A DNA stretch of 64,000 nt from Anianabacter salinae (GTDB lineage Bacteria; Pseudomonadota; Alphaproteobacteria; Rhodobacterales; Rhodobacteraceae): positions 62,001 to 126,000 of the forward strand of contig NZ_JAHQZS010000004.1 of NCBI RefSeq assembly GCF_019061145.1, read 5' to 3'. The first letter of the stretch is position 1. Every line of letters starts with the position of its first letter. The notes under the pieces were generated by a model. It was not told the origin of the DNA. It was given only the letters and a program-made list of their open reading frames with translations, and searched no databases. Of the stretch, positions 1-64,000 are shown one piece after another. Made by a program: the position numbers and the translations under genes.

Positions 1-765
1 CTTGTTGATAAGGACAAGCTGCGTCGCCGCCTGGTTCTGCAGGCTGTCGACCCAGGTCTTGCCCGCCTCGATATACCGCTCCAGCGTCTGGCTCTTGGCC
101 ACGGCGACCTGCTCGGCCTGCACCAACTCGTTGTATTGCGTGTTGCGGGTGGCGAGCCGCGATTCGAGATTGGCGCGCTCGGCGGGTTCGGTCGTGGACG
201 CGATCTTGTTCTCCAGCCGGATGATCGCGGGGTCGATCTCGGCCAGCTTGGCGCGGATGCCTTCCAGTTCCCCCACGACGGCCTCACGCTCTTCCAGCGT
301 CGCGGTCAGGTTCGCCTCGACCTTGGCGCCCTGGTCCTCCAGCATGGCAAGCTGGTCGCGCAGAAGCGTCACGATCACGTCGGACTTGGCAATCAGGTCC
401 TGCAGCTTGTCGTCGATGTTGGCGGCGCGGATGCGCTCGGCCCGCATCGATTCGGCCTTGTTCTTGGCGAAGACGCCGACGATGTTCTCCCACCCCGTCT
501 TGGTCCGCATCCCGTCGAAATCCTTCGAGAACGCGGCGGTGACGTCATCCAGACCCATGATGAGTTCCGCGATGTTGGCGTTCATCACGTCGGTGTGCGC
601 GTGCACGTCATCCAGCGTGGCGCCCTCGATGTCGATCGAGATGTCGTCGCCCGTCTTCAGCTTGGCGCGGGCGGATTCGATCCGGCCGGTCAATTCCTCG
701 ATCTTGGAGCGTGTATCCATCACCTGAGCCTGGCTCTCGCGCAGTTGAGCGTCGAAATCGGACAT
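1..765 (-). CDS. Coiled-coil protein of unknown function, C-terminus cut by the window edge
   Basis: An open frame runs without a stop from an ATG at 763-765 to base 1, giving 255 codons of a longer protein. It begins MSDFDAQLRESQ and is dominated by charged heptad-like helices (long runs of E/K/R/A/L), with a short non-helical stretch near residue 40 (KTGDDISIDIEG). There is no signal peptide and no obvious membrane segment, so it is probably cytosolic. The layout loosely recalls TelA/YaaN toxic-anion-resistance proteins, but I do not recognise the family firmly. Plus-strand frames over the same bases look like shadows, since they are Arg/His/Gly-rich and low in complexity. Promoter and operon partners lie outside or are not visible. 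Confidence 0.72.
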   Translation of the reverse strand, partial: MSDFDAQLRESQAQVMDTRSKIEELTGRIESARAKLKTGDDISIDIEGATLDDVHAHTDVMNANIAELIMGLDDVTAAFSKDFDGMRTKTGWENIVGVFAKNKAESMRAERIRAANIDDKLQDLIAKSDVIVTLLRDQLAMLEDQGAKVEANLTATLEEREAVVGELEGIRAKLAEIDPAIIRLENKIASTTEPAERANLESRLATRNTQYNELVQAEQVAVAKSQTLERYIEAGKTWVDSLQNQAATQLVLINK

Positions 766-1077
766 CTCGTCCTCCCTGTGGTCGCCGCTGGCGATGGCGA
801 CGGGTTCAATCCCGAATGATGCACGGCGCAGGCCCTTGGCCCTGCCCGCCGCGCAAACCTGAGGAATCGTAAAGCAGGGTTTCCCGGTTCAGGGAACCCC
901 TCTGCCCGCCATCTTGCAGCCAAATGGCGGTTTCGTGCAGCCATAAGGCTGACCTTGGCCTCGCAATCGACCCGTTGCCGATCAAGAGGGACCGAATTCG
1001 GCCGTTATGCTGATGGTAGGAAACCCTGTGCATAGCTCTGCGCAGGGCAAACCTGCCCATCAAGTCGGGATAGCCTC
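766..1077. other. 312-bp intergenic region
   Basis: This gap lies between the divergent coiled-coil gene and the Hint-domain gene. The short open frames crossing it have no ribosome binding site or convincing composition. The one structure I see is a stem-loop at 877-899 (GGGTTTCC paired with GGGAACCC, one G-T pair). No clear -35/-10 pair stands out, although promoters for both flanking genes must lie here. Confidence 0.5.
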
Positions 1078-2232
1078 GTGGCGACCACGTTCAACGTCAT
1101 TTTCCTGGGGAACTTCGCCTCGATCGATCTTGTCGAAGGCGACCGTGCGCCATCGTCAAACAATTCGATTGCCGACAACGCGAACGCACTCATCACGACT
1201 CCTCGGATGGAACTCGGCGGCCCTGGCAATCCGATCTGGAAGTCCATTCAGGAATTCTCGCCCGGATCGACCGGGTCTTCGGGCGGCGTGTCCAATAATT
1301 CCTATGACATGGACAACAACGCCGTGAACGAGACGTTCCGCATCGACGGAGGCACGGAGCAGACCTTTGACGGCACGGCGGTCTACAACGCCACGATCAC
1401 CTACACTGACGGCACGCCGCCTGCGACGATCACGGCGGTCATCTTTCAGGACACGGCGGGAAATACTTATCTCGCGCCCGAGTTCTCGGCGAACGCGGAC
1501 CAGGCGGCGCTTGAGGCCGCGCCGCTGCAATCCATCCGCATAGACAGCGTCGCGGGCACCGAATATTCCGGCATGACCGCAGACCGGCAGACATTCTTCG
1601 GTTTCGTCTGCTTCGTTGAGGGCACCCTGATCCGCACCCCCGGCGGCGAGGTTCCGGTGGAACTGCTGCAGCCGGGCGATCTGGTGATGACGGTCGATCA
1701 CGGCCCGCAGATGGTGCGCTGGATCGGGCACCGGGGAACGCCGTGCTTCGGCCCGCACTTTCCCGTTCGCATTGCGCCCGGCGCGCTGGGAGAGGGGCAA
1801 CCGAAACAGACACTACACGTCTCGCGGCAGCACCGCGTGATGACCCGCTCGCGCCTCGCCGAACGCATGTTCGGCTCGCCCGAGGCTCTGGTGGCGGCGC
1901 ACCGGCTTGTCGGACTGCCCGGCGTGACCGTGGACCGGGACAGAACGCATGTGACCTACTGGCACTTCATGTGCGACAGGCACGAGGTCGTCTTTGCCAA
2001 TGGCGCGCCGTCAGAGACCCTGTTTCTGGGACAGGAAAGCCGCGCAACGATGAGCGGCGACGCCCTGCGCGAAATCTTCGCGCTGTTCCCCGAATTGGAA
2101 CACCGGCCAATGCCCAGCGCCCGCACGATCCCGGTGGGCCGCCGCCAGTCGCGCTATGCAGAGCGTCTGGCGGCGAACCGCAAGCCGGTGCTGGACCGGC
2201 TTTCAATGCCGCAGGTCAGCCGACCACATTGA
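1078..2232 (+). CDS. Hint (hedgehog/intein-like) domain protein
   Basis: A 384-residue protein starting at GTG 1078. Residues 1-170 are Asn/Thr/Gly/Ser-rich and resemble the N-terminal passenger of exported Rhodobacterales Hint_2 proteins. The Hint fold begins near residue 176 with a Cys-Phe pair (C178-F179) followed by EGTLIRTP, and the second block contains SRQHRVM around H252. In this family the Cys would start a self-splicing or self-cleaving N-S acyl shift, but neither cleavage nor a ligation partner can be shown here. There is no classical signal peptide; relatives are often thought to be secreted by type I systems, which is inference. The 3' end overlaps the convergent creatinase by 17 nt. 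The GTG start has a weak Shine-Dalgarno and is the least certain part. Confidence 0.8.
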   Translation: MATTFNVIFLGNFASIDLVEGDRAPSSNNSIADNANALITTPRMELGGPGNPIWKSIQEFSPGSTGSSGGVSNNSYDMDNNAVNETFRIDGGTEQTFDGTAVYNATITYTDGTPPATITAVIFQDTAGNTYLAPEFSANADQAALEAAPLQSIRIDSVAGTEYSGMTADRQTFFGFVCFVEGTLIRTPGGEVPVELLQPGDLVMTVDHGPQMVRWIGHRGTPCFGPHFPVRIAPGALGEGQPKQTLHVSRQHRVMTRSRLAERMFGSPEALVAAHRLVGLPGVTVDRDRTHVTYWHFMCDRHEVVFANGAPSETLFLGQESRATMSGDALREIFALFPELEHRPMPSARTIPVGRRQSRYAERLAANRKPVLDRLSMPQVSRPH

Positions 2233-3427
2233 ACGCCGGACCGTAGGGGTAACCGGTGATGTCCTCTGCCCCGTCCTCGGTCACGATCAGGATGTCGTGC
2301 TCGCGGTAGCCACCGGCGCCGGGCTGGCCTTCGGGGATGGTCAGCATCGGCTCCATCGACACCACCATGCCGGGTTCGAGCACGGTGTCGACATCCTCGC
2401 GCAGCTCCAGCCCCGCCTCGCGCCCGTAGTAGTGGCTGAGGAGGCCGAAGGAATGCCCGTAGCCGAAGCTGCGGTAGTGCAGAAGGTCCCGTTCCGACAG
2501 GAAGTCGTTGATCGCGTGGGTGATGCCGGAACAGGTGGCGCCGGGCCGGATCAGCGACATTCCGTATTCATGGGCGGCGACGTTCGCCTCCCATATCTTC
2601 AGGCTGGCGTCGTCCACCTCGCCGACGAACATCGTCCGTTCCAGCGCGGTATAATAGCCCGAGATCATCGGAAAGGTGTTGAGCGACAGGATATCGCCGC
2701 GCTTCAGCACCCGGGCCGTCACCGGGTTGTGCGCGCCGTCGGTGTTCAACCCCGACTGAAACCAGACCCAGGTGTCGCGGTATTCCGCATCGGGAAACCG
2801 CTCTGCAATCTCGCGTTCCATCGCGTCGCGCCCGGCCATCGCCACGTCGATCTCGCGCAGCCCCTCGCGCACCGTGTCGCGGATCGCATGGCCGCCCACA
2901 TCGGCAACGGCCGCACCCGCACGGATCAGCGCGATCTCGGCGGGCGACTTGCGCATCCGCTGGCGCATGGTCGCCTCGTTGACCGGCTTGGTCTCGGACG
3001 GCTTGAGGAACACGCGCAGCTTCTCGAGGCCGATCATCGTCAGGTGATCCGCCTCGTAGCCGATGCGCGCGGCCTCACCTGTCACGGCCCGGATCGCGCG
3101 CCAATAGTTGTCGCGCTGCCAGTCGGTGTAGGTGATCGCATCGCCGTAAGATCGCCGCCAGGGTTGGCCCGCGTCGATCCCGGCGCTGATCGTCACGCAG
3201 TCGCCCGCCGTTACGACAAGCGCATAGGGCCGCCCGAAAGCGCAGTAGAGAAACCCGCAGTAGTAGGCGATGTTGTGCATCGAGGTCAGGACGACGGCGT
3301 CCAGCCGATGCGTCTCGAGGATGGCGCGCAGCCCGTCAAGGCGCGCCTCGTAATCCTCGGGGGCGAAGGGCAGCGGCGCCTTGTCGCCGTTCCTGAAGCG
3401 GTAGAATTCCTGTCTGGTGTCGGTCAT
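2216..3427 (-). CDS. Creatinase (creatine amidinohydrolase)
   Basis: Hydrolyses creatine to sarcosine and urea. The 403-residue length matches Pseudomonas creatinase (about 402), and similarity runs end to end: a RFRNGDK start, SFGYGHSFG-like and HYYGREAGLELRED blocks, and GGYREHDILIV near the C-terminus. It has the metal-free pita-bread (M24) fold; the catalytic histidine equivalent is H233 in TDGAHNPVT. ATG at 3425-3427 was preferred over an upstream in-frame start because it matches the family start and has GGAG upstream. It is divergent from the SDR/cupin/hydrolase operon across 229 bp. No sarcosine oxidase or creatininase lies beside it, so use as a nitrogen source would need genes elsewhere. 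Related amidinohydrolases acting on other guanidino compounds cannot be excluded. Confidence 0.9.
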   Translation of the reverse strand: MTDTRQEFYRFRNGDKAPLPFAPEDYEARLDGLRAILETHRLDAVVLTSMHNIAYYCGFLYCAFGRPYALVVTAGDCVTISAGIDAGQPWRRSYGDAITYTDWQRDNYWRAIRAVTGEAARIGYEADHLTMIGLEKLRVFLKPSETKPVNEATMRQRMRKSPAEIALIRAGAAVADVGGHAIRDTVREGLREIDVAMAGRDAMEREIAERFPDAEYRDTWVWFQSGLNTDGAHNPVTARVLKRGDILSLNTFPMISGYYTALERTMFVGEVDDASLKIWEANVAAHEYGMSLIRPGATCSGITHAINDFLSERDLLHYRSFGYGHSFGLLSHYYGREAGLELREDVDTVLEPGMVVSMEPMLTIPEGQPGAGGYREHDILIVTEDGAEDITGYPYGPAFNVVG

Positions 3428-3656
3428 GGGATGGCACTCCGGCGCTCGGTCCGGGGCAGGTCGTCTAACCCCGGTCCGCCAAATTCCCGGCGTACAGGAC
3501 GAAAGAGCCTTGGGGTCCGGCGACGCCATCGCCGGGGCTCGGCGCGATGATTGCTACGCGGCGCGCCCCCGCGCAAGGGCCATGCGCGCCCGCGCCCCTT
3601 GCAGTCGCGTGCCCTGCCCGCCACTGTCTGCTGCATGATCTGAGGGAGGGCGAGAC

Positions 3657-4397
3657 ATGCGGCTGGCGGGCAAGACGGCACTGGTGACGGGGGGCGGATC
3701 GGGGTTCGGCGCGGGGATCGCGCGCAAGTTCGCCGCCGAGGGCGCACGCGTGATGATCGCCGACATCAACCTTGCCGCCGCGCAGGCTGTCGCGGGCGCG
3801 CTTGGCGGCGAGGCGGCAGAGGCCGACGTGGCGTCGAACGCCGGCGTTGCGGCGCTGGCCAAGGTCACGCTGTCCGCCTTCGGGCACCTCGACATCCTGG
3901 TGAACAACGCGGGCATCACCCATATGCCGAAACCGATGGAAGACGTGACCGAAGAGGAATTCGACCGCGTGCTGGCCGTCAACGCCAAGTCGGTGTTCCT
4001 GACGGCGCGCCATTTCGTGCCGCAGATGAAGGAACGCGGCAGCGGTGCGATCCTCAACATCGCCTCGACCGCCGGGCTGTCGCCGCGCCCGAACCTCAAC
4101 TGGTACAACGCCTCGAAGGGCTGGATGATCACCGCGACCAAGACGATGGCGGTGGAGCTTGCGCCGCGCGGCGTGCGGGTCAACGCGCTGTGCCCCGTTG
4201 CGGGGGAAACCCCACTGCTGGCGTCCTTCATGGGCGAGGACACGCCCGAACGGCGCAGCGCCTTTCTGTCGACGATCCCTCTCGGCCGCTTCTCGACGCC
4301 CGAGGACATGGGCAACGCGGCCTGCTTCCTGTGCTCGGACGAGGCGTCGATGGTCACCGGCGTGGCAATGGAAGTCGACGGGGGCCGCTGCATATGA
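3657..4397 (+). CDS. SDR family NAD(P)-dependent oxidoreductase
   Basis: A 246-residue classical short-chain dehydrogenase. The Rossmann glycine motif is TGGGSGFG (residues 11-18), NNAG is at 83-86, and the catalytic set N109, S137, Y150 and K154 is intact. D36 at the end of beta-2 suggests NAD rather than NADP. The substrate is unknown; relatives are annotated as glucose, 3-ketoacyl or alcohol dehydrogenases. It is first in a four-gene operon with GAGGGAG upstream of the ATG. Its last codons overlap the next start in an ATGA arrangement at 4394-4397, so translation is probably coupled. The divergent creatinase suggests co-regulation, but no common substrate is evident. Confidence 0.9.
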   Translation: MRLAGKTALVTGGGSGFGAGIARKFAAEGARVMIADINLAAAQAVAGALGGEAAEADVASNAGVAALAKVTLSAFGHLDILVNNAGITHMPKPMEDVTEEEFDRVLAVNAKSVFLTARHFVPQMKERGSGAILNIASTAGLSPRPNLNWYNASKGWMITATKTMAVELAPRGVRVNALCPVAGETPLLASFMGEDTPERRSAFLSTIPLGRFSTPEDMGNAACFLCSDEASMVTGVAMEVDGGRCI

Positions 4398-4753
4398 CGC
4401 TGAAGAAGGTCACGCTGGCGGAGAAGCTGGCGCAGTTCGACAGCCATTGGGACCCGCATGTCGTCGCCGATTACAACGACAACGACGTGATGGTGGTGAA
4501 GTTCGCCGGGCAGTTCCCGTTCCATGTCCACCCCGACACGGACGATTTCTTCTACGTGCTGGAAGGCGAGGTGATCCTGGACGGCGAGGATGGCGACAGC
4601 GTCACCCTGCGCCCCGGCGATCTGTGCGTGGTCCCGAAGGGCATGACCCACCGTCCGCGCGCGGTGTCAGAGGCAAAGGTGCTGCTGATCGAACCAAAGG
4701 GCGTGCCGAACACCGGCGATCCCGCGACCGCGGCGAAGAAACCGCGCCTGTGA
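4394..4753 (+). CDS. Small single-domain cupin
   Basis: 119 residues forming one cupin barrel. The metal-site motif HVHPDTDDFFYVLEG gives H44 and H46 with an acidic residue at 51, and the second motif PGDLCVVPKGMTH supplies H86. Such proteins may be dioxygenases, isomerases or ligand sensors; nothing here decides which. The start overlaps the SDR stop by 4 nt, and its TGA shares a base with the next ATG (TGATG at 4751-4755), so it is translated as part of a coupled set. Confidence 0.85.
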   Translation: MTLKKVTLAEKLAQFDSHWDPHVVADYNDNDVMVVKFAGQFPFHVHPDTDDFFYVLEGEVILDGEDGDSVTLRPGDLCVVPKGMTHRPRAVSEAKVLLIEPKGVPNTGDPATAAKKPRL

Positions 4754-5076
4754 TGGACGGCGTCGCGGTCTTTGCGGGGGGGTTCGCGTCGCAGCCGCTG
4801 GCCTTTGCGCATCTGCTGGATGCCTGCGACGGGGGCGGGCTGGCGCTGGATTTCGACCATGTCGAAGTGATCTGCGGCGGCAACTCCCTGCCCCGTCTGA
4901 CGCATGCTTTCGGCAACGACACCGCCAGGGCCATCCAGTCCGCGCAAGGCGGCGACACGACGCTGATTCTGATCTTCCCCGAAGCGCTGATCCCCGGCGC
5001 GCGCCTGTTCCCGGATACGCCGCACCTGCGCCCTCTCGGTCGCTTCGCCACCCCTTATCCACGGAGGCGCGCATGA
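4753..5076 (+). CDS. Unrecognised 107-residue protein of the creatinase-linked operon
   Basis: I do not recognise this protein. It is neutral to acidic with a hydrophobic start (MDGVAVFAGGFASQPLAF), a central VICGGNSLPRL segment, and a LILIFPEALIPGARLFPD stretch before an Arg-rich tail. There is no signal peptide, no long membrane helix and only two cysteines. Its reality rests on context: it starts inside the cupin stop (TGATG) and ends inside the start of the hydrolase (ATGA at 5073-5076), so it is held at both ends by overlapping coding signals. The alternation of short strands and helices would fit a small alpha/beta domain. A role as a subunit or chaperone of the hydrolase is only a guess. 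Confidence 0.7.
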   Translation: MDGVAVFAGGFASQPLAFAHLLDACDGGGLALDFDHVEVICGGNSLPRLTHAFGNDTARAIQSAQGGDTTLILIFPEALIPGARLFPDTPHLRPLGRFATPYPRRRA

Positions 5077-6065
5077 TCCGGCCCGGTCCGCGCAACCTGA
5101 TTACCGATGTCCCCGGCCTGCGGGTCGGCAATGCCCGCGATGACGGCCTGAAATCCGGGGCCACGGTCTTGCTGGGCGATATGCCCTTCACCGCCGCCGT
5201 GCATGTCATGGGCGGCGCGCCCGGCACGCGCGAGACCGATCTTCTGGCCCCCGAGAACACCGTCGAGCAGGTCGATGCGCTGGTCCTGTCGGGCGGATCG
5301 GCCTTTGGCCTCGACGCGGCATCGGGCGTGGCGGACGCCCTGCGCGCAATCGGGCGCGGGTTCGACGTGGGCGGTCAGCGTGTGCCCATCGTGCCGGGCG
5401 CGATCCTGTTCGACCTGCTGAACGGCGGCGACAAGGGCTGGACGCAGAACCCCTACAAGGCGCTTGGCCGTGCTGCGCTGGATGCCGCTGCTGCGGAGTT
5501 CGAGCTTGGAACAAGCGGCGCGGGCACCGGTGCGACCACGGCGACGCTGAAGGGTGGCCTCGGGTCGGCCTCGGCGGTGCTGCCGTCGGGGCACGTCGTC
5601 GGCGCGCTCGTGGCGGTCAATGCGCTCGGCTCGGCAACGGTGGGTAATACGGCGCATTTCTGGGCCGCCCCGTTCGAGATCGACAGCGAGTTCGGCGGGC
5701 TTGGCCCGGCGACGGCCTTCGCGCCAACGGACATCCCCGCGACCAAGCTTGGCAGCCACCGCAACACCACCATTGCCATCGTCGCTACCGACGCCGTGCT
5801 GTCCAAGGCGCAAGCCAAGCGCTTCGCTGTCGCCGCCCATGACGGCATGGCCCGCGCGCTGATGCCCAGCCACACGCCGATGGACGGCGATCTTGTCTTT
5901 GCCGCCGCGACCGGCACGCGGCCGCTGCAAGACCATGTCGCCGACACGCTGATGATCGGGCACATGGCGTCGATCTGCCTTGCCCGCGCCATCGCGCGCG
6001 GCGTCCATGCCGCCCGCGCAGCGCCCGGTGATCCCGTCCCGATCTGGTCATCGCTCGCCCGGTAA
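5073..6065 (+). CDS. P1-family (DmpA/NylC-like) self-cleaving N-terminal nucleophile hydrolase
   Basis: 330 residues with the fold signatures of the P1/DmpA peptidase family: ITDVPGLRVGN at the start, LSGGSAFGLDAA near residue 72, KGGLGSAS near 160. The strand carrying the nucleophile reads NTTIAIVATDA. By analogy with NylC, cleavage would fall between N231 and T232 and free Thr as catalytic nucleophile. Relatives include D-aminopeptidase DmpA, beta-peptidyl aminopeptidases and nylon-oligomer hydrolase, so an amide substrate is likely but unspecified. It is cytoplasmic, with no signal peptide. It is the last gene of the overlapping operon with SDR, cupin and the 107-residue protein, which suggests hydrolysis of an amide linked to that oxidation pathway. 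Confidence 0.87.
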   Translation: MIRPGPRNLITDVPGLRVGNARDDGLKSGATVLLGDMPFTAAVHVMGGAPGTRETDLLAPENTVEQVDALVLSGGSAFGLDAASGVADALRAIGRGFDVGGQRVPIVPGAILFDLLNGGDKGWTQNPYKALGRAALDAAAAEFELGTSGAGTGATTATLKGGLGSASAVLPSGHVVGALVAVNALGSATVGNTAHFWAAPFEIDSEFGGLGPATAFAPTDIPATKLGSHRNTTIAIVATDAVLSKAQAKRFAVAAHDGMARALMPSHTPMDGDLVFAAATGTRPLQDHVADTLMIGHMASICLARAIARGVHAARAAPGDPVPIWSSLAR

Positions 6066-6126
6066 TCCTTGCGGGAATCGGCGGTCTGTCCCTAACCTTT
6101 CCCATACGGACCTGCAGGAGACGCCA

Positions 6127-6684
6127 ATGACCCGCACCCTTGCCGCCCTCGCCTGCCTTGCGCTGGCCAGCCCCGCCGCCGCCGACGACGTGACCGACAC
6201 GCTCAACTCGGCCATCGAGGCCTACGAGTCGGGCGACATCCAGTTCGCGCTAGAGGAAATCGCCTTTGCACAGCAACTGATGCAGGGGATGAAGACCGAC
6301 ACGCTGTCCGCCCTTCTGCCCGAGGCGCCAGAGGGCTTCACCCGCGAAATCGACACCGAGATGAACGCGGGCCTTGCCATGATGGGCGGCGGCACCGGGA
6401 CCGAGGCGACATATTCCGGCGACGCGGGCAGCTTTACCCTGACTCTTCTTGCCGACAGCCCGATGGTGACGGCGATGGGCGCGATGTTCTCGAACCCGAC
6501 AATCATGGCGGCGAGCGGTGAGTTGTTCCGTGTCGGCCGCCAGCGCTTTGTCGATCAGGACGGAGAGGTGACAACGCTGGTCGCCAACCGCATCCTCGTG
6601 CAGGCCAGCGGCGCGGACCGCGATGTGATGATGCCGGTGCTCGAGGCGATCGACTACGAGGCGCTTGGCAACTTCGGCAACTGA
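6127..6684 (+). CDS. Exported hypothetical protein
   Basis: 185 residues with a signal peptide (MTRTLAALACLALASPAAA, cleavage after about residue 20), so it is periplasmic or secreted. The mature part is acidic and helical at first (VTDTLNSAIEAYESGD), then has a beta-rich region after residue 100 with TLTLLADSPMV. It contains no catalytic motif I recognise. A CAGGAG ribosome binding site precedes the ATG. It stands alone, 61 bp after the hydrolase gene, and ends 4 bp before the convergent alpha/beta hydrolase. Confidence 0.8.
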   Translation: MTRTLAALACLALASPAAADDVTDTLNSAIEAYESGDIQFALEEIAFAQQLMQGMKTDTLSALLPEAPEGFTREIDTEMNAGLAMMGGGTGTEATYSGDAGSFTLTLLADSPMVTAMGAMFSNPTIMAASGELFRVGRQRFVDQDGEVTTLVANRILVQASGADRDVMMPVLEAIDYEALGNFGN

Positions 6685-6688
6685 GCCG

Positions 6689-7483
6689 TCACAGCCCGCC
6701 GACCAGCGCCTCGGTCAGCGCGCCGTCCGGCGCCTCCATTTCCTCGATGATGTCGAAATGGTGCTTCCCGTCCCGGATCACCACCTTGGTGCGCGGCCAG
6801 GCGTCCCCCAGCCAGCGCGCCTGATCGAGAAACGCAGGCCGTTCGGCCCCGCCGACCCACACGGTCGTCGGCACATCGCGCAGATCGGTGTGCAGCGCGG
6901 GGCTTTCGCGTCGCGCCTCGTCCGCGTCTAGGCGCAGGTCGGCGTTCATCTCGGTCTGCATCAGCGGGCGCAGGTCCGACAGCGGCGAGATCGGGACGAT
7001 GCGTTTCAGCCGCGCCGCCACATCATCTGGCAAGGTCACATCCTCGCAGCGCATCCGCGCGGCAAGATGCCCGCCGGCAGAATGCCCGGTGACGACGATG
7101 CGCCCCGGAATGCGCAGGGCAGCGGCGGTGACGGCCTCGGCCATCTCGGATGTGATAGCGGCAATCCGGGCGTCCGGCGCCAGCGTGTAGGACGGCATCG
7201 CCACCGCCCAACCCCGAGCGACGACCCCGGCGGCCAGATGCGACCACTGCGCACGGTCGAACCGCCGCCAGTATCCGCCGTGGATGAACACCACCACCCC
7301 CTCGGCGCGTCCCGTAGGGTGGAACAGGTCCATCGCGTGGCGCGGGCCGGGACCATAATCCAGCGTCTCGAACAGCGCGCCCAGCGCCTTTCGGAACGCC
7401 TGTGCCTGCGCCTCCCAGCGGGGCGGATAGTCCGCGCTGCCGGGGATGTAGGCTCCGTTCTCGTAGGCGTCGGTCAGGTCCAT
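6689..7483 (-). CDS. Alpha/beta hydrolase of the HGGxW (arylformamidase-like) group
   Basis: 264 residues. It shows the oxyanion-hole motif HGGYW (68-72), the nucleophile elbow GHSAGGH with Ser135, and a C-terminal KHHFD that supplies the catalytic His. HGGxW is typical of the eukaryote-type kynurenine formamidase (N-formylkynurenine hydrolysis) and of hormone-sensitive-lipase-like esterases. No kynureninase or tryptophan dioxygenase lies nearby, so the substrate stays open. The ATG at 7483 was chosen because the protein then starts at MDLTDAYENG, the usual start in similar enzymes. It is divergent from gabD. Confidence 0.82.
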   Translation of the reverse strand: MDLTDAYENGAYIPGSADYPPRWEAQAQAFRKALGALFETLDYGPGPRHAMDLFHPTGRAEGVVVFIHGGYWRRFDRAQWSHLAAGVVARGWAVAMPSYTLAPDARIAAITSEMAEAVTAAALRIPGRIVVTGHSAGGHLAARMRCEDVTLPDDVAARLKRIVPISPLSDLRPLMQTEMNADLRLDADEARRESPALHTDLRDVPTTVWVGGAERPAFLDQARWLGDAWPRTKVVIRDGKHHFDIIEEMEAPDGALTEALVGGL

Positions 7484-7570
7484 GGCGCTTCTCCTTGCAG
7501 GTCGTGAACCAAAAGGTGACAACTCGCGTTAACGGCCACAAGCCGCGTTTCACATCGAGGGGAGACAGAC

Positions 7571-9049
7571 ATGCTCGATTCCAACACCGATCTTGCAGGG
7601 CTTCTGAAGGACCCGTCGCTACTGGTCACGCAAGGGTATCTGGCGGGCGACTGGGCCGATGCCGACGACGGCGCGACCTTCGATGTGACCAATCCCGCGC
7701 GCGGCGACGTTATCGCAAAGGTCGCCGACTATGGCCGCGCTGAAACCGCGCGCGCCATCGACGCCGCCTATGACGCACAGAAGATTTGGGCGGCCAAGAC
7801 CGGCAAGGAGCGTGCGAACATCCTGCGCAAATGGTTCGACCTGATGGTCGAGAACGCGGACGACCTGGGAACGATCCTGACCGCCGAGCAGGGCAAGCCC
7901 CATGCCGAGGCGAAGGGCGAGATCCTCTATGGCGCGTCCTTCATCGAATGGTTCGCGGAAGAGGCCAAGCGCGTCTACGGCGAGACGATCCCCGGCCACG
8001 CGCCCGACAAGCGGATCACCGTCATCAAGCAGCCCATCGGTGTCGCCGCCGCGATCACACCGTGGAATTTTCCCAACGCGATGATCACCCGCAAGGCCGG
8101 GCCAGCCCTTGCCGCGGGGTGTTCGTTCCTTGTGCGCCCCGCGTCGCTGACGCCGCTGTCGGCGCTGGCGCTTGGCGTTCTGGCCGACCGCGCGGGCATC
8201 CCGAAAGGCGTGTTCTCGGTGATCCCGTCAACGCGGTCCTCGGACATCGGCAAGGAATTCTGCGAGAACGTCAAGGTCCGCAAACTGACCTTCACCGGCT
8301 CGACCGAAGTGGGGCGCACGCTGCTGAAACAGGCTGCCGACCAGGTGATGAAATGCTCGATGGAGCTTGGCGGCAACGCGCCCTTCATCGTGTTCGACGA
8401 CGCCGATCTGGATGCTGCCGTCGAGGGCGCGATCGCCTGCAAGTTCCGCAACAACGGCCAGACCTGCGTCTGCGCCAACCGCATCTATGTCCAGTCCGGC
8501 GTCTACGACGCCTTTGCCGAGAAGCTGGCGAAACGGCTGGGCCGCATGACCGTCGGCGACGGGCTTGAGCAGGGCACCGACTTTGGCCCGCTCATCAATC
8601 CGGGCGCCGTCGACAAGGTGCGCGAACATATCGAAGACGCCAGGGCCAAGGGCGGCAGCGTCTACTATGGCGGCGAGGCGCACGCCTTGGGCGGGACGTT
8701 CTTTCAGCCCACCATCATCACCGGCGCGACGCAGGACATGGCCTTTGCCACCGAGGAGACCTTTGGCCCGCTCGCCCCGCTGTTCAAGTTCGAAACCGAG
8801 GACGAGGCGATCCGGCTGGCCAACGACACCATCTTCGGTCTTGCCAGCTATTTCTATGCCCGCGACTACGCCCGTATCATCCGGGTGCAGGAGGCGCTGG
8901 AATATGGCATTGTCGGCGTGAACACTGGCCTCATCTCGACCGAGGTCGCGCCATTTGGCGGGGTCAAGCAATCGGGCCTCGGGCGCGAGGGATCGCACCA
9001 CGGCATCGAGGACTTCACCGAGATGAAATACATCTGCACCAGCCTCTGA
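7571..9049 (+). CDS. gabD: NAD(P)-dependent succinate-semialdehyde dehydrogenase
   Basis: Oxidises succinate semialdehyde to succinate (GABA shunt). The 492-residue protein aligns along its length with E. coli GabD: TPWNFPNA, FTGSTEVGR, the general base E265 in MELGGNAP, the catalytic C299 in GQTCVCANR, and EVAPFGGVKQSGLGREGS. The cofactor-binding position usually written LKPA reads LVRPA here (R189 for the usual Lys), which could change NAD/NADP handling. A GAGGGGAGA ribosome binding site lies just upstream. No gabT is present; the gene is followed by ktrA after 7 bp, so it may share a transcript with the potassium transporter by proximity only. Confidence 0.9.
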   Translation: MLDSNTDLAGLLKDPSLLVTQGYLAGDWADADDGATFDVTNPARGDVIAKVADYGRAETARAIDAAYDAQKIWAAKTGKERANILRKWFDLMVENADDLGTILTAEQGKPHAEAKGEILYGASFIEWFAEEAKRVYGETIPGHAPDKRITVIKQPIGVAAAITPWNFPNAMITRKAGPALAAGCSFLVRPASLTPLSALALGVLADRAGIPKGVFSVIPSTRSSDIGKEFCENVKVRKLTFTGSTEVGRTLLKQAADQVMKCSMELGGNAPFIVFDDADLDAAVEGAIACKFRNNGQTCVCANRIYVQSGVYDAFAEKLAKRLGRMTVGDGLEQGTDFGPLINPGAVDKVREHIEDARAKGGSVYYGGEAHALGGTFFQPTIITGATQDMAFATEETFGPLAPLFKFETEDEAIRLANDTIFGLASYFYARDYARIIRVQEALEYGIVGVNTGLISTEVAPFGGVKQSGLGREGSHHGIEDFTEMKYICTSL

Positions 9050-9056
9050 GGCGCAC

Positions 9057-9722
9057 ATGACGGACCTGAAAAAACGGACCTTCGCAGTCATCGGGCTGGG
9101 CAACTTCGGCGCGACAGTGGCCAAAGAGCTGTACCGCTTCGGCAACGAGGTGATCGGCATCGACCTGAACGAGACCATCGTCGCCAACATCGCCGAGGAC
9201 ATCAGCCAGGCCATCGTCGCGGACGCCCGCGACGACGAGGCGCTGCGCGAGGCCGGGGTCGGCGGCGCGGACATCGCCTTGGTGTCGATGGCGGACGATC
9301 TGGAAAGCTCGGTGCTGAGCGTCGTCAACCTCAAGCTGCTGGGGGTCAAGACGGTCTGGGCCAAGGCGGAATCCAAGACCCACCACCGCATCCTGTCCAA
9401 GCTGGGCGTCGATCGGGTGATCCACCCCGAGGTCGAGATGGGCCGCCACACCAGCCAAGTTCTGCACAACCCGCTGATCCGCGACTACGTCAGCCTTGGC
9501 AACGGCTATCACGTCGTGAACCTTGAAGTTCCGGACAAGCTGGAGGGCAAGAAGGTTTCGGACCTGAACCTGGTGGACAAGCACAATGTCCGCTGCATCG
9601 GCGTGATGCGCGGCAGCGAATGGATCGGCGCGTCCGATTGCCCGCGCCCGCTGGAACCTGATGACCGGCTGCTGCTTCTGGGCCAGCGGCAAGCCTTGCG
9701 CGAATTCGCGTCGAGCCTCTGA
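9057..9722 (+). CDS. ktrA: Potassium channel gating subunit, KtrA/TrkA-type RCK protein
   Basis: 221 residues, the size of a single-RCK KtrA rather than the double-length TrkA. The N-terminal RCK Rossmann domain has VIGLGNFGATVAKEL (the GxGxxG motif) and an acidic residue ending beta-2 (GIDLNE) for NAD/ATP binding. The C-terminal RCK_C domain covers about residues 140-221. It is predicted to form a cytosolic ring that opens the KtrB pore encoded 1 bp downstream. The name ktrA is by size and partner, and trkA would also be used. Confidence 0.88.
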   Translation: MTDLKKRTFAVIGLGNFGATVAKELYRFGNEVIGIDLNETIVANIAEDISQAIVADARDDEALREAGVGGADIALVSMADDLESSVLSVVNLKLLGVKTVWAKAESKTHHRILSKLGVDRVIHPEVEMGRHTSQVLHNPLIRDYVSLGNGYHVVNLEVPDKLEGKKVSDLNLVDKHNVRCIGVMRGSEWIGASDCPRPLEPDDRLLLLGQRQALREFASSL

Positions 9723-9723
9723 C

Positions 9724-11082
9724 GTGGCGTCCTCTCCGCGCCGCATCAACGGCCGTGCCGCACGGCTGTCGCTGAGGCGGCTGCCGCCGCCCGCCGTCCT
9801 TGCGATCCTCTACCTGTCGCTGATCGTGCTGGGGGCGGTGCTGCTGCGCCTGCCGATATCGCAAACCGGCACGGTCACCTGGGGCGAGGCGATCTTTACC
9901 TCGGCCTCTGCCGTCACCGTCACCGGCCTGACGCTGTCGGACACCGGCGCCAGCTTTACCTACTTTGGCCAGGGCGTGATCGCGGCCCTGATCCAGATGG
10001 GCGGGCTGGGCCTGATGACCTTCGCGGTGCTGCTGTTCCAGGCGCTTGGCATCCCGGTCAACCTGTCGGGCCGGTCGCTTCTGCGCGAAGACCTGAACCA
10101 GACCTCGCTGCACGAGTTGGCCAAGCTGACGGCCGTGATCTTCCGCATCGCTCTGCTGTTCGAGGGCGCGGGCGCGCTGCTGTTGCTGATCGTTTTCGTG
10201 CCGGAACACGGCTGGGCCGTGGGCACATGGCATGCGGTGTTTCACGCGATCTCGGCGTTCAACAACGCGGGCTTCTCGCTTTATCCCGACAGCCTGATGC
10301 GGTGGTCGGGGCACCCGGTGGTGAATACCGTGATCCCGGCGCTGTTCATCGTCGGCGGCATCGGGTTCATCGTGCTGGCCGACATCTGGAAAAAGCGCCG
10401 GTGGCAAAAGCTGATGCTGCATTCCAAGCTGATGCTGATGGGCAGCGCCATTCTGCTTGCCGTGGGTATGCTGACCGTCGCGGCGCTGGAATGGACCAAT
10501 CCGGCGACGCTGGGGGGCTTGGGCGGACCGTTCGAGAAACTGGCGGCTGCGTGGTTCCAGTCGGCGACGGCGCGCACCGCCGGGTTCAACACCATCGACA
10601 CCGGCGGGCTGCACGCGGCCACCAGCATGATGGTGATCGCGCTGATGATCATCGGCGCGGGCAGCACATCCACCGGCGGCGGCATCAAGGTGACGACGTT
10701 CCTCGTGCTTCTGTTGGCCACCGTCGCCTTCTTCAAGCGGCGCGAGACGCTGCACATCTTCGGGCGCAGCCTTGGCATTTCCGAAGTCATCAAGGTGATG
10801 GCGTTGACGACGATCTCGATGCTGTCGCTGGTCGTCGCCGTGTTCATCGTGGCGATCAACCACGACGGCGACGTGTTCGATCTTGGGTTCGAGGTCGCAT
10901 CCGCCTTCGGCACCGTGGGCCTGTCGCGCGGCGCGACGGGAGACCTCGACGCGGTGGGCCGCGCCGTCATCATCGCGATGATGTTCCTTGGCCGCGTCGG
11001 TCCGCTGACGCTGGGGTTCTTCCTGGCCACCCGAAGCGCACCGCGTGTGCGGTATCCTGCCGGTCAGGTCTACCTGGGATAG
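9724..11082 (+). CDS. ktrB: Potassium uptake membrane subunit, KtrB/TrkH family
   Basis: 452 residues starting at GTG 9724, immediately after the ktrA stop. It has four repeated M1-P-M2 units with filter-like glycine segments (SAVTVTGLTL, FNNAGFSL, ARTAGFNT, FGTVGLSRG), and GAGSTSTGGGIK before a later loop as in TrkH/KtrB. It forms the inner-membrane K+ (possibly Na+-coupled) pathway gated by KtrA. An upstream in-frame start at 9661 lies inside ktrA and was rejected. The tail PAGQVYLG is typical of KtrB C-termini, which insert into the dimer partner. Confidence 0.9.
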   Translation: MASSPRRINGRAARLSLRRLPPPAVLAILYLSLIVLGAVLLRLPISQTGTVTWGEAIFTSASAVTVTGLTLSDTGASFTYFGQGVIAALIQMGGLGLMTFAVLLFQALGIPVNLSGRSLLREDLNQTSLHELAKLTAVIFRIALLFEGAGALLLLIVFVPEHGWAVGTWHAVFHAISAFNNAGFSLYPDSLMRWSGHPVVNTVIPALFIVGGIGFIVLADIWKKRRWQKLMLHSKLMLMGSAILLAVGMLTVAALEWTNPATLGGLGGPFEKLAAAWFQSATARTAGFNTIDTGGLHAATSMMVIALMIIGAGSTSTGGGIKVTTFLVLLLATVAFFKRRETLHIFGRSLGISEVIKVMALTTISMLSLVVAVFIVAINHDGDVFDLGFEVASAFGTVGLSRGATGDLDAVGRAVIIAMMFLGRVGPLTLGFFLATRSAPRVRYPAGQVYLG

Positions 11083-11155
11083 CCTTGCGCCGGAACATGC
11101 GCCGGGTGCGGTCCGTTTGTGAAGGGAACAGCGCCCCGGATGCAAGGAGACCGCA

Positions 11156-11491
11156 ATGACCGACCCCAAGACGCTTGCCGGCAAGCGCAACTGGCGCGGC
11201 CTCGTGTTCGCCCTGATCCCTCTGGGATTTCTGGCACTGGTGGCCGCGATGGTCCTTGTCGGCGAAGAAACCACAGGCCCCGCCAACGACATCGGCGAAA
11301 TGAACCCCGCCGAGGAGTCGCTGCAAACCTCGCCCTCGCCGATGGAAACCGAGCCGGTCGCCGACACCGAGGTCGAGATCAACCCCGTAGAGGGCGAACC
11401 GCGCGACCTTTACGACAACCCCGAGACGCCCTTCACGCCAACGCCTTCGGGGCCGGAAGGCAAGGACAACGAGGTGATTATCTCGGAGTGA
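11156..11491 (+). CDS. Small single-span membrane protein with an acidic Pro/Glu-rich tail
   Basis: 111 residues. A basic start (TDPKTLAGKRNWR) leads into one membrane helix at about 15-36 (GLVFALIPLGFLALVAAMVLV). The rest is a low-complexity, strongly acidic and proline-rich region, predicted to be periplasmic and disordered. A good AAGGAGA site precedes the ATG. I do not recognise a family; the shape resembles an anchor or spacer protein. It lies between ktrB and the Pho-box region with no strong sign of sharing either transcript. Confidence 0.72.
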   Translation: MTDPKTLAGKRNWRGLVFALIPLGFLALVAAMVLVGEETTGPANDIGEMNPAEESLQTSPSPMETEPVADTEVEINPVEGEPRDLYDNPETPFTPTPSGPEGKDNEVIISE

Positions 11492-11535
11492 TCGGGCGGC
11501 ATGTGAACCCCGCACCCGCGCGGATTGCCTGCGGC

Positions 11536-11575
11536 TTTTCACAGCGCCGTTACGGAACCGTCACGCTCCCGTTGC
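11536..11575 (+). promoter_or_regulatory. Candidate Pho box: four 7-bp repeats at 11-bp spacing
   Basis: Read directly: CCGTTAC (11547-11553), CCGTCAC (11558-11564) and CCGTTGC (11569-11575), each separated by 4 bp, with a weaker TTTTCAC at 11536-11542 in the same phase. Seven-base direct repeats every 11 bp are the known layout of PhoB sites (CTGTCAT with 4-bp spacers); the GC-shifted sequence fits a GC-rich genome. It ends 48 bp before the ATG of an exported phytase-like esterase, which makes phosphate control plausible. No PhoB binding is shown. Confidence 0.55.
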
Positions 11576-11623
11576 GTCAAGGCGTCACCTGCCAAGGACG
11601 CAATTCCATCGAAGGGGAGCACC

Positions 11624-13786
11624 ATGACTGTTCGTGTCGTGACCCTGACCTCGGCGCTCGCACTTGTTGCGGGCATGGCCCAGGCTCAGGAAATGAATTT
11701 CAACCGCATCGCATCTTTCCCGGTCGTGTCGAACATGGCCGAAGGCGAGGATACGGCGCGTGAGACGTCGTCCGAGATCATCGCCGCCACCGCGGACGGC
11801 ATGACGCTGGTCTACACCGACAGCCCGCTGGGCGTGATCGGCCGCATCGACATCACCGACCCGGCGAACCCCGCCCCGCTTGGCAACATCGACATGGCCG
11901 GAGAGCCGACCTCGGTCGCGATCATCGGCCAGACGGCGTTCGTCGGCGTGAACACCTCTGAAAGCTATACCGCTCCCTCCGGCGCGATCCGGTCCATCGA
12001 CATCGCCTCGGGCGAGGTCCTGAACGAGTGCGACCTTGGCGGTCAGCCTGACTCGGTCGCCAAGGCGCCTGACGGCAGCTTCATCGCCATCGCCATCGAG
12101 AACGAGCGCGACGAAGACCTGAACGACGGCGTGATCCCGCAGATGCCCGCCGGAACGCTTGCGATGGTCGATATCGCCGACGGTGATCTGGCCTGCGACA
12201 CCCTGCGCTTCGCCGACGTGACCGGGCTTGCCGATGTGGCGGGCGACGATCCCGAGCCCGAGTATGTCTCGATCAACGATCTGGGCGAGGTCGCCCTGAC
12301 GATGCAGGAGAACAACCACATCGTCGTGGTCGCGCGGGACGGGTCGATCCTCAGCCATTTCTCGGCCGGATCGGTCGATCTGGACGGCATCGACACCAGC
12401 GACGAGCAGGCAGCGCTTGAATTCTCGCAAAGCCAGATGGGCCGCCTGCGCGAGCCCGACGCGATCGCGTGGATCGACGACACCCACTTCGCAACAGCGA
12501 ACGAAGGCGACTATGAGGGTGGCAGCCGCAGCTGGTCGATCTTCAACAAGGACGGCACGCTGGTCTACGAGAGCGGCGCATCGTTCGAGCACGCCATCGT
12601 CCAGATCGGCCACTACCCCGACCGCCGGTCTGACGCCAAGGGCGTCGAGCCGGAATCGGTGACGTTCGACGTGTTCAACGGCACGCCTTACGTCTTTGTC
12701 GGGGCCGAGCGTGCCTCGGTCGTCGGTGTCTATGACGTCACCGACCCGGCCAACCCGGTGCTGACGCAGATGCTGCCGTCGGGCATCGGTCCCGAAGGCT
12801 ATGCCACGATCCCGGCGCGAAACCTTCTGGTGTCCGCGAACGAGACCGACCTTGGCGAGGACGGCGCGGCGCGCAGCCACGTCATGATCTACCAGATGCA
12901 GGAGGCGCCCGCCGTCTACCCGCACCTCACCTCGGCCGGGATGGACGAGCTGACGGGCTGGGGCGCGAACTCCGGCATGGTCGCTGACGCGGACGGCATG
13001 ATCTGGGCCGTGAACGACAGCTTCTACAGCTACCAGCCGACGATCTTCAAGATCGACCCGACCCAGACCCCGGCGCAGATCGTCGAGGCCATCCGCGTGA
13101 CCCGCAAGGGTCGCCCGGCGCAGAAGCTCGACATGGAAGGCATCACGCTGGACGGCAACGGCGGCTTCTGGGTCGCCTCCGAAGGCCGTACCGACCGCCT
13201 TGTGCCGCATGCGATCTACCACATCGACAGCACGGGCGAGATCAAGCAGGAGATCGCGATCCCGGCGGAACTCGCCGCGGTCGAGCGCCGCTTCGGCTTC
13301 GAGGGGATCGCTCTGGTGGACGGCACGCTCTGGATGGCGGTTCAGCGCGAATGGGGCGATGATCCGGCGAACACGGTCAAGCTGGTCTCCTACACCATCG
13401 AGACCAAGGAATGGGGCGCCGTGCGCTATGAAAAGGCAGAGCCGGCGACCGGCTGGGTCGGCCTGTCCGAAATCACGCTGCACGGCGATCACGTCTACAT
13501 CGTCGAGCGTGACAACCAGATCGGCTCCGCTGCCGTGACCAAGAAGCTTTACCGCGTTCCGGTGGCAGACCTCGTCCCCGCACCGCTGGGCGGCGACCTG
13601 CCGGTGGTGTCCAAGGAAGAAGTCCGCGACCTGATCGGCGACCTGACCTCGACGGGCGGCTACGTCCTCGACAAGGTGGAAGGCTTCGCCGTCACTCCGG
13701 ATGGCCAGGGCTGGGTGTCGACCGACAACGACGGCGTCGACGACCACTCGGGCGAGACGATGTTCTTCTCGATCGGCCAGATGTGA
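11624..13786 (+). CDS. Exported phytase-like esterase with an N-terminal beta-propeller
   Basis: 720 residues with a signal peptide (MTVRVVTLTSALALVAGMAQAQ). Residues about 30-430 are a propeller-like domain of the alkaline-phosphatase-associated type, with repeated VTDPANPVL/ITDPANPAP units and GPEGYATIP. Residues about 440-720 match the 'esterase-like activity of phytase' family, with SGMVADADGMIWAVND, DMEGITLDGNGGFWVASEG and FGFEGIALVDG. The predicted role is periplasmic or extracellular release of phosphate or sugar-phosphate esters, consistent with the Pho-box-like array upstream. The start has an AAGGGGAG site; an upstream in-frame start at 11525 lies inside the regulatory region and was rejected. 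A strong terminator follows the stop. Confidence 0.86.
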   Translation: MTVRVVTLTSALALVAGMAQAQEMNFNRIASFPVVSNMAEGEDTARETSSEIIAATADGMTLVYTDSPLGVIGRIDITDPANPAPLGNIDMAGEPTSVAIIGQTAFVGVNTSESYTAPSGAIRSIDIASGEVLNECDLGGQPDSVAKAPDGSFIAIAIENERDEDLNDGVIPQMPAGTLAMVDIADGDLACDTLRFADVTGLADVAGDDPEPEYVSINDLGEVALTMQENNHIVVVARDGSILSHFSAGSVDLDGIDTSDEQAALEFSQSQMGRLREPDAIAWIDDTHFATANEGDYEGGSRSWSIFNKDGTLVYESGASFEHAIVQIGHYPDRRSDAKGVEPESVTFDVFNGTPYVFVGAERASVVGVYDVTDPANPVLTQMLPSGIGPEGYATIPARNLLVSANETDLGEDGAARSHVMIYQMQEAPAVYPHLTSAGMDELTGWGANSGMVADADGMIWAVNDSFYSYQPTIFKIDPTQTPAQIVEAIRVTRKGRPAQKLDMEGITLDGNGGFWVASEGRTDRLVPHAIYHIDSTGEIKQEIAIPAELAAVERRFGFEGIALVDGTLWMAVQREWGDDPANTVKLVSYTIETKEWGAVRYEKAEPATGWVGLSEITLHGDHVYIVERDNQIGSAAVTKKLYRVPVADLVPAPLGGDLPVVSKEEVRDLIGDLTSTGGYVLDKVEGFAVTPDGQGWVSTDNDGVDDHSGETMFFSIGQM

Positions 13787-13814
13787 TCTGACCCATATGG
13801 GTCGCCACAAGATG

Positions 13815-13843
13815 CGGGCGGCGCATCCTTGCGCCGCCCGTTT
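13815..13843 (+). terminator. Rho-independent terminator after the esterase gene
   Basis: Perfect 11-bp stem CGGGCGGCGCA / TGCGCCGCCCG with loop TCCT, followed by TTTG, 29 bp after the stop codon. The short T run makes it moderate rather than ideal, but position and stem strength support it. Confidence 0.75.
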
Positions 13844-13854
13844 GCCATTAGGCC

Positions 13855-13910
13855 CAAACTCTTCCAGAGTTTGCCCGCCTCCGGCGGGTCAATTCCTCGG
13901 CGAGGAATTG
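13855..13910. repeat. Three consecutive perfect hairpins (REP-like element)
   Basis: CAAACTC/GAGTTTG (13855-13873, loop TTCCA), CCCGCC/GGCGGG (13874-13888, loop TCC) and CAATTCCTC/GAGGAATTG (13890-13910, loop GGC) stand side by side with almost no spacer. They lie after the esterase terminator and before glcD. Such clusters look like dispersed palindromic elements rather than simple terminators, because no T run follows. No second copy of this exact triplet is visible in the window. Confidence 0.6.
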
Positions 13911-13992
13911 GGTCTGCCCAGTCCATGCGACAGCGCTGCGTCTTGCGAGGGATGCAGGAACGGTTAGGGTGCTCGTCCAAGGAGGACACCCC

Positions 13993-15423
13993 ATGGACAT
14001 GCCCATTCCCGACGCCGGCATCCTGTCGCGCAAGGCGCAGATCGTGGCCCGGCTTCTGGCGGTGTTGCCCCGTGACGCGGTGATCCATGATGCCGCCGAG
14101 ACGCGCGCCTATGAATGCGACGCGCTGACGGCCTACAAATGCCCGCCGCTCGCAGCCGTGCTGCCTGCGTCCACCGCCGAGGTCGCTGCCGTCCTGCGCA
14201 TCTGCCACGAAGAAGGCGTACCCGTCGTGCCGCGCGGATCGGGCACATCGCTTGCGGGCGGGGCGCTGCCGACCGCCGATTGCGTGATCCTGGGCGTCGC
14301 GCGCATGGCCGAGGTGCTGGAGACCGACTACGACAACCGCTTTGTCCGCGTGCAGTCGGGCCGCACCAACCTGTCGGTCACGGGCGCCGTGGAAGAGGAC
14401 GGGTTCTTCTATGCCCCCGACCCGTCGTCGCAGCTTGCCTGCGCCATCGCGGGCAACGTCGCGATGAACTCGGGCGGCGCGCATTGCCTGAAATACGGCG
14501 TGACGACGAACAACCTTCTGGGCGTGACGCTGGTGCTGATGGACGGCACCGTGGTCGAGTTGGGCGGCGCGCACATGGACGCGGGCGGGCTCGACCTGCT
14601 GGGGGTCGTCTGCGGATCGGAAGGGCAGCTGGGCGTCGTGACCGAGGCCACCCTGCGCATCCTGCCGAAGCCCGAGGGCGCGCGCCCCGTGCTGATCGGG
14701 TTCTCCTCGAACGAAGTGGCGGGGGCCTGCGTGTCGGACATCATCAAGGCGGGCGTGTTGCCCGTCGCCATCGAGTTCATGGATCGCCCCTGCATCCGCG
14801 CCTGCGAGGCCTTTGCCCATGCCGGATACCCCGACTGCGAGGCGCTGCTGATCGTCGAGGTCGAGGGCAGCCCCGCCGAGATCGACGAGCAGCTTGGCCT
14901 CATCACGCAGATCGCCAGGCGCCACGACCCGGTAGAGTTTCGCGAGGCGAAGGACGCGGGCGAGGCCGGGCGCATCTGGCTGGGCCGCAAGTCGGCCTTC
15001 GGCGCGATGGGGCAGATCAACGACTACATCTGCCTTGACGGCACGATCCCGGTGTCGGAACTGCCCTTCGTGCTGCGGCGCATCGGCGAGATGTCGAAGG
15101 ACTACGGCCTTGCCGTCGCCAACGTGTTCCACGCGGGCGACGGCAACATGCACCCGCTGATCCTTTACGATGCCAATGCGGGCGAGTTGCACAAGGCCGA
15201 GGCGCTGGGGGCGGACATCCTGACGCTTTGCGTCGAGGTCGGCGGCTGCCTGACCGGCGAGCACGGCGTCGGCATCGAGAAGCGCGACCTGATGACGACG
15301 CAATATGCGCCCAGCGACCTGGAAGCGCAAATGCGGGTGAAGGACGTGTTCGATCCCGCCTGGCTGCTCAACCCGGCAAAGTTGTTTCCACTGGCCGTGA
15401 CAGAGACTCGGCGTGCCGCGTGA
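13993..15423 (+). CDS. glcD: Glycolate oxidase FAD-binding subunit GlcD
   Basis: 476 residues. The N-terminal FAD-binding PCMH domain shows VPRGSGTSLAGGALP (pyrophosphate loop), the middle has NSGGAHCLKYGVTTNN, and the C-terminal FAD-oxidase domain carries NVFHAGDGNMHPL and LTGEHGVGIEKRD, typical of GlcD/D-lactate dehydrogenase relatives. With GlcE and GlcF it oxidises glycolate to glyoxylate at the membrane. The ATG at 13993 is preceded by AAGGAGGA; a GTG at 13969 is in frame but lacks a site. It is first gene of glcD-glcE-orf-glcF, separated from glcE by a REP-like hairpin. Confidence 0.93.
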   Translation: MDMPIPDAGILSRKAQIVARLLAVLPRDAVIHDAAETRAYECDALTAYKCPPLAAVLPASTAEVAAVLRICHEEGVPVVPRGSGTSLAGGALPTADCVILGVARMAEVLETDYDNRFVRVQSGRTNLSVTGAVEEDGFFYAPDPSSQLACAIAGNVAMNSGGAHCLKYGVTTNNLLGVTLVLMDGTVVELGGAHMDAGGLDLLGVVCGSEGQLGVVTEATLRILPKPEGARPVLIGFSSNEVAGACVSDIIKAGVLPVAIEFMDRPCIRACEAFAHAGYPDCEALLIVEVEGSPAEIDEQLGLITQIARRHDPVEFREAKDAGEAGRIWLGRKSAFGAMGQINDYICLDGTIPVSELPFVLRRIGEMSKDYGLAVANVFHAGDGNMHPLILYDANAGELHKAEALGADILTLCVEVGGCLTGEHGVGIEKRDLMTTQYAPSDLEAQMRVKDVFDPAWLLNPAKLFPLAVTETRRAA

Positions 15424-15430
15424 TGGCGGC

Positions 15431-15484
15431 GGCTGGGGGGCTCTGCCCCCCAGACCCCCCGGAGGTATTTGAGGACCAAAGATG
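15431..15484 (+). repeat. REP-like hairpin with conserved GACCAAAGATG tail
   Basis: Perfect 9-bp stem CTGGGGGGC/GCCCCCCAG (15433-15453, loop TCT), then GACCCCCCGGAGGTATTT and the tail GGACCAAAGATG. The same arrangement occurs inverted at 22009-22101. It lies between glcD and glcE, and its final ATG falls at the edge of the glcE coding frame. Confidence 0.7.
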
Positions 15485-15493
15485 GAGGGGTGC

Positions 15494-16615
15494 GTGATTT
15501 CGCCGAGGGATGAAGCGGAGATGTCCGAGGCCGTGGCTGGGGCCGACGGCCCCCTGCGCATCCTTGGCGGCGGCACGCGGCCCATCGGGCGCCCGGTGGC
15601 GGGGGCGGCGCTGTCGGTGGCGGGCCTGTCGGGCATCACGCTGTATGAGCCGGGCGCGCTGACGCTTGTGGCGCGGGCGGGAACGCCGCTGTCCGAGATC
15701 GAGGCGGCGTTGGCCGCCGAGGGGCAAAGGCTGGCGTTCGAGCCGATGGATCATCGCGGGCTTCTGGGCACTGCCGGGGAGCCGACAATCGGCGGTGTGG
15801 TGGCGGCGAACGTGTCGGGGCCGCGCCGGGTGACGGCGGGCGCCTGCCGCGATCATCTTCTTGGCGTGCGGTTCGTCGATGGCACCGGAGCGGTGGTCAA
15901 GAACGGCGGGCGGGTGATGAAGAACGTCACCGGCTATGATCTGGTGAAGCTGATGGCGGGAAGCTGGGGCACGCTGGGCGTATTGACCGAGGTGTCGCTC
16001 AAGGTGCTGCCGGTGCCGCCGATAAGCGCTGCTCTGCGGATCGCCGGGCTGCCGACCGCGCAGGCCCTGGCGGCGATGACGACGGCACTGGGATCGCCCT
16101 ATGAGGTGTCGGGCGCCGCACACCTGCCGGGGGAGGCGCCGGTGACGCTTTTGCGGATCGAGGGGTTCGAGACCCAGATCACCCACCGCACCGCGCGGCT
16201 GAAAGACCTGCTGCGCGCCTTTGGCGATATCGAGGTCGAGACTGATCCTGCGGTGGTGCGGGAGCTATGGGCAGGTATCCGCGACATCTCGACGTTCCAC
16301 GGCGTAGCGGGTGACGTCTGGCGGCTGTCGGTCAAGCCGTCAGACGCGCCGGGCCTTCTGGCGCGCGCGGACGCCGAGGGCGCGGCGCTTGACTGGGGCG
16401 GCGGGCTCGTGTGGCTGCGGTTGCCCGAGGGGACGGACCTGCGGGCGCGGCTGGGCGCCTTTGGCGGCCATGCCACACTGGTGCGCGCCTCCGCAGCGAC
16501 GCGCGCGGCGATCGCACCGTTCCAGCCAGAGGTCGCGCCCGTCGCCGCATTGAGCGAGGGCATCCGGCGACGGTTCGACCCGCGCGGGATTCTCAATCCC
16601 GGGCTGATGGCATGA
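15494..16615 (+). CDS. glcE: Glycolate oxidase subunit GlcE (FAD-binding)
   Basis: About 373 residues of PCMH-type FAD domain (LRILGGGTRPIGRP near the start, GTAGEPTIGGVVAANVSGPRR, KNVTGYDLVKLMAGSWGTLG) ending RRFDPRGILNPG. GlcE is the second flavoprotein subunit of glycolate oxidase. I chose GTG 15494 because GGAGG lies 5 nt upstream and the product then begins like other GlcE proteins. An ATG at 15482 is in frame but is formed by the tail of the REP-like element. The stop overlaps the next gene by 4 nt (ATGA). Confidence 0.88.
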   Translation: MISPRDEAEMSEAVAGADGPLRILGGGTRPIGRPVAGAALSVAGLSGITLYEPGALTLVARAGTPLSEIEAALAAEGQRLAFEPMDHRGLLGTAGEPTIGGVVAANVSGPRRVTAGACRDHLLGVRFVDGTGAVVKNGGRVMKNVTGYDLVKLMAGSWGTLGVLTEVSLKVLPVPPISAALRIAGLPTAQALAAMTTALGSPYEVSGAAHLPGEAPVTLLRIEGFETQITHRTARLKDLLRAFGDIEVETDPAVVRELWAGIRDISTFHGVAGDVWRLSVKPSDAPGLLARADAEGAALDWGGGLVWLRLPEGTDLRARLGAFGGHATLVRASAATRAAIAPFQPEVAPVAALSEGIRRRFDPRGILNPGLMA

Positions 16616-16983
16616 ACTGGGGCCTTGTCATCACGGCGCTCGGGCTGTTCGGGGTGCTGCCGCTGGCCGGGTTCGCGCTGGCGCGCCGCGCCCCTGGACG
16701 AATGCGCCTGCTGGTCGGGCTGGTGGCGGCGCTGATGGTGGCGGCGGCGCTGGCGGCCTTCATGCGCGGCCATGCGCTGGGCTTCTTCGACGGGTTCGAT
16801 CTGACCCTGATGGGCATCGGTTGCGCCGCTCTTGCGCATCTGCTGCTGGCGGGACTGGCCGACGGCTGGATCGCGGCGCGGCCGGGCTGGGGCGCGCGGC
16901 CTATCCTGCTGCGCGGCGGCGTGACGGCAGGGCTGGCACTGACCGGGTTCACGGCGGTGTTGCTGTGGCCCTGGGTGGATTGA
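16612..16983 (+). CDS. Small integral membrane protein inside the glycolate oxidase operon
   Basis: 123 residues with about four hydrophobic helices (roughly 4-25, 33-50, 62-84 and 98-121) joined by short Arg-rich loops. There are no catalytic motifs. It starts inside the glcE stop codon and ends 7 bp before glcF, so it must be co-transcribed with the enzyme genes. GlcDEF subunits are peripheral, so a membrane anchor or quinone-side docking role is an attractive inference, but a transport or unrelated role is equally open. Confidence 0.78.
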   Translation: MNWGLVITALGLFGVLPLAGFALARRAPGRMRLLVGLVAALMVAAALAAFMRGHALGFFDGFDLTLMGIGCAALAHLLLAGLADGWIAARPGWGARPILLRGGVTAGLALTGFTAVLLWPWVD

Positions 16984-16990
16984 GGACGAG

Positions 16991-18370
16991 ATGCAGACAT
17001 ACTTCACGCCCGAGCAACTGAAGGACCCCGCCACCGCGCGGTCGAACGAGATCCTGCGGTCCTGCGTGCATTGCGGGTTCTGCACGGCGACCTGTCCGAC
17101 CTACCAGGTGCTTGGCGACGAGCTCGACAGCCCGCGCGGGCGCATCTACCTGATCAAGGACATGCTGGAGAACGACCGGCCTGCCGACGCCAAGACCGTC
17201 AAGCACATCGACCGCTGCCTGTCCTGTCTTGCCTGCATGACGACCTGCCCCTCGGGCGTGCATTACATGCACCTTGTCGACCATGCCCGCGCCCATATCG
17301 AGAAGACCTATCGCCGACCGTTCAGCGACCGCGCCCTGCGCTGGCTACTGGCGCGCATCCTGCCCTATCCGGGGCGGTTCCGGCTGGCGCTGATCGGAGC
17401 AAAGATCGGCTACCCCTTCCGCCGCCTGATGCCCGACGCCCGCCTGCGCGCGATGCTGGAGATGGCACCGAAACGCATCCCCCCGGTCAGCCGAAACGAT
17501 GATCCGCAGGTGTTCCCGGCGACGGGCGCGCGCCGCAAGCGGGTCGCGCTGATGACGGGCTGCGCGCAAAAGGCGCTGAACACCGACATCAACGACGCCA
17601 CCATCCGGCTTTTGCGGCGGCTTGGGTGCGAGGTGGTCGTGGCAAGGGGCGCGGGCTGCTGCGGCGCGCTGGTGCATCACATGGGCAAGGAAGACGAAAG
17701 CCACGCGGCGGCGGCGCGGAACATCCGCGCCTGGATCGCCGAGGTCGAGGGCGACGGGCTGGATGCCATCGTCATCAACACGTCGGGTTGCGGCACGACG
17801 GTCAAGGATTACGGCCACATGTTCCGCACCGATCCGCTTGCCGTTCACGCTGCGCGAATCTCGGGGCTGGCCTGCGATGTGTCGGAACTGCTGCACGAGT
17901 TGATGCCTGACGCTGCGGCAGGTGGCGGCAATGTGGCGAAAGACGGCATCGCGGGCACCGACGCCGCCCCCGGAACGGGCGTCAAAGCCCCCCCGCCGCC
18001 GGAAGGCCGCGGCCTGCGCGTCGCCTATCACGCGGCCTGTTCTCTGCAGCATGGCCAGAAGATCAAGACCTACCCCAAGGAGCTTTTGAAGCGGGCGGGA
18101 TTCGAGGTGGTCGAACCCGCCGACAGCCATCTTTGCTGTGGTTCTGCGGGCACCTACAACCTGATGCAGCCCGAAATCTCGGGCCAGCTGAAGGCCCGCA
18201 AGGTGCAATCGCTCGAGGCGAAATCGCCCGATGTCATCGCCGCCGGGAACATCGGCTGCATGATGCAGATCGGGTCGGGCACCAAGGTGCCGGTGGTCCA
18301 TACCGTCGAGCTTCTGGATTGGGCAACAGGTGGCCCAAAACCGCCTTCATTGTCCACGATCGGGACATAG
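16991..18370 (+). CDS. glcF: Glycolate oxidase iron-sulfur subunit GlcF
   Basis: 459 residues. Two 4Fe-4S motifs lie near the N-terminus (C25, C28, C31, C35 and C76, C79, C82, C86), followed by two cysteine-rich CCG domains (GAGCCGALVHHMG and HLCCGSAGTYN). It passes electrons from the GlcD/GlcE flavins to the membrane quinone pool. A roughly 35-residue Ala/Gly/Pro-rich insert (near residue 305-340, ending PPPPEGRG) separates the two CCG domains and looks like a flexible linker. It is last gene of the operon. Confidence 0.93.
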   Translation: MQTYFTPEQLKDPATARSNEILRSCVHCGFCTATCPTYQVLGDELDSPRGRIYLIKDMLENDRPADAKTVKHIDRCLSCLACMTTCPSGVHYMHLVDHARAHIEKTYRRPFSDRALRWLLARILPYPGRFRLALIGAKIGYPFRRLMPDARLRAMLEMAPKRIPPVSRNDDPQVFPATGARRKRVALMTGCAQKALNTDINDATIRLLRRLGCEVVVARGAGCCGALVHHMGKEDESHAAAARNIRAWIAEVEGDGLDAIVINTSGCGTTVKDYGHMFRTDPLAVHAARISGLACDVSELLHELMPDAAAGGGNVAKDGIAGTDAAPGTGVKAPPPPEGRGLRVAYHAACSLQHGQKIKTYPKELLKRAGFEVVEPADSHLCCGSAGTYNLMQPEISGQLKARKVQSLEAKSPDVIAAGNIGCMMQIGSGTKVPVVHTVELLDWATGGPKPPSLSTIGT

Positions 18371-18425
18371 CCGCGCCCGAAGCGTTGATTACTCCGATTG
18401 GTGTCAACACAAGGACGCCGCCGGA

Positions 18426-19238
18426 ATGTGGAAACAGTTCGCCCTAGCCCTTCTCCTAACTGCCCTGTCCGGGGCCGCCGCAGCCGAATCCGGTTTGCGG
18501 GCGCTTGAAACCGGGGACGACGCACGGGGCTGGACCGGGGTCGGGCGGCTGAACATCGGGACCAACACCTTTTGCACCGGCGCGCTGATTTCCGAAGACA
18601 CGGTCCTGACGGCGGCGCATTGCCTTTATGACAAGGAAACCGGTCGCCGGTTCGACGCCTCCGAGATCGAATTCCTTGCTGACTGGCGCAACGGACGGGC
18701 CAGCGCGGTGCGCGGCATCTCGATCGCGCTGCCGCATCCGGGCTTTGGCTTTTCCAACCAGGCGACCACCGACCGGGTGTCGCATGACGTGGCGCTTCTG
18801 CGTCTCGATGCACCGATCCGCAACAGCACGGTCACACCCTTCGGTGTCCGGTTCGGCACCCAGCGCGGCGAGGAGGTGGGCGTGGTGTCCTATGGCCTCG
18901 GCCGCGAGGATTCGCCATCTCTGCAAGAGGTCTGCCATGTGCTGGCACGGCAGGGCGGATCGCTCGTGCTGTCCTGCCAGGTGGAATTCGGCTCGTCCGG
19001 CTCGCCGATCTTCGTGATGGAGAACGGCCGCCCGCAGATCGTCTCGGTGGTCTCTGCCAAGGCCCAGGTGTCGGGCAGCCCGGTGTCGCTCGGCACCTCG
19101 CTCGAGGCGCCGCTGTCGGACCTGATGCAGTTGATGCAGGTGGAAGGCGAGCGTTTTGCCAGCGCCGGCAACGTGAACCGTCTCGCCGATCCCGAGACCG
19201 GCATCACGCCCAGCGGCGCCAAGTTCCTGCGGCCCTGA
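18426..19238 (+). CDS. Secreted trypsin-like (V8/glutamyl-endopeptidase type) serine protease
   Basis: 270 residues with a signal peptide ending near AAAAES (20-22). The chymotrypsin-fold triad is visible: H65 in LTAAHC, D121 in SHDVALLRLD and Ser191 in FGSSGSPIF. The residue before the nucleophile is Ser rather than the Asp of trypsin, and the GxSGSP form resembles V8-like enzymes. C50 and C66 could form the usual disulfide beside the His. The predicted place is the periplasm or medium. It stands alone between glcF and hsp20; the ATG has GGAA upstream. Confidence 0.85.
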   Translation: MWKQFALALLLTALSGAAAAESGLRALETGDDARGWTGVGRLNIGTNTFCTGALISEDTVLTAAHCLYDKETGRRFDASEIEFLADWRNGRASAVRGISIALPHPGFGFSNQATTDRVSHDVALLRLDAPIRNSTVTPFGVRFGTQRGEEVGVVSYGLGREDSPSLQEVCHVLARQGGSLVLSCQVEFGSSGSPIFVMENGRPQIVSVVSAKAQVSGSPVSLGTSLEAPLSDLMQLMQVEGERFASAGNVNRLADPETGITPSGAKFLRP

Positions 19239-19269
19239 AGCCCCGGTCCGCAGACCGGCGCGCAAGGGT

Positions 19270-19298
19270 CTTGAACCGGCGCGCCGCACTTCCCAGAT
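19270..19298 (+). promoter_or_regulatory. Candidate heat-shock (sigma-32) promoter for hsp20
   Basis: CTTGAA (19270-19275), a 17-bp spacer, then CCAGAT (19293-19298). CTTGAA with a C-rich -10 is the alphaproteobacterial RpoH pattern. The predicted start near 19305 leaves a leader of about 80 nt. In the leader, TCGCT (19370-19374) can pair with GGAGG of the ribosome binding site around a G/A mismatch, as in ROSE-type thermometers. Both are pattern matches only. Confidence 0.45.
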
Positions 19299-19388
19299 CC
19301 TCCATGCGGGCGCCACACACGGGCCCGCATTCAGGCCCGTCCCGTTCAGGGAGGGCAGACATAGTGGTATCGCTCAATGGAGGTAACC

Positions 19389-19859
19389 ATGCGAAACTTC
19401 GATCTTGCACCGCTGTATCGTGCAACCGTCGGCTTTGACCGTATCGCCGACATGATGGACCGGGTGCTGACCCAGGAGGTCGCTCAGCCCGGCTATCCCC
19501 CCTACAACATCGAAAAGACCGACGAGAGCGCGTATCGCATCTCGCTCGCCGTCGCGGGCTTTACCGAGGACGAATTGACCGTCGAGGTGCGCGAACAGGC
19601 GCTGATCGTGTCGGCCAGCAAGGCCCCCGAGGATGACGGCAAGGTCTATCTGCATCGCGGCATCGCTACCCGCGCGTTCGAGCGGCGCTTTGCCCTTGCC
19701 GACCACGTCCGCGTGACCGGCGCGCTGCACGAGAACGGCATGCTGCACATCGACCTCGTGCGCGAGATCCCCGAGGCGCTCAAGCCGCGCCGGATCGCCA
19801 TCGAAGGGACGCGCGGCGGCAACGTGAAGACTGTCGAGGCGAAGACCGAAGACGCCTGA
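19389..19859 (+). CDS. Small heat-shock protein Hsp20 (alpha-crystallin family)
   Basis: 156 residues, an ATP-independent holdase that binds unfolding proteins in the cytosol. The N-terminus MRNFDLAPLYRATVGFDR is the class A (IbpA-like) signature. The alpha-crystallin domain spans about 35-130, with YRISLAVAGF and ENGMLHIDLVREIPE. ATG 19389 is chosen over ATG 19377 because the earlier codon overlaps the GGAGG site (19379-19383), five bases before 19389. A heat-shock-like promoter lies upstream and a terminator just downstream, so it is a single-gene transcript. Confidence 0.9.
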   Translation: MRNFDLAPLYRATVGFDRIADMMDRVLTQEVAQPGYPPYNIEKTDESAYRISLAVAGFTEDELTVEVREQALIVSASKAPEDDGKVYLHRGIATRAFERRFALADHVRVTGALHENGMLHIDLVREIPEALKPRRIAIEGTRGGNVKTVEAKTEDA

Positions 19860-19883
19860 TCGACAGGCTTATCCTGGCCACGA

Positions 19884-19908
19884 GGGCGCGCCACTGGCGC
19901 GCCCGTTT
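19884..19908 (+). terminator. Rho-independent terminator after hsp20
   Basis: Perfect 9-bp stem GGGCGCGCC/GGCGCGCCC with loop ACT, followed by GTTTCGTTT, 25 bp after the hsp20 stop and just before the convergent membrane gene. It may act mainly for the plus strand. Confidence 0.75.
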
Positions 19909-19912
19909 CGTT

Positions 19913-21994
19913 TCAGCGGCGGCCTTCGCGCAGCCAGGCACCGACGATGAACAGCGAGGCGATCAGCAGGAACGCCCAGGCCGGCAGGATCGGTGCGATG
20001 CGCACATCCGCCGTCACATAGGCCTCGCGCGGGGTGATCCCGATCCAGCCACGCCCCGCCGCCGGGCGCCCCTCGCGCACGCGGCGGATGTCGGGCGCGC
20101 CGTCCGACAGCGCTAGGATACCGCCATTCGTCGGGTCCACGACCGGGTCCAACACGTCGCCGCTGGCGATGGTCTGCTCGAACTCGCGCGGCGCGGCCGG
20201 GCCCAGCGCGATCACCGCCTCCTGCTCGCCTTCGGCCAGCCGGTAGAGGCCGATCTCGGGGCCCTCGAACACCGTCTCAAAGCGCCCCGGCGCCACCTCG
20301 TCCATCGGCAGCACCGTCACCGCGCCGTCCGGCCCGGTGATCTCGACGTCGCGCGCGCCCTCGCCCAGGGTGCGGCGCGTGATGGTCATGGTCTGCCCCT
20401 CCGCCGTTGCGGTCAGCGCCTCTTCCTCAAGCTCGGGTTCCTTCATCATCCAGTGCGCCAGCCGCCGCAGCAGCTCAAGTTGCGGCCCGCCGCCCTCGTA
20501 TCCCCGGCCCCAAAGCCACGCCTGGTCCGACCCCATCAAGGCGACGCGCCCCTCGCCCGCACGGCTCAAGACCAGCAGCGGACGCTCGCCGGTGCCCGAC
20601 AGCACGGTGTCGCCGCCGGTCTCTTCCAACTCGATCAGCCGGAACCAGCGGCCCCAGGCGGGGCCATCGCCATCCGCCTCCTCCGCGCCCGGCGCGGCAA
20701 AGTCCTCCAGCCCGGCAGTCACCGGATGGCGTGTGCCGATCTCGGTCGTGGCGGGGCGGAACCCCTCTTCGATCACCCGGCCCGTCGGCGCTGCGGGCAT
20801 GATCCCGGCCAGCGGCGAGCGGTAGATAGAGGCGGCCCCGGCGAAATCCGGCCCCGCAGCGACCAGCACCGCTCCGCCCGCCTCGACATATTGCCGGACG
20901 TTGTCGAGATAGATCGCGGGCAGGATGCCGCGCCGCTTGTAGCGGTCAAAGATGATGAGGTCGAACTCGTCGATCTTGTCGAGAAACAGCTCGCGCGTCG
21001 GAAAGGCGATCAGCGACAACTCGTTCACCGGCACGCCGTCCTGCTTTTCGGGCGGGCGCAGGATGGTGAAATGCACCAGATCGACGCTGGAATCGGATTT
21101 CAGCAGGTTGCGCCAGGTCCGCTCGCCGGGATGCGGCTCGCCCGAGACCAGCAGCACCCGCAGACGGTCGCGCACGCCGTTGATCTGCACCACCGCGGAA
21201 TTGTTGCGGTCGGTCAACTCGCCCTCCGCCTCGGGCACGGTGAACTGCACGACGTTCATCCCGCCATGCGGCAGCGTCAGCGGCAATTCCAGGTCCTCGC
21301 CGACAGGGACGGTGAACACCTGCGGCTCACCGCCATCGACAGCGATCTCGATCTCCGAGCGCCCTGCAACCGACGCGGGCACCCGGCCCTGGTCCTCGAT
21401 CCGCAAGGTCAGCGTCACCTCCTCGTCGAGGATCGCAAACGCCGGCGCATTGCGGACCATCAGGCGGCGGTCCCAGTCCTCCGGCTCGCCGGTCAGAAGC
21501 ACCTGAAGCGGTGCGGGCAGGTCCGGCGCCGCCTCGATGTCATGGGCCTGCCCGTCGGTGATCAGGATCGCCCCCGCCAGCCGCGCGCGCGGCTCCTCCG
21601 CCATCGCTTCGGCCAGCGCCGCCATCAGAAGCGTGCCCTCGTCGCCTTGCGCATCTCCCAGCCGGACGACGCGCAACTCGGTGTTCTCCATCGCCGCGAT
21701 CTGCCGCTCGACCGAGGCAAGCGCCGCTGCGCTTTGATCGGGACGGCCCGCGATGCGCTGGCTCGCGCTTTCATCGACCACTGCGATCACGATGTCGGTC
21801 AGCGGCGCGCGGTCCTCGGTCTGCAGCGACGGGTTCGCCAGCGCCGCCACCAGCGCCAGCGCCGCAAGCCCCCGCAGCCACCAGCCCGTCAGCCCGCGCC
21901 ACAGCGCCGCGCCGACGAACAGCGCCGCAAGCACCGCAAGCCCCCCCACAAGAAGAAGCGGCAGCAGCGGGTCGAAAACGATGGAACCGGTCAC
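19913..21994 (-). CDS. Large membrane protein with VWA-like and glutamine-amidotransferase-like domains
   Basis: 693 residues from a GTG at 21994. Two N-terminal helices (about 9-27 and 38-52) anchor the protein. A von-Willebrand-A-like segment begins DIVIAVVDESAS and continues with AGAILITDGQAHD, and the middle has a class-I-GATase-like fold (LRVLLVSGEPHPGERTW, VEAGGAVLVAAGPDFAG). A C-terminal helix (AWAFLLIASLFIVGAWL) follows. It is last of moxR / DUF58 / BatA-DUF4159 / this gene, a widespread set of unknown function thought to relate to envelope integrity or metal-dependent complex assembly. A REP-like element separates it from the previous gene. Confidence 0.82.
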   Translation of the reverse strand: MTGSIVFDPLLPLLLVGGLAVLAALFVGAALWRGLTGWWLRGLAALALVAALANPSLQTEDRAPLTDIVIAVVDESASQRIAGRPDQSAAALASVERQIAAMENTELRVVRLGDAQGDEGTLLMAALAEAMAEEPRARLAGAILITDGQAHDIEAAPDLPAPLQVLLTGEPEDWDRRLMVRNAPAFAILDEEVTLTLRIEDQGRVPASVAGRSEIEIAVDGGEPQVFTVPVGEDLELPLTLPHGGMNVVQFTVPEAEGELTDRNNSAVVQINGVRDRLRVLLVSGEPHPGERTWRNLLKSDSSVDLVHFTILRPPEKQDGVPVNELSLIAFPTRELFLDKIDEFDLIIFDRYKRRGILPAIYLDNVRQYVEAGGAVLVAAGPDFAGAASIYRSPLAGIMPAAPTGRVIEEGFRPATTEIGTRHPVTAGLEDFAAPGAEEADGDGPAWGRWFRLIELEETGGDTVLSGTGERPLLVLSRAGEGRVALMGSDQAWLWGRGYEGGGPQLELLRRLAHWMMKEPELEEEALTATAEGQTMTITRRTLGEGARDVEITGPDGAVTVLPMDEVAPGRFETVFEGPEIGLYRLAEGEQEAVIALGPAAPREFEQTIASGDVLDPVVDPTNGGILALSDGAPDIRRVREGRPAAGRGWIGITPREAYVTADVRIAPILPAWAFLLIASLFIVGAWLREGRR

Positions 21995-22008
21995 GGGTCA
22001 TCCCTTGT

Positions 22009-22101
22009 CATCTTTGGTCCGGAAATACTCCGGAGGGGGGTCCGGGGGGAGGCAGCGCCTCCCCCCGGCCGGGTTGCCCAAGGCGCAAGGCCTTGGGCAA
22101 C
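22009..22101 (-). repeat. REP-like element with two 12-bp hairpins
   Basis: Read on the minus strand it ends GGAGTATTTCCGGACCAAAGATG, matching the tail at 15431-15484. It carries two perfect 12-bp hairpins: CCGGGGGGAGGC/GCCTCCCCCCGG (22042-22068, loop AGC) and GTTGCCCAAGGC/GCCTTGGGCAAC (22073-22101, loop GCAAG). It fills the gap between two genes of one operon and could tune downstream expression or mRNA stability. Confidence 0.72.
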
Positions 22102-22105
22102 ATCG

Positions 22106-24865
22106 CTATTGTCCAAGCCTGTCCAGAAGCGCAGGCACATGCACCTGGTCGGATTTGTAGTTGCCGGTCAGCACATGCATCATCAGGTTCACGCCGAAGC
22201 GGTAGGCGATCTCGCGCTGGCGCTCCCCGGCAAAGCCGCGCCCGACCGGCAGCATCCAGTTGCCGCGCGCGTCCGTCGCCCAGGCGGCGGCCCAGTCGTT
22301 GCCGCCGATCACCACGGGGGTCACATTGTCGTTGAGGTTGCGGAACGGCATGCCCTCGACCTGCTCGGCATCGGGCGGCGCCGCCTCGACCCAGACGTCG
22401 CGGCTGGCATGGCGACCCGGAAAATCCTGAAGCAGGTAGAAGGTGCGCGTCAGGACGTGATCCTCGGGGATTGGCTCCAGCGGCGGGATGTCCAGCGGCG
22501 CGGCAAGCTGTTGCAGCTTGCGCCCGTTCGGGCTGCCCTGGCCAAAGCGGGCGATGTCTGCGTCGCGGGTGTCGAAAACGATCATGCCGCCGGTGCGCAA
22601 GTAGGTGTTGAGCCGCTCGTAGGCGTCCGAGGATGGCACCGGCTGATCGGGCGTGATCGGCCAGTAGAGCACCGGATAGAAGGCCAGCTCATCCGCTTCC
22701 AGATCGACGGCGATCGGGTCCGCCGGTTCGATCGAGGTGCGGGAGTAAAGCACACTCGACAGCCCCCTCAGCCCCGCCTCGGCGACGCGGTCAACCTCGG
22801 CGTTGCCGGTCACGACATGGGCCATGACCACCTCGGATGTCGCCTCCAGCGCCTTGGCATCGTCCTGCGCGCGTCCTTCCTGCGGCAGCATCAGCACGGC
22901 CAGCGCCAGCACCGCCGCCGCCCCCGCGCGCGGCCCGCGCAGGCGCCCCGACAGCAAGAGTGACGCAAGGATGTCGATCATCAGAAGCGTCATCGCCGCC
23001 GCCAGGAACCAGCCCTTCAGCACCGTCTCGCGCATCACGTCCAATCCTTCCACGGCGATCCGGTCGGGCCATGCCGTCGTGCTCAGTTCGGTGCCTGGAC
23101 CGAACACATTGACGGCGATCAGGCGATCCTCGCCAGAATACAGCCCGGGCGGCAGGGCGGGGCCGGGCGGCCCTTCGGCCAGCACCTCGCCTGCAACGCC
23201 CGGCAAATTGCCTGCGTCCTCGATCTCGCCAAAGCCGTCGAGCACCCGCTCGGGCGACCAGACGGTGCCCGCCAGATCCTCGGCCGATGGCACCGCGGGG
23301 CGGGTCGAGACCGCGAGGCGTTCCAGCATCTGCACGAACAGTCCCGACAGCGGCAGCGTCGACCATTCGGCGTTGGCGGTGACGTGGAACAGCACCACCT
23401 GCCCCGCGCCGATCCGCTTGCGCGTGACAAGGGGCGTGCCGTCCTGCAGCGTGGCGATCACCCGCGCGGCAAGCTCGGGGTCGGGCTGCGCCATCACCTG
23501 CGCCGAGACGCGCACGTCCTCGGGGATCGCGAGGCCGAAGAACGGGCTGTCCTCGCCGAACGGGCGCAGGCCCTTCGGCTCGCCCCAGCTCATCGCGCCG
23601 CCGACGCTGCGGCCACCCGCGCGCAGGCGCACCGGCATCAGCGGGTCTTCCTCGGTGCGGCTGACCTCGCTGGCGGCAAGGCGCGGCCCGGCAAAGCGCA
23701 AGAGCAAACCGCCCTCCTCGACCCAGGCGGCGATTCCATCCTTCTCGCTCTGAGACAGGGTGGCCACGTCGGCCAGAACCATCACGTCGGGATTGGCCAG
23801 CAGGATATCCGAAAGCGCCCCGTCGATCAGGTCCGCCGACGGCTCGAGCGCCTGTTCAAGGTAATGGGTGGGCGACAGCAGCTCCAGCCCTTCGCGGTTC
23901 TCGCGCCCTGCGATCAGCGCGACCTCGCGGCGCTTGAGCGCGTCGTCGGTCAGGGACACCGCGCCCGCCGACCGCACGCCCGCGATCTCGAAGCGGCTGA
24001 TGCGGTTGCGCAATTCAGGCGGCAGGGACAGTTCCGCCTCGGCGCGGTTCTCGCCATCGGCAAAGGTGACGCTGGCGCGGGACAATTCCCGCTCGATGCC
24101 GTTGGGGTCAAGCCCGTAGGCGGCAACATCGGCGGTATCCTCGCCCCCGGTGCGCGCCCGCAGCGCCGTCACGACGACCGATCCGTCCTCGAAGCGCACG
24201 GGCGCAAGGCCGACCACCGCGCGCGGGCTTTCGAAGACCCGGACGGTGCCGCGCGCCTCGAGCGCCGTCAGGACATCGGCCCGCACATCGCGCGCGACGC
24301 CATCGGACATCCAGAAGGTGTCGAAATCGCCCTCCAGCCCGTCCAGCCAGGTGGCGACGGCCTCGGGGTCCGGCTCCCACGGCATCGGCTCGAACCCGGC
24401 CAGCCGCGACGTCCAGCTTTCGGCGGCGGCAAAGGGCAGATCGCCAGTCGGCAGATCGGTCAGGCTGACCACGGCGGCGGTGCGCCCGTCGCGCGACGCC
24501 TCGTCCAGCGCCGCCTCGACGCGGTCCATCCGGCGCGGCCAGTCGCGGGCATCGGCCCAGGTTCCGTCGATCAGCACCAGCAGCGGGCCGCTGCCGCGCA
24601 CCTCGGTCTGCGGGTTCAGGACGGGCCCGGCAAAGGCGATGATCGCAGCGGCGACAGCCAGCATGCGCAGCAGCAGCAGCCACCACGGCGTCTTGTCGGT
24701 CTGCGTCTCGTCGTCGGTCAGACCCAGCAGCAGCGCAACCCCGGGAAACCGGCGGCGGACCGGTGCGGGCGGCACCGCGCGCAACAGAAGCCACAGGATC
24801 GGCAGCGCGATCAGCCCCAGCAAAAGCCAGGGCGCGGCGAAACCAAGGGGTCCAAGCGTCAGCAT
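22106..24865 (-). CDS. BatA-domain / DUF4159 membrane protein
   Basis: 919 residues. The N-terminal BatA-type region has two helices (LGLIALPILWLLL and LRMLAVAAAIIAFAGPVL) around the RRFPGVALLL motif. The middle is VWA/GATase-like, a helix near residue 650 (FLAAAMTLLMIDILASLLL) follows, and the C-terminal DUF4159 domain includes LNTYLRTGGMIVFDTRD and FPGRHASRDVWVEA. ATG 24865 is used because MLTLGPLGFAAPWLLLGL is the usual start. It begins inside the DUF58 stop (TGATG), so it is co-translated with that gene. Function is unknown; the MoxR chaperone partner suggests assembly or remodelling at the membrane. Confidence 0.88.
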   Translation of the reverse strand: MLTLGPLGFAAPWLLLGLIALPILWLLLRAVPPAPVRRRFPGVALLLGLTDDETQTDKTPWWLLLLRMLAVAAAIIAFAGPVLNPQTEVRGSGPLLVLIDGTWADARDWPRRMDRVEAALDEASRDGRTAAVVSLTDLPTGDLPFAAAESWTSRLAGFEPMPWEPDPEAVATWLDGLEGDFDTFWMSDGVARDVRADVLTALEARGTVRVFESPRAVVGLAPVRFEDGSVVVTALRARTGGEDTADVAAYGLDPNGIERELSRASVTFADGENRAEAELSLPPELRNRISRFEIAGVRSAGAVSLTDDALKRREVALIAGRENREGLELLSPTHYLEQALEPSADLIDGALSDILLANPDVMVLADVATLSQSEKDGIAAWVEEGGLLLRFAGPRLAASEVSRTEEDPLMPVRLRAGGRSVGGAMSWGEPKGLRPFGEDSPFFGLAIPEDVRVSAQVMAQPDPELAARVIATLQDGTPLVTRKRIGAGQVVLFHVTANAEWSTLPLSGLFVQMLERLAVSTRPAVPSAEDLAGTVWSPERVLDGFGEIEDAGNLPGVAGEVLAEGPPGPALPPGLYSGEDRLIAVNVFGPGTELSTTAWPDRIAVEGLDVMRETVLKGWFLAAAMTLLMIDILASLLLSGRLRGPRAGAAAVLALAVLMLPQEGRAQDDAKALEATSEVVMAHVVTGNAEVDRVAEAGLRGLSSVLYSRTSIEPADPIAVDLEADELAFYPVLYWPITPDQPVPSSDAYERLNTYLRTGGMIVFDTRDADIARFGQGSPNGRKLQQLAAPLDIPPLEPIPEDHVLTRTFYLLQDFPGRHASRDVWVEAAPPDAEQVEGMPFRNLNDNVTPVVIGGNDWAAAWATDARGNWMLPVGRGFAGERQREIAYRFGVNLMMHVLTGNYKSDQVHVPALLDRLGQ

Positions 24866-25740
24866 CAGCGTCTCCGTTCCAGCGCGCCGTAAAGCCACAG
24901 CAGGGCGGCTTGCGCCGGGTCGGACGTATGGTGGCAGCGGTATTGCCAGCCGGTGACATGGGCGAGGTCCTGAAGCCGTCCCTTGCGCTCGGCCAGACGT
25001 TCCAGATAGCGCCCGCGCAGGTCGCGCGCTTTCAGCGTCTCGTGCCGCACGGATGCGCCCATGCTTTCAAAGATCGTGCGCCCGTCAAAGGGAAACGCCT
25101 CTTCCTGCGGGTCGAGGATCTGGAACAGCACGCCCTTAACGCCGCGGTCGGCGGCCTTGGTCAGTTGCGCCGTCACCGCCTCGATATCGCCCATGAAATC
25201 GGACACAAACAGAGCGCGGGCATGGGGCAGCATGCCCCGCACCTCTGGTGCGCCGTAATCGGGCCGCTCGCCGCCACGCGTGAACGCCTCGGCGATGCGG
25301 ATCAGTTGCAATTCCGACGACCGGGGCGGCGTGCCGAGATTGGCAAGCGCCACACGCTCGCCCGCGCGGATCAGCAGCACCGACATCGCCAGCGACAGCA
25401 GCTTGGCGCGGTCGGCCTTGGTCACCAGCCTGTCGGTCGAGGCGAAATCCATCGACTGCGCCTCGTCCAGCCAGATGTGCACCGATTGCGCCGCCTGCCA
25501 TTCGTTCTCGCGCACGAAATGCTCGTCCGACCGGCCCGAACGGCGCCAGTCGATGCTGCGCGCCTCGTCACCGGGGCGGGCGTTGCGATACTGCCAGAAC
25601 TCGTCGCCCATCCCCGACCGGCGGCGGCCGTGCGCGCCCAGAAGAACCGTCTGCGCAAGCTGCTCTGCCGCCGCCAGAAGCGGGGGCAGCGCCTGCGCAA
25701 GGTCTTCTGATCGTTGCCGGAGATGCGCGGGCGTGGTCAA
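24865..25740 (-). CDS. DUF58 domain protein (MoxR operon partner)
   Basis: 291 residues. The DUF58 core is RRRSGMGDEFWQYRNARPGDEARSIDWRRSGRSD, where the GDE and the IDWR-type motif are diagnostic, followed by a degenerate VWA fold (HIWLDEAQSMDF). It is cytosolic with no membrane helix. The first codon is TTG at 25740, overlapping the MoxR stop in a TTGA arrangement, and no ATG is available near the family start. DUF58 proteins are regular partners of MoxR ATPases, probably as a substrate-recruiting factor. Confidence 0.88.
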   Translation of the reverse strand: MTTPAHLRQRSEDLAQALPPLLAAAEQLAQTVLLGAHGRRRSGMGDEFWQYRNARPGDEARSIDWRRSGRSDEHFVRENEWQAAQSVHIWLDEAQSMDFASTDRLVTKADRAKLLSLAMSVLLIRAGERVALANLGTPPRSSELQLIRIAEAFTRGGERPDYGAPEVRGMLPHARALFVSDFMGDIEAVTAQLTKAADRGVKGVLFQILDPQEEAFPFDGRTIFESMGASVRHETLKARDLRGRYLERLAERKGRLQDLAHVTGWQYRCHHTSDPAQAALLWLYGALERRR

Positions 25741-26744
25741 GCGGCGGCCTCGACGCGGGTCACGCGCTCTGCCACCTGGTCGATCACGTCCTTGAGTTGC
25801 TCGCCGCGCGCCCGTGCCGCAAAGGTCAGCGCCATGCGGTGCGACAGCACGGGCCGCGCCATCGCGATGACGTCCTCGGCGTTGGGCGCAAGGCGACCAT
25901 CCAGCAGCGCGCGTGCCCGCACGGTCAGCATCAGCGCCTGCGCCGCGCGCGGGCCGGGGCCCCAGCCGACAGACCGCGTGATCGCCTCATGCGCTTCGGG
26001 CTCGCCCGGGCGGCAGGCGCGCACCAGGTCAAGGATCAGGTCCACGACGCCGTCGCCGACCGGCATCCGCCGCACCAGCGTCTGCGCCTTCAGCAGTTCC
26101 TCGGTCGAGAACACCTCGGTCGCCTGCGCATCGTCCACGCCGGTCGTTGCCAGCAGGATGTCGCGTTCTGTTCCGCGGTCGGGGTAGTCCACATCGATCT
26201 GCACAAGGAACCGGTCAAGCTGCGCTTCGGGCAGCGGATAGGTGCCTTCCTGTTCGATGGGGTTCTGCGTGGCCAGCACATGGAACGGCACGCCAAGCGG
26301 CCGCTCGACCCCGGCGACCGTCACGGTCTTTTCCTGCATCGCCTGCAACAGCGCCGATTGCGTGCGCGGCGAGGCGCGGTTGATCTCGTCGGCCATCAGC
26401 AACTGGCAGAACACCGGGCCTTCGATGAACCGGAATGCGCGGCTGCCGTCGCCGGCGGTTTCCAGCACTTCGGAGCCAAGAATATCCGCCGGCATCAGGT
26501 CGGGCGTGAACTGGATGCGATTTCCATGCAGGCCCATCACCGTCGACAGCGTGTCGATGAGCCGCGTCTTGCCCAGCCCCGGAAGGCCGATCAGCAGCCC
26601 GTGACCGCCGCAAATCAGGGCTGAAAGAACCAGCTCTACCACCCGCTCCTGACCGATGAAGCGCTTGGAAATGCTGTCTTTTGCCGTGATCATCCTGGCG
26701 CCCAGCGCCTCGATCTCGGGGACGAGGCTTTCGGTGTCTGCCAT
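25737..26744 (-). CDS. MoxR family AAA+ ATPase
   Basis: 335 residues. Walker A is GLPGLGKT (53-60), Walker B is LLMADE (D119, E120), sensor 1 lies in VLATQNPIEQEGTYPLPEAQLDRF, and the C-terminal lid follows. MoxR ATPases act as chaperones that activate or insert metal into partner proteins, often VWA or DUF58 proteins as encoded here. ATG 26744 was chosen; a longer frame to 26870 would run over the divergent DUF1285 gene. It is first gene of the four-gene operon. Confidence 0.92.
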   Translation of the reverse strand: MADTESLVPEIEALGARMITAKDSISKRFIGQERVVELVLSALICGGHGLLIGLPGLGKTRLIDTLSTVMGLHGNRIQFTPDLMPADILGSEVLETAGDGSRAFRFIEGPVFCQLLMADEINRASPRTQSALLQAMQEKTVTVAGVERPLGVPFHVLATQNPIEQEGTYPLPEAQLDRFLVQIDVDYPDRGTERDILLATTGVDDAQATEVFSTEELLKAQTLVRRMPVGDGVVDLILDLVRACRPGEPEAHEAITRSVGWGPGPRAAQALMLTVRARALLDGRLAPNAEDVIAMARPVLSHRMALTFAARARGEQLKDVIDQVAERVTRVEAAA

Positions 26745-26815
26745 GGCAATGCGCTCCGCTGCGGTTATATCCCTATGGGAGGAACGTATCTTGGACCGCG
26801 CAAGAGGCAAAACGT

Positions 26816-27406
26816 ATGACCGCACAAAACATCGTGAAACCCTCGGCAGACAGCCTCGCCGCCTCGGCAAAGGCGGCGCAGTCGAAAAAAGGGGCGCCGC
26901 CGGTCGAGAAATGGAACCCGCCGTTCTGCGGCGACCTGGACATGCGCATCGCGCGTGACGGGACGTGGTTCTATCTTGGCACGCCGATCGGGCGACCGGG
27001 GCTGGTCAAGCTGTTCTCGTCGATCATCCGCAAGGACGGCGACAAGTATTTCCTAGTCACCCCGGTCGAGAAGGTCGGCATCACCGTCGAGGACGCGCCG
27101 TTCGTCGCTGTGGATTTCACCGTGACGGGCGACGGCGCGGACCAGGTGCTGACCTTCACCACCCATGTCGACGACGTGGTCGCTGCCGGGCCGGATCATC
27201 CGATCCGCGTGGCGCGCGACCCCGAGACGGGAGAGCCGTCGCCCTACGTCCTTGTCCGGCGGAACCTGGAGGCGCTGATCGACCGGAAAAGCTTTTACCG
27301 GCTGGTGGACATCTGCACGACCGAGTCGCGCGACGGGACCGACTGGTTCGGCGTCTGGTCGGGCGGCGCGTTCTTTCCGGTCATCCCGGCGGCCGAGTTG
27401 CCGTGA
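26816..27406 (+). CDS. DUF1285 family protein
   Basis: 196 residues matching the DUF1285 family, known from structural genomics of roseobacters and without a defined function. Recognisable blocks are FCGDLDMRIARDGTWFYLG and GRPGLVKLFSSIIRKD, with LVRRNLEALIDRKSFYRL near the C-terminus. There is no signal peptide. It is divergent from moxR across 71 bp and overlaps hyi by 4 nt (GTGA), so it is translationally coupled to that gene. Confidence 0.87.
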   Translation: MTAQNIVKPSADSLAASAKAAQSKKGAPPVEKWNPPFCGDLDMRIARDGTWFYLGTPIGRPGLVKLFSSIIRKDGDKYFLVTPVEKVGITVEDAPFVAVDFTVTGDGADQVLTFTTHVDDVVAAGPDHPIRVARDPETGEPSPYVLVRRNLEALIDRKSFYRLVDICTTESRDGTDWFGVWSGGAFFPVIPAAELP

Positions 27407-28161
27407 GACTGAGGATTGCCGCCAACATCACGCTGATGTTTCCCGAATTGCCGTTCCTCGACCGGATCGGCGCGGCGGCAGAGGCCGGGTTCGACGGCAT
27501 CGAGATCCTGTTTCCCTACGATGATCCGGTGCGCGAGGTCACACGCCGCCTGCGCGCCGTGCATCTGCCGCTTGTCCTGATCAACTGCCCGCCGCCCAAC
27601 TACACCGGCCGGGCGCGCGGGATGGCCGCCGTGCCGGGGCTGGAGGATCGGTTCCGCAGCGATTTCCGGCGGTCCTTGCGCTTTGCGCGGGAACTGGGCG
27701 CGGGTCGCATCCACGTCATGGCAGGCGAGGCTGAAGGCACGGCAGCGCGCACGGTCCTTGCCAGCAACCTGGCATGGGCGGCCGCAGAGGCGGACGACAT
27801 GCCCTTGTCCATCGAGCCGCTGAACCCCGTCGATTTCCCGGGCTATTTCCTGAACGGTTTTCAGCTTGCCGCCGACATCCTGGCCGAGGTCGGCGCGCCG
27901 AGCCTCGGCCTGCAGTTCGACGCCTATCATTCGGCCATGATCCACGGCGACATCCTGCCGCAATGGGACCGTTTCGGCGCCCTTTCGACCCATGTGCAGA
28001 TCGCCGGGGCGCCCGGGCGTCACGAGCCCGATACGCCCGCGGTGGCAGAGTTTCTGGAGCGGCTGAAGACGGACGGCTACACGGGCTGGGTCAGCGCCGA
28101 ATACCGCCCGCGCGGCGAGACGCTGGCAGGGCTGGGCTGGCTTGCATCGGCGCGAGGATGA
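27403..28161 (+). CDS. hyi: Hydroxypyruvate isomerase-like TIM-barrel protein
   Basis: 252 residues, GTG start at 27403 inside the DUF1285 stop. It has the AP-endonuclease-2/sugar-isomerase fold: FLDRIGAAAEAGFDGIEILFPYD is the Hyi signature, E at SIEPLN and the LQFDAYHSAMIHGD block give metal ligands, and HVQIAGAPGRHEPD is the conserved Hyi segment near residue 200. It interconverts hydroxypyruvate and tartronate semialdehyde in glyoxylate metabolism, which would fit the glycolate oxidase genes about 10 kb upstream. Confidence 0.86.
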   Translation: MRLRIAANITLMFPELPFLDRIGAAAEAGFDGIEILFPYDDPVREVTRRLRAVHLPLVLINCPPPNYTGRARGMAAVPGLEDRFRSDFRRSLRFARELGAGRIHVMAGEAEGTAARTVLASNLAWAAAEADDMPLSIEPLNPVDFPGYFLNGFQLAADILAEVGAPSLGLQFDAYHSAMIHGDILPQWDRFGALSTHVQIAGAPGRHEPDTPAVAEFLERLKTDGYTGWVSAEYRPRGETLAGLGWLASARG

Positions 28162-28186
28162 ATTAACCAGAGCCGCCCTGACGGCT

Positions 28187-28217
28187 CCTGACAGAACGCT
28201 GTCAGGGGGGCTATGCT
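28187..28217 (+). promoter_or_regulatory. Candidate promoter with operator between -35 and -10
   Basis: The inverted repeat CCTGACAG-AACG-CTGTCAGG (28187-28206) contains a -35-like CTGACA (28188-28193). The -10-like TATGCT lies at 28212-28217, an 18-bp spacing. A dimer bound to the palindrome would cover the spacer and block polymerase. The start would be near 28224, giving a leader of about 30 nt to the VOC gene. The WYL-type regulator two genes along is the obvious candidate, but this is inference. A second small stem (GAGCCG/CGGCTC, 28170-28187) abuts it. Confidence 0.5.
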
Positions 28218-28255
28218 AGCGACGTGTCACTGCACCATGCAAAAGGAGACACGCC

Positions 28256-28633
28256 ATGGCCAACCGTGACCACCCCGTCTGCTGGACGGAAATCCCCGTG
28301 ACCGATCTTTCCGCCGCGCAGGCGTTCTATTCCAAGGTCTTCGGCTTCGAGTTCTTCACCGACGACACCGGCCCCAATCCCGTCGCGATGATCCGGACCA
28401 AGGACGACAATGGCGTCGCCGGGCATCTCTATCCCGGCAAGCCCGCACCGGACGGTGCCGGACCGACCGTCCACTTCGTCGTCGAATCGACGCTTGAGGA
28501 TGCCATCACCCGCTGCACCGACGCGGGCGGCACCGTGTTGTCCCCCGCGATCACTATTCCGCCCGGGCGCTTTGCCTATGCGCTCGACCTCGATGGCAAC
28601 TCCATCGGCCTGTTCGAGCCTGCCGGGGCCTGA
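28256..28633 (+). CDS. VOC (glyoxalase/bleomycin-resistance fold) protein
   Basis: 125 residues with paired beta-alpha-beta-beta-beta modules. Module 1 has VCWTEIPVTDLSAAQAFYSKVFGFEF, and module 2 has VHFVVESTLEDAITRCTDAGG and AYALDLDGNSIGLFEP. Potential metal ligands of the fold can be placed, but no specific enzyme can be named. An AAGGAGA site precedes the ATG. It ends 3 bp before the WYL regulator and shares its promoter, so the two probably form a small stress or metabolite-sensing unit. Confidence 0.87.
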   Translation: MANRDHPVCWTEIPVTDLSAAQAFYSKVFGFEFFTDDTGPNPVAMIRTKDDNGVAGHLYPGKPAPDGAGPTVHFVVESTLEDAITRCTDAGGTVLSPAITIPPGRFAYALDLDGNSIGLFEPAGA

Positions 28634-28636
28634 CCC

Positions 28637-29332
28637 ATGCGCCGCGCCGACCGCCTCTTTCAGATCGTCCAGCATCTTCGGGGCGGTCGGCTGACGACGG
28701 CGAGGAAACTCGCCGCCGCGCTGGAGGTGTCCGAGCGCACCGTCTACCGCGACATCGCCGACCTGATCGGCACCGGCGTGCCGATCGAAGGCGAGGCTGG
28801 TGTCGGATACGTCATGCGGCAGGGGTTCGACCTGCCGCCGCTGATGTTCACACGCGATGAGATCGTGGCGCTGGTCGCCGGGGCGCGGTTCGTGCGCGCC
28901 TGGGGCGGCACGGGAATGGCCGCCGCCGCAGAAGAAGCGCTGATAAAGATCGAGTCGGTGCTGCCTGCAGACGCCCGCGCCCGCGCTGCCGCCGTTCCGG
29001 TCCACGCCTTCGGAACAATGCGCTTTGATCCCGCCACCCGCAACCGGCTCGACGTGCTGGAACGCGCCAGCGCCGAGCGCAAGCGGCTGATCCTGTCCTA
29101 TGCCGACGCCGAAGGGCGCGTCACCGAACGCCCGGTGCGCCCGCTTGGCCTGTGGTTCTGGGGCAAGGTCTGGACCATCGTCGCCTGGTGCGAGTTGCGC
29201 GAGGATTTCCGCGCCTTCCGCGCCGACCGCATCCGCGACATCACCGAAGCCGGGACGTTCCGCGACGAAAAGGGCAAGCGGCTGGCGGATTTCTATGCCT
29301 GCGAGGTGCCGGACGAGGCGCTGTCGCCATAG
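28637..29332 (+). CDS. YafY/DeoR-type transcriptional regulator with a WYL domain
   Basis: 231 residues. The N-terminal HTH_11 winged helix shows RADRLFQIVQHLRGG, TTARKLAAALEVSERTVYRDIADL (recognition helix) and GYVMRQGF. A WYL ligand-sensing domain covers about 130-215, with ERPVRPLGLWFWGKVWTIVAWCELREDFRAF. Such regulators usually act as repressors or activators of neighbouring genes. It is co-directional with the VOC gene and lies downstream of the palindromic promoter. Its 3' end overlaps the convergent cation transporter by 40 nt. Confidence 0.88.
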   Translation: MRRADRLFQIVQHLRGGRLTTARKLAAALEVSERTVYRDIADLIGTGVPIEGEAGVGYVMRQGFDLPPLMFTRDEIVALVAGARFVRAWGGTGMAAAAEEALIKIESVLPADARARAAAVPVHAFGTMRFDPATRNRLDVLERASAERKRLILSYADAEGRVTERPVRPLGLWFWGKVWTIVAWCELREDFRAFRADRIRDITEAGTFRDEKGKRLADFYACEVPDEALSP

Positions 29333-30237
29333 GCCAGCGCATCCTCGGGGCAGCCGGACGCCGGTGTTTCGCATTCCAGCGTGGCGTGGCGTATGCCGTG
29401 TTCGCGCGCCAGCACGCGGCGCAGGCGTCTGGCGATCTGGGGAAACTCGGCTTCACGCGCTTCCGACACGACGACATGCGCCTCGACGGACAAGCGATGC
29501 TCGTCGATCTGCCAAAGATGGATATGGTGCACGCCCTCGACCCCGTCGACCCCCGCCATGGTCCGCCGAACGTCGTCACGGGCCACGCCTGCCGGGGCGC
29601 CCAGCATCAGGATGCGGATCACCGGCTGGATCTCGGCCAGCGCGTGCCACAGGATGTAGGCCGAGATGCCAAGCGTCACCAGCGGATCGACCAGCCGCCA
29701 GTCATACAGCAGGATCAGCGTCCCCGCGAAGATCACCGCGACCGACCCCAGCGCGTCGGCGACGTTGTGCAGGAACGCAGCGCGGATGTTCAGGCTGTCC
29801 TTGGCCATCCGCCACGTCAGCATCGCCGTGACCAGATCGACCACCAGCGCGACACCGGCGACGATGACTACGATCCAGCCCTCGACGCCCGGCGGATCGG
29901 CCAGACGCGCCAGACCTTCCCACACCAGATACAGCGCAATGACGATCAGCGTGGTGTAGTTGATCAGCGCCGCGATCAACTCGGCCCGGCCATAGCCGAA
30001 GGTCATCGTCGCATCCGCCGCGCGCCGGGCGATCCGGCGGGCTGCGAAGGCAACGACCAGCGAAATCGCATCGGACAGGTTGTGCACCGCGTCGGCGATC
30101 AGCGCGATCGACCCCGAGAGGATGCCGCCCGCGATCTGAGCAAGCGTCAACAGAAGGTTCACGCCCACAGCCGCTGCGACACGGGCATCGCCGGCGTTCG
30201 GGTCGATCTGGTGGTGATGGTGGTGATCGTGCGGCAT
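29293..30237 (-). CDS. Cation diffusion facilitator (CDF) family transporter
   Basis: 314 residues with six membrane helices and a cytoplasmic C-terminal domain. A His-rich N-terminus (HDHHHHHQ) precedes TM1. Helices 2 and 5 carry the HNLSD and HNVAD HxxxD-type zinc-site motifs, and VHHIHLWQIDEHRLSVEAHVV marks the dimeric C-terminal domain. It exports Zn2+ or related divalent metals by proton exchange. ATG 30237 is used; the in-frame start 30 bp upstream adds no family-like sequence. It overlaps the WYL gene at the 3' end. Confidence 0.9.
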   Translation of the reverse strand: MPHDHHHHHQIDPNAGDARVAAAVGVNLLLTLAQIAGGILSGSIALIADAVHNLSDAISLVVAFAARRIARRAADATMTFGYGRAELIAALINYTTLIVIALYLVWEGLARLADPPGVEGWIVVIVAGVALVVDLVTAMLTWRMAKDSLNIRAAFLHNVADALGSVAVIFAGTLILLYDWRLVDPLVTLGISAYILWHALAEIQPVIRILMLGAPAGVARDDVRRTMAGVDGVEGVHHIHLWQIDEHRLSVEAHVVVSEAREAEFPQIARRLRRVLAREHGIRHATLECETPASGCPEDALAYGDSASSGTSQA

Positions 30238-30283
30238 GGATGGCAAGCTAACGGTTGGCTGCGGCACTGCAAGGGAGGATGCT

Positions 30284-30655
30284 ATGGCTCAGGCACGGAT
30301 CATACCGAGGGACCACTGGCGCGACGGCGCCGATGCCTCGCTCTGGAAGGGGCGGATCGAGGGCGTCGATGTCGGCACCGACACGACCGTCCTGTTCTAT
30401 GCCACCGACAAGATCGGCACCGGCCCGCGCTGGCATGTCCACGACTACGACGAGATCTTCATCCTGACCGAGGGGCGGGCGCTGTTCACCGTGGGCGACC
30501 AGAAGATCGAGGCGCAGGCGGGCGACGTGGTGATCGGCCCTGCGCATGTTCCGCACAAGTATCACAACCTAGGCCCCGGGCGGCTGACCAGCATCGACAT
30601 CCACTGCTCGGCGCGCTGGGTGCAGACCGACCTCGACGATCCGGAATTTGCCTAG
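30284..30655 (+). CDS. Small cupin protein
   Basis: 123 residues, one cupin domain: motif 1 WHVHDYDEIFILTEGRALF (two His and a Glu) and motif 2 AGDVVIGPAHVPHKY (His). It may act as a metal enzyme or a ligand-binding regulator; the sequence does not say. An AAGGGAGG site precedes ATG 30284. It is a separate transcript, divergent from the CDF gene by 46 bp and convergent with the pseudouridine synthase. Confidence 0.83.
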   Translation: MAQARIIPRDHWRDGADASLWKGRIEGVDVGTDTTVLFYATDKIGTGPRWHVHDYDEIFILTEGRALFTVGDQKIEAQAGDVVIGPAHVPHKYHNLGPGRLTSIDIHCSARWVQTDLDDPEFA

Positions 30656-30688
30656 CGGCGGAAGGGCGACGGGCGCTGGCTGGAAAGA

Positions 30689-31273
30689 TCACGGCGTCAC
30701 ATCCCGCCATGCGCCCGGTTCAAGCCCGGCCAGGTCATGCGGCCCGACCGACCAGCGCACCAGCCGCAGCACCGGCAGATCGACGGCGGCGCACATGCGG
30801 CGGACCTGCCGGTTGCGCCCCTCGGTGATGGTCAGGCGCAGCCATGCGTCGGGCACCGACTTGCGGAACCGCACCGGCGGGTCGCGCGGCCACAACCAGC
30901 CCGGCGCGTCGATCTGCGTCGCCTCGGCGGGGCGGGTCGGGCCGTCGTTCAGCATGACGCCGCGGCGCAGAGCCTCCAGCGCAGCCTCGTCCGGCACGCC
31001 TTCGACCATGGCGAAGTAGGTCTTTGGCGTCTGGCTGCGCGGCGAGGTGATCCGCGCCTGCAATTGCCCGTCGTTGGTCAGCAAAAGCAGCCCTTCGCTG
31101 TCCCGGTCGAGCCGTCCTGCGGGATACAGCCCCGGCATGTCGAAGTGGCGCTTCAGCCCCGGCCAATGGCCGTCATCGGTGAACTGGCTGAGCACATCCA
31201 TCGGCTTGTTGAAGGCGATCAGCCGCGTCGGGCCTGACTTGGCAGCGCGCGGGCGGGGACGCGGACGGCTCAT
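30689..31273 (-). CDS. rluE: Pseudouridine synthase of the RsuA/RluE family
   Basis: 194 residues, the short form without an S4 domain that is typical of RluE, which modifies a U in helix 90 of 23S rRNA. The catalytic Asp lies in AGRLDRDSEGLLLLT; KTYFAMVEGVPDEAAL and TEGRNRQVRRMCAAVDLPVLRLVR complete the family. The Arg/Pro-rich start (MSRPRPRPRAAK) probably contacts RNA. ATG 31273 is chosen over a longer frame to 31411 that crosses a gene gap. The exact target base is inference. Confidence 0.88.
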   Translation of the reverse strand: MSRPRPRPRAAKSGPTRLIAFNKPMDVLSQFTDDGHWPGLKRHFDMPGLYPAGRLDRDSEGLLLLTNDGQLQARITSPRSQTPKTYFAMVEGVPDEAALEALRRGVMLNDGPTRPAEATQIDAPGWLWPRDPPVRFRKSVPDAWLRLTITEGRNRQVRRMCAAVDLPVLRLVRWSVGPHDLAGLEPGAWRDVTP

Positions 31274-31292
31274 GCAAACCTGAACCCTGGCA

Positions 31293-31655
31293 CTAAAGAC
31301 GACATTGAGATCCGTGGTTCGCATCAATCTCCTGCCGCGGAAAGCCAAGGCGAAGATCCTGAAACGACACAACAAATCCTCCGTTAGCCCAGCCCCAATG
31401 ACCGCGCCCAAGCCCTACCGAGTAGGCATCACAGGATCGCCCAAGATACAGGACCTCGATCCCTGTCAACGTGCTGCTGTCGGCCCCACGCTCGAAATAC
31501 CTAGAGACAGGCTCTGTCGACGTTAGAACGGCGCCGTCTTGATTGATGGAATAGGAGTATTGCTGGCCATCAGACGAGGTATATACCGGCCCGGCCCCCA
31601 ATGCAGCGGTGGCGACGAATACTGCCAATAGTGAAACGTAAGAGCCAAACTTCAT
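31293..31655 (-). CDS. Orphan secreted protein in a lower-GC island
   Basis: 120 residues with a signal peptide (MKFGSYVSLLAVFVATAALG, cleavage near 22). The mature protein has VYTSSDGQQYSYSINQDG and a C-terminal Gly/Trp-rich stretch (GLGRGHWGWANGGFVV). Two Cys (in SCDAY and SQCRL) could form a disulfide. I do not recognise it. The ATG at 31655 has AAGGGA upstream. The stretch 31280-31680 has visibly lower GC and more A/T-ending codons than its neighbours, consistent with recent acquisition. Confidence 0.68.
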   Translation of the reverse strand: MKFGSYVSLLAVFVATAALGAGPVYTSSDGQQYSYSINQDGAVLTSTEPVSRYFERGADSSTLTGIEVLYLGRSCDAYSVGLGRGHWGWANGGFVVSFQDLRLGFPRQEIDANHGSQCRL

Positions 31656-31731
31656 CAAATCATCCCTTGTGAATTGGCCGACAGACTAGCCTGCCTTGAC
31701 CGTTTTCCAAAGAGGTCGTCATTCTCCCGGA

Positions 31732-32142
31732 TCAGCGCGGGGGCTGGCCGGGCAGCGCAAGGCGGACGTGCCGGTGCATGCCGAACGCCCCGAGCCAAAA
31801 GGCCGCCCCGACGAACAGCGCCGCGATCAGGAGCCACAGCAAGGACAGGCGTTCATCGAAGGAATCGCTGAACAGCACGACGCCGATGCAGAAGGTCGAC
31901 GCCGGGGCGTACCACCAGCGCACCGTCGCACCATAGCGGGCCAAGACCACCCACAGGACAAACGCGAGGACGGTCAACGGTATGGCGGGCAGAAGCCCGA
32001 AGTACAGCCAGGTCAGGAAGGTCACGACAACGCCAAGCACGGTGCCGTTCCCCGCCCCGGTCGCCAGCGCCGAGATCGTCATGGCAAGGGACCCGGTCAC
32101 CCACGCCGCGATACAGCCCAGAATGATGCGCCCGCCCTGCAT
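31732..32142 (-). CDS. Four-helix membrane protein downstream of polA
   Basis: 136 residues with about four hydrophobic helices (roughly 6-26, 30-52, 62-82 and 95-118) and no catalytic motif. It starts at ATG 32142 inside the polA stop (TGATG) and is therefore translated from the polA transcript. I do not recognise the family. The C-terminal RHVRLALPGQPPR is cytoplasmic by the positive-inside rule. Confidence 0.72.
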   Translation of the reverse strand: MQGGRIILGCIAAWVTGSLAMTISALATGAGNGTVLGVVVTFLTWLYFGLLPAIPLTVLAFVLWVVLARYGATVRWWYAPASTFCIGVVLFSDSFDERLSLLWLLIAALFVGAAFWLGAFGMHRHVRLALPGQPPR

Positions 32143-34949
32143 CAGTGCGCCTCCGCCCATGTGGCGCCCTGCCCGGCGTCGACGTCGAGCGGCACGTCGA
32201 ACTTGACGGCAGGCAGCGACGCGCCCTCCATCACGTCGCGTGCGCGTTCGATCAGATCGTCCACGGCGCTGTCCTCTACCTCGAATATCAATTCGTCATG
32301 CACCTGCAGCAGCATCTTCGCGGGCAGGTCTTCGATCGCGGCGTCCATGCGGATCATCGCGCGGCGGATCACGTCGGCGGCAGTGCCCTGGATCGGCGCG
32401 TTGATCGCGGCGCGCTTGGCGAAACCGGCGGTTGGCCCCTTGGAATTGATCTCGGGCGTATGGATGCGGCGGCCGAAAAGCGTCTGGACGTAACCGTGGT
32501 CCTTGGCGAATTTCACGGTGGCGTCCATGTAGTCCTTGATGCCGGGAAAGCGTTCGAAGTAGCGGTCGATAAAGCCCTGCGCCTCGGCCCGCGGGATGCG
32601 CAGGTTGCGCGCAAGGCCAAAGCCCGAAATGCCGTAGATCACGCCGAAGTTGATCGCCTTGGCCTGACGGCGGATGTCCGGCGTCATCTGGTCCAGCGGC
32701 ACGTCGAACATCTCGGACGCGGTCATGGCGTGAATGTCCTGCCCGTCCGCGAACGCCTGCTTCAGCGCGTCGATCCCCGCGATATGGGCAAGGATGCGCA
32801 ACTCGATCTGCGAATAGTCGAGCGACACCAGCGTCTTGCCCTCGTCCGTCACAAAGGCCTCGCGGATGCGGCGGCCTTCCTCGGACCGGACGGGGATGTT
32901 CTGCAGGTTGGGGTCGGTGGACGCCAGCCGCCCGGTGTTCGCCCCAGCGATGGAATAGCTGGTATGAACGCGCCCCGTATCGGGGTTGATATGGTCCTGC
33001 AGCGCGTCGGTGTAGGTCGATTTCAGCTTGGACAACTGCCGCCAGTCCAGCACTCGGCCTGGCAGGTCATGCTCGGTCGCCAAGTCCTCGAGCACGTCGG
33101 CGGGCGTCGAATAGGCGCCGTTCTTGCCGCGCTTGCCGCCCGGAAGAGACATCTTGTCGAACAGGATCTCACCCAATTGCTTGGGCGAGCCGACGTTGAA
33201 TTTCTCGCCCGCAAGCTGGTGGATTTCCGCTTCCAGCGCGGCCATCTTCTGGGCAAAGGCACCCGACATCCGCGACAGCGTGGCGCGGTCGACCTTGATC
33301 CCCGCCATCTCCATCCGCGCCAGAACCGGCACCAGCGGACGCTCCAGCGTCTCGTAGACCGTTGTCACGCGCCCGATGTGCAACGCGGGCTTGAAGCGCT
33401 CCCACAGCCGCAGGGTGATGTCGGCATCCTCTGCGGCGTATTTCACCGCGTCCTCGACCGGCACCTGGTCAAAGGTCTTCTGCGCCTTGCCGGACCCGAT
33501 CAGCTCCTTGATGGGAATGGGGACGTGGCCAAGATACCGCTCTGACAGCGCGTCCATGCCGTGCCCGTGCAGACCGCCGTGCAGGGCGTAGGACATCAAC
33601 ATGGTGTCGTCGATGGGCGCCACGTTTATGCCGTGGCGGGCGAAGACCTTGGCGTCGAACTTCATGTTCTGGCCGATCTTCAGGATCGCCTCGTCCTCGA
33701 GCACAGGCTTCAGCAGCGCCAGCGCGCGGTCGAGACCGATCTGGCCCTCGACCAGATCACCGTCGCCGAACAGGCCGCCATCGCCGCCTCCACGATGGGC
33801 CAGAGGGACATAGCACGCCTGCCCCGCCTCGACCGACAGCGAGATGCCGACCAGGTTGCAGATCATCTCGTTCAACCCGTCCGTCTCGGTGTCGACGGCG
33901 ACATGGCCCTTGTCCGCGATGCGGTCGATCCAGACCTGAAGCGCCGCCTCGTCCCGGACCCATTCATAATCCTCGGGGCGGAATGGCAGGTCGGGTGGCG
34001 TGTCGGCGGCGCCGCCCGACGGCGCGGCTTCGGTGCTTTCGGCCTCGATCGCGGGCGGCTCGACGCCCAGAACTTCCGCGACGCGCTTGGTGATGGTGCG
34101 GAACTCCATCGCCGTCAGGAACGCAAGCAGCGCCACCGGGTCAGGCTCCCGCACCTCCAGTTCGTCCAGCGTGACGTCATAAGGCATGTCACAGTCCAAC
34201 TGCACCAGCGTCCTTGACAGCCGAATCTGCTCGGCGTTCTCGATCAGCGTCTCGCGGCGCTTGGTCTGCTTGATCTCGCCAGCCCGCTCCAGCAGCGTGT
34301 CCAGATCGCCGAACTCGTTGATCAGAAGCGCAGCGGTCTTGATCCCGATGCCCGGCGCGCCCGGCACGTTGTCGACACTGTCTCCCGCAAGCGCCTGCAC
34401 ATCGACCACCCGGTCCGGGCCGACGCCGAACTTCTCTTCGACCTCTTCCACCCCGATGCGGCGGTTCTTCATGGCGTCGAACATCTCGACCCCGCCGCCG
34501 ACCAGCTGCATCAGGTCCTTGTCGGACGAGATGATCGTCACCCGCCCGCCCGCATCGCGCGCGCGGCACGCCAGCGTGGCGATGATGTCGTCGGCCTCAA
34601 AGCCTTCCTCTTCCAGACAGGCGATGTTGAAGGCGCGCGTCGCCTCGCGCGTCAGCGGGATCTGCGGGCGCAACTCCTCTGGCATCGCCTCGCGGTTGGC
34701 CTTGTAGAGATCGTAGAGATCATTGCGGAACGTATGGCTGCCCTTGTCGAACACCACCGCCACATGCGTGGGCGCGTCGGGGCCGTGATTGTCCTGAACC
34801 ATCTTCCAGATCATGTTGACGAAGCCCGACACCGCCCCCACCGGCATCCCGTCCGATTTGCGCGTCAGCGGCGGCAAGGCGTGGAACGCGCGGAAGATGA
34901 ACGCCGATCCGTCGATCAGGTGAAGGTGGCAGCCTTTGCCGAATGCCAT
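32142..34949 (-). CDS. polA: DNA polymerase I
   Basis: 935 residues with all three activities visible. The N-terminal 5' nuclease runs over about 1-290 (LIDGSAFIFRAFHALPP, VVFDKGSHTFRNDLY, SSDKDLMQLVG). The 3'-5' exonuclease with an intact Asp-Glu motif (VAVDTETDGL) covers about 340-530. The polymerase domain follows (TGRLASTDPNLQNIPVR, SLDYSQIELRILAHI, RRQAKAINFGVIYG, LLQVHDELIFEV). It works in Okazaki fragment processing and repair. ATG 34949 is preferred over one 27 bp upstream. The stop overlaps the downstream membrane gene by one base. Confidence 0.95.
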   Translation of the reverse strand: MAFGKGCHLHLIDGSAFIFRAFHALPPLTRKSDGMPVGAVSGFVNMIWKMVQDNHGPDAPTHVAVVFDKGSHTFRNDLYDLYKANREAMPEELRPQIPLTREATRAFNIACLEEEGFEADDIIATLACRARDAGGRVTIISSDKDLMQLVGGGVEMFDAMKNRRIGVEEVEEKFGVGPDRVVDVQALAGDSVDNVPGAPGIGIKTAALLINEFGDLDTLLERAGEIKQTKRRETLIENAEQIRLSRTLVQLDCDMPYDVTLDELEVREPDPVALLAFLTAMEFRTITKRVAEVLGVEPPAIEAESTEAAPSGGAADTPPDLPFRPEDYEWVRDEAALQVWIDRIADKGHVAVDTETDGLNEMICNLVGISLSVEAGQACYVPLAHRGGGDGGLFGDGDLVEGQIGLDRALALLKPVLEDEAILKIGQNMKFDAKVFARHGINVAPIDDTMLMSYALHGGLHGHGMDALSERYLGHVPIPIKELIGSGKAQKTFDQVPVEDAVKYAAEDADITLRLWERFKPALHIGRVTTVYETLERPLVPVLARMEMAGIKVDRATLSRMSGAFAQKMAALEAEIHQLAGEKFNVGSPKQLGEILFDKMSLPGGKRGKNGAYSTPADVLEDLATEHDLPGRVLDWRQLSKLKSTYTDALQDHINPDTGRVHTSYSIAGANTGRLASTDPNLQNIPVRSEEGRRIREAFVTDEGKTLVSLDYSQIELRILAHIAGIDALKQAFADGQDIHAMTASEMFDVPLDQMTPDIRRQAKAINFGVIYGISGFGLARNLRIPRAEAQGFIDRYFERFPGIKDYMDATVKFAKDHGYVQTLFGRRIHTPEINSKGPTAGFAKRAAINAPIQGTAADVIRRAMIRMDAAIEDLPAKMLLQVHDELIFEVEDSAVDDLIERARDVMEGASLPAVKFDVPLDVDAGQGATWAEAH

Positions 34950-35021
34950 GACGGTGTCCCCCGGGATGCGAGCCACCCGTTCATCGCGCGTGGGGAATGC
35001 GAAGTCCAGCAGAGAGCCGGA

Positions 35022-35480
35022 TCAGCCGCCGAAACTCTCGAAGATCGCCCCGGCATTGTTGATCGCCGTGACCAGCAGGACCACACCGCAGATCAGCAGC
35101 GCCAGCCAGGCCAGGAACTGGAAGGTCAAGGCCGCACCGCCCAGCGCAAGCGCGCCAACACTAAGGCGGCGAGGTTCGTGGCGGGCAAGGGCGATGACGG
35201 CCAGCACGACCGCCACCACTCCGGCCACCGCGACCGCCACGGCGATCCCCGTGTCGATGGTCAGGCTGCGTGTTTCGGCGGCAGGCTGCGCCTCGCCGTC
35301 AAGGCCGCGCAGGGTCGCTGTGATGAAATCCGCCGTGAATTCGCCCAGCGCAGTGCCCAGTTTCGGCTGCGGTGCAAAGGGGCCGGCGTAGACGGCGATC
35401 ATCGCGCCCAGCAGGGCCAGGGCACCGATGACAAGCGCCAGCACCGAAAGCGGGGCGGTGTGGAATGTCGCGCGCTGCAT
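35022..35480 (-). CDS. Multi-span membrane protein, function unknown
   Basis: 152 residues with three or four hydrophobic helices (11-32, 76-98 and 107-142, the last probably two helices). The segment between helices 1 and 2 is periplasmic, with GTALGEFTADFITATLRGL. There are no conserved catalytic residues. It precedes polA on the same strand by about 70 bp and may share its transcript. The family is not recognised. Confidence 0.72.
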   Translation of the reverse strand: MQRATFHTAPLSVLALVIGALALLGAMIAVYAGPFAPQPKLGTALGEFTADFITATLRGLDGEAQPAAETRSLTIDTGIAVAVAVAGVVAVVLAVIALARHEPRRLSVGALALGGAALTFQFLAWLALLICGVVLLVTAINNAGAIFESFGG

Positions 35481-35542
35481 GTCGAAGCCTCCGGTCCGAT
35501 TCGACCGAAAGCTTCATCCAAAAAACCGGCGATAGTTGGGCA

Positions 35543-35561
35543 GCGGCGGTTCGGCCGCCGC
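35543..35561 (-). terminator. Stem-loop downstream of the zinc-finger gene
   Basis: Perfect 7-bp GC stem GCGGCGG/CCGCCGC around TTCGG, 8 bp past the stop of the minus-strand zinc-finger gene. A T6 run follows only about 18 bases later, so termination is possible but not certain. Confidence 0.4.
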
Positions 35562-35568
35562 ACCTCGG

Positions 35569-35796
35569 TCAGCCCTTGTCGGCAAAGTCCTCGTGCACGA
35601 ACCGCTTGTCGCAATAGCCGCACTCGACAAAGCCACGGTCCTTGGGGATCGAGAGCCAGACGCGCGGATGGCCAAGGCCCGGCCCGCTGCCGTCGCAACT
35701 CACCCGCCAGGCGGCGACGACTTCGGTTTCCGGCGCGTCGTAGATACCCGTGGGCGCGCCCGCGCCGTCCAGATCCTGCGGCTTTTCAGATGGCAT
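35569..35796 (-). CDS. Small zinc-finger (zf-CHCC, NDUFS6-like) protein
   Basis: 75 residues. Zinc ligands C34, H43, C59 and C62 sit in [13 protein letters not shown] and [11 protein letters not shown], the zf-CHCC signature. This is related to the NDUFS6/13-kDa accessory subunit of complex I, so association with NADH dehydrogenase is a reasonable but untested inference for the bacterial protein. ATG 35796 is chosen to match the short family size. It is divergent from the ABC ATPase. Confidence 0.86.
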
Positions 35797-35890
35797 GGAG
35801 GAAGGTCCCGTTCTTGCCGCGGGGCAGCGCCCGCCATATGTCGCCTGCCATGATAGCGATGACAGCAGCACGGACAAGGGGCGCAGCGCG

Positions 35891-36835
35891 ATGACACCGG
35901 CCACACAGGCGATCGAAATCGAGGGATTGCGCAAGACCTACGCCGGCGGCAAGGGACAGGCCCCCAAGGAGGCGTTGAGGGGCATCGACCTGGCGATTCC
36001 GCAGGGGTCGATCTTCGGCCTTCTGGGCCCCAACGGCGCGGGCAAGTCGACGCTCATCAACATCCTCGCCGGGCTGGTGGTCAAGACCGCCGGGCGCGTG
36101 CGCATCTGGGGCTTCGACCAAGACGTGAACCCGCGCCAGTCCCGCGCCTCCATCGGCGTGATGCCGCAAGAGCTGAACATGGACCCGTTCTTCACGCCGC
36201 GCGCCGCGCTGAACGTGCAGGCCGGGCTTTACGGCGTGCCGAAGGCGCAGCGCCGCACCGACGAGGTGCTTGAGATGATCGGCCTCACCGACAAGGCCGA
36301 CGCCTATGCGCGCTCGCTGTCGGGCGGGATGCGCCGCCGCTTGCTGCTTGGCAAGGCGCTGGTGCACACGCCGCATATCCTGGTGCTGGACGAGCCGACG
36401 GCGGGCGTCGACATCGAATTGCGCCAGATGCTCTGGCGCAACGTGCGGCAGCTGAACGAGCAGGGCATGACGATCATCCTGACCACCCACTATCTCGAGG
36501 AAGCGCAGGAGATGTGCGACGAGGTCGCCATCATCAACAACGGCGAGGTGATCGCCCGCGACCGCACCGAGACGCTGGTCGGCCGGATGGATGCCAAGAC
36601 GCTGGTGATCCGCCCCGAAACCGCACCCGGCCCGCTGACCCTGCCCGATGGCGTGGACCAGAGCCGCGCCGCCGACGGCACGCTGCACCTGACCTACAGG
36701 CGCAGCAAGATCAGCGCCGACGCGATCCTTGCCGCGCTGCACACCGCCGGGGTGACGATCCTCGATGTCTCGACGCGCGAGGCGGACCTCGAAGACGTGT
36801 TCCTCGACCTCACCCGTGCGGCGAACGCGGCCTGA
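35891..36835 (+). CDS. ABC transporter ATP-binding protein (DrrA/YadG type), no adjacent permease
   Basis: 314 residues. Walker A is GPNGAGKS (46-53), the signature LSGGM (143-147), Walker B LVLDE (D167, E168), and [14 protein letters not shown] is typical of ABC-2 exporter ATPases. A C-terminal extension after about 240 follows, ending [12 protein letters not shown] as in DrrA-like proteins. ATG 35891 starts the family-like sequence; the longer frame to 35750 overlaps the divergent zinc-finger gene. These ATPases need an ABC-2 membrane partner, and none lies on either side here. Confidence 0.87.
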
Positions 36836-36950
36836 GGTTCTTCTTGGCGTAAATACTCAACTTGCGCCGAGGACGGCGGCGCAAGGCCCGAGGGCGCCGC
36901 GCGGGGGCCACCGGCGACGGCGCGCCTTGCGCTTCAGCGCCTCATCGGGA

Positions 36951-37331
36951 TCACTGCTTTTGCAGCATCCGGCCCAAGGGACGGCCCGAGACGACGTGGA
37001 CATGAAGGTGCGGCACTTCCTGCACCCCCGCCTCGCCCGAATTGGCCAGCAGGCGATAGCCCATGCCGCCCTCGCCCGGCTCGACGCCAAGCTCCTTGCA
37101 GACCGCTGCGATCGCGCGGGTGAAATCGACGATCTCGGCCTCTGATGCCGCCTGCGCGAAATGGTCGAAATTCACATAGGCGCCCTTCGGGATCACCAGC
37201 ACATGCTCGGGCGCCTGCGGGGCGATGTCGTGGAAGGCAAGGGTATGCTCGGTGTCCAGCACGGTCTTGTTCGGGATCTCGCCGCGCAGGATTTTCGCAA
37301 AGATGTTCTGGTCGTCATAGGCGTAGGCCAT
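36951..37331 (-). CDS. HIT family (HINT-like) nucleotide hydrolase
   Basis: 126 residues. The histidine triad is H108, H110 and H112 in VPHLHVHVV; the N-terminus NIFAKILRGEIP and DIAPQAPEHVLVIPK are typical of HINT purine phosphoramidases that hydrolyse AMP-lysine or AMP-NH2 type substrates. It is cytosolic. ATG 37331 is used because the longer frame reads through the glycosyltransferase gene in a shadow frame. It lies 8 bp after the glycosyltransferase on the same strand, so it is likely co-transcribed. Confidence 0.9.
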   Translation of the reverse strand: MAYAYDDQNIFAKILRGEIPNKTVLDTEHTLAFHDIAPQAPEHVLVIPKGAYVNFDHFAQAASEAEIVDFTRAIAAVCKELGVEPGEGGMGYRLLANSGEAGVQEVPHLHVHVVSGRPLGRMLQKQ

Positions 37332-37339
37332 CGGGGTCC

Positions 37340-38917
37340 TCAGTCTGAATAAAGGTGTTCGGTGCCGACGATGTCCTGCGCGCGTTCCTTCGATATGTCC
37401 AGAAACCGCGCCAGTTCGGCGGCGTTGTCGTCGGGCGTGTTCCATTCGCGAATGCGGTGCACGTTGTCGAAGCCCGCGTCCCTGATCTGGTCGGATTCGT
37501 AGACCACGTCGCCCCGAATCGTCGGCAGCAGGCGGTCGATGGTTTCCTTTGGCGTCTGCTCTCCCGCCAGCCCGACCCGCTTGGCGTGCCCGATCAGGTA
37601 GTCGTCGGTAAAGCTGCACTGCACTTCAAGCATCTTGGTCTGGCTGCGGTCCGAATAGAAGTCGCGCATCAGGTCCACGTTGCCGGGGTCGATGCAGATA
37701 ATCATGCGGTCGGTCTCGTAGTAATCGAACAGCATCCGGATCAGCGCCCGGCGGTGCCGGTGCCGCTTGCCCAGCGATGCTTGCAACCCGCCAAGATCGG
37801 GCAATTGGGTGTCGTCCTCGTTGAACAGGTAGTCGATGGCAGGGATGTTGGTCACCTGTCGCACCCGGTCCAGCAGCCGCTTGGCGACGTGCCATTTCTT
37901 GCAGGTCACGATCATCAACTCGCGCTCCCGGCCAAGCGACGATTCGCTTTCCCAGAACCGGGGGGCAAAGCGGCGCCCGATCCGGCCACGCTGCGAGAGA
38001 TACTTGAACAGGCTGCGGCCCTCGTTCGAGATCGAGAATTCGACACCTTCGGCCGAATACAGATCGCCCAGCCTGCGCTTGAGCTCGCGCGCCCCAACCG
38101 AAATCTTGCGGGCGAACAGGAAGTCCTGGCTGATCAGCAGGTCGTAGTGATCGTTGTAGAACGTCACCGGCATTCCGTAATCGGTGAACATCAGGAAGGT
38201 CAGCGTGCGCGTACGGATCTGGTCGGCAGGGACAAGATGCGGCACCAGCGTCTGAAAGAACGTCTCGTCCGGGATCCACGTCGTCGAGAAGAAACGGACC
38301 ACATCCTTGCGATCGCGCAGGAAATCCAGAATCCACTCGATCGTGCGACGGCGCAGACACCACCACTGCGAGCCGATCATCACCTGCAGATCGCCCGGCA
38401 CCTTCCGCGACAGTCCAAGGCGGCGCTGCGCCTCGAGGCTCTTGTAGAACAGCCACTTTTTCTTGCGCTCGTTCAGGTAGTGCCGGTAGATCAGCCGCTC
38501 TTCCTTCATCCCGGTCTTGATCCAGTCGGAATGGAAGAAATCGAACGCCTCGATATAGTCGGCATCCTCGGCGTCGAGGAAGGCGTGGGCATACTCGGCC
38601 GACTTGATCGACATGCAATCGCCCGACAGCATGTAGAAGTGCGTTGCGCGCGGGAACGCCTCTACCGCCGCCTTCACCGCTTCAAGCGTGGCTGCGACCA
38701 GCGACCATTCCCCCCAGCCGCACTTCATCCGCTTGCGGGCGAAGGTCACGCTGTCGTTGCCCTGCAGTTCAGAGACGATCTGCTCGAAATGTTCGGGCTT
38801 GGAGCGGGCGTCGAAGTGGATCGAGATGTAGTCACCTTTCGCCGTCAGCCGCCGCGCCTGGCTGACGATGGCTTCTGGATCCTTGTGACACAGGAGAATG
38901 AATGCGATTTTAGCCAT
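37340..38917 (-). CDS. Branching N-acetylglucosaminyltransferase-like (GT14) protein with DUF5928-like C-terminus
   Basis: 525 residues with no membrane segment. The N-terminal half is a core-2/I-branching (GT14) fold: IAFILLCHKDPEAIVSQARRL, the FHMLSGDCMSIKS-like segment (HFYMLSGDCMSIKS, near 95), GSQWWCLRRRTIEWIL and WIPDETFFQTL. The C-terminal 200 residues match the DUF5928 type common in Rhodobacterales, starting after LGRERELMIVTCKKWHVAKRLLD and including ICIDPGNVDLM. The presumed role is sugar transfer onto a surface glycan. A sulfotransferase is encoded divergently 151 bp away, so the two may build a sulfated polysaccharide. Confidence 0.85.
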   Translation of the reverse strand: MAKIAFILLCHKDPEAIVSQARRLTAKGDYISIHFDARSKPEHFEQIVSELQGNDSVTFARKRMKCGWGEWSLVAATLEAVKAAVEAFPRATHFYMLSGDCMSIKSAEYAHAFLDAEDADYIEAFDFFHSDWIKTGMKEERLIYRHYLNERKKKWLFYKSLEAQRRLGLSRKVPGDLQVMIGSQWWCLRRRTIEWILDFLRDRKDVVRFFSTTWIPDETFFQTLVPHLVPADQIRTRTLTFLMFTDYGMPVTFYNDHYDLLISQDFLFARKISVGARELKRRLGDLYSAEGVEFSISNEGRSLFKYLSQRGRIGRRFAPRFWESESSLGRERELMIVTCKKWHVAKRLLDRVRQVTNIPAIDYLFNEDDTQLPDLGGLQASLGKRHRHRRALIRMLFDYYETDRMIICIDPGNVDLMRDFYSDRSQTKMLEVQCSFTDDYLIGHAKRVGLAGEQTPKETIDRLLPTIRGDVVYESDQIRDAGFDNVHRIREWNTPDDNAAELARFLDISKERAQDIVGTEHLYSD

Positions 38918-39068
38918 TCAGGAAACAGTCGGGGGTGTTATTGCTCGATCTTCTGCGTTGATAGCGTGAACGCACGTTGAAGAGACAGGTTTTCTTTGCT
39001 CTTTTAGCGACAAATAATGTCAGATACGGCTACGAAGCCGTGCACCACTGCGGAGGCGACGGGCCAAG
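38918..39068. promoter_or_regulatory. AT-richer divergent promoter region
   Basis: 151 bp shared by the glycosyltransferase (minus) and sulfotransferase (plus) genes, clearly richer in A/T than its surroundings (38940-39025). A stem-loop ACGGCT-ACGA-AGCCGT lies at 39026-39041. I could not assign a specific -35/-10 pair with confidence. Confidence 0.4.
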
Positions 39069-39887
39069 ATGGGATTTCCGGGAACCTGGATGACGATGCG
39101 CGAGCAACTCGTGTATCGCGTCGTGCCGAAATGCGCCTGCTCTACCATCGGCCAGATCATGTATTACAGCGATCACGGCGCCTTCTTCGACGGTGACATC
39201 CACGACGCCGGCGCGGGCATGCACAAATGGGCGCTGGACGAGTCCAAGGAAAAGATCACCGCGACTGTGCAGGCGCAGGAGGCGTTCGCCTTCACTTGCG
39301 TGCGCAATCCCTACACCCGCATCCTGTCGTCGTTCTTCGACAAGATCTGCGGCATCCAGCGCAACGGAAAGCGCTATCGCGGCAACCTCGTGCCGCTCTT
39401 GATCCAGAAATACGGGATCGAGGTCGGCGGCCCCGATGGCAAGGACGAGTTCGACCAGATCAAGTCGTTCCGCCGCTTCCTGCTGTTCGCGCGCGATACC
39501 ATCCGCTGGCGCCGCCCGATGGACCCCGACATTCACTGGTCGGCAATGTCGGGCCATGTCTCGACGTTCATCGTCAACGGCGGACGCTACAACCACATCT
39601 TCTTTACCGAGAAGTTCAACGAAGGGATGCAGACCATTCTCGACAGGATCGAGACGACGCACCCGGTCAAGCTGGACGAGGTTCCTCGGTTCAACGAAAG
39701 CGAGGGGCACGGCCCCAAGCGTCTGCACCCGGTCGAGGACTATTTCGACGATCTGTCGATGCATCTGGTCTACGAGATCTACAAACGCGATTTCGAGGTG
39801 TTCAAGTACGACTTCGAGAACCCGGGTAACAAGCTGCCGCTGTCAGAGGTCGATCTGGACGAGGTTCACGCCAAGCTGGGCCACTAG
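39069..39887 (+). CDS. Sulfotransferase family protein
   Basis: 272 residues. The 5'-phosphosulfate loop is PKCACST (20-26), the form used by Golgi-type carbohydrate sulfotransferases (family 2). The 3'-phosphate motif is CVRNPYTRILSSFF (R79, S87). It therefore likely moves sulfate from PAPS to a carbohydrate in the cytosol or on a lipid-linked intermediate. A GGAG site lies upstream of ATG 39069, and ATGs at 39090 and 39096 are alternatives. It is divergent from the branching glycosyltransferase, which suggests a shared glycan product. No PAPS synthesis genes are nearby. Confidence 0.85.
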   Translation: MGFPGTWMTMREQLVYRVVPKCACSTIGQIMYYSDHGAFFDGDIHDAGAGMHKWALDESKEKITATVQAQEAFAFTCVRNPYTRILSSFFDKICGIQRNGKRYRGNLVPLLIQKYGIEVGGPDGKDEFDQIKSFRRFLLFARDTIRWRRPMDPDIHWSAMSGHVSTFIVNGGRYNHIFFTEKFNEGMQTILDRIETTHPVKLDEVPRFNESEGHGPKRLHPVEDYFDDLSMHLVYEIYKRDFEVFKYDFENPGNKLPLSEVDLDEVHAKLGH

Positions 39888-39989
39888 GCGAACATGAAGT
39901 TTTGGTGACATTCTTCCGTATTTGATCCAGATCGTCCAAGGGGGGACGGTCGCCGCATACCTTGCGGGCGTCAACGATCAGAGGCGCCC

Positions 39990-40799
39990 ATGCTCGACAT
40001 GACCAGCACACCCGTCATCCACCCCGTCCTGCGCAACAGCGCCCCCCTGATCGAGGTCAGGGAACTCGACCTGTGGTACGGCGCCAAGCAGGCGTTGAAC
40101 GCGGTCGATCTGGACATCTACCCCAACGAGGTCCTCGCCTTCATCGGCCCTTCGGGATGCGGCAAGTCCACCGCGCTGAAATGCCTGAACCGGATGCACG
40201 ACCACACCCGCGACATTCGCATCTCCGGGTCCATCCGCATGGATCATGTCGATGTCTATCATCCGTCCATCGACCCACCGCTGCATCGCAGGCGGTTCGG
40301 CTGGGTCGCGCAAAAGCCCAACCCCTTTCCGTCAACGCTGTACGAAAACGTCGCCTATGGCGCGCGCATCCACGGCCTCACCCAAAGCCGCGTCGACCTG
40401 GACGCGCATGTCGAAACCTGCCTGCGCCGCGCCGGTCTGTGGGACGAGGTGAAGGACGATCTGCACATCAGGAAAGGCCCCGATCTGTCGGGCGGCCAGC
40501 AACAGCGCCTGTGCATCGCGCGGGCGCTGGCCACAATGCCCGAGGTGCTCTTGATGGACGAGCCGACGGGATCGGTCGACCCGCACGCGACGGCGATCAT
40601 CGAGGACTTGATGATCGACCTGAAGGCCGATCATTCCGTCGTCGTCATCACGCATTCGCTGATGCAGGCCCGGCGCGTCGCCGACCGGGTGGCGTATTTC
40701 CACCTCGGCCGGTTGCTGGAAATCGGCCCGACCGAGGTGATGTTTACCGCACCCGAAACGCCCGAAGCGCGTGCCTTCATCGCGGGCAAGTTCGGCTAA
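39990..40799 (+). CDS. Stand-alone PstB-like phosphate ABC transporter ATPase
   Basis: 269 residues. Walker A is GPSGCGKS (53-60), the Q-loop region WVAQKPNPFPSTLYENVAYGARIHG is diagnostic of PstB, the signature is LSGGQ (166-170) and Walker B is D190-E191. PstB normally joins PstA, PstC and PstS, none of which is near. It may serve a remote Pst system or act as a paralogue. The Walker-B region reads DEPTGSVDP rather than the common DEPCSALDP. It is monocistronic and ends 4 nt inside the convergent adenosine kinase gene. Confidence 0.85.
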   Translation: MLDMTSTPVIHPVLRNSAPLIEVRELDLWYGAKQALNAVDLDIYPNEVLAFIGPSGCGKSTALKCLNRMHDHTRDIRISGSIRMDHVDVYHPSIDPPLHRRRFGWVAQKPNPFPSTLYENVAYGARIHGLTQSRVDLDAHVETCLRRAGLWDEVKDDLHIRKGPDLSGGQQQRLCIARALATMPEVLLMDEPTGSVDPHATAIIEDLMIDLKADHSVVVITHSLMQARRVADRVAYFHLGRLLEIGPTEVMFTAPETPEARAFIAGKFG

Positions 40800-41785
40800 A
40801 GCAGGCCCTCGGCGGAGAAGATGTCGGTCATGCTGGCCTTGGGGCGTGGGCCGACATGGCCGATGACCTCGGCCGCCGCCAGAACGCCCATGCGGCCCGC
40901 CGTGGTCATGTCGCGGCCGGTGGCGACGCCGAACAGGAACCCGGCGGCGAACTGGTCGCCCGCGCCTGTGGCATCGACCGGCGTGACCATCTGCACCGGG
41001 ATCTCCACCCGCTCGCCGCCGAGGATGATGATGACCGGATCGCCCGAGCGGGTGCAGACCACCGTTTCGCAATCCGCTGCGGCCTTGGCCAGCGCCGCGT
41101 CCAGATCGTCGGTCTCGTACAGCGTCTTCCATTCGTCGCGGTTGCCGATGGTGAAATCCATCTCGTCGCGCACAAGGCGCTGGAAATCGCCCCGGTGACG
41201 GTCGCAGCAGAACGGATCGGACAGGGTGATGCCCGCCTTGCCGCCTGCCTCGCGGATCAGCCGCGCCGCCTGGGTGAAGGCGGTTTTGCCTTCGTCCTTG
41301 TCGAACAGGTAGCCTTCAAGGAACAACAGCTTGCCGCCATCGAACACCTCGGGGGCGACATCGTCCTGCCCAAGGTCCGCACCGGCGCCGAGATAGGTGT
41401 TCATCGACCGCTCACCATCAGGCGAGACGAAGATCATCGAGCGCGAGGTCGGCGCCTCGGCGGTATCGACAGGCGCGTTCGGGAACGCGGTGCCCGAGGC
41501 GTCCATGCTTTCCGCATAGAACCGGCCCAGCGCGTCGCCCTTTACCTTGCCGATGAACGCGGTCCGCAAGCCCAGCGCACCGATCCCGGCGATGGTGTTG
41601 GCGACCGACCCGCCCGGCGTCTGCGTCCGATCCGTCATCGCGGCATAGAGCACCTCGGCGCGCGGACGGTCGACAAGCTGCATGATGCCCTTTTCGATCC
41701 CCATGTGGTCGAGAAAGCTGTCGTCGGCATGGGCGATGACATCGACAATCGCGTTGCCGATGCCGATCACGTCGTAGTTGCTCAT
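40796..41785 (-). CDS. PfkB family carbohydrate kinase, probably adenosine kinase
   Basis: 329 residues of the ribokinase fold. PfkB signature 1 is around PGGSVANTIAGIGALG, and signature 2 is TPVDATGAGDQFAAGF with the catalytic Asp and anion hole. The start (YDVIGIGNAIVDV) and SRSMIFVSPDGERSMNTYLGA match bacterial adenosine kinases, which phosphorylate adenosine to AMP; other sugar kinases of the family remain possible. The start overlaps the nth stop by 4 nt. Confidence 0.88.
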   Translation of the reverse strand: MSNYDVIGIGNAIVDVIAHADDSFLDHMGIEKGIMQLVDRPRAEVLYAAMTDRTQTPGGSVANTIAGIGALGLRTAFIGKVKGDALGRFYAESMDASGTAFPNAPVDTAEAPTSRSMIFVSPDGERSMNTYLGAGADLGQDDVAPEVFDGGKLLFLEGYLFDKDEGKTAFTQAARLIREAGGKAGITLSDPFCCDRHRGDFQRLVRDEMDFTIGNRDEWKTLYETDDLDAALAKAAADCETVVCTRSGDPVIIILGGERVEIPVQMVTPVDATGAGDQFAAGFLFGVATGRDMTTAGRMGVLAAAEVIGHVGPRPKASMTDIFSAEGLL

Positions 41786-42426
41786 AGGGTCTTCTCCTCA
41801 AAGGGGCACAGATCGCGGATCAGGCAGGCCCCGCACATCGGCTTGCGCGCCTTGCAGGCGTAGCGGCCGTGCAGGATCAGCCAGTGATGCGCGTGAAGCT
41901 GGTAGTCGGCGGGGATATTGTCCTCGATGGCGCGTTCCACCACATCGACATCCTTGCCCGGCGCGATGCCGGTGCGGTTGCCGACGCGGAAGATATGGGT
42001 GTCGACCGCCTGCGCGGGCATCCGCCACCACATGTTCAGGACCACGTTGGCGGTCTTGCGGCCCACGCCCGGCAGCGATTGCAGCGCGGCACGCGAACAG
42101 GGCACCTCGCCGTCGTAATCGTCCACCAGAATGCGCGACAGCTTGATGACGTTCTTCGCCTTGTTGCGATAAAGGCCGATGGTCTTGATGTGCTCGGTCA
42201 CGCCCACTTCGCCCAAGTCCAGCATCTTCTGCGGCGTGTCGGCGATGGCGAACAGCTTGCGCGTGGCCTTGTTTACACCCGCATCAGTCGCCTGCGCCGA
42301 AAGCGCCACGGCCACCACCAGCGTATAGGCGTTCACATGCTCCAGCTCGCCCTTCGGCTCGGGTTCCGCTTCGTGAAAGCGGCGAAAGATCTCGCGGATC
42401 GTGGGATAATCGAGTTGCTTGGCCAT
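41782..42426 (-). CDS. nth: Endonuclease III
   Basis: 214 residues, a bifunctional glycosylase/AP lyase that removes oxidised pyrimidines. The helix-hairpin-helix is LQSLPGVGRKTANVVLN with catalytic K124; D142 lies in VDTHIFRV. The 4Fe-4S cluster ligands are C191, C198, C201 and C207, spaced as in E. coli Nth. ATG 42426 fits the family size. It overlaps the downstream kinase and is divergent from the Ogt-type repair gene, so two DNA-repair genes share a control region. Confidence 0.94.
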   Translation of the reverse strand: MAKQLDYPTIREIFRRFHEAEPEPKGELEHVNAYTLVVAVALSAQATDAGVNKATRKLFAIADTPQKMLDLGEVGVTEHIKTIGLYRNKAKNVIKLSRILVDDYDGEVPCSRAALQSLPGVGRKTANVVLNMWWRMPAQAVDTHIFRVGNRTGIAPGKDVDVVERAIEDNIPADYQLHAHHWLILHGRYACKARKPMCGACLIRDLCPFEEKTL

Positions 42427-42543
42427 TGCCCGTGTCTCTGCCCCAAGGCCGGTGGCTCGGCAAGCCAAACGCGGTGTTTGCGTCAAGTTCCGGGTCGCAG
42501 GAGCCACAGCGCGCGCCTATTCTGGGTCCCAAGGAGACGCCCC

Positions 42544-43380
42544 ATGACCGATCAGAGCCCCGACAGCCGCTATCACTACGCCGTCATCGGCCGCGCCATC
42601 GCGCTTATCGACGAGGGCCGCGCCCTGTCGCTCGACGATCTGGCGCGCGAGATGAACATGAGCCCGGCGCATTTCCAGCGCGTGTTCAGCCGCTGGGTGG
42701 GCGTGTCGCCCAAGCGCTACCAGCAATACCTGACGCTCGACCATGCCAAGCGGGTGCTGGAACAGCGGTTCACCACCCTGCACGCGGCGCATGAGGTGGG
42801 GCTGTCAGGCAGCGGGCGGCTGCACGACCTGTTCATCCGCTGGGAAGCGATGAGCCCTGGCGAATACGCGGGGCGGGGCGAGGGCCTGACGATCCGGTTC
42901 GGCTGGTTCGACAGCCCGTTTGGTGAGGCTTTGGCGATGGGCACCGACCGGGGGCTGTGCGGCATCGCATTCTCGGACGAGGTCGGGCGCGACGCGGCCT
43001 TTGCTGACCTTGCGGATCGCTGGCCTGCTGCACATTACACCGAGAACCCCGATACCCTGCGCGGCTGGGTCGAGGCGGCCTTTGGCGAAGCGGGCGAGAC
43101 GCAGCTTCATCTTCTGGGCGGGCCGTTCCAGATCAAGGTGTGGGAGGCGCTTTTGCGCATCCCCTCGGGGCACGTCACCACCTATTCCGAGATCGCGCAG
43201 GCGATCGGCGCGCCCAAGGCGGTGCGGGCGGTCGGAACGGCGGTCGGCCGCAACCCGGTCAGCTGGCTGATCCCCTGTCACCGGGCGCTGCGCAAGTCCG
43301 GCGCGCTGGGGGGCTACCACTGGGGCCTTCCCCGCAAACGCGCGATGCTGGCCTACGAGGCGGCGCGCACGGGCATGTGA
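42544..43380 (+). CDS. AraC-like / O6-alkylguanine-DNA alkyltransferase fusion
   Basis: 278 residues. An AraC-type helix-turn-helix covers about 10-110 (LSLDDLAREMNMSPAHFQRVFSRWVGVSPKRY). The Ogt/MGMT domain spans about 120-278, with acceptor C245 in WLIPCHRALR and GTAVGRNPVSW before it. It lacks the zinc-binding N-terminal domain of E. coli Ada, so phosphotriester sensing is not expected. It probably repairs O6-methylguanine and may regulate genes. A CAAGGAG site precedes the ATG; it is divergent from nth. Confidence 0.9.
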   Translation: MTDQSPDSRYHYAVIGRAIALIDEGRALSLDDLAREMNMSPAHFQRVFSRWVGVSPKRYQQYLTLDHAKRVLEQRFTTLHAAHEVGLSGSGRLHDLFIRWEAMSPGEYAGRGEGLTIRFGWFDSPFGEALAMGTDRGLCGIAFSDEVGRDAAFADLADRWPAAHYTENPDTLRGWVEAAFGEAGETQLHLLGGPFQIKVWEALLRIPSGHVTTYSEIAQAIGAPKAVRAVGTAVGRNPVSWLIPCHRALRKSGALGGYHWGLPRKRAMLAYEAARTGM

Positions 43381-43473
43381 TGGCAAGGAATTGCCGATGG
43401 GTGAAGGAACCCTATCGACACCGGGCACGTTGCGCCTAATGGAAACAGACAATCCTCAACGGAGCGACATGAC

Positions 43474-44142
43474 ATGATCCGCCGGACCACCCTTCTTGCC
43501 TCGGGCCTTGTCGGCCTTCTTGCGCTGACGGCCTGCACCGATCCCACGACGAACGGCAGCGTCAACGATCCCAACCGCCGCACCAAGGCGGGGACAGCCG
43601 TTGGCGCCCTGACGGGTGGTCTGCTGGGTGCGGCAATCGGTGGGCCGAACAACCGCACCGGCGGCGCCGTTGTCGGTGCCGTGGCGGGCGGCCTTGCGGG
43701 CGCGGCCATCGGCTCGGACCTTGACCGTCAGGCGGCGGAGCTGCGTCAGTCGCTCGACAACCGCGTGACCATCGTGAACGACGGCGACCAGCTGATCGTG
43801 ACGATGCCCAACGACATCCTGTTCGCCACCGACAGCGCAACGGTGTCTGCCGGGCTGCAGGGCGATCTGCGCTCGCTCGCAGACAGCTTGCAGCGGTATC
43901 CGGGGACCATCGTTGAAGTCGTGGGGCATACCGACATTGATGGCCCGGCAGCTTACAACCAAGACCTCTCCGAGCGGCGCGCCCGCGCGGTCGCCAACGT
44001 CTTGACCGCTTCTGGCGTGGGGTCGAACCGTATTCAGACATACGGAATGGGCGAGACGCAACCAGCGCCTGGCGCATCAACCCTCACAGCAGAGGGAAAG
44101 GCTCAAAGCCGCCGGGTCGAGATCTTCATCCGCCCGAACTGA
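43474..44142 (+). CDS. OmpA-family lipoprotein with glycine-zipper segment
   Basis: 222 residues. The lipobox LLALTAC puts the lipidated Cys at 21. A glycine-zipper/Gly-Ala-rich region follows (GTAVGALTGGLLGAAIGG and a second repeat, about 40-80). An OmpA peptidoglycan-binding domain covers about 105-222, with VEVVGHTDIDGPAAYNQDLSERRARAV and the final SRRVEIFIRPN. It is expected to be anchored in the outer membrane and to grip peptidoglycan, as YiaD-like proteins do. It is a single gene with a strong terminator after it. Confidence 0.9.
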   Translation: MIRRTTLLASGLVGLLALTACTDPTTNGSVNDPNRRTKAGTAVGALTGGLLGAAIGGPNNRTGGAVVGAVAGGLAGAAIGSDLDRQAAELRQSLDNRVTIVNDGDQLIVTMPNDILFATDSATVSAGLQGDLRSLADSLQRYPGTIVEVVGHTDIDGPAAYNQDLSERRARAVANVLTASGVGSNRIQTYGMGETQPAPGASTLTAEGKAQSRRVEIFIRPN

Positions 44143-44164
44143 TCTATCTGGACCATGCAGGACA

Positions 44165-44194
44165 GGGGCCGTGCATCCAGCGCGGCCCCTTTTT
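44165..44194 (+). terminator. Rho-independent terminator of the OmpA-type gene
   Basis: 10-bp stem GGGGCCGTGC/GCGCGGCCCC (one G-T pair) with loop ATCCA, followed directly by TTTTT at 44190-44194. It starts 22 bp after the stop codon. Confidence 0.88.
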
Positions 44195-44201
44195 CATGCA
44201 C

Positions 44202-44552
44202 CTATCGCTCCAGCGGGACAGCAAGGCGACCCCCGCTCCAGCCGTGCACCGTGTCACGGGCGCGCAGGTAGACGGTGGCGGTGCCCTCTGGCACCATCAC
44301 GCCGCCCAGCGAGCGGGTGAATGGCTGCTCGTCCACATGCGGATGCAGCAATTCGCGGGTGCCGACCACGGTGCCATCCTCCAACTCGACGGCCCAGGCG
44401 CCCGCGTAGTGGTCCCAGCCTTCATCGGCATGGCGGACGGAGACGTCGAAACGCCAGGTGTCGCCCTGCGCGGTTGCAGCGGCGTCCACGACAACCGCTT
44501 CTCCGGCAAGGGCGGGTGCGGCGGCACACAGCAGGATCGCAAGATACTTCAT
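44202..44552 (-). CDS. Small exported protein, function unknown
   Basis: 116 residues with a signal peptide (MKYLAILLCAAAPALA, cleavage after residue 16). The mature part is beta-rich with alternating hydrophobic strands (TWRFDVSVRHADEGWDHYAG, WAVELEDGTVVG, ATVYLRARDTVHGW) and conserved-looking Trp/His. It has no Cys after the signal and no catalytic motif I can name. It is convergent with the OmpA-type gene and lies downstream of the atp operon terminator. Confidence 0.75.
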   Translation of the reverse strand: MKYLAILLCAAAPALAGEAVVVDAAATAQGDTWRFDVSVRHADEGWDHYAGAWAVELEDGTVVGTRELLHPHVDEQPFTRSLGGVMVPEGTATVYLRARDTVHGWSGGRLAVPLER

Positions 44553-44606
44553 GCGGCGAGGTTCGCACGCGGCAGCCGGTCAACCAATTCACGATCTCGT
44601 CGAACG

Positions 44607-44632
44607 AAAAAGGCCCGGGGATGACCCGGGCC
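44607..44632 (-). terminator. Rho-independent terminator of the atp F0 operon
   Basis: On the minus strand the stem GGCCCGGG/CCCGGGCC (44612-44632, 8 bp, 5-nt loop) is followed by TTTTT (44607-44611), 27 bp past the atpF stop. It is the strongest terminator in the window. Confidence 0.9.
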
Positions 44633-44658
44633 CTGTTCTTCGTGCCGATCAGGACAAG

Positions 44659-45216
44659 TCAGTGCAGCTTGGCCTCGACCGACTGGATCGACTCGTCGAT
44701 CAGCTTGTTGGCTTCGGTGGCCGACATCTGCTTGGCGATCACGTCGCGCGCGGCGGCGATGGCCACCGACACGGCCCGGTCCCGCACATCGCGGATCGCG
44801 CTCGACTGCGCTGACGCGATCTGGTCGTCGGCGGCCTGCATCCGGCGTTCGATGGACTTTTCAAGGTCCGTCTTCGCCTGCTCGGCCGCCAGCTTGGCCT
44901 CATCCTTGGCATGGGCGACGATGCGGTCCGCCTGTTCCTGGATTTCGGCCTGCTTGCGCTCGTACGAGGCCAGCAGCGTCTGCGCTTCTTCCCGCAGGCC
45001 GCGCGCCTCGTCCAGATCCTTGCGGATGTCGTCGGCGCGCTTGTCCAGCATCGAGGTCAGGCGGCCCGGCACCTTTGCGTAGACCAGGACCCCGATGAAG
45101 ATCAGGAACGCGATCAGCACCACGAAGTCGGTGTTGCCGAGCGAAAAGAACGGGCCGGTGGCGGCCAGCGCGGGGCTGGCCACAAGCGCGGCGATCACGG
45201 TGACTGGTTTCAGCAT
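44659..45216 (-). CDS. atpF: ATP synthase F0 subunit b
   Basis: 185 residues, the peripheral stalk subunit. A signal-like start (MLKPVTVIAALVASPALAA) precedes the membrane helix NTDFVVLIAFLIFIGVLVY. A long charged coiled coil (about 55-160) runs to the F1 head. It is last gene of atpI-B-E-G-F and pairs with the related b' subunit encoded 3 bp upstream, as in photosynthetic and Rhodobacterales-type operons. Confidence 0.93.
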   Translation of the reverse strand: MLKPVTVIAALVASPALAATGPFFSLGNTDFVVLIAFLIFIGVLVYAKVPGRLTSMLDKRADDIRKDLDEARGLREEAQTLLASYERKQAEIQEQADRIVAHAKDEAKLAAEQAKTDLEKSIERRMQAADDQIASAQSSAIRDVRDRAVSVAIAAARDVIAKQMSATEANKLIDESIQSVEAKLH

Positions 45217-45219
45217 GGC

Positions 45220-45771
45220 TTACCCTTTCACCCGCGTGTCGATGGCGCTGTCGAGCGCGGCCTTGTCGGCCTTGCCCCCCATCGCTTCGACGATCTCTCC
45301 GGCAATGTCCTTGGCGACGGTCTGGACGCTGTCCATCGCGCTGTCGCGGATCTTGCCGATTTCCTTTTCCGACTCCGCGACGCGGGCGGCGATCTCGGCG
45401 TCGGCCTTGGCCGATGCCGCATCAAGATCGCCCTGCATGTCGGCCTTGGCCTCGGCGATGATCTTCTGCGCTTCCGACCGCGCGTCGGCGAGCGCCTTTT
45501 CATAGGCCTTCTCGGCCTCCTCCGCCTTGAGCTTCAGCTCTTCGGCGGCGGCAATGTCGTTGGTGATCGTGCCCTGCCGTTCGGCAAGCACCGTCGCGAT
45601 GCGGGGCAGCGCGACGCGGGTCAGCACGAAATAGATGACGACCAGCGTGACCAGAAGCCAGAAGATCTGGTTCGGGAACCAGTCGAAGCAGAGCTGCGGC
45701 ATGCCGATGGCACCGCCGGATGCGTCGACGCAGGTGCCTGCCGCTTCGATGTCGATGGGTTCAGTTGCCAT
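45220..45771 (-). CDS. atpG: ATP synthase F0 subunit b'
   Basis: 183 residues. The N-terminal periplasmic segment contains [16 protein letters not shown] and leads into one membrane helix ([17 protein letters not shown]). The remainder is an acidic coiled coil ([37 protein letters not shown] region). It forms the b/b' heterodimeric stator stalk with AtpF. The name atpG for b' (also atpX or atpF') follows alphaproteobacterial usage; it is not the gamma subunit. Confidence 0.92.
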
Positions 45772-45851
45772 CTTGGCCTCCGTCGAACCTTAGGTGGTCA
45801 ACAGGGCGGGACATGAATCGCCCGCCCTGCGCGTAAGGATCAGCGGTCAGC

Positions 45852-46088
45852 TTAGACTGCGAACATCAGCAGCAGCGCGACGAGGAAGGCGAAGATGCCC
45901 AGCGCTTCCGCGAATGCGATGCCGATGAAGAGAGTCGCGGTCTGTGCGCCGGCCGCCGACGGGTTGCGCAGGGCACCCGACAGGAAGTTGCCGGCAACGT
46001 GGCCCACACCGATTGCAGCTGCGCCCGAGCCGATGGCTGCGAGGCCTGCGCCGATGAACTGGCCCATTTGTGCGATATCGCCTTCCAT
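45852..46088 (-). CDS. atpE: ATP synthase F0 subunit c
   Basis: 78 residues, the rotor ring proteolipid. The hairpin of two helices has [17 protein letters not shown] in the first and the ion-binding carboxylate E61 in [12 protein letters not shown] in the second. The polar loop is RNP. E61 without a matching Na+-site triad suggests proton coupling. An 80-bp gap follows before atpG, which may help the higher expression that subunit c requires. Confidence 0.95.
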
Positions 46089-46142
46089 GACTGATGTCTC
46101 CTTACGATTGGAAGTGGCTGATTTGGGAATCCTGCCCGCGGA

Positions 46143-46907
46143 TCAGTGGTGCGGGTGAAGCGCGTCCTTCAGGTAAACGCATGTCAGGATGGTGAAGACG
46201 TAGGCCTGGATGAAGGCCACGAGAACCTCGAGCGCGTAGATCGCGGTGATCGCAAGGATCGGCACGAAGCTGGCCAGACCCATGGCACCGGCGAAGCCCG
46301 CGAAGACCTTGATCACGGCGTGACCGGCCATCAGGTTGCCTGCAAGTCGGATCGAGTGGCTGACGGGCCGCACGAAGTAGGAAATGATCTCGATGATGGC
46401 GAGGATCGGCCGCAGCGCCAGCGGCGCCGAAGACACCCAGAACAGCGACAGGAACCCGGCGCCGTTCTTGACGAAGCCCAGGATCGTGACGGTCAGGAAC
46501 ACCAGCATCGCCAGAACCGCCGTCACCGCGATGTGCGACGTGGTGGTAAAGGCCATCGGCAGCAGGCCCAGCATGTTGGCGAACACGATGAAGATGAACA
46601 GCGTCATGATGTAGGGGAAATACTTGACCCCGTCGCGGCCGCTCACGTCCTCGACCATCTTGTAGACAAAGCCGTAGGCCAATTCGCCCATCGACTGTGC
46701 GCGGCTGGGCACGACGTTGCGCCCGCGCGTGCCGATCACCATCAAAAGGATCGTGCAGACCACCGCGACCGCCATCCACAGCGTCACGTTGGTGGGCGTG
46801 TACCACATCACCGGGCCATCGCCGAACAGCGGCTTGACGATGAACTGATCCATCGGATGGATGGCCAGACCGCCACCTTCGCCGTGTGCTGCGTCTTCTG
46901 TCGCCAC
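46143..46907 (-). CDS. atpB: ATP synthase F0 subunit a
   Basis: 254 residues, the stator half-channel subunit, starting at GTG 46907. The essential Arg lies in [12 protein letters not shown], the later helices carry [15 protein letters not shown], and the C-terminus is HPHH. It has five to six membrane helices. It sits between atpI (3 bp away) and atpE in the F0 operon. The F1 genes are not in this window, as is usual for split alphaproteobacterial atp operons. Confidence 0.94.
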
Positions 46908-46910
46908 GTC

Positions 46911-47237
46911 TCAGTCCCTTTCTTCGGCGGGCTTGCCCGCATCGTGCGTCCGTTGCAGCTCTGCGGCGGTTCGCATCATCACCTTGACGCCTGCCGCAAA
47001 GCCCAACCCGATGAACACCACCAGGAAGATGGGCATCGTTCCCAGAAGGATGTCGAGCCCGTATCCGATGGCAAAGCCAAGTCCAAGTCCGGACACCAGC
47101 TCGATCACCATGCGCCATGCCACGTTGGCCTGGCTGTAATGTTCTTCCGAGTGGTGCTTCACGACCTTGTCGGCCTTGGCCTTCTCGATCCGCGCGGACA
47201 GAGCCTTCAATCGCTCGTCACGGGTCTCGTCGGACAT
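46911..47237 (-). CDS. atpI: ATP synthase accessory protein AtpI
   Basis: 108 residues with a charged N-terminus, two helices (WRMVIELVSGLGLGFAIGYGLDILLG and PIFLVVFIGLGFAAGVKVMM) and a charged tail. Proteins of this type assist c-ring assembly or Mg2+ supply. It is first gene of the F0 operon with a candidate promoter just upstream. Confidence 0.9.
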   Translation of the reverse strand: MSDETRDERLKALSARIEKAKADKVVKHHSEEHYSQANVAWRMVIELVSGLGLGFAIGYGLDILLGTMPIFLVVFIGLGFAAGVKVMMRTAAELQRTHDAGKPAEERD

Positions 47238-47265
47238 GGAAACGCCCCTCGTCTTGTCGCGGCGA

Positions 47266-47294
47266 ACCTATGGCGGCGCGGGGAACAGAGTCAA
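47266..47294 (-). promoter_or_regulatory. Candidate sigma-70 promoter of the atp operon
   Basis: On the minus strand TTGACT (47289-47294) and ATAGGT (47266-47271) are 17 bp apart. The predicted start is near 47259, giving a leader of about 22 nt to the atpI ATG. The -35 is close to consensus while the -10 is weak. Confidence 0.48.
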
Positions 47295-47395
47295 GCTGGC
47301 AAAGTGCGGCGAAACATCGGCGCAAGACTTTGAAATATATGTGTTTCTTAAATTCTGACGCCCGCGCATCCCTGTCGCCCGACCCGGACCCATAT

Positions 47396-47411
47396 TCAAC
47401 CGTTCGGTTGA
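47396..47411. promoter_or_regulatory. Palindrome upstream of the ArsR gene, candidate operator
   Basis: Perfect inverted repeat TCAACCG-TT-CGGTTGA, 20 bp before the start codon. ArsR/SmtB-type repressors usually bind imperfect palindromes of 12-2-12 or shorter form at their own promoter, so autoregulation is plausible. It also faces the atp operon promoter about 100 bp away. Confidence 0.5.
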
Positions 47412-47431
47412 CCTTTGCCGGGACTGGCCGC

Positions 47432-47800
47432 ATGCAAGGCAGCATGCAGCCCCATCTCGACACCGTGTTCCAGGCGCTTGCCGATCCGACCCGCCGCCGC
47501 ATCCTGTCGATGCTGCTTGAGGACGACATGGCTGTCACGGACGTGGCAGAGCCGTTCGACCAGTCGCTTGCCTCGATCTCGAAGCACCTCGTGATCCTGA
47601 CCCGCGCGGGCCTTATTTCGCAGGAAAAGCGGGGGCGCGTCAAATGGTGCAAGCTGGAGCCGGACAGCCTGCGCGCCGCGTCGGTGTGGATGCAGGGGTT
47701 CGGCCAGTTCGAACCGGTGAACCTTGACGACTTCGAGAGGTTCCTTGCTGCCGAGTTCGGCGAGGAAGACCCGGACGACGGCACACCCGCCGCCCCTTAA
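47432..47800 (+). CDS. ArsR-family winged-helix transcriptional regulator
   Basis: 122 residues. The winged helix is clear: [31 protein letters not shown], the recognition helix [25 protein letters not shown], and the wing VKWCKLEP. No CxC metal motif is visible; the single Cys in the wing is not enough for a metal site, so it probably senses something else. ATG 47432 is used, and an in-frame ATG at 47444 with AAGG upstream is an alternative. It is 31 bp before ttcA on the same strand, perhaps co-transcribed. Confidence 0.86.
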
Positions 47801-47831
47801 CTTCGCGCGCGCCTTCTGCCATATCCCGCCC

Positions 47832-48701
47832 ATGCTTGACGACGCCGACGACATCCACCCGCTCTTTCACGGGGCGCCGAAGACCACGGAGTTCAAGAAG
47901 CTCCGCAAGCGGCTTGTGCAGAACGTGCGCGAGGCGGTGGATCAGTACGGCATGATCGAGCCGGGCGGCAAATGGCTGGTGTGCCTATCGGGCGGCAAGG
48001 ACAGCTATACGCTGCTTGCCATCCTGCACGAGCTGCAATGGCGCGGCCTTCTGCCGGTCGATCTTCTGGCCTGCAACCTCGACCAGGGACAGCCGGGCTT
48101 TCCCGCGACCGTCCTGCCCGAATTCCTGAGCCGGATGGGCGTGCCGCACCGGATCGAATATCAGGACACCTATTCCATCGTCGTCGACAAGGTCCCCGCG
48201 AACCGCACTTATTGCGCGCTGTGCTCGCGGCTGCGGCGCGGCAACCTCTACCGCGTCGCGCGCGAAGAAGGCTGCACCGCCGTCGTGCTGGGGCACCACC
48301 GCGACGACATCCTCGAGACGTTCTTCATGAACCTGTTTCATGGCGGGCGGCTGGCGACGATGCCGCCCAAGCTTGTCAACGAAGAGGGCGATCTGTTTCT
48401 CTACCGCCCTCTCGCCCATGTCGCCGAAGAGGATTGCGACCGCTTCGCCCGCGCGATGAATTATCCGATCATCCCTTGTGACCTCTGCGGCTCGCAGGAC
48501 GGATTGCAGCGCCAGCAGGTCAAGAAGATCCTCGACGGCTGGGAGGCCAACGCGCCGGGGCGCCGAAACAAGATGTTCCGCGCCCTGATGAACGTGCGCC
48601 CATCGCACCTGATGGACCCCGCGCTGTTCGATTTCGCCGGGCTGATGCGCGGAAAGATCGAATCCGATCTAAACGAGCCCGCCCCGCCTGAGCTGCGTTA
48701 A
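47832..48701 (+). CDS. ttcA: tRNA 2-thiocytidine biosynthesis protein TtcA
   Basis: 289 residues, an ATP-pyrophosphatase Fe-S enzyme that makes s2C at position 32 of some tRNAs. The PP-loop is SGGKDS (53-58), the cluster ligands are C128 and C131 in YCALC and C219 in CDLCG, and [19 protein letters not shown] is diagnostic. ATG 47832 matches the family start. It follows the ArsR gene closely. Confidence 0.93.
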
Positions 48702-48761
48702 CCCGGCCTTCGGCCCCGTCGCCTTAGCCTGCAAGGCGACACCGGGACGAAAGGCCAGACC

Positions 48762-50297
48762 ATGGCGCATTTCCGCTTTGCCGCGCGCGCGGCTGTCCGG
48801 CAATTGCTGCTCGGGCCCCAGATCCTTGCCTTTGTGCCCGCGCTCAGCCTCTGCGCCTACTGGTTCGGTGGTGAGGTTCTGCTTTTGACCGTCGCCTTGG
48901 TCCTGCCCGCCACGCTGGCGCTGATCTCGCTTCTGAACCCTGTCGCCACCGTCGCCCCGCCCCGTGACAGCGTGACCGGCCTGCCGCTCGCCTCGCACGC
49001 GGCCGACCGGTTGGATACGCATTTCGCCGCCTCGGACAGCCGACGGATCGCCGCCTTCGCGATCGAGATCGACGGGCTGAACGAGATCCAGGCGCGGTTC
49101 GGCATGACAGCGGCCGACGACATCCTGAACGAGACCGCCGAACGCCTGGCCGCCGCGCTGCGCCCCGGCGATCTGCTTACCCGGCGCACGGGGGGCGGGT
49201 TCGTTGCCGTGGTCGGCCCTGTCCGCACGCTCGACCTCGAGGCGGCGATCCAGATCGCGGCGCGCCTGCAGGCCGCGCTCGAGCCGCCGCTGACGCTGGG
49301 GGCGACCGGGCTGCACACGACGCTTTGCATCGGCTTCTGCCTGCCCCGCCGCCGGTTCGAGATGTGCGGAGAAGGCTGCATCGCCGGGGCGCTGTCAGGC
49401 CTGCAAGAGGCACAGGCCGCTGGCCCCGGCAGCATCCGGACCTTCGTGCCGCGCACGCCGCAGGCGCGCAGCGCCGGAACGGACATCGCCGCGCTGGGAG
49501 AGGAATTGGCGCAAGCCTTCGACGCGGGCCAGATCGAGCCGTGGTTTCAGCCGCAGATCTCGACCGACACCGGCAGGGTCAGCGGGATCGAGGCGCTGGT
49601 GCGCTGGAACCACCCGCGCCGCGGCATCGTCGAACCCGCGCAGTTCCTTGGCGCGGTCGCCGCCGCAGGCCTGCAACGCCGCCTGTCCGAGACGATGCTG
49701 CGCCGGGGACTGGACGCGCTTGCCGGATGGGACGGCGCGGGACTTGCCGTGCCCGCGATGTCGGTGAACTTCTCGGGTGCCGATCTGGCTGACCCCATGC
49801 TTTCCGACCGCATCGGATGGGAGCTTGATCGCACCGGCCTTGCCCCTGCGCGCCTGTCCGTCGAGATCCTCGAAACCGTGATCGCGCGCGGCGACGACGA
49901 CGCCGTCACCCGCAGCGTCGCGCGCCTTGCACAGCTGGGTTGCCGGATCGAGCTGGACGATTTCGGCACCGGCCATGCCGCCATCGCCAACATCCGCCGC
50001 TTCAAGGTGTCGCGCATCAAGATCGACCGCAGCTTCGTGTCGCGCGTGGATGTCGACGGCGACCAGCGGCAGATGCTTGCCGCGATCCTCGACATGGCAG
50101 AGCGTCTGGGGATCGAAACCATCGCCGAAGGTGTCGAGACAGCGGGCGAGCATGCGCTGCTGGGCCAGCTTGGTTGTCAGCATGTGCAGGGCTATTCGAT
50201 CGCGCGCCCGATGCCGCTTGCTGCGGCGACCGAATGGCTGTCGCGCCAGGCCATGGGGCACGATCCGTCGCCGCTTCGCCTGCCCCGAACCGGCTGA
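48762..50297 (+). CDS. Membrane c-di-GMP phosphodiesterase: degenerate GGDEF plus EAL
   Basis: 511 residues. Two N-terminal helices (about 16-34 and 38-60) anchor it. A GGDEF domain covers 66-230, but its active motif reads TGGGF (143-147) instead of GG(D/E)EF, so cyclase activity is not expected. The EAL domain (about 240-500) keeps EAL (277-279), the DDFGTG loop, KIDRSFV and AEGVET, so it should hydrolyse c-di-GMP to pGpG. The dead GGDEF may bind GTP and regulate the EAL. It stands alone between ttcA and yidC. Confidence 0.9.
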   Translation: MAHFRFAARAAVRQLLLGPQILAFVPALSLCAYWFGGEVLLLTVALVLPATLALISLLNPVATVAPPRDSVTGLPLASHAADRLDTHFAASDSRRIAAFAIEIDGLNEIQARFGMTAADDILNETAERLAAALRPGDLLTRRTGGGFVAVVGPVRTLDLEAAIQIAARLQAALEPPLTLGATGLHTTLCIGFCLPRRRFEMCGEGCIAGALSGLQEAQAAGPGSIRTFVPRTPQARSAGTDIAALGEELAQAFDAGQIEPWFQPQISTDTGRVSGIEALVRWNHPRRGIVEPAQFLGAVAAAGLQRRLSETMLRRGLDALAGWDGAGLAVPAMSVNFSGADLADPMLSDRIGWELDRTGLAPARLSVEILETVIARGDDDAVTRSVARLAQLGCRIELDDFGTGHAAIANIRRFKVSRIKIDRSFVSRVDVDGDQRQMLAAILDMAERLGIETIAEGVETAGEHALLGQLGCQHVQGYSIARPMPLAAATEWLSRQAMGHDPSPLRLPRTG

Positions 50298-50423
50298 CGG
50301 ACGCTGGCACCCCCTGCGCGTCCCATCAAGGCCCGGTGAGCCTCTGGGGGAATCCGCTTGACCTTTGCGGCTTTGGCCTGTTGAACGACCGCCAATTTCC
50401 CAGTCAAGGTTAGGGTGCTCCCG

Positions 50424-52259
50424 ATGGACGATCAGAACAAGAACCTGATCCTTGCCACGGCGCTGAGTTTCATCGTCATCGTCGCGTGGTTCCTGCTGTT
50501 CCCGCCCGAACAGCAAGCCCCTATCCAGGACGATATCGCCCAGACGACACAGCCTGACAGAACGGTCGTGTCGCCGGGAACACCCGGCGATCTGGCAACA
50601 TCCAATGCCGGCGGCGATGCTGCCACCGAACAGGAATCCGCCGTCGCCGAGGCCGCGCGCATCACCATCGACACGCCGCGCATCGACGGCTCGATCTCGC
50701 TGGCGGGCGGCCGCATCGACGATGTCCGGCTGAAAGATTACCGCGTGACGATCGACCTGGACAGCCCCGAGGTGCAGTTCCTGCGCCCCGTCGGCCAGCC
50801 GAATGCCTATTACGCGCTGTTCGGTTGGGCCCCCGGCGGCGCGCTGACCTTCGAGGACGTCCCCGGCGCCACCACGGAATGGAGCGTCGAGTCCGGCAGC
50901 GCCCTGACCCCAGAGACGCCCGTCACGATCCGCTGGGACAGCCCCACGGGCCTGATCTTCCGGCGCGAGATCGCTGTCGATGACGACTACCTGTTCACCG
51001 TCACCCAGACGGTCGAGAACACCGGCACCGCGACCCAAAGGCTTGCGCCCTACGCCCTTCTGGCCCGGCACGGCGAACCCGAGGACATGAAAAACTTCTT
51101 CATCCTGCACGAAGGTCTCATCGCGATGACCGACGGAGAGCTGACCGAGACCTCTTACGACAACATGACCGAATACGATCTGGACGACAGCCAGACGCTC
51201 CGGTCCGAAGCGTTCCAGGTCGAAGGCAATGGCTGGATCGGGTTCACCGACCATTACTGGATGGCGACGCTGATCCCAGAGCCGGGCAGCCCGTTCCGGG
51301 CCACCGCGAAATACGACGCGCGCCGCGACATCTACCGGACCGAGGCGGTCCAGCCGACCGTCGAGATCGCGCCGGGCACCACCGCCACCTCGACCTCGCG
51401 CTTCTTTGCGGGCGCCAAGGAATGGGAAGCGATCCGCGACTACCAGAACGAGCAGGGCATCGACCGCTTCGTCGACGCCATCGACTGGGGATGGTTCTTT
51501 TTCCTGACCAAGCCGATCTTCATCGCGCTGCATTTCCTCAACGGCCTGATCGGCAACATGGGTTGGGCAATCATTGGCCTGACGCTCGGCATCAAGGCGA
51601 TTCTGTTCCCGCTGGCCTACAAGTCCTACGTCTCGATGGCGAAGATGAAGGAACTTCAGCCCGAGATGCAGAAGATCAAGGAACGCGCGGGCGATGACCG
51701 TCAGAAGCTGCAGCAAGAGACGATGGCGCTCTACAAGAAGGAAAGGGTGAACCCCGCCTCGGGCTGCCTGCCGCTGATCCTGCAGATCCCGATCTTCTTC
51801 TCGCTCTACAAGGTGATCTTCGTCACCCTCGAACTGCGCCACGCGCCGTGGATCGGCTGGATCAACGACCTGTCGGCCCCCGATCCGTCGTCGATCCTGA
51901 ACCTGTTTGGCCTGTTGCCCTTCGCGCCGCCGGACCCGACGTCGTTCATCGCGATCATTTCGCTGGGCGTGTTGCCGATCTTGCTGGGCATCTCGATGTG
52001 GCTCCAGCAAAAGCTGAACCCGGCGCCGCCGGACCCGACGCAGGCGATGATCTTTGCCTGGATGCCGTGGGTGTTCATGTTCATGCTGGGCCAGTTCGCC
52101 AGCGGGCTTGTGCTGTACTGGATCGCGAACAACACGATCACCTTCATCCAGCAGTACACGATCATGCGCAGCCAGGGCTACAAGCCCGACGTGCTGGGCA
52201 ACGTGCTGCGCAGCCTGCGCCTCAAGAAAGCCGAAGCCGAGGGCACGGGCGACAAGTAA
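50424..52259 (+). CDS. yidC: Membrane protein insertase YidC
   Basis: 611 residues, class with a large periplasmic domain. TM1 is at 8-26 (LILATALSFIVIVAWFLLF), the periplasmic P1 beta-sandwich runs to about 355, and a five-helix insertase core follows (SYVSMAKMKELQPEMQKIKER as the cytoplasmic hairpin, NPASGCLPLILQIPIFFSLYKV, then MFMLGQFASGLVLYWIANN). It inserts membrane proteins alone or with SecYEG. ATG 50424 was chosen over GTG 50415. Only engB follows; rpmH and rnpA, common neighbours of yidC, are not here. Confidence 0.95.
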   Translation: MDDQNKNLILATALSFIVIVAWFLLFPPEQQAPIQDDIAQTTQPDRTVVSPGTPGDLATSNAGGDAATEQESAVAEAARITIDTPRIDGSISLAGGRIDDVRLKDYRVTIDLDSPEVQFLRPVGQPNAYYALFGWAPGGALTFEDVPGATTEWSVESGSALTPETPVTIRWDSPTGLIFRREIAVDDDYLFTVTQTVENTGTATQRLAPYALLARHGEPEDMKNFFILHEGLIAMTDGELTETSYDNMTEYDLDDSQTLRSEAFQVEGNGWIGFTDHYWMATLIPEPGSPFRATAKYDARRDIYRTEAVQPTVEIAPGTTATSTSRFFAGAKEWEAIRDYQNEQGIDRFVDAIDWGWFFFLTKPIFIALHFLNGLIGNMGWAIIGLTLGIKAILFPLAYKSYVSMAKMKELQPEMQKIKERAGDDRQKLQQETMALYKKERVNPASGCLPLILQIPIFFSLYKVIFVTLELRHAPWIGWINDLSAPDPSSILNLFGLLPFAPPDPTSFIAIISLGVLPILLGISMWLQQKLNPAPPDPTQAMIFAWMPWVFMFMLGQFASGLVLYWIANNTITFIQQYTIMRSQGYKPDVLGNVLRSLRLKKAEAEGTGDK

Positions 52260-52318
52260 CGGTTGCCCTTGCCCCGCCGCGGCAGCTACATCCGCGCTCA
52301 AACCTCATGGAGGCGCGG

Positions 52319-52969
52319 ATGGAGCTGCCCTTTCCCATCGCAGACGAGCCCGATTTCGAAACCAGCGAACGCGGGCGCAAGCTGTTCGCGGGCGAGGTCG
52401 AGTTTCTCAAGGGCGTCGTCGCGATGTCCGGCCTGCCGCCTGACGACCGGGCCGAAGTGTGCTTTGCAGGCAGGTCCAATGTCGGAAAATCGTCGCTCAT
52501 CAACGCGCTGACGGGCCGCAAGGCGCTGGCGCGGGCCTCGAACACTCCCGGCCGCACGCAGGAAATCAACTACTTCACGCTGGGCGAAGACCGCTATCTG
52601 GTCGACCTGCCCGGCTATGGTTTCGCCGAGGCGCCCGTTGCCGTGGTCAAGCAGTGGCAGGCGCTGCTCAAACAGTACCTCTCGGGCCGCGCGACCCTGC
52701 GCCGGGCCTTCGTGCTGATCGATCACCGGCACGGGATCAAGTCCGTCGACACCGAGATCCTGACGCTTCTGGACAAGTCCGCCGTGCCGTTTCAGGCGGT
52801 GATGACCAAGGCCGACAAGGTCAAGGCCTCTGACCGCGAGGCGATCCTGATCCAGGTTCGCAAGGAATTGCAAAAGCACCCCGCCGCCTATCCCGAGATC
52901 ATGGTGACAAGCTCTGAAACCGGCCTTGGCCTTGCGACGCTGCGCGCGATCATCGCCGGGCTTGGCTGA
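52319..52969 (+). CDS. engB: Ribosome biogenesis GTPase EngB/YihA
   Basis: 216 residues. G1 is GRSNVGKSS (51-59), followed by the TPGRTQEINYF switch I, G3 in DLPGYGFAEAP, and TKADK (G4). It acts in 50S assembly. ATG 52319 is preceded by GGAGG (52309-52313); an ATG at 52307 is in frame but overlaps that site. It is 59 bp after yidC and 57 bp before argB, probably one transcript. Confidence 0.93.
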   Translation: MELPFPIADEPDFETSERGRKLFAGEVEFLKGVVAMSGLPPDDRAEVCFAGRSNVGKSSLINALTGRKALARASNTPGRTQEINYFTLGEDRYLVDLPGYGFAEAPVAVVKQWQALLKQYLSGRATLRRAFVLIDHRHGIKSVDTEILTLLDKSAVPFQAVMTKADKVKASDREAILIQVRKELQKHPAAYPEIMVTSSETGLGLATLRAIIAGLG

Positions 52970-53026
52970 ACTTGTGACCCGGCGGGCAACCGTCTAACCA
53001 TTGGGCGGCACGAGGACCTTTCCCCG

Positions 53027-53890
53027 ATGAAGAAGCAGACCATGAACCGAGACTGGATCGCCACCGCGCGCACGTTGAACGCCGCCCTGCCCTACCTTCA
53101 GCGCTATGATGGCGCCACCGTGGTCATCAAGCTGGGCGGCCACGCGATGGGCTCGGACGAGGGCATGGCCAGTTTCGCGCGCGACGTGGTGCTGATGCAG
53201 CAGGTCGGCGTGAACCCCGTCGTCGTGCATGGCGGCGGCCCGATGATTAACGAGATGCTCGCCAAGCTGGGCGTGCAATCCGAGTTCCGCAATGGCAAGC
53301 GCATCACCGACGAGGCCACCGTCGAGGTGGTCGAAATGGTGCTGTCGGGCCGGGTGAACAAGCGCATCGTGCAGGCGATCAACGCGGCGGGCGGCAAGGC
53401 AATCGGGCTGTCCGGCAAGGACGCGAACCTGATGGTCTGCGACCAGACCGACCCCGACCTCGGCTTTGTCGGCACCCCCGTAGAGATGAGCGTCGACTAC
53501 CTGCGCTCGCTTGCTGCGGCCGAGATCATTCCGGTGATCGCCCCCATCGGCGCGGGCCGGAACGGCGAGACCTACAACGTCAACGGCGACACTGCGGCGG
53601 GCGCCATCGCTGCTGCGCTCAAGGCGGATCGCCTGCTGCTGCTGACCGACGTGTCGGGCGTGAAGAATGCCGAGGGCGAGGTGTTGACCGCGCTCAACGC
53701 CGCGCAGATCCGCCAGATGACGACAGATGGCGTGATCGCCGGCGGGATGATCCCCAAGACGGAAACCGCGCTTGACGCGCTGGAGGGCGGCGTGCGCGCG
53801 GTGGTCATCCTTGACGGACGCGCGCCCAATGCCTGCCTGTTGGAGCTGTTCACCGATCACGGCGCAGGCTCGCTGATCCGCGCGGTCTGA
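53027..53890 (+). CDS. argB: Acetylglutamate kinase
   Basis: 287 residues, amino acid kinase fold, second step of arginine synthesis (N-acetylglutamate to its 5-phosphate). Phosphate loops VIKLGGHAM and VVHGGGPMI are at the N-terminus; [29 protein letters not shown] binds substrate and [17 protein letters not shown] is near the C-terminus. The helical N-terminal extension is of the arginine-inhibited type, so feedback control is likely. No other arg gene is close. Confidence 0.94.
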
Positions 53891-53893
53891 GAG

Positions 53894-54538
53894 ATGACGC
53901 GGTTGGCCGAGATCGACGCCGCCGCATCGGAATGGTCGCTGTCCGTCCTGGGCGCCCTGCACGCCGAGCCGAAGGATGGTGTGGACGGCGCGACCATCGT
54001 GCTGCTGGGCCCGCGCGAGCCGGGGTTCTGGGACAGGTTCACAGGGTCGGACGAATACGGCGATGGCCTGCCCGATCCACTGGACCGCTGGTCGCGGCGC
54101 GTGGTCACTGCGCTGGCAGACAGGATTGGCGCGCGGGCGGAATTTCCCTTCGGCGGCCCGCCGTTCCGCCCCTTCATCGACTGGGCGCTGCGGTCCGGCG
54201 CGGCTTGGCAGTCGCCCGTCGGCCTTCTGGTGCACCGCAGCGCGGGGCTGATGGTGTCGTATCGCGGTGCACTGGTGCTTCAGGGCGCGCTGGACCTCGG
54301 CGCCCCCGCCAGGGCGCCCTGCGACACCTGCGCGGGGCAGCCCTGCCGGGCGGCGTGCCCTGCAGGCGCGCTTACCCCCAGCGGCTATGACGTGCCGCTG
54401 TGCAAGGCGCATGTGCGGTCACCTGAAGGCGAGGCCTGCCGGGGCGGCTGCCTTGTGCGCCGGGCCTGCCCCGTCAGCCAGGCCTACGGGCGCCGCGCGG
54501 AACAATCGGCATTCCACATGAGGGCCTTCGCCGGATGA
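53894..54538 (+). CDS. Fe-S protein with two cysteine clusters, QueG/ferredoxin-like
   Basis: 214 residues. The C-terminal third carries C143, C146, C151 and C155 (CDTCAGQPCRAACP), then C170, C182, C186 and C192, a ferredoxin-like arrangement able to hold 4Fe-4S clusters. The N-terminal 130 residues are a mixed alpha/beta domain (GPREPGFWDRF, DEYGDGLPDPLDRW) recalling the non-cofactor part of QueG-like proteins. There is no signal peptide. It lies 3 bp after argB and overlaps sixA by 4 nt, so it is in the yidC-argB transcript. The redox partner is unknown. Confidence 0.8.
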   Translation: MTRLAEIDAAASEWSLSVLGALHAEPKDGVDGATIVLLGPREPGFWDRFTGSDEYGDGLPDPLDRWSRRVVTALADRIGARAEFPFGGPPFRPFIDWALRSGAAWQSPVGLLVHRSAGLMVSYRGALVLQGALDLGAPARAPCDTCAGQPCRAACPAGALTPSGYDVPLCKAHVRSPEGEACRGGCLVRRACPVSQAYGRRAEQSAFHMRAFAG

Positions 54539-55044
54539 CCAAGACCTTGATCCTGATGCGGCACGCGAAATCGGCCTGGGACGACCCGCTTCTGGACGAC
54601 CATGAACGCAGCCTCAACGACCGGGGGCGCAGGTCGGCGGACGCGGTCGGCACCTGGCTTTCCGCGCAGAGGCACCTGCCGGACACTGTCCTGTCCTCGA
54701 CCGCCCGGCGCACACGCGAAACCTGGGAGGGGCTTGCGCCGCACCTGCCCGCGCCCGAACGGGTGATCTGGACGCGCGATCTGTATCTGGCCAGTTCAAT
54801 GCGCCTTCTGAAGGTGCTGCAACGGTCCGAGGGCCGGACGATCCTGCTGCTTGGCCACAACGAAGGCATCGGCGAGGCGGCAAGCCTGCTGGTCAGGACG
54901 CCGCCGAAACACCCAAGGTTCCTGCAGTATCCCACCGCCGCCGTGACGGTGATGCGGTTCGACATCGACGACTGGGCCGCGGCGATCTGGGGCGCAGGCG
55001 AGGTGGTCGATTTCATCGTGCCGCGCGATCTGGGTGTCGCCTAA
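54535..55044 (+). CDS. SixA-like histidine phosphatase
   Basis: 169 residues of the phosphoglycerate-mutase fold: RHAK at 9-12 with the phosphohistidine H10, Arg in LSSTARRTRETW, and a second catalytic His in LLLGHNEG. SixA removes phosphate from His-phosphotransfer proteins, but the family is broad, so the substrate is not certain. It starts inside the stop codon of the Fe-S gene (ATGA) and has a terminator 10 bp after its own stop. Confidence 0.88.
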   Translation: MTKTLILMRHAKSAWDDPLLDDHERSLNDRGRRSADAVGTWLSAQRHLPDTVLSSTARRTRETWEGLAPHLPAPERVIWTRDLYLASSMRLLKVLQRSEGRTILLLGHNEGIGEAASLLVRTPPKHPRFLQYPTAAVTVMRFDIDDWAAAIWGAGEVVDFIVPRDLGVA

Positions 55045-55054
55045 GAACGCGAAG

Positions 55055-55080
55055 GCCCCGGCGCGGCTGGCCGGGGCTTT
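55055..55080 (+). terminator. Terminator between sixA and the aap operon
   Basis: Stem GCCCCGG/CCGGGGC (7 bp, extended by one C-G pair) followed by TTT on the plus strand, 10 bp after the sixA stop. The aapP stop is 20 bp beyond on the other strand, so it may act in both directions, more weakly for minus. Confidence 0.75.
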
Positions 55081-55100
55081 CGATGTGCGTCCGGGAAACG

Positions 55101-55901
55101 TCAGTGTCCGAGGATCTGGCTGAGGAACAGCTTGGTCCGATCCGATTGCGGGTTGTTGAAGAATTCCTTCGGCTCGTTCTGTTCGACGATCTGGCCCGCG
55201 TCCATGAAGATCACGCGGTTCGCCACCGCCTGCGCAAAGCCCATCTCGTGGGTCACGCAGATCATCGTCATGCCCTCTTCGGCAAGCTCGATCATCGTGT
55301 CGAGCACTTCCTTGATCATCTCGGGGTCAAGCGCAGATGTCGGTTCGTCGAACAGCATGATCCGGGGCTTCATGCACAGCGACCGGGCGATGGCCACGCG
55401 CTGTTGCTGCCCGCCCGAAAGCTGGCCCGGGTATTTCAGCGCCTGTTCCGGGATCTTCACCTTCTCCAGAAAGTGCATCGCGATTTCCTCGGCCTCGCGC
55501 TTGGGGGTCTTGCGGACCCAGATCGGCGCGAGGGTGCAGTTTTCGAGGATCGTAAGGTGCGGGAACAGGTTGAAGTGCTGGAACACCATCCCGACCTCGG
55601 AGCGGACCTTGTCGATGTTCTTGAGATCGCTCGTCAGCTCGATCCCGTCGACGACGATCTTGCCCTGCTGGTGTTCCTCCAGCCGGTTTATGCAGCGGAT
55701 CAGCGTGGATTTGCCAGACCCCGAAGGCCCGCACACCACGATCCGCTCGCCCCGGTAGACGGTCAGGTCGATGTCGCGCAGGACGTGGAAGGTCCCGAAC
55801 CACTTGTTCATGTTCTCGACCTGGATCGCGACCTCGTCAGAGACCTGCATCTGGGTCCGGTCGATTTCGCGCTCGGCGACGTTGGTTGCAGCGTCGGTCA
55901 T
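55101..55901 (-). CDS. aapP: General amino-acid ABC transporter ATPase AapP/BztD
   Basis: 266 residues. Walker A is GPSGSGKS (58-65), the Q-loop [13 protein letters not shown], signature LSGGQQQR, Walker [15 protein letters not shown], and the polar amino-acid family hallmark [15 protein letters not shown]. It drives import by AapQM from the AapJ binding protein. In Rhodobacter the equivalent bztABCD takes up Glu, Gln, Asp and Asn, in rhizobia a wider range. It is last gene of the operon. Confidence 0.93.
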
Positions 55902-55913
55902 GTGCAGGTTCCC

Positions 55914-57230
55914 TTAACGATGGCCGGTCTGAAGCTTGCGCTCCAACCACAGCGAATAGCGGCCCATGCCGAAGCAGCAGATGAAGAACAGAAGGCCGAT
56001 GAAGACGAAAAGCTCCCAGTAGATACCGTTCCAGTCGGTCGTCGCCCGGATGGCGTTCGACAGGCCGATGGGATCGAGCAGGCCGATGAAGACGACCAGC
56101 GTGGTATCCTTGAAGAGCCCGATGAAGGTGTTGACGATGCCGGGGATCGAGATCTTGAGAGCCTGCGGCAGGATGATGAGCCGCATCGACTTGGCATAGT
56201 CGAGGCCAAGCGCATCGGCTGCCTCGTACTGGCCGCGCGGCAGCGCCGCGAGACCGCCCCGGACCACCTCGGCGATGTAGGCCGAGGCGAAGAAGGTCAC
56301 CATGATGATGACCCGCAGCATCAGATCAAAGTTCGTGCCGGGTGGCAGGAAGTAGTTCAGCAGCAAGGATGCCGTGAACAGCCAGACGATCAGCGGCACG
56401 CCGCGGATGATCTCGATGAAGGCGACAGAGACCTTGTTGATGATGAACAGGTCCGATTGCCGCCCAAGCGCCAACAGGATGCCCAGCGGCAGGGACAGCG
56501 TGATCCCGGCGATGCCGATGATGAACGACAGCATGAAGCCGCCGAAATCGTCGGACGGAACGAAGGTCAGGCCGATGGGAAGGGCGGCGGCCAGTGCGCT
56601 GGCCAGCGGACCCGCCGCGAACAGCCAGAACAGGATCGGCAGGATGATCGATGCCAGTCCCCCGACGATGTTTCCCGCGACCTTCGCCAAGAGCTGGAAT
56701 GCGACGACGCCGATCACGAAGCCCACGATGACGACCAGCGGCCCCCAGATCGTGCCACCCCACAGAAGCAGGTACATCAGGAACGGACTTGCAGCCGAGA
56801 ACCAGATCGCCTGACGCGGAAAGCCCGAGAACAGGATCGGCCCCAACGCGACGAGGAACACGACGACGGCCAGAACGGGGCGCCAGTAGAACTCGGACGG
56901 GTAGAAGCCGAACATCAACTGCTGCCAGCGATCGGCCAGCACCGCCCAGCAGGCGACAGAGGCATTCTCGCCATACAGCTCATCCCGTACGGCGCGGCAT
57001 TCGGTCAGGGAATTCGCGTCCCAGATGCCAAACACCATCCAGGGCAGCACATGGCTGAGGATGTAGTAGACCGCGTAGAGCGAGACGAGCGTGAGGATCG
57101 CGTTCAGCCAGCTTGAGAACAGGTTCTCGCGCAGCCACTTGACCGCCCCCGCCTCGCGGATCGGCGGGGCGCGTTCGGGCATCATTTCCTGCCGGACGAA
57201 GCGGACCGTTTGTGCGTGCGTGTCGCTCAT
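55914..57230 (-). CDS. aapM: General amino-acid ABC transporter permease AapM/BztC
   Basis: 438 residues with about eight to nine membrane helices, longer than simple His/Glu permeases as usual in this system. The conserved EAA loop is EVVRGGLAALPRGQYEAADALGLDYAKSMRLIILPQALKISIPGI, where the ATPase docks. A large N-terminal periplasmic segment precedes it, with NSLTECRAVRDELYGE. It starts 1 bp after the aapQ stop. Confidence 0.92.
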   Translation of the reverse strand: MSDTHAQTVRFVRQEMMPERAPPIREAGAVKWLRENLFSSWLNAILTLVSLYAVYYILSHVLPWMVFGIWDANSLTECRAVRDELYGENASVACWAVLADRWQQLMFGFYPSEFYWRPVLAVVVFLVALGPILFSGFPRQAIWFSAASPFLMYLLLWGGTIWGPLVVIVGFVIGVVAFQLLAKVAGNIVGGLASIILPILFWLFAAGPLASALAAALPIGLTFVPSDDFGGFMLSFIIGIAGITLSLPLGILLALGRQSDLFIINKVSVAFIEIIRGVPLIVWLFTASLLLNYFLPPGTNFDLMLRVIIMVTFFASAYIAEVVRGGLAALPRGQYEAADALGLDYAKSMRLIILPQALKISIPGIVNTFIGLFKDTTLVVFIGLLDPIGLSNAIRATTDWNGIYWELFVFIGLLFFICCFGMGRYSLWLERKLQTGHR

Positions 57231-57231
57231 C

Positions 57232-58446
57232 TCACCGCTCCTTCAGCTTGATCGAGGCGTTGTAGATGTTCATCACGCCCGAAATGGCGAGACTGAGCAC
57301 GAGGTAGAACGCGCCAAGCAGCAGCATCCCCTCAAGCTCTCGCCCGGTCTGGTTGATGGTGATCCCCCCAAGGGTCGAGCGCGCGTCCATGTAGCCGACG
57401 GCGATGGCGAGCGACGAGTTCTTGGTCAGGTTGAGGTATTGCGAGATTAGTGGCGGCACGATGACCCGCATCGCCTGCGGCAGGACCACAAGGTTCATCG
57501 TGCGGTTCGGACGCAGGCCAAGCGCGAAGGACGCCTCGGTCTGGCCCTTGGACACCGACAGGATGCCGCCGCGCACGATCTCGGCGATGAAGGCGCCGGT
57601 ATAGAGCGACAGCGCCAGCCACAGCGCGATGAGAGAGTTGCGCAGGTGCAGGCCACCGTCAAAATTGAAGCCGCCGAGTTCGGGATAGTTGAGCGAAACA
57701 GGACCGCCCATCACGAAATAGGCGAGGATCGCAGGGAGGAAGAACAGCGCCAGCGAGACGCGGAACACCGGCAGGATCTGTCCCGTCGCTTCCTGTCTTT
57801 TGCGCGCAAGGCGGCGGTAGGCGAAGATGCCGACGAGCGACAGAAGGAACACCACGACCACGACCCAGGACCCCGGACCCCAGACCGGCATGGGCACATA
57901 CACGCCGCGGTTCGTCACCGCGAGCGTGTCGCCCAGCATCATCGAGGCACTGCCGCCTTCGCGGAAATCGCGCGGCGATGGGGTGGATTCGGTCATTACC
58001 GCGAAGATCGCGATGATCCACAGCAGCAGGGGCACGTTGCGGAAGCCCTCGACATAGACCGCCATGAGCCGTGCGACGACCCAGTTGGACGACAGCCGCA
58101 GGACGCCCGCGATCACGCCAAGAACGGTTGCCAGAATGCAGCCGAGAAACGCGACGAGCAAGGTGTTCAGAATGCCGATCAGGGCCGCCTTGCCATGCGT
58201 CGAAGCAGACGAATACTCCAGCAGGCGCTGGTTGATGTCGTACCCGGCCCTCTGGCCAAGGAAACCAAAGTCGAAATCCTTGCCCAACGCCGCGAGGTTC
58301 TGGACCGTGTTGTTGATGAGCCAGAAGATCATCACCGCCAGCAAGATCGTGGCGACGACCTGGATGGTCAGCGATCGATACCTTGTGTCGTAGATAAGCT
58401 GGCTTAGCCGAAAAGACTCCCGAGGAGGATCGGACATCGTCGTCAT
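57232..58446 (-). CDS. aapQ: General amino-acid ABC transporter permease AapQ/BztB
   Basis: 404 residues. An N-terminal helix (VVATILLAVMIFWLINN) and a large loop GYDINQRLLEYSSASTHGKA precede the transport domain. The EAA loop IVRGGILSVSKGQTEASFALGLRPNRTMNLVVLPQAMRVIVPPL is intact. It forms a heterodimer with AapM. ATG 58446 is used, 10 codons after an upstream in-frame start; MTTMSDPP is family-like. A 12-bp hairpin lies between this gene and aapJ. Confidence 0.92.
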   Translation of the reverse strand: MTTMSDPPRESFRLSQLIYDTRYRSLTIQVVATILLAVMIFWLINNTVQNLAALGKDFDFGFLGQRAGYDINQRLLEYSSASTHGKAALIGILNTLLVAFLGCILATVLGVIAGVLRLSSNWVVARLMAVYVEGFRNVPLLLWIIAIFAVMTESTPSPRDFREGGSASMMLGDTLAVTNRGVYVPMPVWGPGSWVVVVVFLLSLVGIFAYRRLARKRQEATGQILPVFRVSLALFFLPAILAYFVMGGPVSLNYPELGGFNFDGGLHLRNSLIALWLALSLYTGAFIAEIVRGGILSVSKGQTEASFALGLRPNRTMNLVVLPQAMRVIVPPLISQYLNLTKNSSLAIAVGYMDARSTLGGITINQTGRELEGMLLLGAFYLVLSLAISGVMNIYNASIKLKER

Positions 58447-58539
58447 GGCTGACGTTCCCTGTGTTCCCTGGCGCATTTCAAGTCGGCTGCTCTTTTTCGG
58501 CAGCCTTGGCCCAGGTGTTTTTTCTTTGATCTGAATGCG

Positions 58540-58568
58540 GGAAGGGCGCGGATTGACCGCGCCCTTCC
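58540..58568 (-). terminator. Strong intercistronic hairpin after aapJ
   Basis: Perfect 12-bp stem GGAAGGGCGCGG/CCGCGCCCTTCC with loop ATTGA, only 10 bp beyond the aapJ stop. No T run follows on the minus strand. Such hairpins after a binding-protein gene usually block 3' exonucleases or cause partial termination, giving more AapJ than permease. The direction of action is inference. Confidence 0.65.
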
Positions 58569-58578
58569 TGACTTGCCC

Positions 58579-59595
58579 TTAACGGAAGGGCGGTGCGTAG
58601 AGCAGACCGCCGTCGGTCCACTGCGCGTTAAGGCCGCGCGACAGGCCGATCGGGGTGTTCTCGCCGATGTTCTTCTCGAACAGCTCGCCGTAGTTGCCGC
58701 CCGCCTTGATGGCGTTCACGGCCCAGTCGGTTTCGAGACCCAGCATCGGGCCAAGCTCGCCCTCGGTGCCCAGAAGACGGTTGATCTCGGGGTTGTTGGT
58801 GCCCGCGACCAGCTCGTCGATGTTGGCCGAGGTCACGCCAAGCTCTTCCGCCACGATCAGCGCGTTGAGGGTCCAGCGCACGATGTCGCCCCATTCGCTG
58901 TCGCCGTGGCGAACAAGCGGGCCAAGCGGTTCTTTCGAGATGATCTCTGGCAGAACGACGTGATCGCCCGGGTTCTCGAAGGTCGCACGGGTCGCGGCAA
59001 GGCCGGACGCGTCGGTCGTGTAGACGTCACAGGCGTTCGCAAGATACTGCTGCTGCGCCTCGGCGTTGGTCTCGATCGGAACCGGCTCGTAGCTGATGTT
59101 GTTCGCGCGGAAGTAGTCGGCGAGGTTCAGCTCGGTGGTGGTGCCGGTCTGGATGCAGACGGTCGCGCCGTCCAGGTCCTTGGCGGACGAGACGCCAAGC
59201 GCCTTGGGCACCATGAAGCCCTGACCATCGTAGTAGTTGACGCCGGTGAATTCGAACTTGAGGTCGACGTCACGGGTGAAGGTCCAGGTGGTGTTCCGGG
59301 CGAGCATGTCGATCTCGCCCGAGGACAGTGCTGTAAAACGGGTCTGGCCCGTGGTGGGCGTGAACTCGACGGCCATCGGGTCGCCGAAGACGGCAGCGGC
59401 GACAGCGCGGCAGACGCCGACATCAAAGCCTTCCCAGACGCCGTTTGCGTCGGGTGCCGCAAAGCCGGTCAGGCCGGTGGTCACGCCGCAGTTCAGGTTG
59501 CCCCGTGCCTTGACGTCATCGAGCGTGGCCGCTGCTGCAGCCCCCGCCGAAAGGCCCGCGACCGCGAGTGCGCCAAGAATGATCTTTTTGGTCAT
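58579..59595 (-). CDS. aapJ: General amino-acid ABC transporter binding protein AapJ/BztA
   Basis: 338 residues with a signal peptide (MTKKIILGALAVAGLSAGAAAA). It is a type II periplasmic binding fold: TLDDVKARGNLNCGVTTGLTGFAAPD, EGFDVGVCRAVAAAVFGDP, and the ligand-site segments TWTFTRDVDLKFEFTGVNYYDGQGFMV. It captures L-amino acids in the periplasm and delivers them to AapQM. It is first gene of aapJQMP, with an AGGAAGAGG-type site. The protein lacks a lipobox, so it is freely soluble. Confidence 0.94.
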   Translation of the reverse strand: MTKKIILGALAVAGLSAGAAAAATLDDVKARGNLNCGVTTGLTGFAAPDANGVWEGFDVGVCRAVAAAVFGDPMAVEFTPTTGQTRFTALSSGEIDMLARNTTWTFTRDVDLKFEFTGVNYYDGQGFMVPKALGVSSAKDLDGATVCIQTGTTTELNLADYFRANNISYEPVPIETNAEAQQQYLANACDVYTTDASGLAATRATFENPGDHVVLPEIISKEPLGPLVRHGDSEWGDIVRWTLNALIVAEELGVTSANIDELVAGTNNPEINRLLGTEGELGPMLGLETDWAVNAIKAGGNYGELFEKNIGENTPIGLSRGLNAQWTDGGLLYAPPFR

Positions 59596-59615
59596 ACTTA
59601 CCTCTTCCTGATTGT

Positions 59616-59633
59616 CGTTCCCTTGTTGGAACG
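59616..59633. promoter_or_regulatory. Inverted repeat in the aapJ leader
   Basis: CGTTCC-CTTGTT-GGAACG, perfect 6-bp arms, followed on the plus strand by TTTTTT (59634-59639). It lies about 20 bp upstream of the aapJ ATG. It could be an operator, a leader-RNA hairpin of the minus strand, or a terminator facing into the region from the plus strand, although no plus-strand gene is seen there. Confidence 0.4.
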
Positions 59634-59680
59634 TTTTTTGACGCCCGCGTAGGCAGGCGACGTGGAATTGAGCAAGGATT

Positions 59681-59700
59681 TCTCCCCATCAGTGGGGGGA
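59681..59700. other. Stem-loop in the ATP12-aapJ gap
   Basis: 8-bp stem TCTCCCCA/TGGGGGGA (one T-G pair) with loop TCAG, in the 209-bp gap between the ATP12 gene and aapJ. No T run follows on either strand. Terminator for the upstream minus-strand genes is possible but weak. Confidence 0.35.
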
Positions 59701-59804
59701 GTGTGGGCGGAATTCGGCCAAGACGTCAAGCAAGTGCTGCCTGATTACACAGCGTCCTACCCTTTTTCGTGCACCGCCCAAAACTGCGTCAAGGGTTTCG
59801 ACAG

Positions 59805-60521
59805 TCAGGTTTTTTTCGCGACCATGTGGAAAAAACGCGCGGCATTCAGAAAAGCATCGCGGCGCTCGTCCGACAGTGCCTGAGCCTCTTCATCGGCCCC
59901 CCAAAGCTCTGCCTGCCAGTCTTCATCGATTCTCGACAGGTCCCAAAGCCGCTCTGGCGGGTGCAATTCCTCGGTCGCGGCAAGCCCGATGACCAGCGAT
60001 CCAGAAAGGGAAATCAGGTCGTGCGCGGCCGTCAATTCAAAGGCCGTCATGGCGTGCAGGGGCGCGGCCAGGCGGCCCAGCGCACCGGGGGCCTGCGGCG
60101 CGTGCATCACGCCCTGCACCGGGATCAGCCGCGCGCCATAGCGGTCGTGCGCCCAGTCCAGAAGCGGGTCCCAGGCCGCAGCTTGTCGCTCAGCCAGTTC
60201 CGCTGGCGTCCCGGCGCGGTAGCAGGTCAGGTCGGCGTCCCCATAGGATGCCAGCATCTGCGCCACCTCGGCCTGTTGCGGCGCGACGCGGTCGATGGCG
60301 GCGTTCGCGGCGCGGGTGGCGGGCATCGTCAGCGGCTGGATCTCGTCGCCCTGCGCTTCCCACTCTGCACGGATCTCTTCGGCGAACGCCGCGCTTGGCA
60401 CGACAAGCGGCGCCTTTGCGGGGGTGCGCACGGGGCGCCCATCAAGAACGATGCGATAGCCTTCCGCGTCGGCCTCGACAGCCGCTGCCTTCCAGAACCG
60501 GCGAAGTTTCCATTCAGACAT
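59805..60521 (-). CDS. ATP12-type F1 ATP synthase assembly chaperone
   Basis: 238 residues, the alphaproteobacterial homologue of mitochondrial Atp12p, which protects the F1 alpha subunit before hexamer assembly. Recognisable are LRRFWKAAAVEADAEGYRIVLDGRPVRTPAKAPLVVP, EWEAQGDEIQPLTMPATRAANAAIDRV and the conserved Glu region LSGSLVIGLA. It shares one base with the stop of the HAD gene (TGATG). The ATP synthase F0 genes are 13 kb away in the same window and F1 is elsewhere. Confidence 0.92.
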   Translation of the reverse strand: MSEWKLRRFWKAAAVEADAEGYRIVLDGRPVRTPAKAPLVVPSAAFAEEIRAEWEAQGDEIQPLTMPATRAANAAIDRVAPQQAEVAQMLASYGDADLTCYRAGTPAELAERQAAAWDPLLDWAHDRYGARLIPVQGVMHAPQAPGALGRLAAPLHAMTAFELTAAHDLISLSGSLVIGLAATEELHPPERLWDLSRIDEDWQAELWGADEEAQALSDERRDAFLNAARFFHMVAKKT

Positions 60522-61201
60522 CAGTGCGTACCCAGAATTTCGTCCACGGAGGCGACAAGCGCGCGGGGATCATCGACGATGGCGTCCGCCCCCGCCTGCC
60601 GTAGCGCGTCCACCGCGTGATAGCCCCAGGCCACGCCAAGGGTCCTGACCCCTGCGGCGCGGCCCATCTCGATATCGAAGGTGGTGTCTCCGATCATCAC
60701 GGCGCAATCCGCGTCGATGCCGGTGTCCGACAGCGCCGCATGAATCATCGACGGGTGCGGCTTGGACGGGTGCAGGTCAGCGGTCTGGATCGTCTGGAAA
60801 TAGCCTGCCAGCCCATGCGCGTCTGTCATGTGGTCGAATCCGCGCCGCGCCTTGCCGGTCGCCGCGCCCAGAAGCATCGCATCGCGCCCGCGCAGATGGT
60901 CCAGCACGTCCCGTATGCCGTCATACAGCGGCGCGGCTGCCTCGGCCCGGCCCATATGGCGTGCCGAGATGATCGCCGTCCTGTAGCCCTCGACCAGCCG
61001 CGCCTGTGCCGCCGCGTCCGCTTCGGGCGCAAGCCGTGCCATCGCTTCGGGCAACGACAGCCCTACGATGGACAGGACGGCGCCCCGGTCCGGCGCTGTC
61101 AGCCGCTCCGCCTCGAACGCCGCCGACATGCCCGCGAGGATCGCGTTCTGGCTGTCGATCAGGGTGCCGTCGACGTCGAAGATCGCCAGCCGCAGCTTCA
61201 T
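60521..61201 (-). CDS. HAD-superfamily hydrolase (phosphoglycolate phosphatase-like)
   Basis: 226 residues. Motif I is FDVDGT with nucleophile D9 and acid/base D11; Lys in SKPHPSMI (motif III) and MIGDTTFDIEMGRAAG (motif IV) are intact, with a helical cap at about 18-85. It belongs to HAD-IA, near phosphoglycolate phosphatases, but substrate cannot be read from sequence. A role next to glycolate oxidation would be attractive but is unproven. ATG 61201 is inside the pseudouridine synthase stop (4-nt overlap). Confidence 0.87.
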   Translation of the reverse strand: MKLRLAIFDVDGTLIDSQNAILAGMSAAFEAERLTAPDRGAVLSIVGLSLPEAMARLAPEADAAAQARLVEGYRTAIISARHMGRAEAAAPLYDGIRDVLDHLRGRDAMLLGAATGKARRGFDHMTDAHGLAGYFQTIQTADLHPSKPHPSMIHAALSDTGIDADCAVMIGDTTFDIEMGRAAGVRTLGVAWGYHAVDALRQAGADAIVDDPRALVASVDEILGTH

Positions 61202-62238
61202 TCGAGATCCTCGAAGGGATCGGTCGGCACGTCCTCGGCCCGCCAGTCGAACATCTCCCAGCTGCGCGCCATGTGGTCGGGCAGCGGCGCGGTGAAGTGC
61301 ATCAAAGCGCCCGAGACGGGATGCTCGATCTTCAGGTGCCGGGCGTGCAGGTGCATCTTGCGGCTGATCTCGCCGCCAAGCTGCGCACCCCAGCCGTCGC
61401 CCTCGTTGACCTGTCCCGAGCCGCCATACTTGCCGTCGCCGATGATCGGGTGGCCAAGCTCGGCCATATGCGCCCGAAGCTGGTGTGTCCGGCCCGTCAC
61501 CGGGACCAGCGCCACCCATGCCGCGCGGCTGGCAAGCCTGCTCAGCACCGCGTAGTCGCTCACCGCGCGCTTGGCGTCGGGGGTTTTGTCAATCTCGTCG
61601 GGGTGCACGCAGATCATCTTTTCCGCCTCGCCCTTCAGCCCCCGGCCCGGCGCCTTCACAAGGCCATAGCGAATCGTTCCCATCTGCGGATGCGGCACGC
61701 CCGCGACGGCGGCCCAGTAGATCTTGCGCGTGACGCGGGCGCGGAAGGCGCCGGTCAGCTTGCCTGCGACCGCCTGCGTGCGCGCCAGCACCAGGAGGCC
61801 CGAGGTGTCCTTGTCCAGCCGGTGCACGAGGCGCGGCTTGTCCTCGTATCCAAAGCGCAGAGCCTCGGCCAGACCGTCGACGTGGCGTGTCTGCTTGGAC
61901 CCGCCTTGCGTCGGCAGCCCGGCAGGCTTGTTCAGGACGATGATATGGTCGTCGCGGTAGAGCACCGCGCGGCGCATCATCTCGGCGTCGGCATCGGACA
62001 CAAGCGGACGGTCAGAGGCGGGCGCGGCGGTGTCGGGCAAGGGCGGAATGCGCACGACCTGCCCCGGCGCCACGCGCGACGCGGCCTTGACCCGCGCGCC
62101 ATCAACGCGGATTTCGCCCTTGCGGCACAGCTTTTCGACGCGGCCCTGCGGGATGTGCGGGAAATGCCGCTTGAACCAGCGATCCAGCCGCTGTTCCGAC
62201 TCGTCGTTGCCGACCGTGACCTGTTGAACGCCGCTCAT
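61198..62238 (-). CDS. RluC/RluD-family pseudouridine synthase
   Basis: 346 residues. An S4 RNA-binding domain covers about 18-80 (QRLDRWFKRHFPHIPQGRVEKLCRKGEIRVDG). The catalytic Asp lies in RLVHRLDKDTSGLLVLA, followed by TRKIYWAAVAGVPHPQMG and VTGRTHQLRAHMAELGHPIIGDGKYG. It modifies uridines of 23S rRNA; RluC (positions 955/2504/2580) is the closest usual match in alphaproteobacteria, which is inference. It is coupled to crcB upstream and the HAD gene downstream by 4-nt overlaps. Confidence 0.9.
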   Translation of the reverse strand: MSGVQQVTVGNDESEQRLDRWFKRHFPHIPQGRVEKLCRKGEIRVDGARVKAASRVAPGQVVRIPPLPDTAAPASDRPLVSDADAEMMRRAVLYRDDHIIVLNKPAGLPTQGGSKQTRHVDGLAEALRFGYEDKPRLVHRLDKDTSGLLVLARTQAVAGKLTGAFRARVTRKIYWAAVAGVPHPQMGTIRYGLVKAPGRGLKGEAEKMICVHPDEIDKTPDAKRAVSDYAVLSRLASRAAWVALVPVTGRTHQLRAHMAELGHPIIGDGKYGGSGQVNEGDGWGAQLGGEISRKMHLHARHLKIEHPVSGALMHFTAPLPDHMARSWEMFDWRAEDVPTDPFEDLE

Positions 62239-62612
62239 GCGAATAGCCCCCGTGCCGCAGTCATCCCGGCCACCAGCGCGCCAACAGACAGCGCGACCGA
62301 CAGCCCGACATACAGCAGCGCCGCCCCGGTCTGCCCACGCTCGATCAGCGCCACGGTGTCCAGCGAGAAGGCCGAGAATGTTGTGAAGCCGCCCAGGATG
62401 CCGGTCATCACGAAGGGCGACAGCGGCGTCAGGCCCTTCTCGGCCGCCGCGACCACGAACACGCCCATCAGGAACGAGCCGACGATGTTCACCGTCATCG
62501 TGCCATAGGGAAAGCCGTGCCCCATCAGGCGCACCATCGCGGCGCCCGTCAGGTAACGCGCCGAAGCGCCGAGTGCGCCGCCAAGGGCGACTTTGGCCAG
62601 GGTCAGGATCAT
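62235..62612 (-). CDS. crcB: Fluoride channel CrcB/FluC
   Basis: 125 residues, four helices, forms a dual-topology dimer that exports F-. The signature GGFTTFSAFSLDT is present near residue 75, along with GGALGASARYL and FPYGTMTVNIVGSFLMG. No fluoride riboswitch fits in the 31-bp gap to rarA. The start is in an operon with rarA upstream and the pseudouridine synthase downstream (ATGA overlap). Confidence 0.93.
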   Translation of the reverse strand: MILTLAKVALGGALGASARYLTGAAMVRLMGHGFPYGTMTVNIVGSFLMGVFVVAAAEKGLTPLSPFVMTGILGGFTTFSAFSLDTVALIERGQTGAALLYVGLSVALSVGALVAGMTAARGLFA

Positions 62613-62643
62613 GTCGCTTGTCTTTCGCTGCGTCGAAACAGTG

Positions 62644-63963
62644 TCAACCGCCGTGCCGCTTGTCGCGGAGTTTCACGAACCAGTCGAGCCGCTTCTTGAG
62701 ATCGCGTTCAAACCCGCGTTCCACGGGCACATAGTAGACGCCGCGCTTCATGCCGTCGGGGAAATAGTCCTGCCCCGAAAAGCCATCCTCGGCGTCGTGG
62801 TCATAGGCATAGCCCGCGCCGTAGCCCTGTTCCTTCATCAGCTTGGTGGGCGCGTTGCGAATGACCATCGGCGGCGGCTCGCTTCCGGTCTTCTTCGAGG
62901 CGGCCATCGCGGCCTTGTAGGCGACATAGACCGCGTTCGATTTCGGGGCGAGCGCGAGGTACACGACCGCCTGCGCCAACGCCAGTTCCCCCTCGGGCGA
63001 GCCAAGCCGTTCATAGGTTTCCCACGCATCGAGGCACAGGCGCTGCGCCTGCGGATCGGCCAAGCCGATGTCCTCGACCGCCATCCGTGTGATGCGGCGG
63101 GCCAGAAAGCGCGGGTCTTCGCCGCCCGTCAGCATGCGCGCCAACCAGTAAAGCGCCGCGTCGGGGTCAGAGCCGCGCACCGATTTGTGCAGCGCCGAGA
63201 TCAAATTGTAGTGCGCCTCGCCCGACTTGTCGTATTGCGCGGCGCGGCGTTGCAGACGCTGGGTCAGTTGCTCGGTGGCAAGCGGTGCCTCGGTCTTCCA
63301 CGCCGCCACCTGTTCGATCAGGTTCAGCAGCGCGCGGCCATCGCCATCGGACATCTCCAGCAGCGCCTCGCGCGCTTCCGCCACAAGCGGCAGCTTGCGC
63401 CCAAGCTCGGCCTCGGCCCGTTGCGCCAGCCGTTCCAGATCGGCAAGGCTCAGCCGGTCCAGCACCAGAACCTGCGCGCGGCTGAGAAGCGCGGCGTTCA
63501 ATTCAAACGACGGGTTCTCTGTGGTGGCGCCGACCAGAAGGATCGTGCCGTCTTCCATGTGGGGCAGGAACCCGTCCTGCTGGGCCTTGTTGAAGCGGTG
63601 GATCTCGTCGACGAAAAGCAGCGTGCCCTGCCCGTTCTCGCGGCGGTGCCGCGCGGCCTCGAACACCTTTTTCAGGTCGGCGACGCCCGAAAAGATCGCA
63701 CTGATCTGGACGAAATGCAGGTCCGTCTCATCCGCCAGAAGCCGCGCGATGGTGGTCTTGCCGACACCCGGGGGGCCCCAGAAGATCAGCGACGACAGGC
63801 TGCCGGACCCCAGCATCACGCCAAGCGGGCCATCCGGGCCAATGGTCTTTTCCTGCCCGATCACCTCGGACAGCGCACGCGGGCGCAGCCGGTCGGCAAG
63901 CGGGCGCGGCGCGGTGCTGGCGGGCCGGGGTGCGCCCGGCGGGGTGTCGAAGAGATCGGCCAT
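62644..63963 (-). CDS. rarA: Replication-associated recombination protein A (AAA+ ATPase)
   Basis: 439 residues, MgsA/WRNIP1 family. Walker A is FWGPPGVGKTTIARLL, Walker B TLLFVDEIHRFNKAQQDGFLPHMEDG, sensor 1 in GATTENPSFELN. The C-terminal tetramerisation region has SALHKSVRGSDPDAALYWLARML and YAYDHDAEDGFSGQDYFPDGM, typical of RarA. It acts at stalled forks and gaps. It is the first gene seen of the crcB-Rlu-HAD-ATP12 set; its promoter lies beyond 63964 or outside the window. Confidence 0.94.
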   Translation of the reverse strand: MADLFDTPPGAPRPASTAPRPLADRLRPRALSEVIGQEKTIGPDGPLGVMLGSGSLSSLIFWGPPGVGKTTIARLLADETDLHFVQISAIFSGVADLKKVFEAARHRRENGQGTLLFVDEIHRFNKAQQDGFLPHMEDGTILLVGATTENPSFELNAALLSRAQVLVLDRLSLADLERLAQRAEAELGRKLPLVAEAREALLEMSDGDGRALLNLIEQVAAWKTEAPLATEQLTQRLQRRAAQYDKSGEAHYNLISALHKSVRGSDPDAALYWLARMLTGGEDPRFLARRITRMAVEDIGLADPQAQRLCLDAWETYERLGSPEGELALAQAVVYLALAPKSNAVYVAYKAAMAASKKTGSEPPPMVIRNAPTKLMKEQGYGAGYAYDHDAEDGFSGQDYFPDGMKRGVYYVPVERGFERDLKKRLDWFVKLRDKRHGG

Positions 63964-64000
63964 GAGGGGAAAGCTATGCTCTGCGGCGGCCTTGGGGAAG

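What the first reader, a model, noticed from the sequence alone, without database searches (positions are those of the whole stretch)
2216..6065. Creatinase divergent from a fully overlapping SDR-cupin-unknown-NylC-like operon
Seen: four plus-strand genes joined by ATGA, TGATG and ATGA overlaps, so translation is coupled, opposite a clear creatinase. Known: P1/DmpA-NylC hydrolases cut unusual amides; creatinase acts on a guanidino compound; cupin and SDR are redox or isomerase type. Inference: the set may degrade an N-substituted amide or guanidine compound by hydrolysis and oxidation. I know of no described pathway with this composition.
Basis: partly seen in the sequence, partly recalled or inferred. 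Interest (0 to 1): 0.58.

Follow-up and report, generated by a model that had tools for sequence, protein, structure and literature searches.

The report
SDR–P1 hydrolase operon beside creatinase
The genes are real and belong to a conserved, apparently undescribed operon of Rhodobacteraceae bacteria that seems to take up and cut an amide and oxidise its alcohol part, possibly vitamin B5 (pantothenate); the creatinase next door looks like an ordinary, separate neighbour.

Summary
In detail: a creatinase faces SDR–cupin–107-aa orphan–P1/S58 hydrolase, joined by ATGA, TGATG and ATGA overlaps. The set is a reduced form of a larger operon: M20 deacylase–dipeptide-type ABC transporter–aldehyde dehydrogenase (ALDH)–SDR–P1. 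In 86 of 106 family genomes with both listed, the SDR is directly upstream of P1. Of 104 genomes with the operon ALDH, 98 have the SDR. Cupin and orphan come and go. Creatinase shows no clear co-occurrence with SDR (p 0.21) or ALDH (p 0.07-0.13); I read it as a syntenic neighbour for creatine to sarcosine (sarcosine oxidase found, creatininase not).
Best reading: uptake and hydrolysis of an amide, then alcohol to aldehyde to acid. Leading substrate: pantothenate or pantetheine. P1 resembles ThnT more than NylC; panB/panC lie in the block in several genera; an Ensifer version has an amidase and a leuB; a Vibrio relative of the SDR sits between panB and panE. This is inference, about 0.4. Against: the window genome lacks the operon ALDH, and the SDR family occurs in other settings.

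The parts
2216..3427 (-). creatinase (creatine amidinohydrolase), 403 aa; neighbour, probably not part of the operon's pathway
   Evidence: phmmer 1chm E 1.2e-154, aligned over residues 9-402 with the NTDGAHNPVT stretch kept; found in 135 of 198 family genomes at E<=1e-100
3428..3656 (.). 229-bp divergent intergenic region
   Evidence: no sigma-70-type promoter match in 3380-6200
3657..4397 (+). SDR dehydrogenase (PRK07231 subfamily); oxidation of a primary alcohol is inferred
   Evidence: directly upstream of P1 in 86 of 106 genomes
4394..4753 (+). small Cupin_2 protein, optional operon gene
   Evidence: PF07883 E 1e-16; homologue just before P1 in 6 of 79 named loci
4753..5076 (+). 107-aa orphan family, optional; predicted alpha-beta fold of ferredoxin/ACT-like layout
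   Evidence: no Pfam or NCBIfam match; next to P1 in 11 of 15 genomes with a match and next to the SDR in 1 more; AlphaFold pLDDT 87.7, best VIA Z 6.0
5073..6065 (+). P1/S58 hydrolase, 330 aa, ThnT-like
   Evidence: PF03576 178 bits; ThnT 3tm1 E 2e-60; N231-T232 invariant in 12 sequences; 171 of 198 family genomes
7571..9049 (+). succinate-semialdehyde dehydrogenase (GabD-like), frequent downstream neighbour, membership uncertain
   Evidence: TIGR01780 697 bits over cut-off 646; SSADH among the next labelled genes downstream of P1 in 32 of 79 named loci

Best explanation
The four plus-strand genes are a reduced copy of a Rhodobacteraceae catabolic operon: M20 deacylase, dipeptide-type ABC importer, ALDH, SDR, optional cupin and orphan, P1 hydrolase. 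The importer brings in an amide; P1 (self-cleaved before Thr232) cuts the amide bond; the SDR oxidises a primary alcohol of the released acid to an aldehyde; the ALDH oxidises that to a diacid. My leading substrate is pantothenate or a pantetheine-type compound: P1 would be the unidentified pantothenase or a pantetheine hydrolase, the SDR pantoate 4-dehydrogenase, the ALDH 4-dehydropantoate dehydrogenase giving 3,3-dimethylmalate (pathway recalled). The window genome lacks the operon ALDH, so another ALDH would have to act there, perhaps the SSADH downstream. Creatinase is a separate creatine-to-sarcosine enzyme that lies beside the operon. Shown: the genes, the operon and its conservation, and the absence of a clear creatinase co-occurrence. 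Inferred: every reaction and the substrate.
For: Operon: full layout in L104 and L123 and in Qingshengfaniella; with P1 elsewhere, M20 through SDR in 8 of 20 loci. SDR directly before P1 in 86 of 106. ALDH and SDR: 98 of 104 ALDH genomes have the SDR, Fisher 1e-26. SDR x P1: 115 of 120 vs 56 of 78, p 2e-6. Outside the family a similar ABC transporter is beside P1 in L174, L175 (there with M20) and L186 of 39 loci. P1 is also next to an ALDH in Rhizobium Q54 and to alcohol dehydrogenases in Roseomonas. Substrate: P1 is closest to ThnT among solved structures, and a review says ThnT cuts the pantetheinyl group to cysteamine (PMC6097109, passage). panB and/or panC near P1 in 7 of 61 family loci and 12 of 79 named loci, including M20-panC-panB-SBP-perm-perm-ATPase-P1 in a Yoonia MAG and M20-panC-panB...SDR-cupin-P1 in Roseobacter litoralis. 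Ensifer canadensis: GntR-ALDH-SDR-ABC-amidase-leuB; the queried genes of it are also in L322 and L323; that leuB is 92-93% identical to leuB of S. meliloti and a Rhizobium, which sit in another context. A Vibrio SDR, 57% identical to the window SDR, lies in panB-aminotransferase-SDR-ATP-grasp-panE.
Against: The window genome has no operon ALDH at E<=1e-150. panBC linkage is confined to some genera and could go back to one old insertion. The ALDH-SDR pair also sits with TRAP, LIV-type ABC, tripartite-transporter, CoA-transferase or CoA-ester-lyase genes, so it need not mean pantoate. A dimethylmalate-dehydrogenase-like gene is rare: the Ensifer LeuB query hit 8 of 221 loci, 3 of them the Ensifer/Sinorhizobium ones, 1 Paraburkholderia and L101, L127, L298, L306; by my rough estimate the last four are near chance. 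E. coli cleaves pantothenate (PMC10393543, abstract) yet has no PF03576 match in the control. I did not test whether Ensifer has a second, chromosomal leuB.
Confidence: 0.4

Rival explanations
1. The operon scavenges peptides or other N-acylated amino compounds; P1 and M20 are a general peptidase and deacylase, and SDR and ALDH handle an unrelated or unknown alcohol part.
For: Glutathione/dipeptide-type SBP and ATPase; M20 NF009558 over cut-off; P1 present without the SDR beside it in the loci outside the family and in 56 of 78 family genomes that lack the SDR.
Against: Does not explain the SDR-ALDH coupling to P1 or the panBC and leuB neighbours.
Confidence: 0.33
2. One reading: one pathway for an N-substituted guanidine or amide, with creatinase as a step.
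For: Creatinase lies within 8 kb of P1 in 27 of 108 genomes with both listed, 25 of them divergent upstream, against less than one by my rough estimate from genome size; creatinase and SDR also adjoin, with P1 elsewhere, in G174 and G026; creatinase x ALDH p is 0.07 with all 104 ALDH genomes.
Against: No clear co-occurrence of creatinase with SDR or ALDH; 25 of 31 named creatinase loci show no SDR; sarcosine oxidase gives the creatinase an ordinary role.
Confidence: 0.07
3. The adjacency is only inherited gene order around a near-core P1 gene of housekeeping role; the four genes do not form one pathway in this genome.
For: P1 in 171 of 198 family genomes, one match in nearly all; cupin and orphan sporadic; ALDH absent from the window genome.
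Against: Same-strand SDR-P1 pairing is kept in 86 of 106 genomes, and in the window the genes overlap.
Confidence: 0.16
4. P1 is a nylon-type amidase for synthetic oligomers.
For: Hits to a poly(hexamethylene adipamide) hydrolase E 1e-43, NylC about 1e-17, Nyl12 2e-15.
Against: ThnT scores far higher; the gene is near-universal in the family.
Confidence: 0.03

Closest known systems
ThnT (S58/P1 hydrolase of thienamycin biosynthesis)
   Same: Highest-scoring solved relative, aligned over residues 4-291 with the NTT nucleophile region kept
   Different: ThnT serves antibiotic biosynthesis in another gene setting (PMC6097109, passage); the similarity does not establish the same substrate
NylC / Nyl12 nylon oligomer hydrolases, L-aminopeptidase/D-esterase, beta-peptidyl aminopeptidases
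   Same: Found by the same search, P1/S58 relatives
   Different: Weaker scores: L-aminopeptidase/D-esterase 2e-29, NylC about 1e-17, Nyl12 2e-15, beta-peptidyl aminopeptidase 3e-5
Creatinase (1chm)
   Same: Full-length match E 1e-154
   Different: No creatininase PF02633 found in the window genome
Bacterial pantothenate degradation pathway (pantothenase, pantoate 4-dehydrogenase, 4-dehydropantoate dehydrogenase, dimethylmalate dehydrogenase; recalled)
   Same: Order of reaction types matches P1 or amidase, SDR, ALDH, LeuB-like
   Different: The protein of the first step is unknown (PMC10393543, passage); the last step is not found in the Rhodobacteraceae operon

Membership tests
P1/S58 hydrolases (PF03576) | Pfam model over its cut-off | tested here: met
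   178.5 bits vs 23.9
P1/S58 hydrolases (PF03576) | Asn-Thr self-cleavage site with Thr nucleophile (recalled) | tested here: met
   N231 T232 invariant in 12 sequences, aligned with ThnT NTT; the cleavage itself not tested
NylC nylon hydrolases | NylC is the closest characterised relative by sequence | tested here: not met
   ThnT E 2e-60 vs NylC best 1.6e-17
Creatinase | full-length match to solved creatinases, catalytic His stretch kept (role of the His recalled) | tested here: met
Creatine catabolism to glycine | sarcosine oxidase in the same genome | tested here: met
   two soxA hits over cut-off
Pantothenate degradation pathway | amide hydrolase next to a dehydrogenase | tested here: met
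Pantothenate degradation pathway | operon ALDH present in the window genome | tested here: not met
   no match at E<=1e-150 in G000; present in 104 of 198 family genomes
Pantothenate degradation pathway | beta-decarboxylating dimethylmalate dehydrogenase nearby | tested here: inconclusive
   leuB in the Ensifer operon; 8 of 221 loci hit in all
Pantothenate degradation pathway | enzyme activity on pantothenate and pantoate | not testable with these tools
   needs purified proteins

The most novel reading that the evidence does not exclude
The P1 hydrolase is the long-missing bacterial pantothenase (or a pantetheine hydrolase), and SDR plus ALDH are pantoate and 4-dehydropantoate dehydrogenases: a vitamin B5 catabolic operon spread through Rhodobacteraceae, with an amidase-leuB version in Ensifer.
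Probability: 0.35. Interest if true: 0.7.

Novelty: new variant of a known kind. Interest (0 to 1): 0.45.

Why it matters
A 2023 study reports that bacteria cleave external pantothenate and says the identity of the pantothenase protein is unknown (PMC10393543, abstract and passages). A conserved operon with an amide hydrolase and a matching oxidation pair gives concrete candidate genes for that open question and for vitamin B5 turnover in this family. Even if the substrate is another amide, the operon ALDH is in 104 of 198 family genomes (one per genus), and I found no paper describing such an operon in the searches.

Tried and rejected
Creatinine-lactamase role for P1: considered because creatininase is absent; dropped since P1 and creatinase co-occur only weakly (p 0.07). 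LeuB-like genes near Rhodobacteraceae loci as proof of the last step: dropped, too few. AlphaFold model of P1: poor (pLDDT 56.8), not used. Orphan fold: no Foldseek match with E<=0.001; VIA best Z 6.0, to a subunit of an acetohydroxyacid synthase, a common layout, so no function drawn. Promoter scan empty. M20 relatives in Azospirillum B510 and Ideonella show no ABC-ALDH-SDR-P1 set in their (incomplete) gene tables. Papers seen: PMC6097109 one passage; PMC10393543 abstract, outline and passages; all others listings and abstract starts only.

Limits of the samples. One search printed 150 P1 rows (150 genomes), so searches use those; one search uses the full genome table (171). SDR rows were cut at 60% identity (120 genomes). 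For the ALDH I first typed only the rows down to E 1.2e-185 (99 genomes), leaving out G023, G161, G091, G063 and G059; one search repeats the tests with all 104 and is the one to use; the creatinase p value fell from 0.13 to 0.07. In one search the 64 genomes with ALDH and SDR within 3.5 kb on one strand are of those 99, 80 of which have both on one contig. The 61 family loci were picked from the better-scoring rows, skipping some (mainly on short contigs), plus the creatinase-linked ones, so they over-represent linkage. Of 80 named loci one (L229) gave no map, n=79. Some named loci are the same genomes as numbered ones, so the sets overlap. Fisher tests ignore relatedness. Gene maps come from my own simple ORF calling, which can miss or mis-size small genes. 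Chance estimates for linkage are my own from genome size, not from a call.
Full report
Check. The window holds creatinase 2216-3427 on the minus strand and, divergent from it, SDR 3657-4397, cupin 4394-4753, a 107-aa orphan 4753-5076 and a P1/S58 hydrolase 5073-6065, with the three overlaps described. Family searches confirm the names; the orphan matches nothing in Pfam or NCBIfam (ten family members against Pfam gave only matches of E 0.16 or worse). The creatinase matches solved creatinases over its full length. Among solved structures P1 is closest to ThnT, then a nylon-6,6 hydrolase, an L-aminopeptidase/D-esterase, and NylC.

Census. In 198 genomes of the family, one per genus, P1 occurs in 171, creatinase in 135 at E<=1e-100, the orphan in 15, the SDR in 126 at E<=1e-70 (120 at 60% identity or more) and the operon ALDH in 104 at E<=1e-150.

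Linkage. SDR lies directly upstream of P1 on the same strand, within 1.5 kb, in 86 of 106 genomes with both listed; in 31 of the 86 the gap is at most 40 bp and in 62 at most 150 bp. Of the 104 ALDH genomes 98 have the SDR, against 22 of the other 94 (Fisher 1e-26). Genomes with the SDR have P1 in 115 of 120 cases, those without in 56 of 78. Creatinase is within 8 kb of P1 in 27 of 108 genomes with both listed, 25 of these divergent upstream, far above chance; but across genomes it does not clearly go with the SDR (p 0.21), the ALDH (p 0.07 to 0.13) or P1 (p 0.07). I read this as inherited gene order with at most a weak functional tie.

The larger operon. Maps show M20 deacylase–SBP–permease–permease–ATPase–ALDH–SDR–P1, for example L104 and L123, and as annotated genes in Qingshengfaniella. 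Where P1 lies elsewhere, M20 through SDR still stand together in 8 of 20 loci. In L201 and L202 ABC and ALDH genes precede the window's exact SDR-cupin-orphan-P1 set; in L259 the set has no ABC or ALDH label before it. The window genome has no operon ALDH. So the window set looks like a reduced copy. Outside the family P1 mostly has other neighbours, but the same type of ABC transporter is beside it in L174, L175 (with M20) and L186, 3 of 39 loci; in two plasmid records it adjoins an ALDH or alcohol dehydrogenases.

Substrate. (1) ThnT, the closest solved relative, releases cysteamine from a pantetheinyl group (PMC6097109, passage). (2) panB and/or panC lie in the block in 7 of 61 family loci and 12 of 79 named loci; in a Yoonia MAG panCB is divergent from the SBP gene, in Roseobacter litoralis it lies between M20 and SDR-cupin-P1. 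(3) In Ensifer canadensis related ALDH (61%), SDR (54%) and SBP (49%) genes are followed by an amidase and a leuB. Nine Ensifer records and one S. chiapasense record carry this leuB at 95% or more, and the two of them I checked carry the queried genes of the set. It is 92-93% identical to leuB of S. meliloti and a Rhizobium, which stand beside a PAP2 phosphatase. (4) A Vibrio coralliilyticus SDR, 57% identical to the window SDR and sharing STAxxxPRPxLxWYN with it, lies in a cluster with panB, an aminotransferase, two ATP-grasp enzymes and panE. Together these fit pantothenate to pantoate, 4-dehydropantoate and 3,3-dimethylmalate (pathway recalled). Against: the ALDH-SDR pair occurs with other transporters and CoA enzymes too, so it may serve several hydroxy acids; the ALDH is missing here; the last step is not seen in the Rhodobacteraceae operon; and E. 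coli, which cleaves pantothenate, has no P1.

Creatinase. The window genome has two sarcosine oxidase alpha genes over cut-off and no creatininase match, so creatine to sarcosine to glycine is the plain reading.

Orphan. It is adjacent to P1 in 11 of the 15 genomes with a match, and to the SDR in one more; the other three have no listed P1 or SDR on that contig and two of them are the weakest matches. Its model is confident and has a common ferredoxin/ACT-like layout without a clear match. A regulatory or stabilising partner of P1 or the SDR is a guess.

Verdict. Observation confirmed, pathway idea half right, creatinase link not supported. The open pantothenase question (PMC10393543, passages) makes the candidate worth a simple assay.

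Noticed in passing
window 1078-2232: Hint_2-domain protein (PF13403, 170 bits); its 3' end overlaps the creatinase 3' end by 17 bp, convergent.
   Followed up: no
window 6127-6684: Secreted-looking 185-aa protein of no Pfam or NCBIfam family; relatives lie just downstream of P1 in some other loci (cluster c29).
   Followed up: no
L314, L315, L337: On three Roseobacter-group plasmids the SDR, cupin and P1 genes sit beside dxs and the puf photosynthesis genes.
   Followed up: no
L334 5723-13595: Vibrio coralliilyticus plasmid cluster with panB, aminotransferase, SDR, two ATP-grasp enzymes, panE and an MFS gene: looks like a pantoate-derived natural product.
   Followed up: partly
plasmid records L324, L330, L331, L339, L341: An ALDH-SDR pair of this kind recurs with TRAP, tripartite or LIV-type transporters or CoA enzymes; on Klebsiella plasmids a related ALDH and SDR adjoin near a DUF4387 gene.
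   Followed up: no
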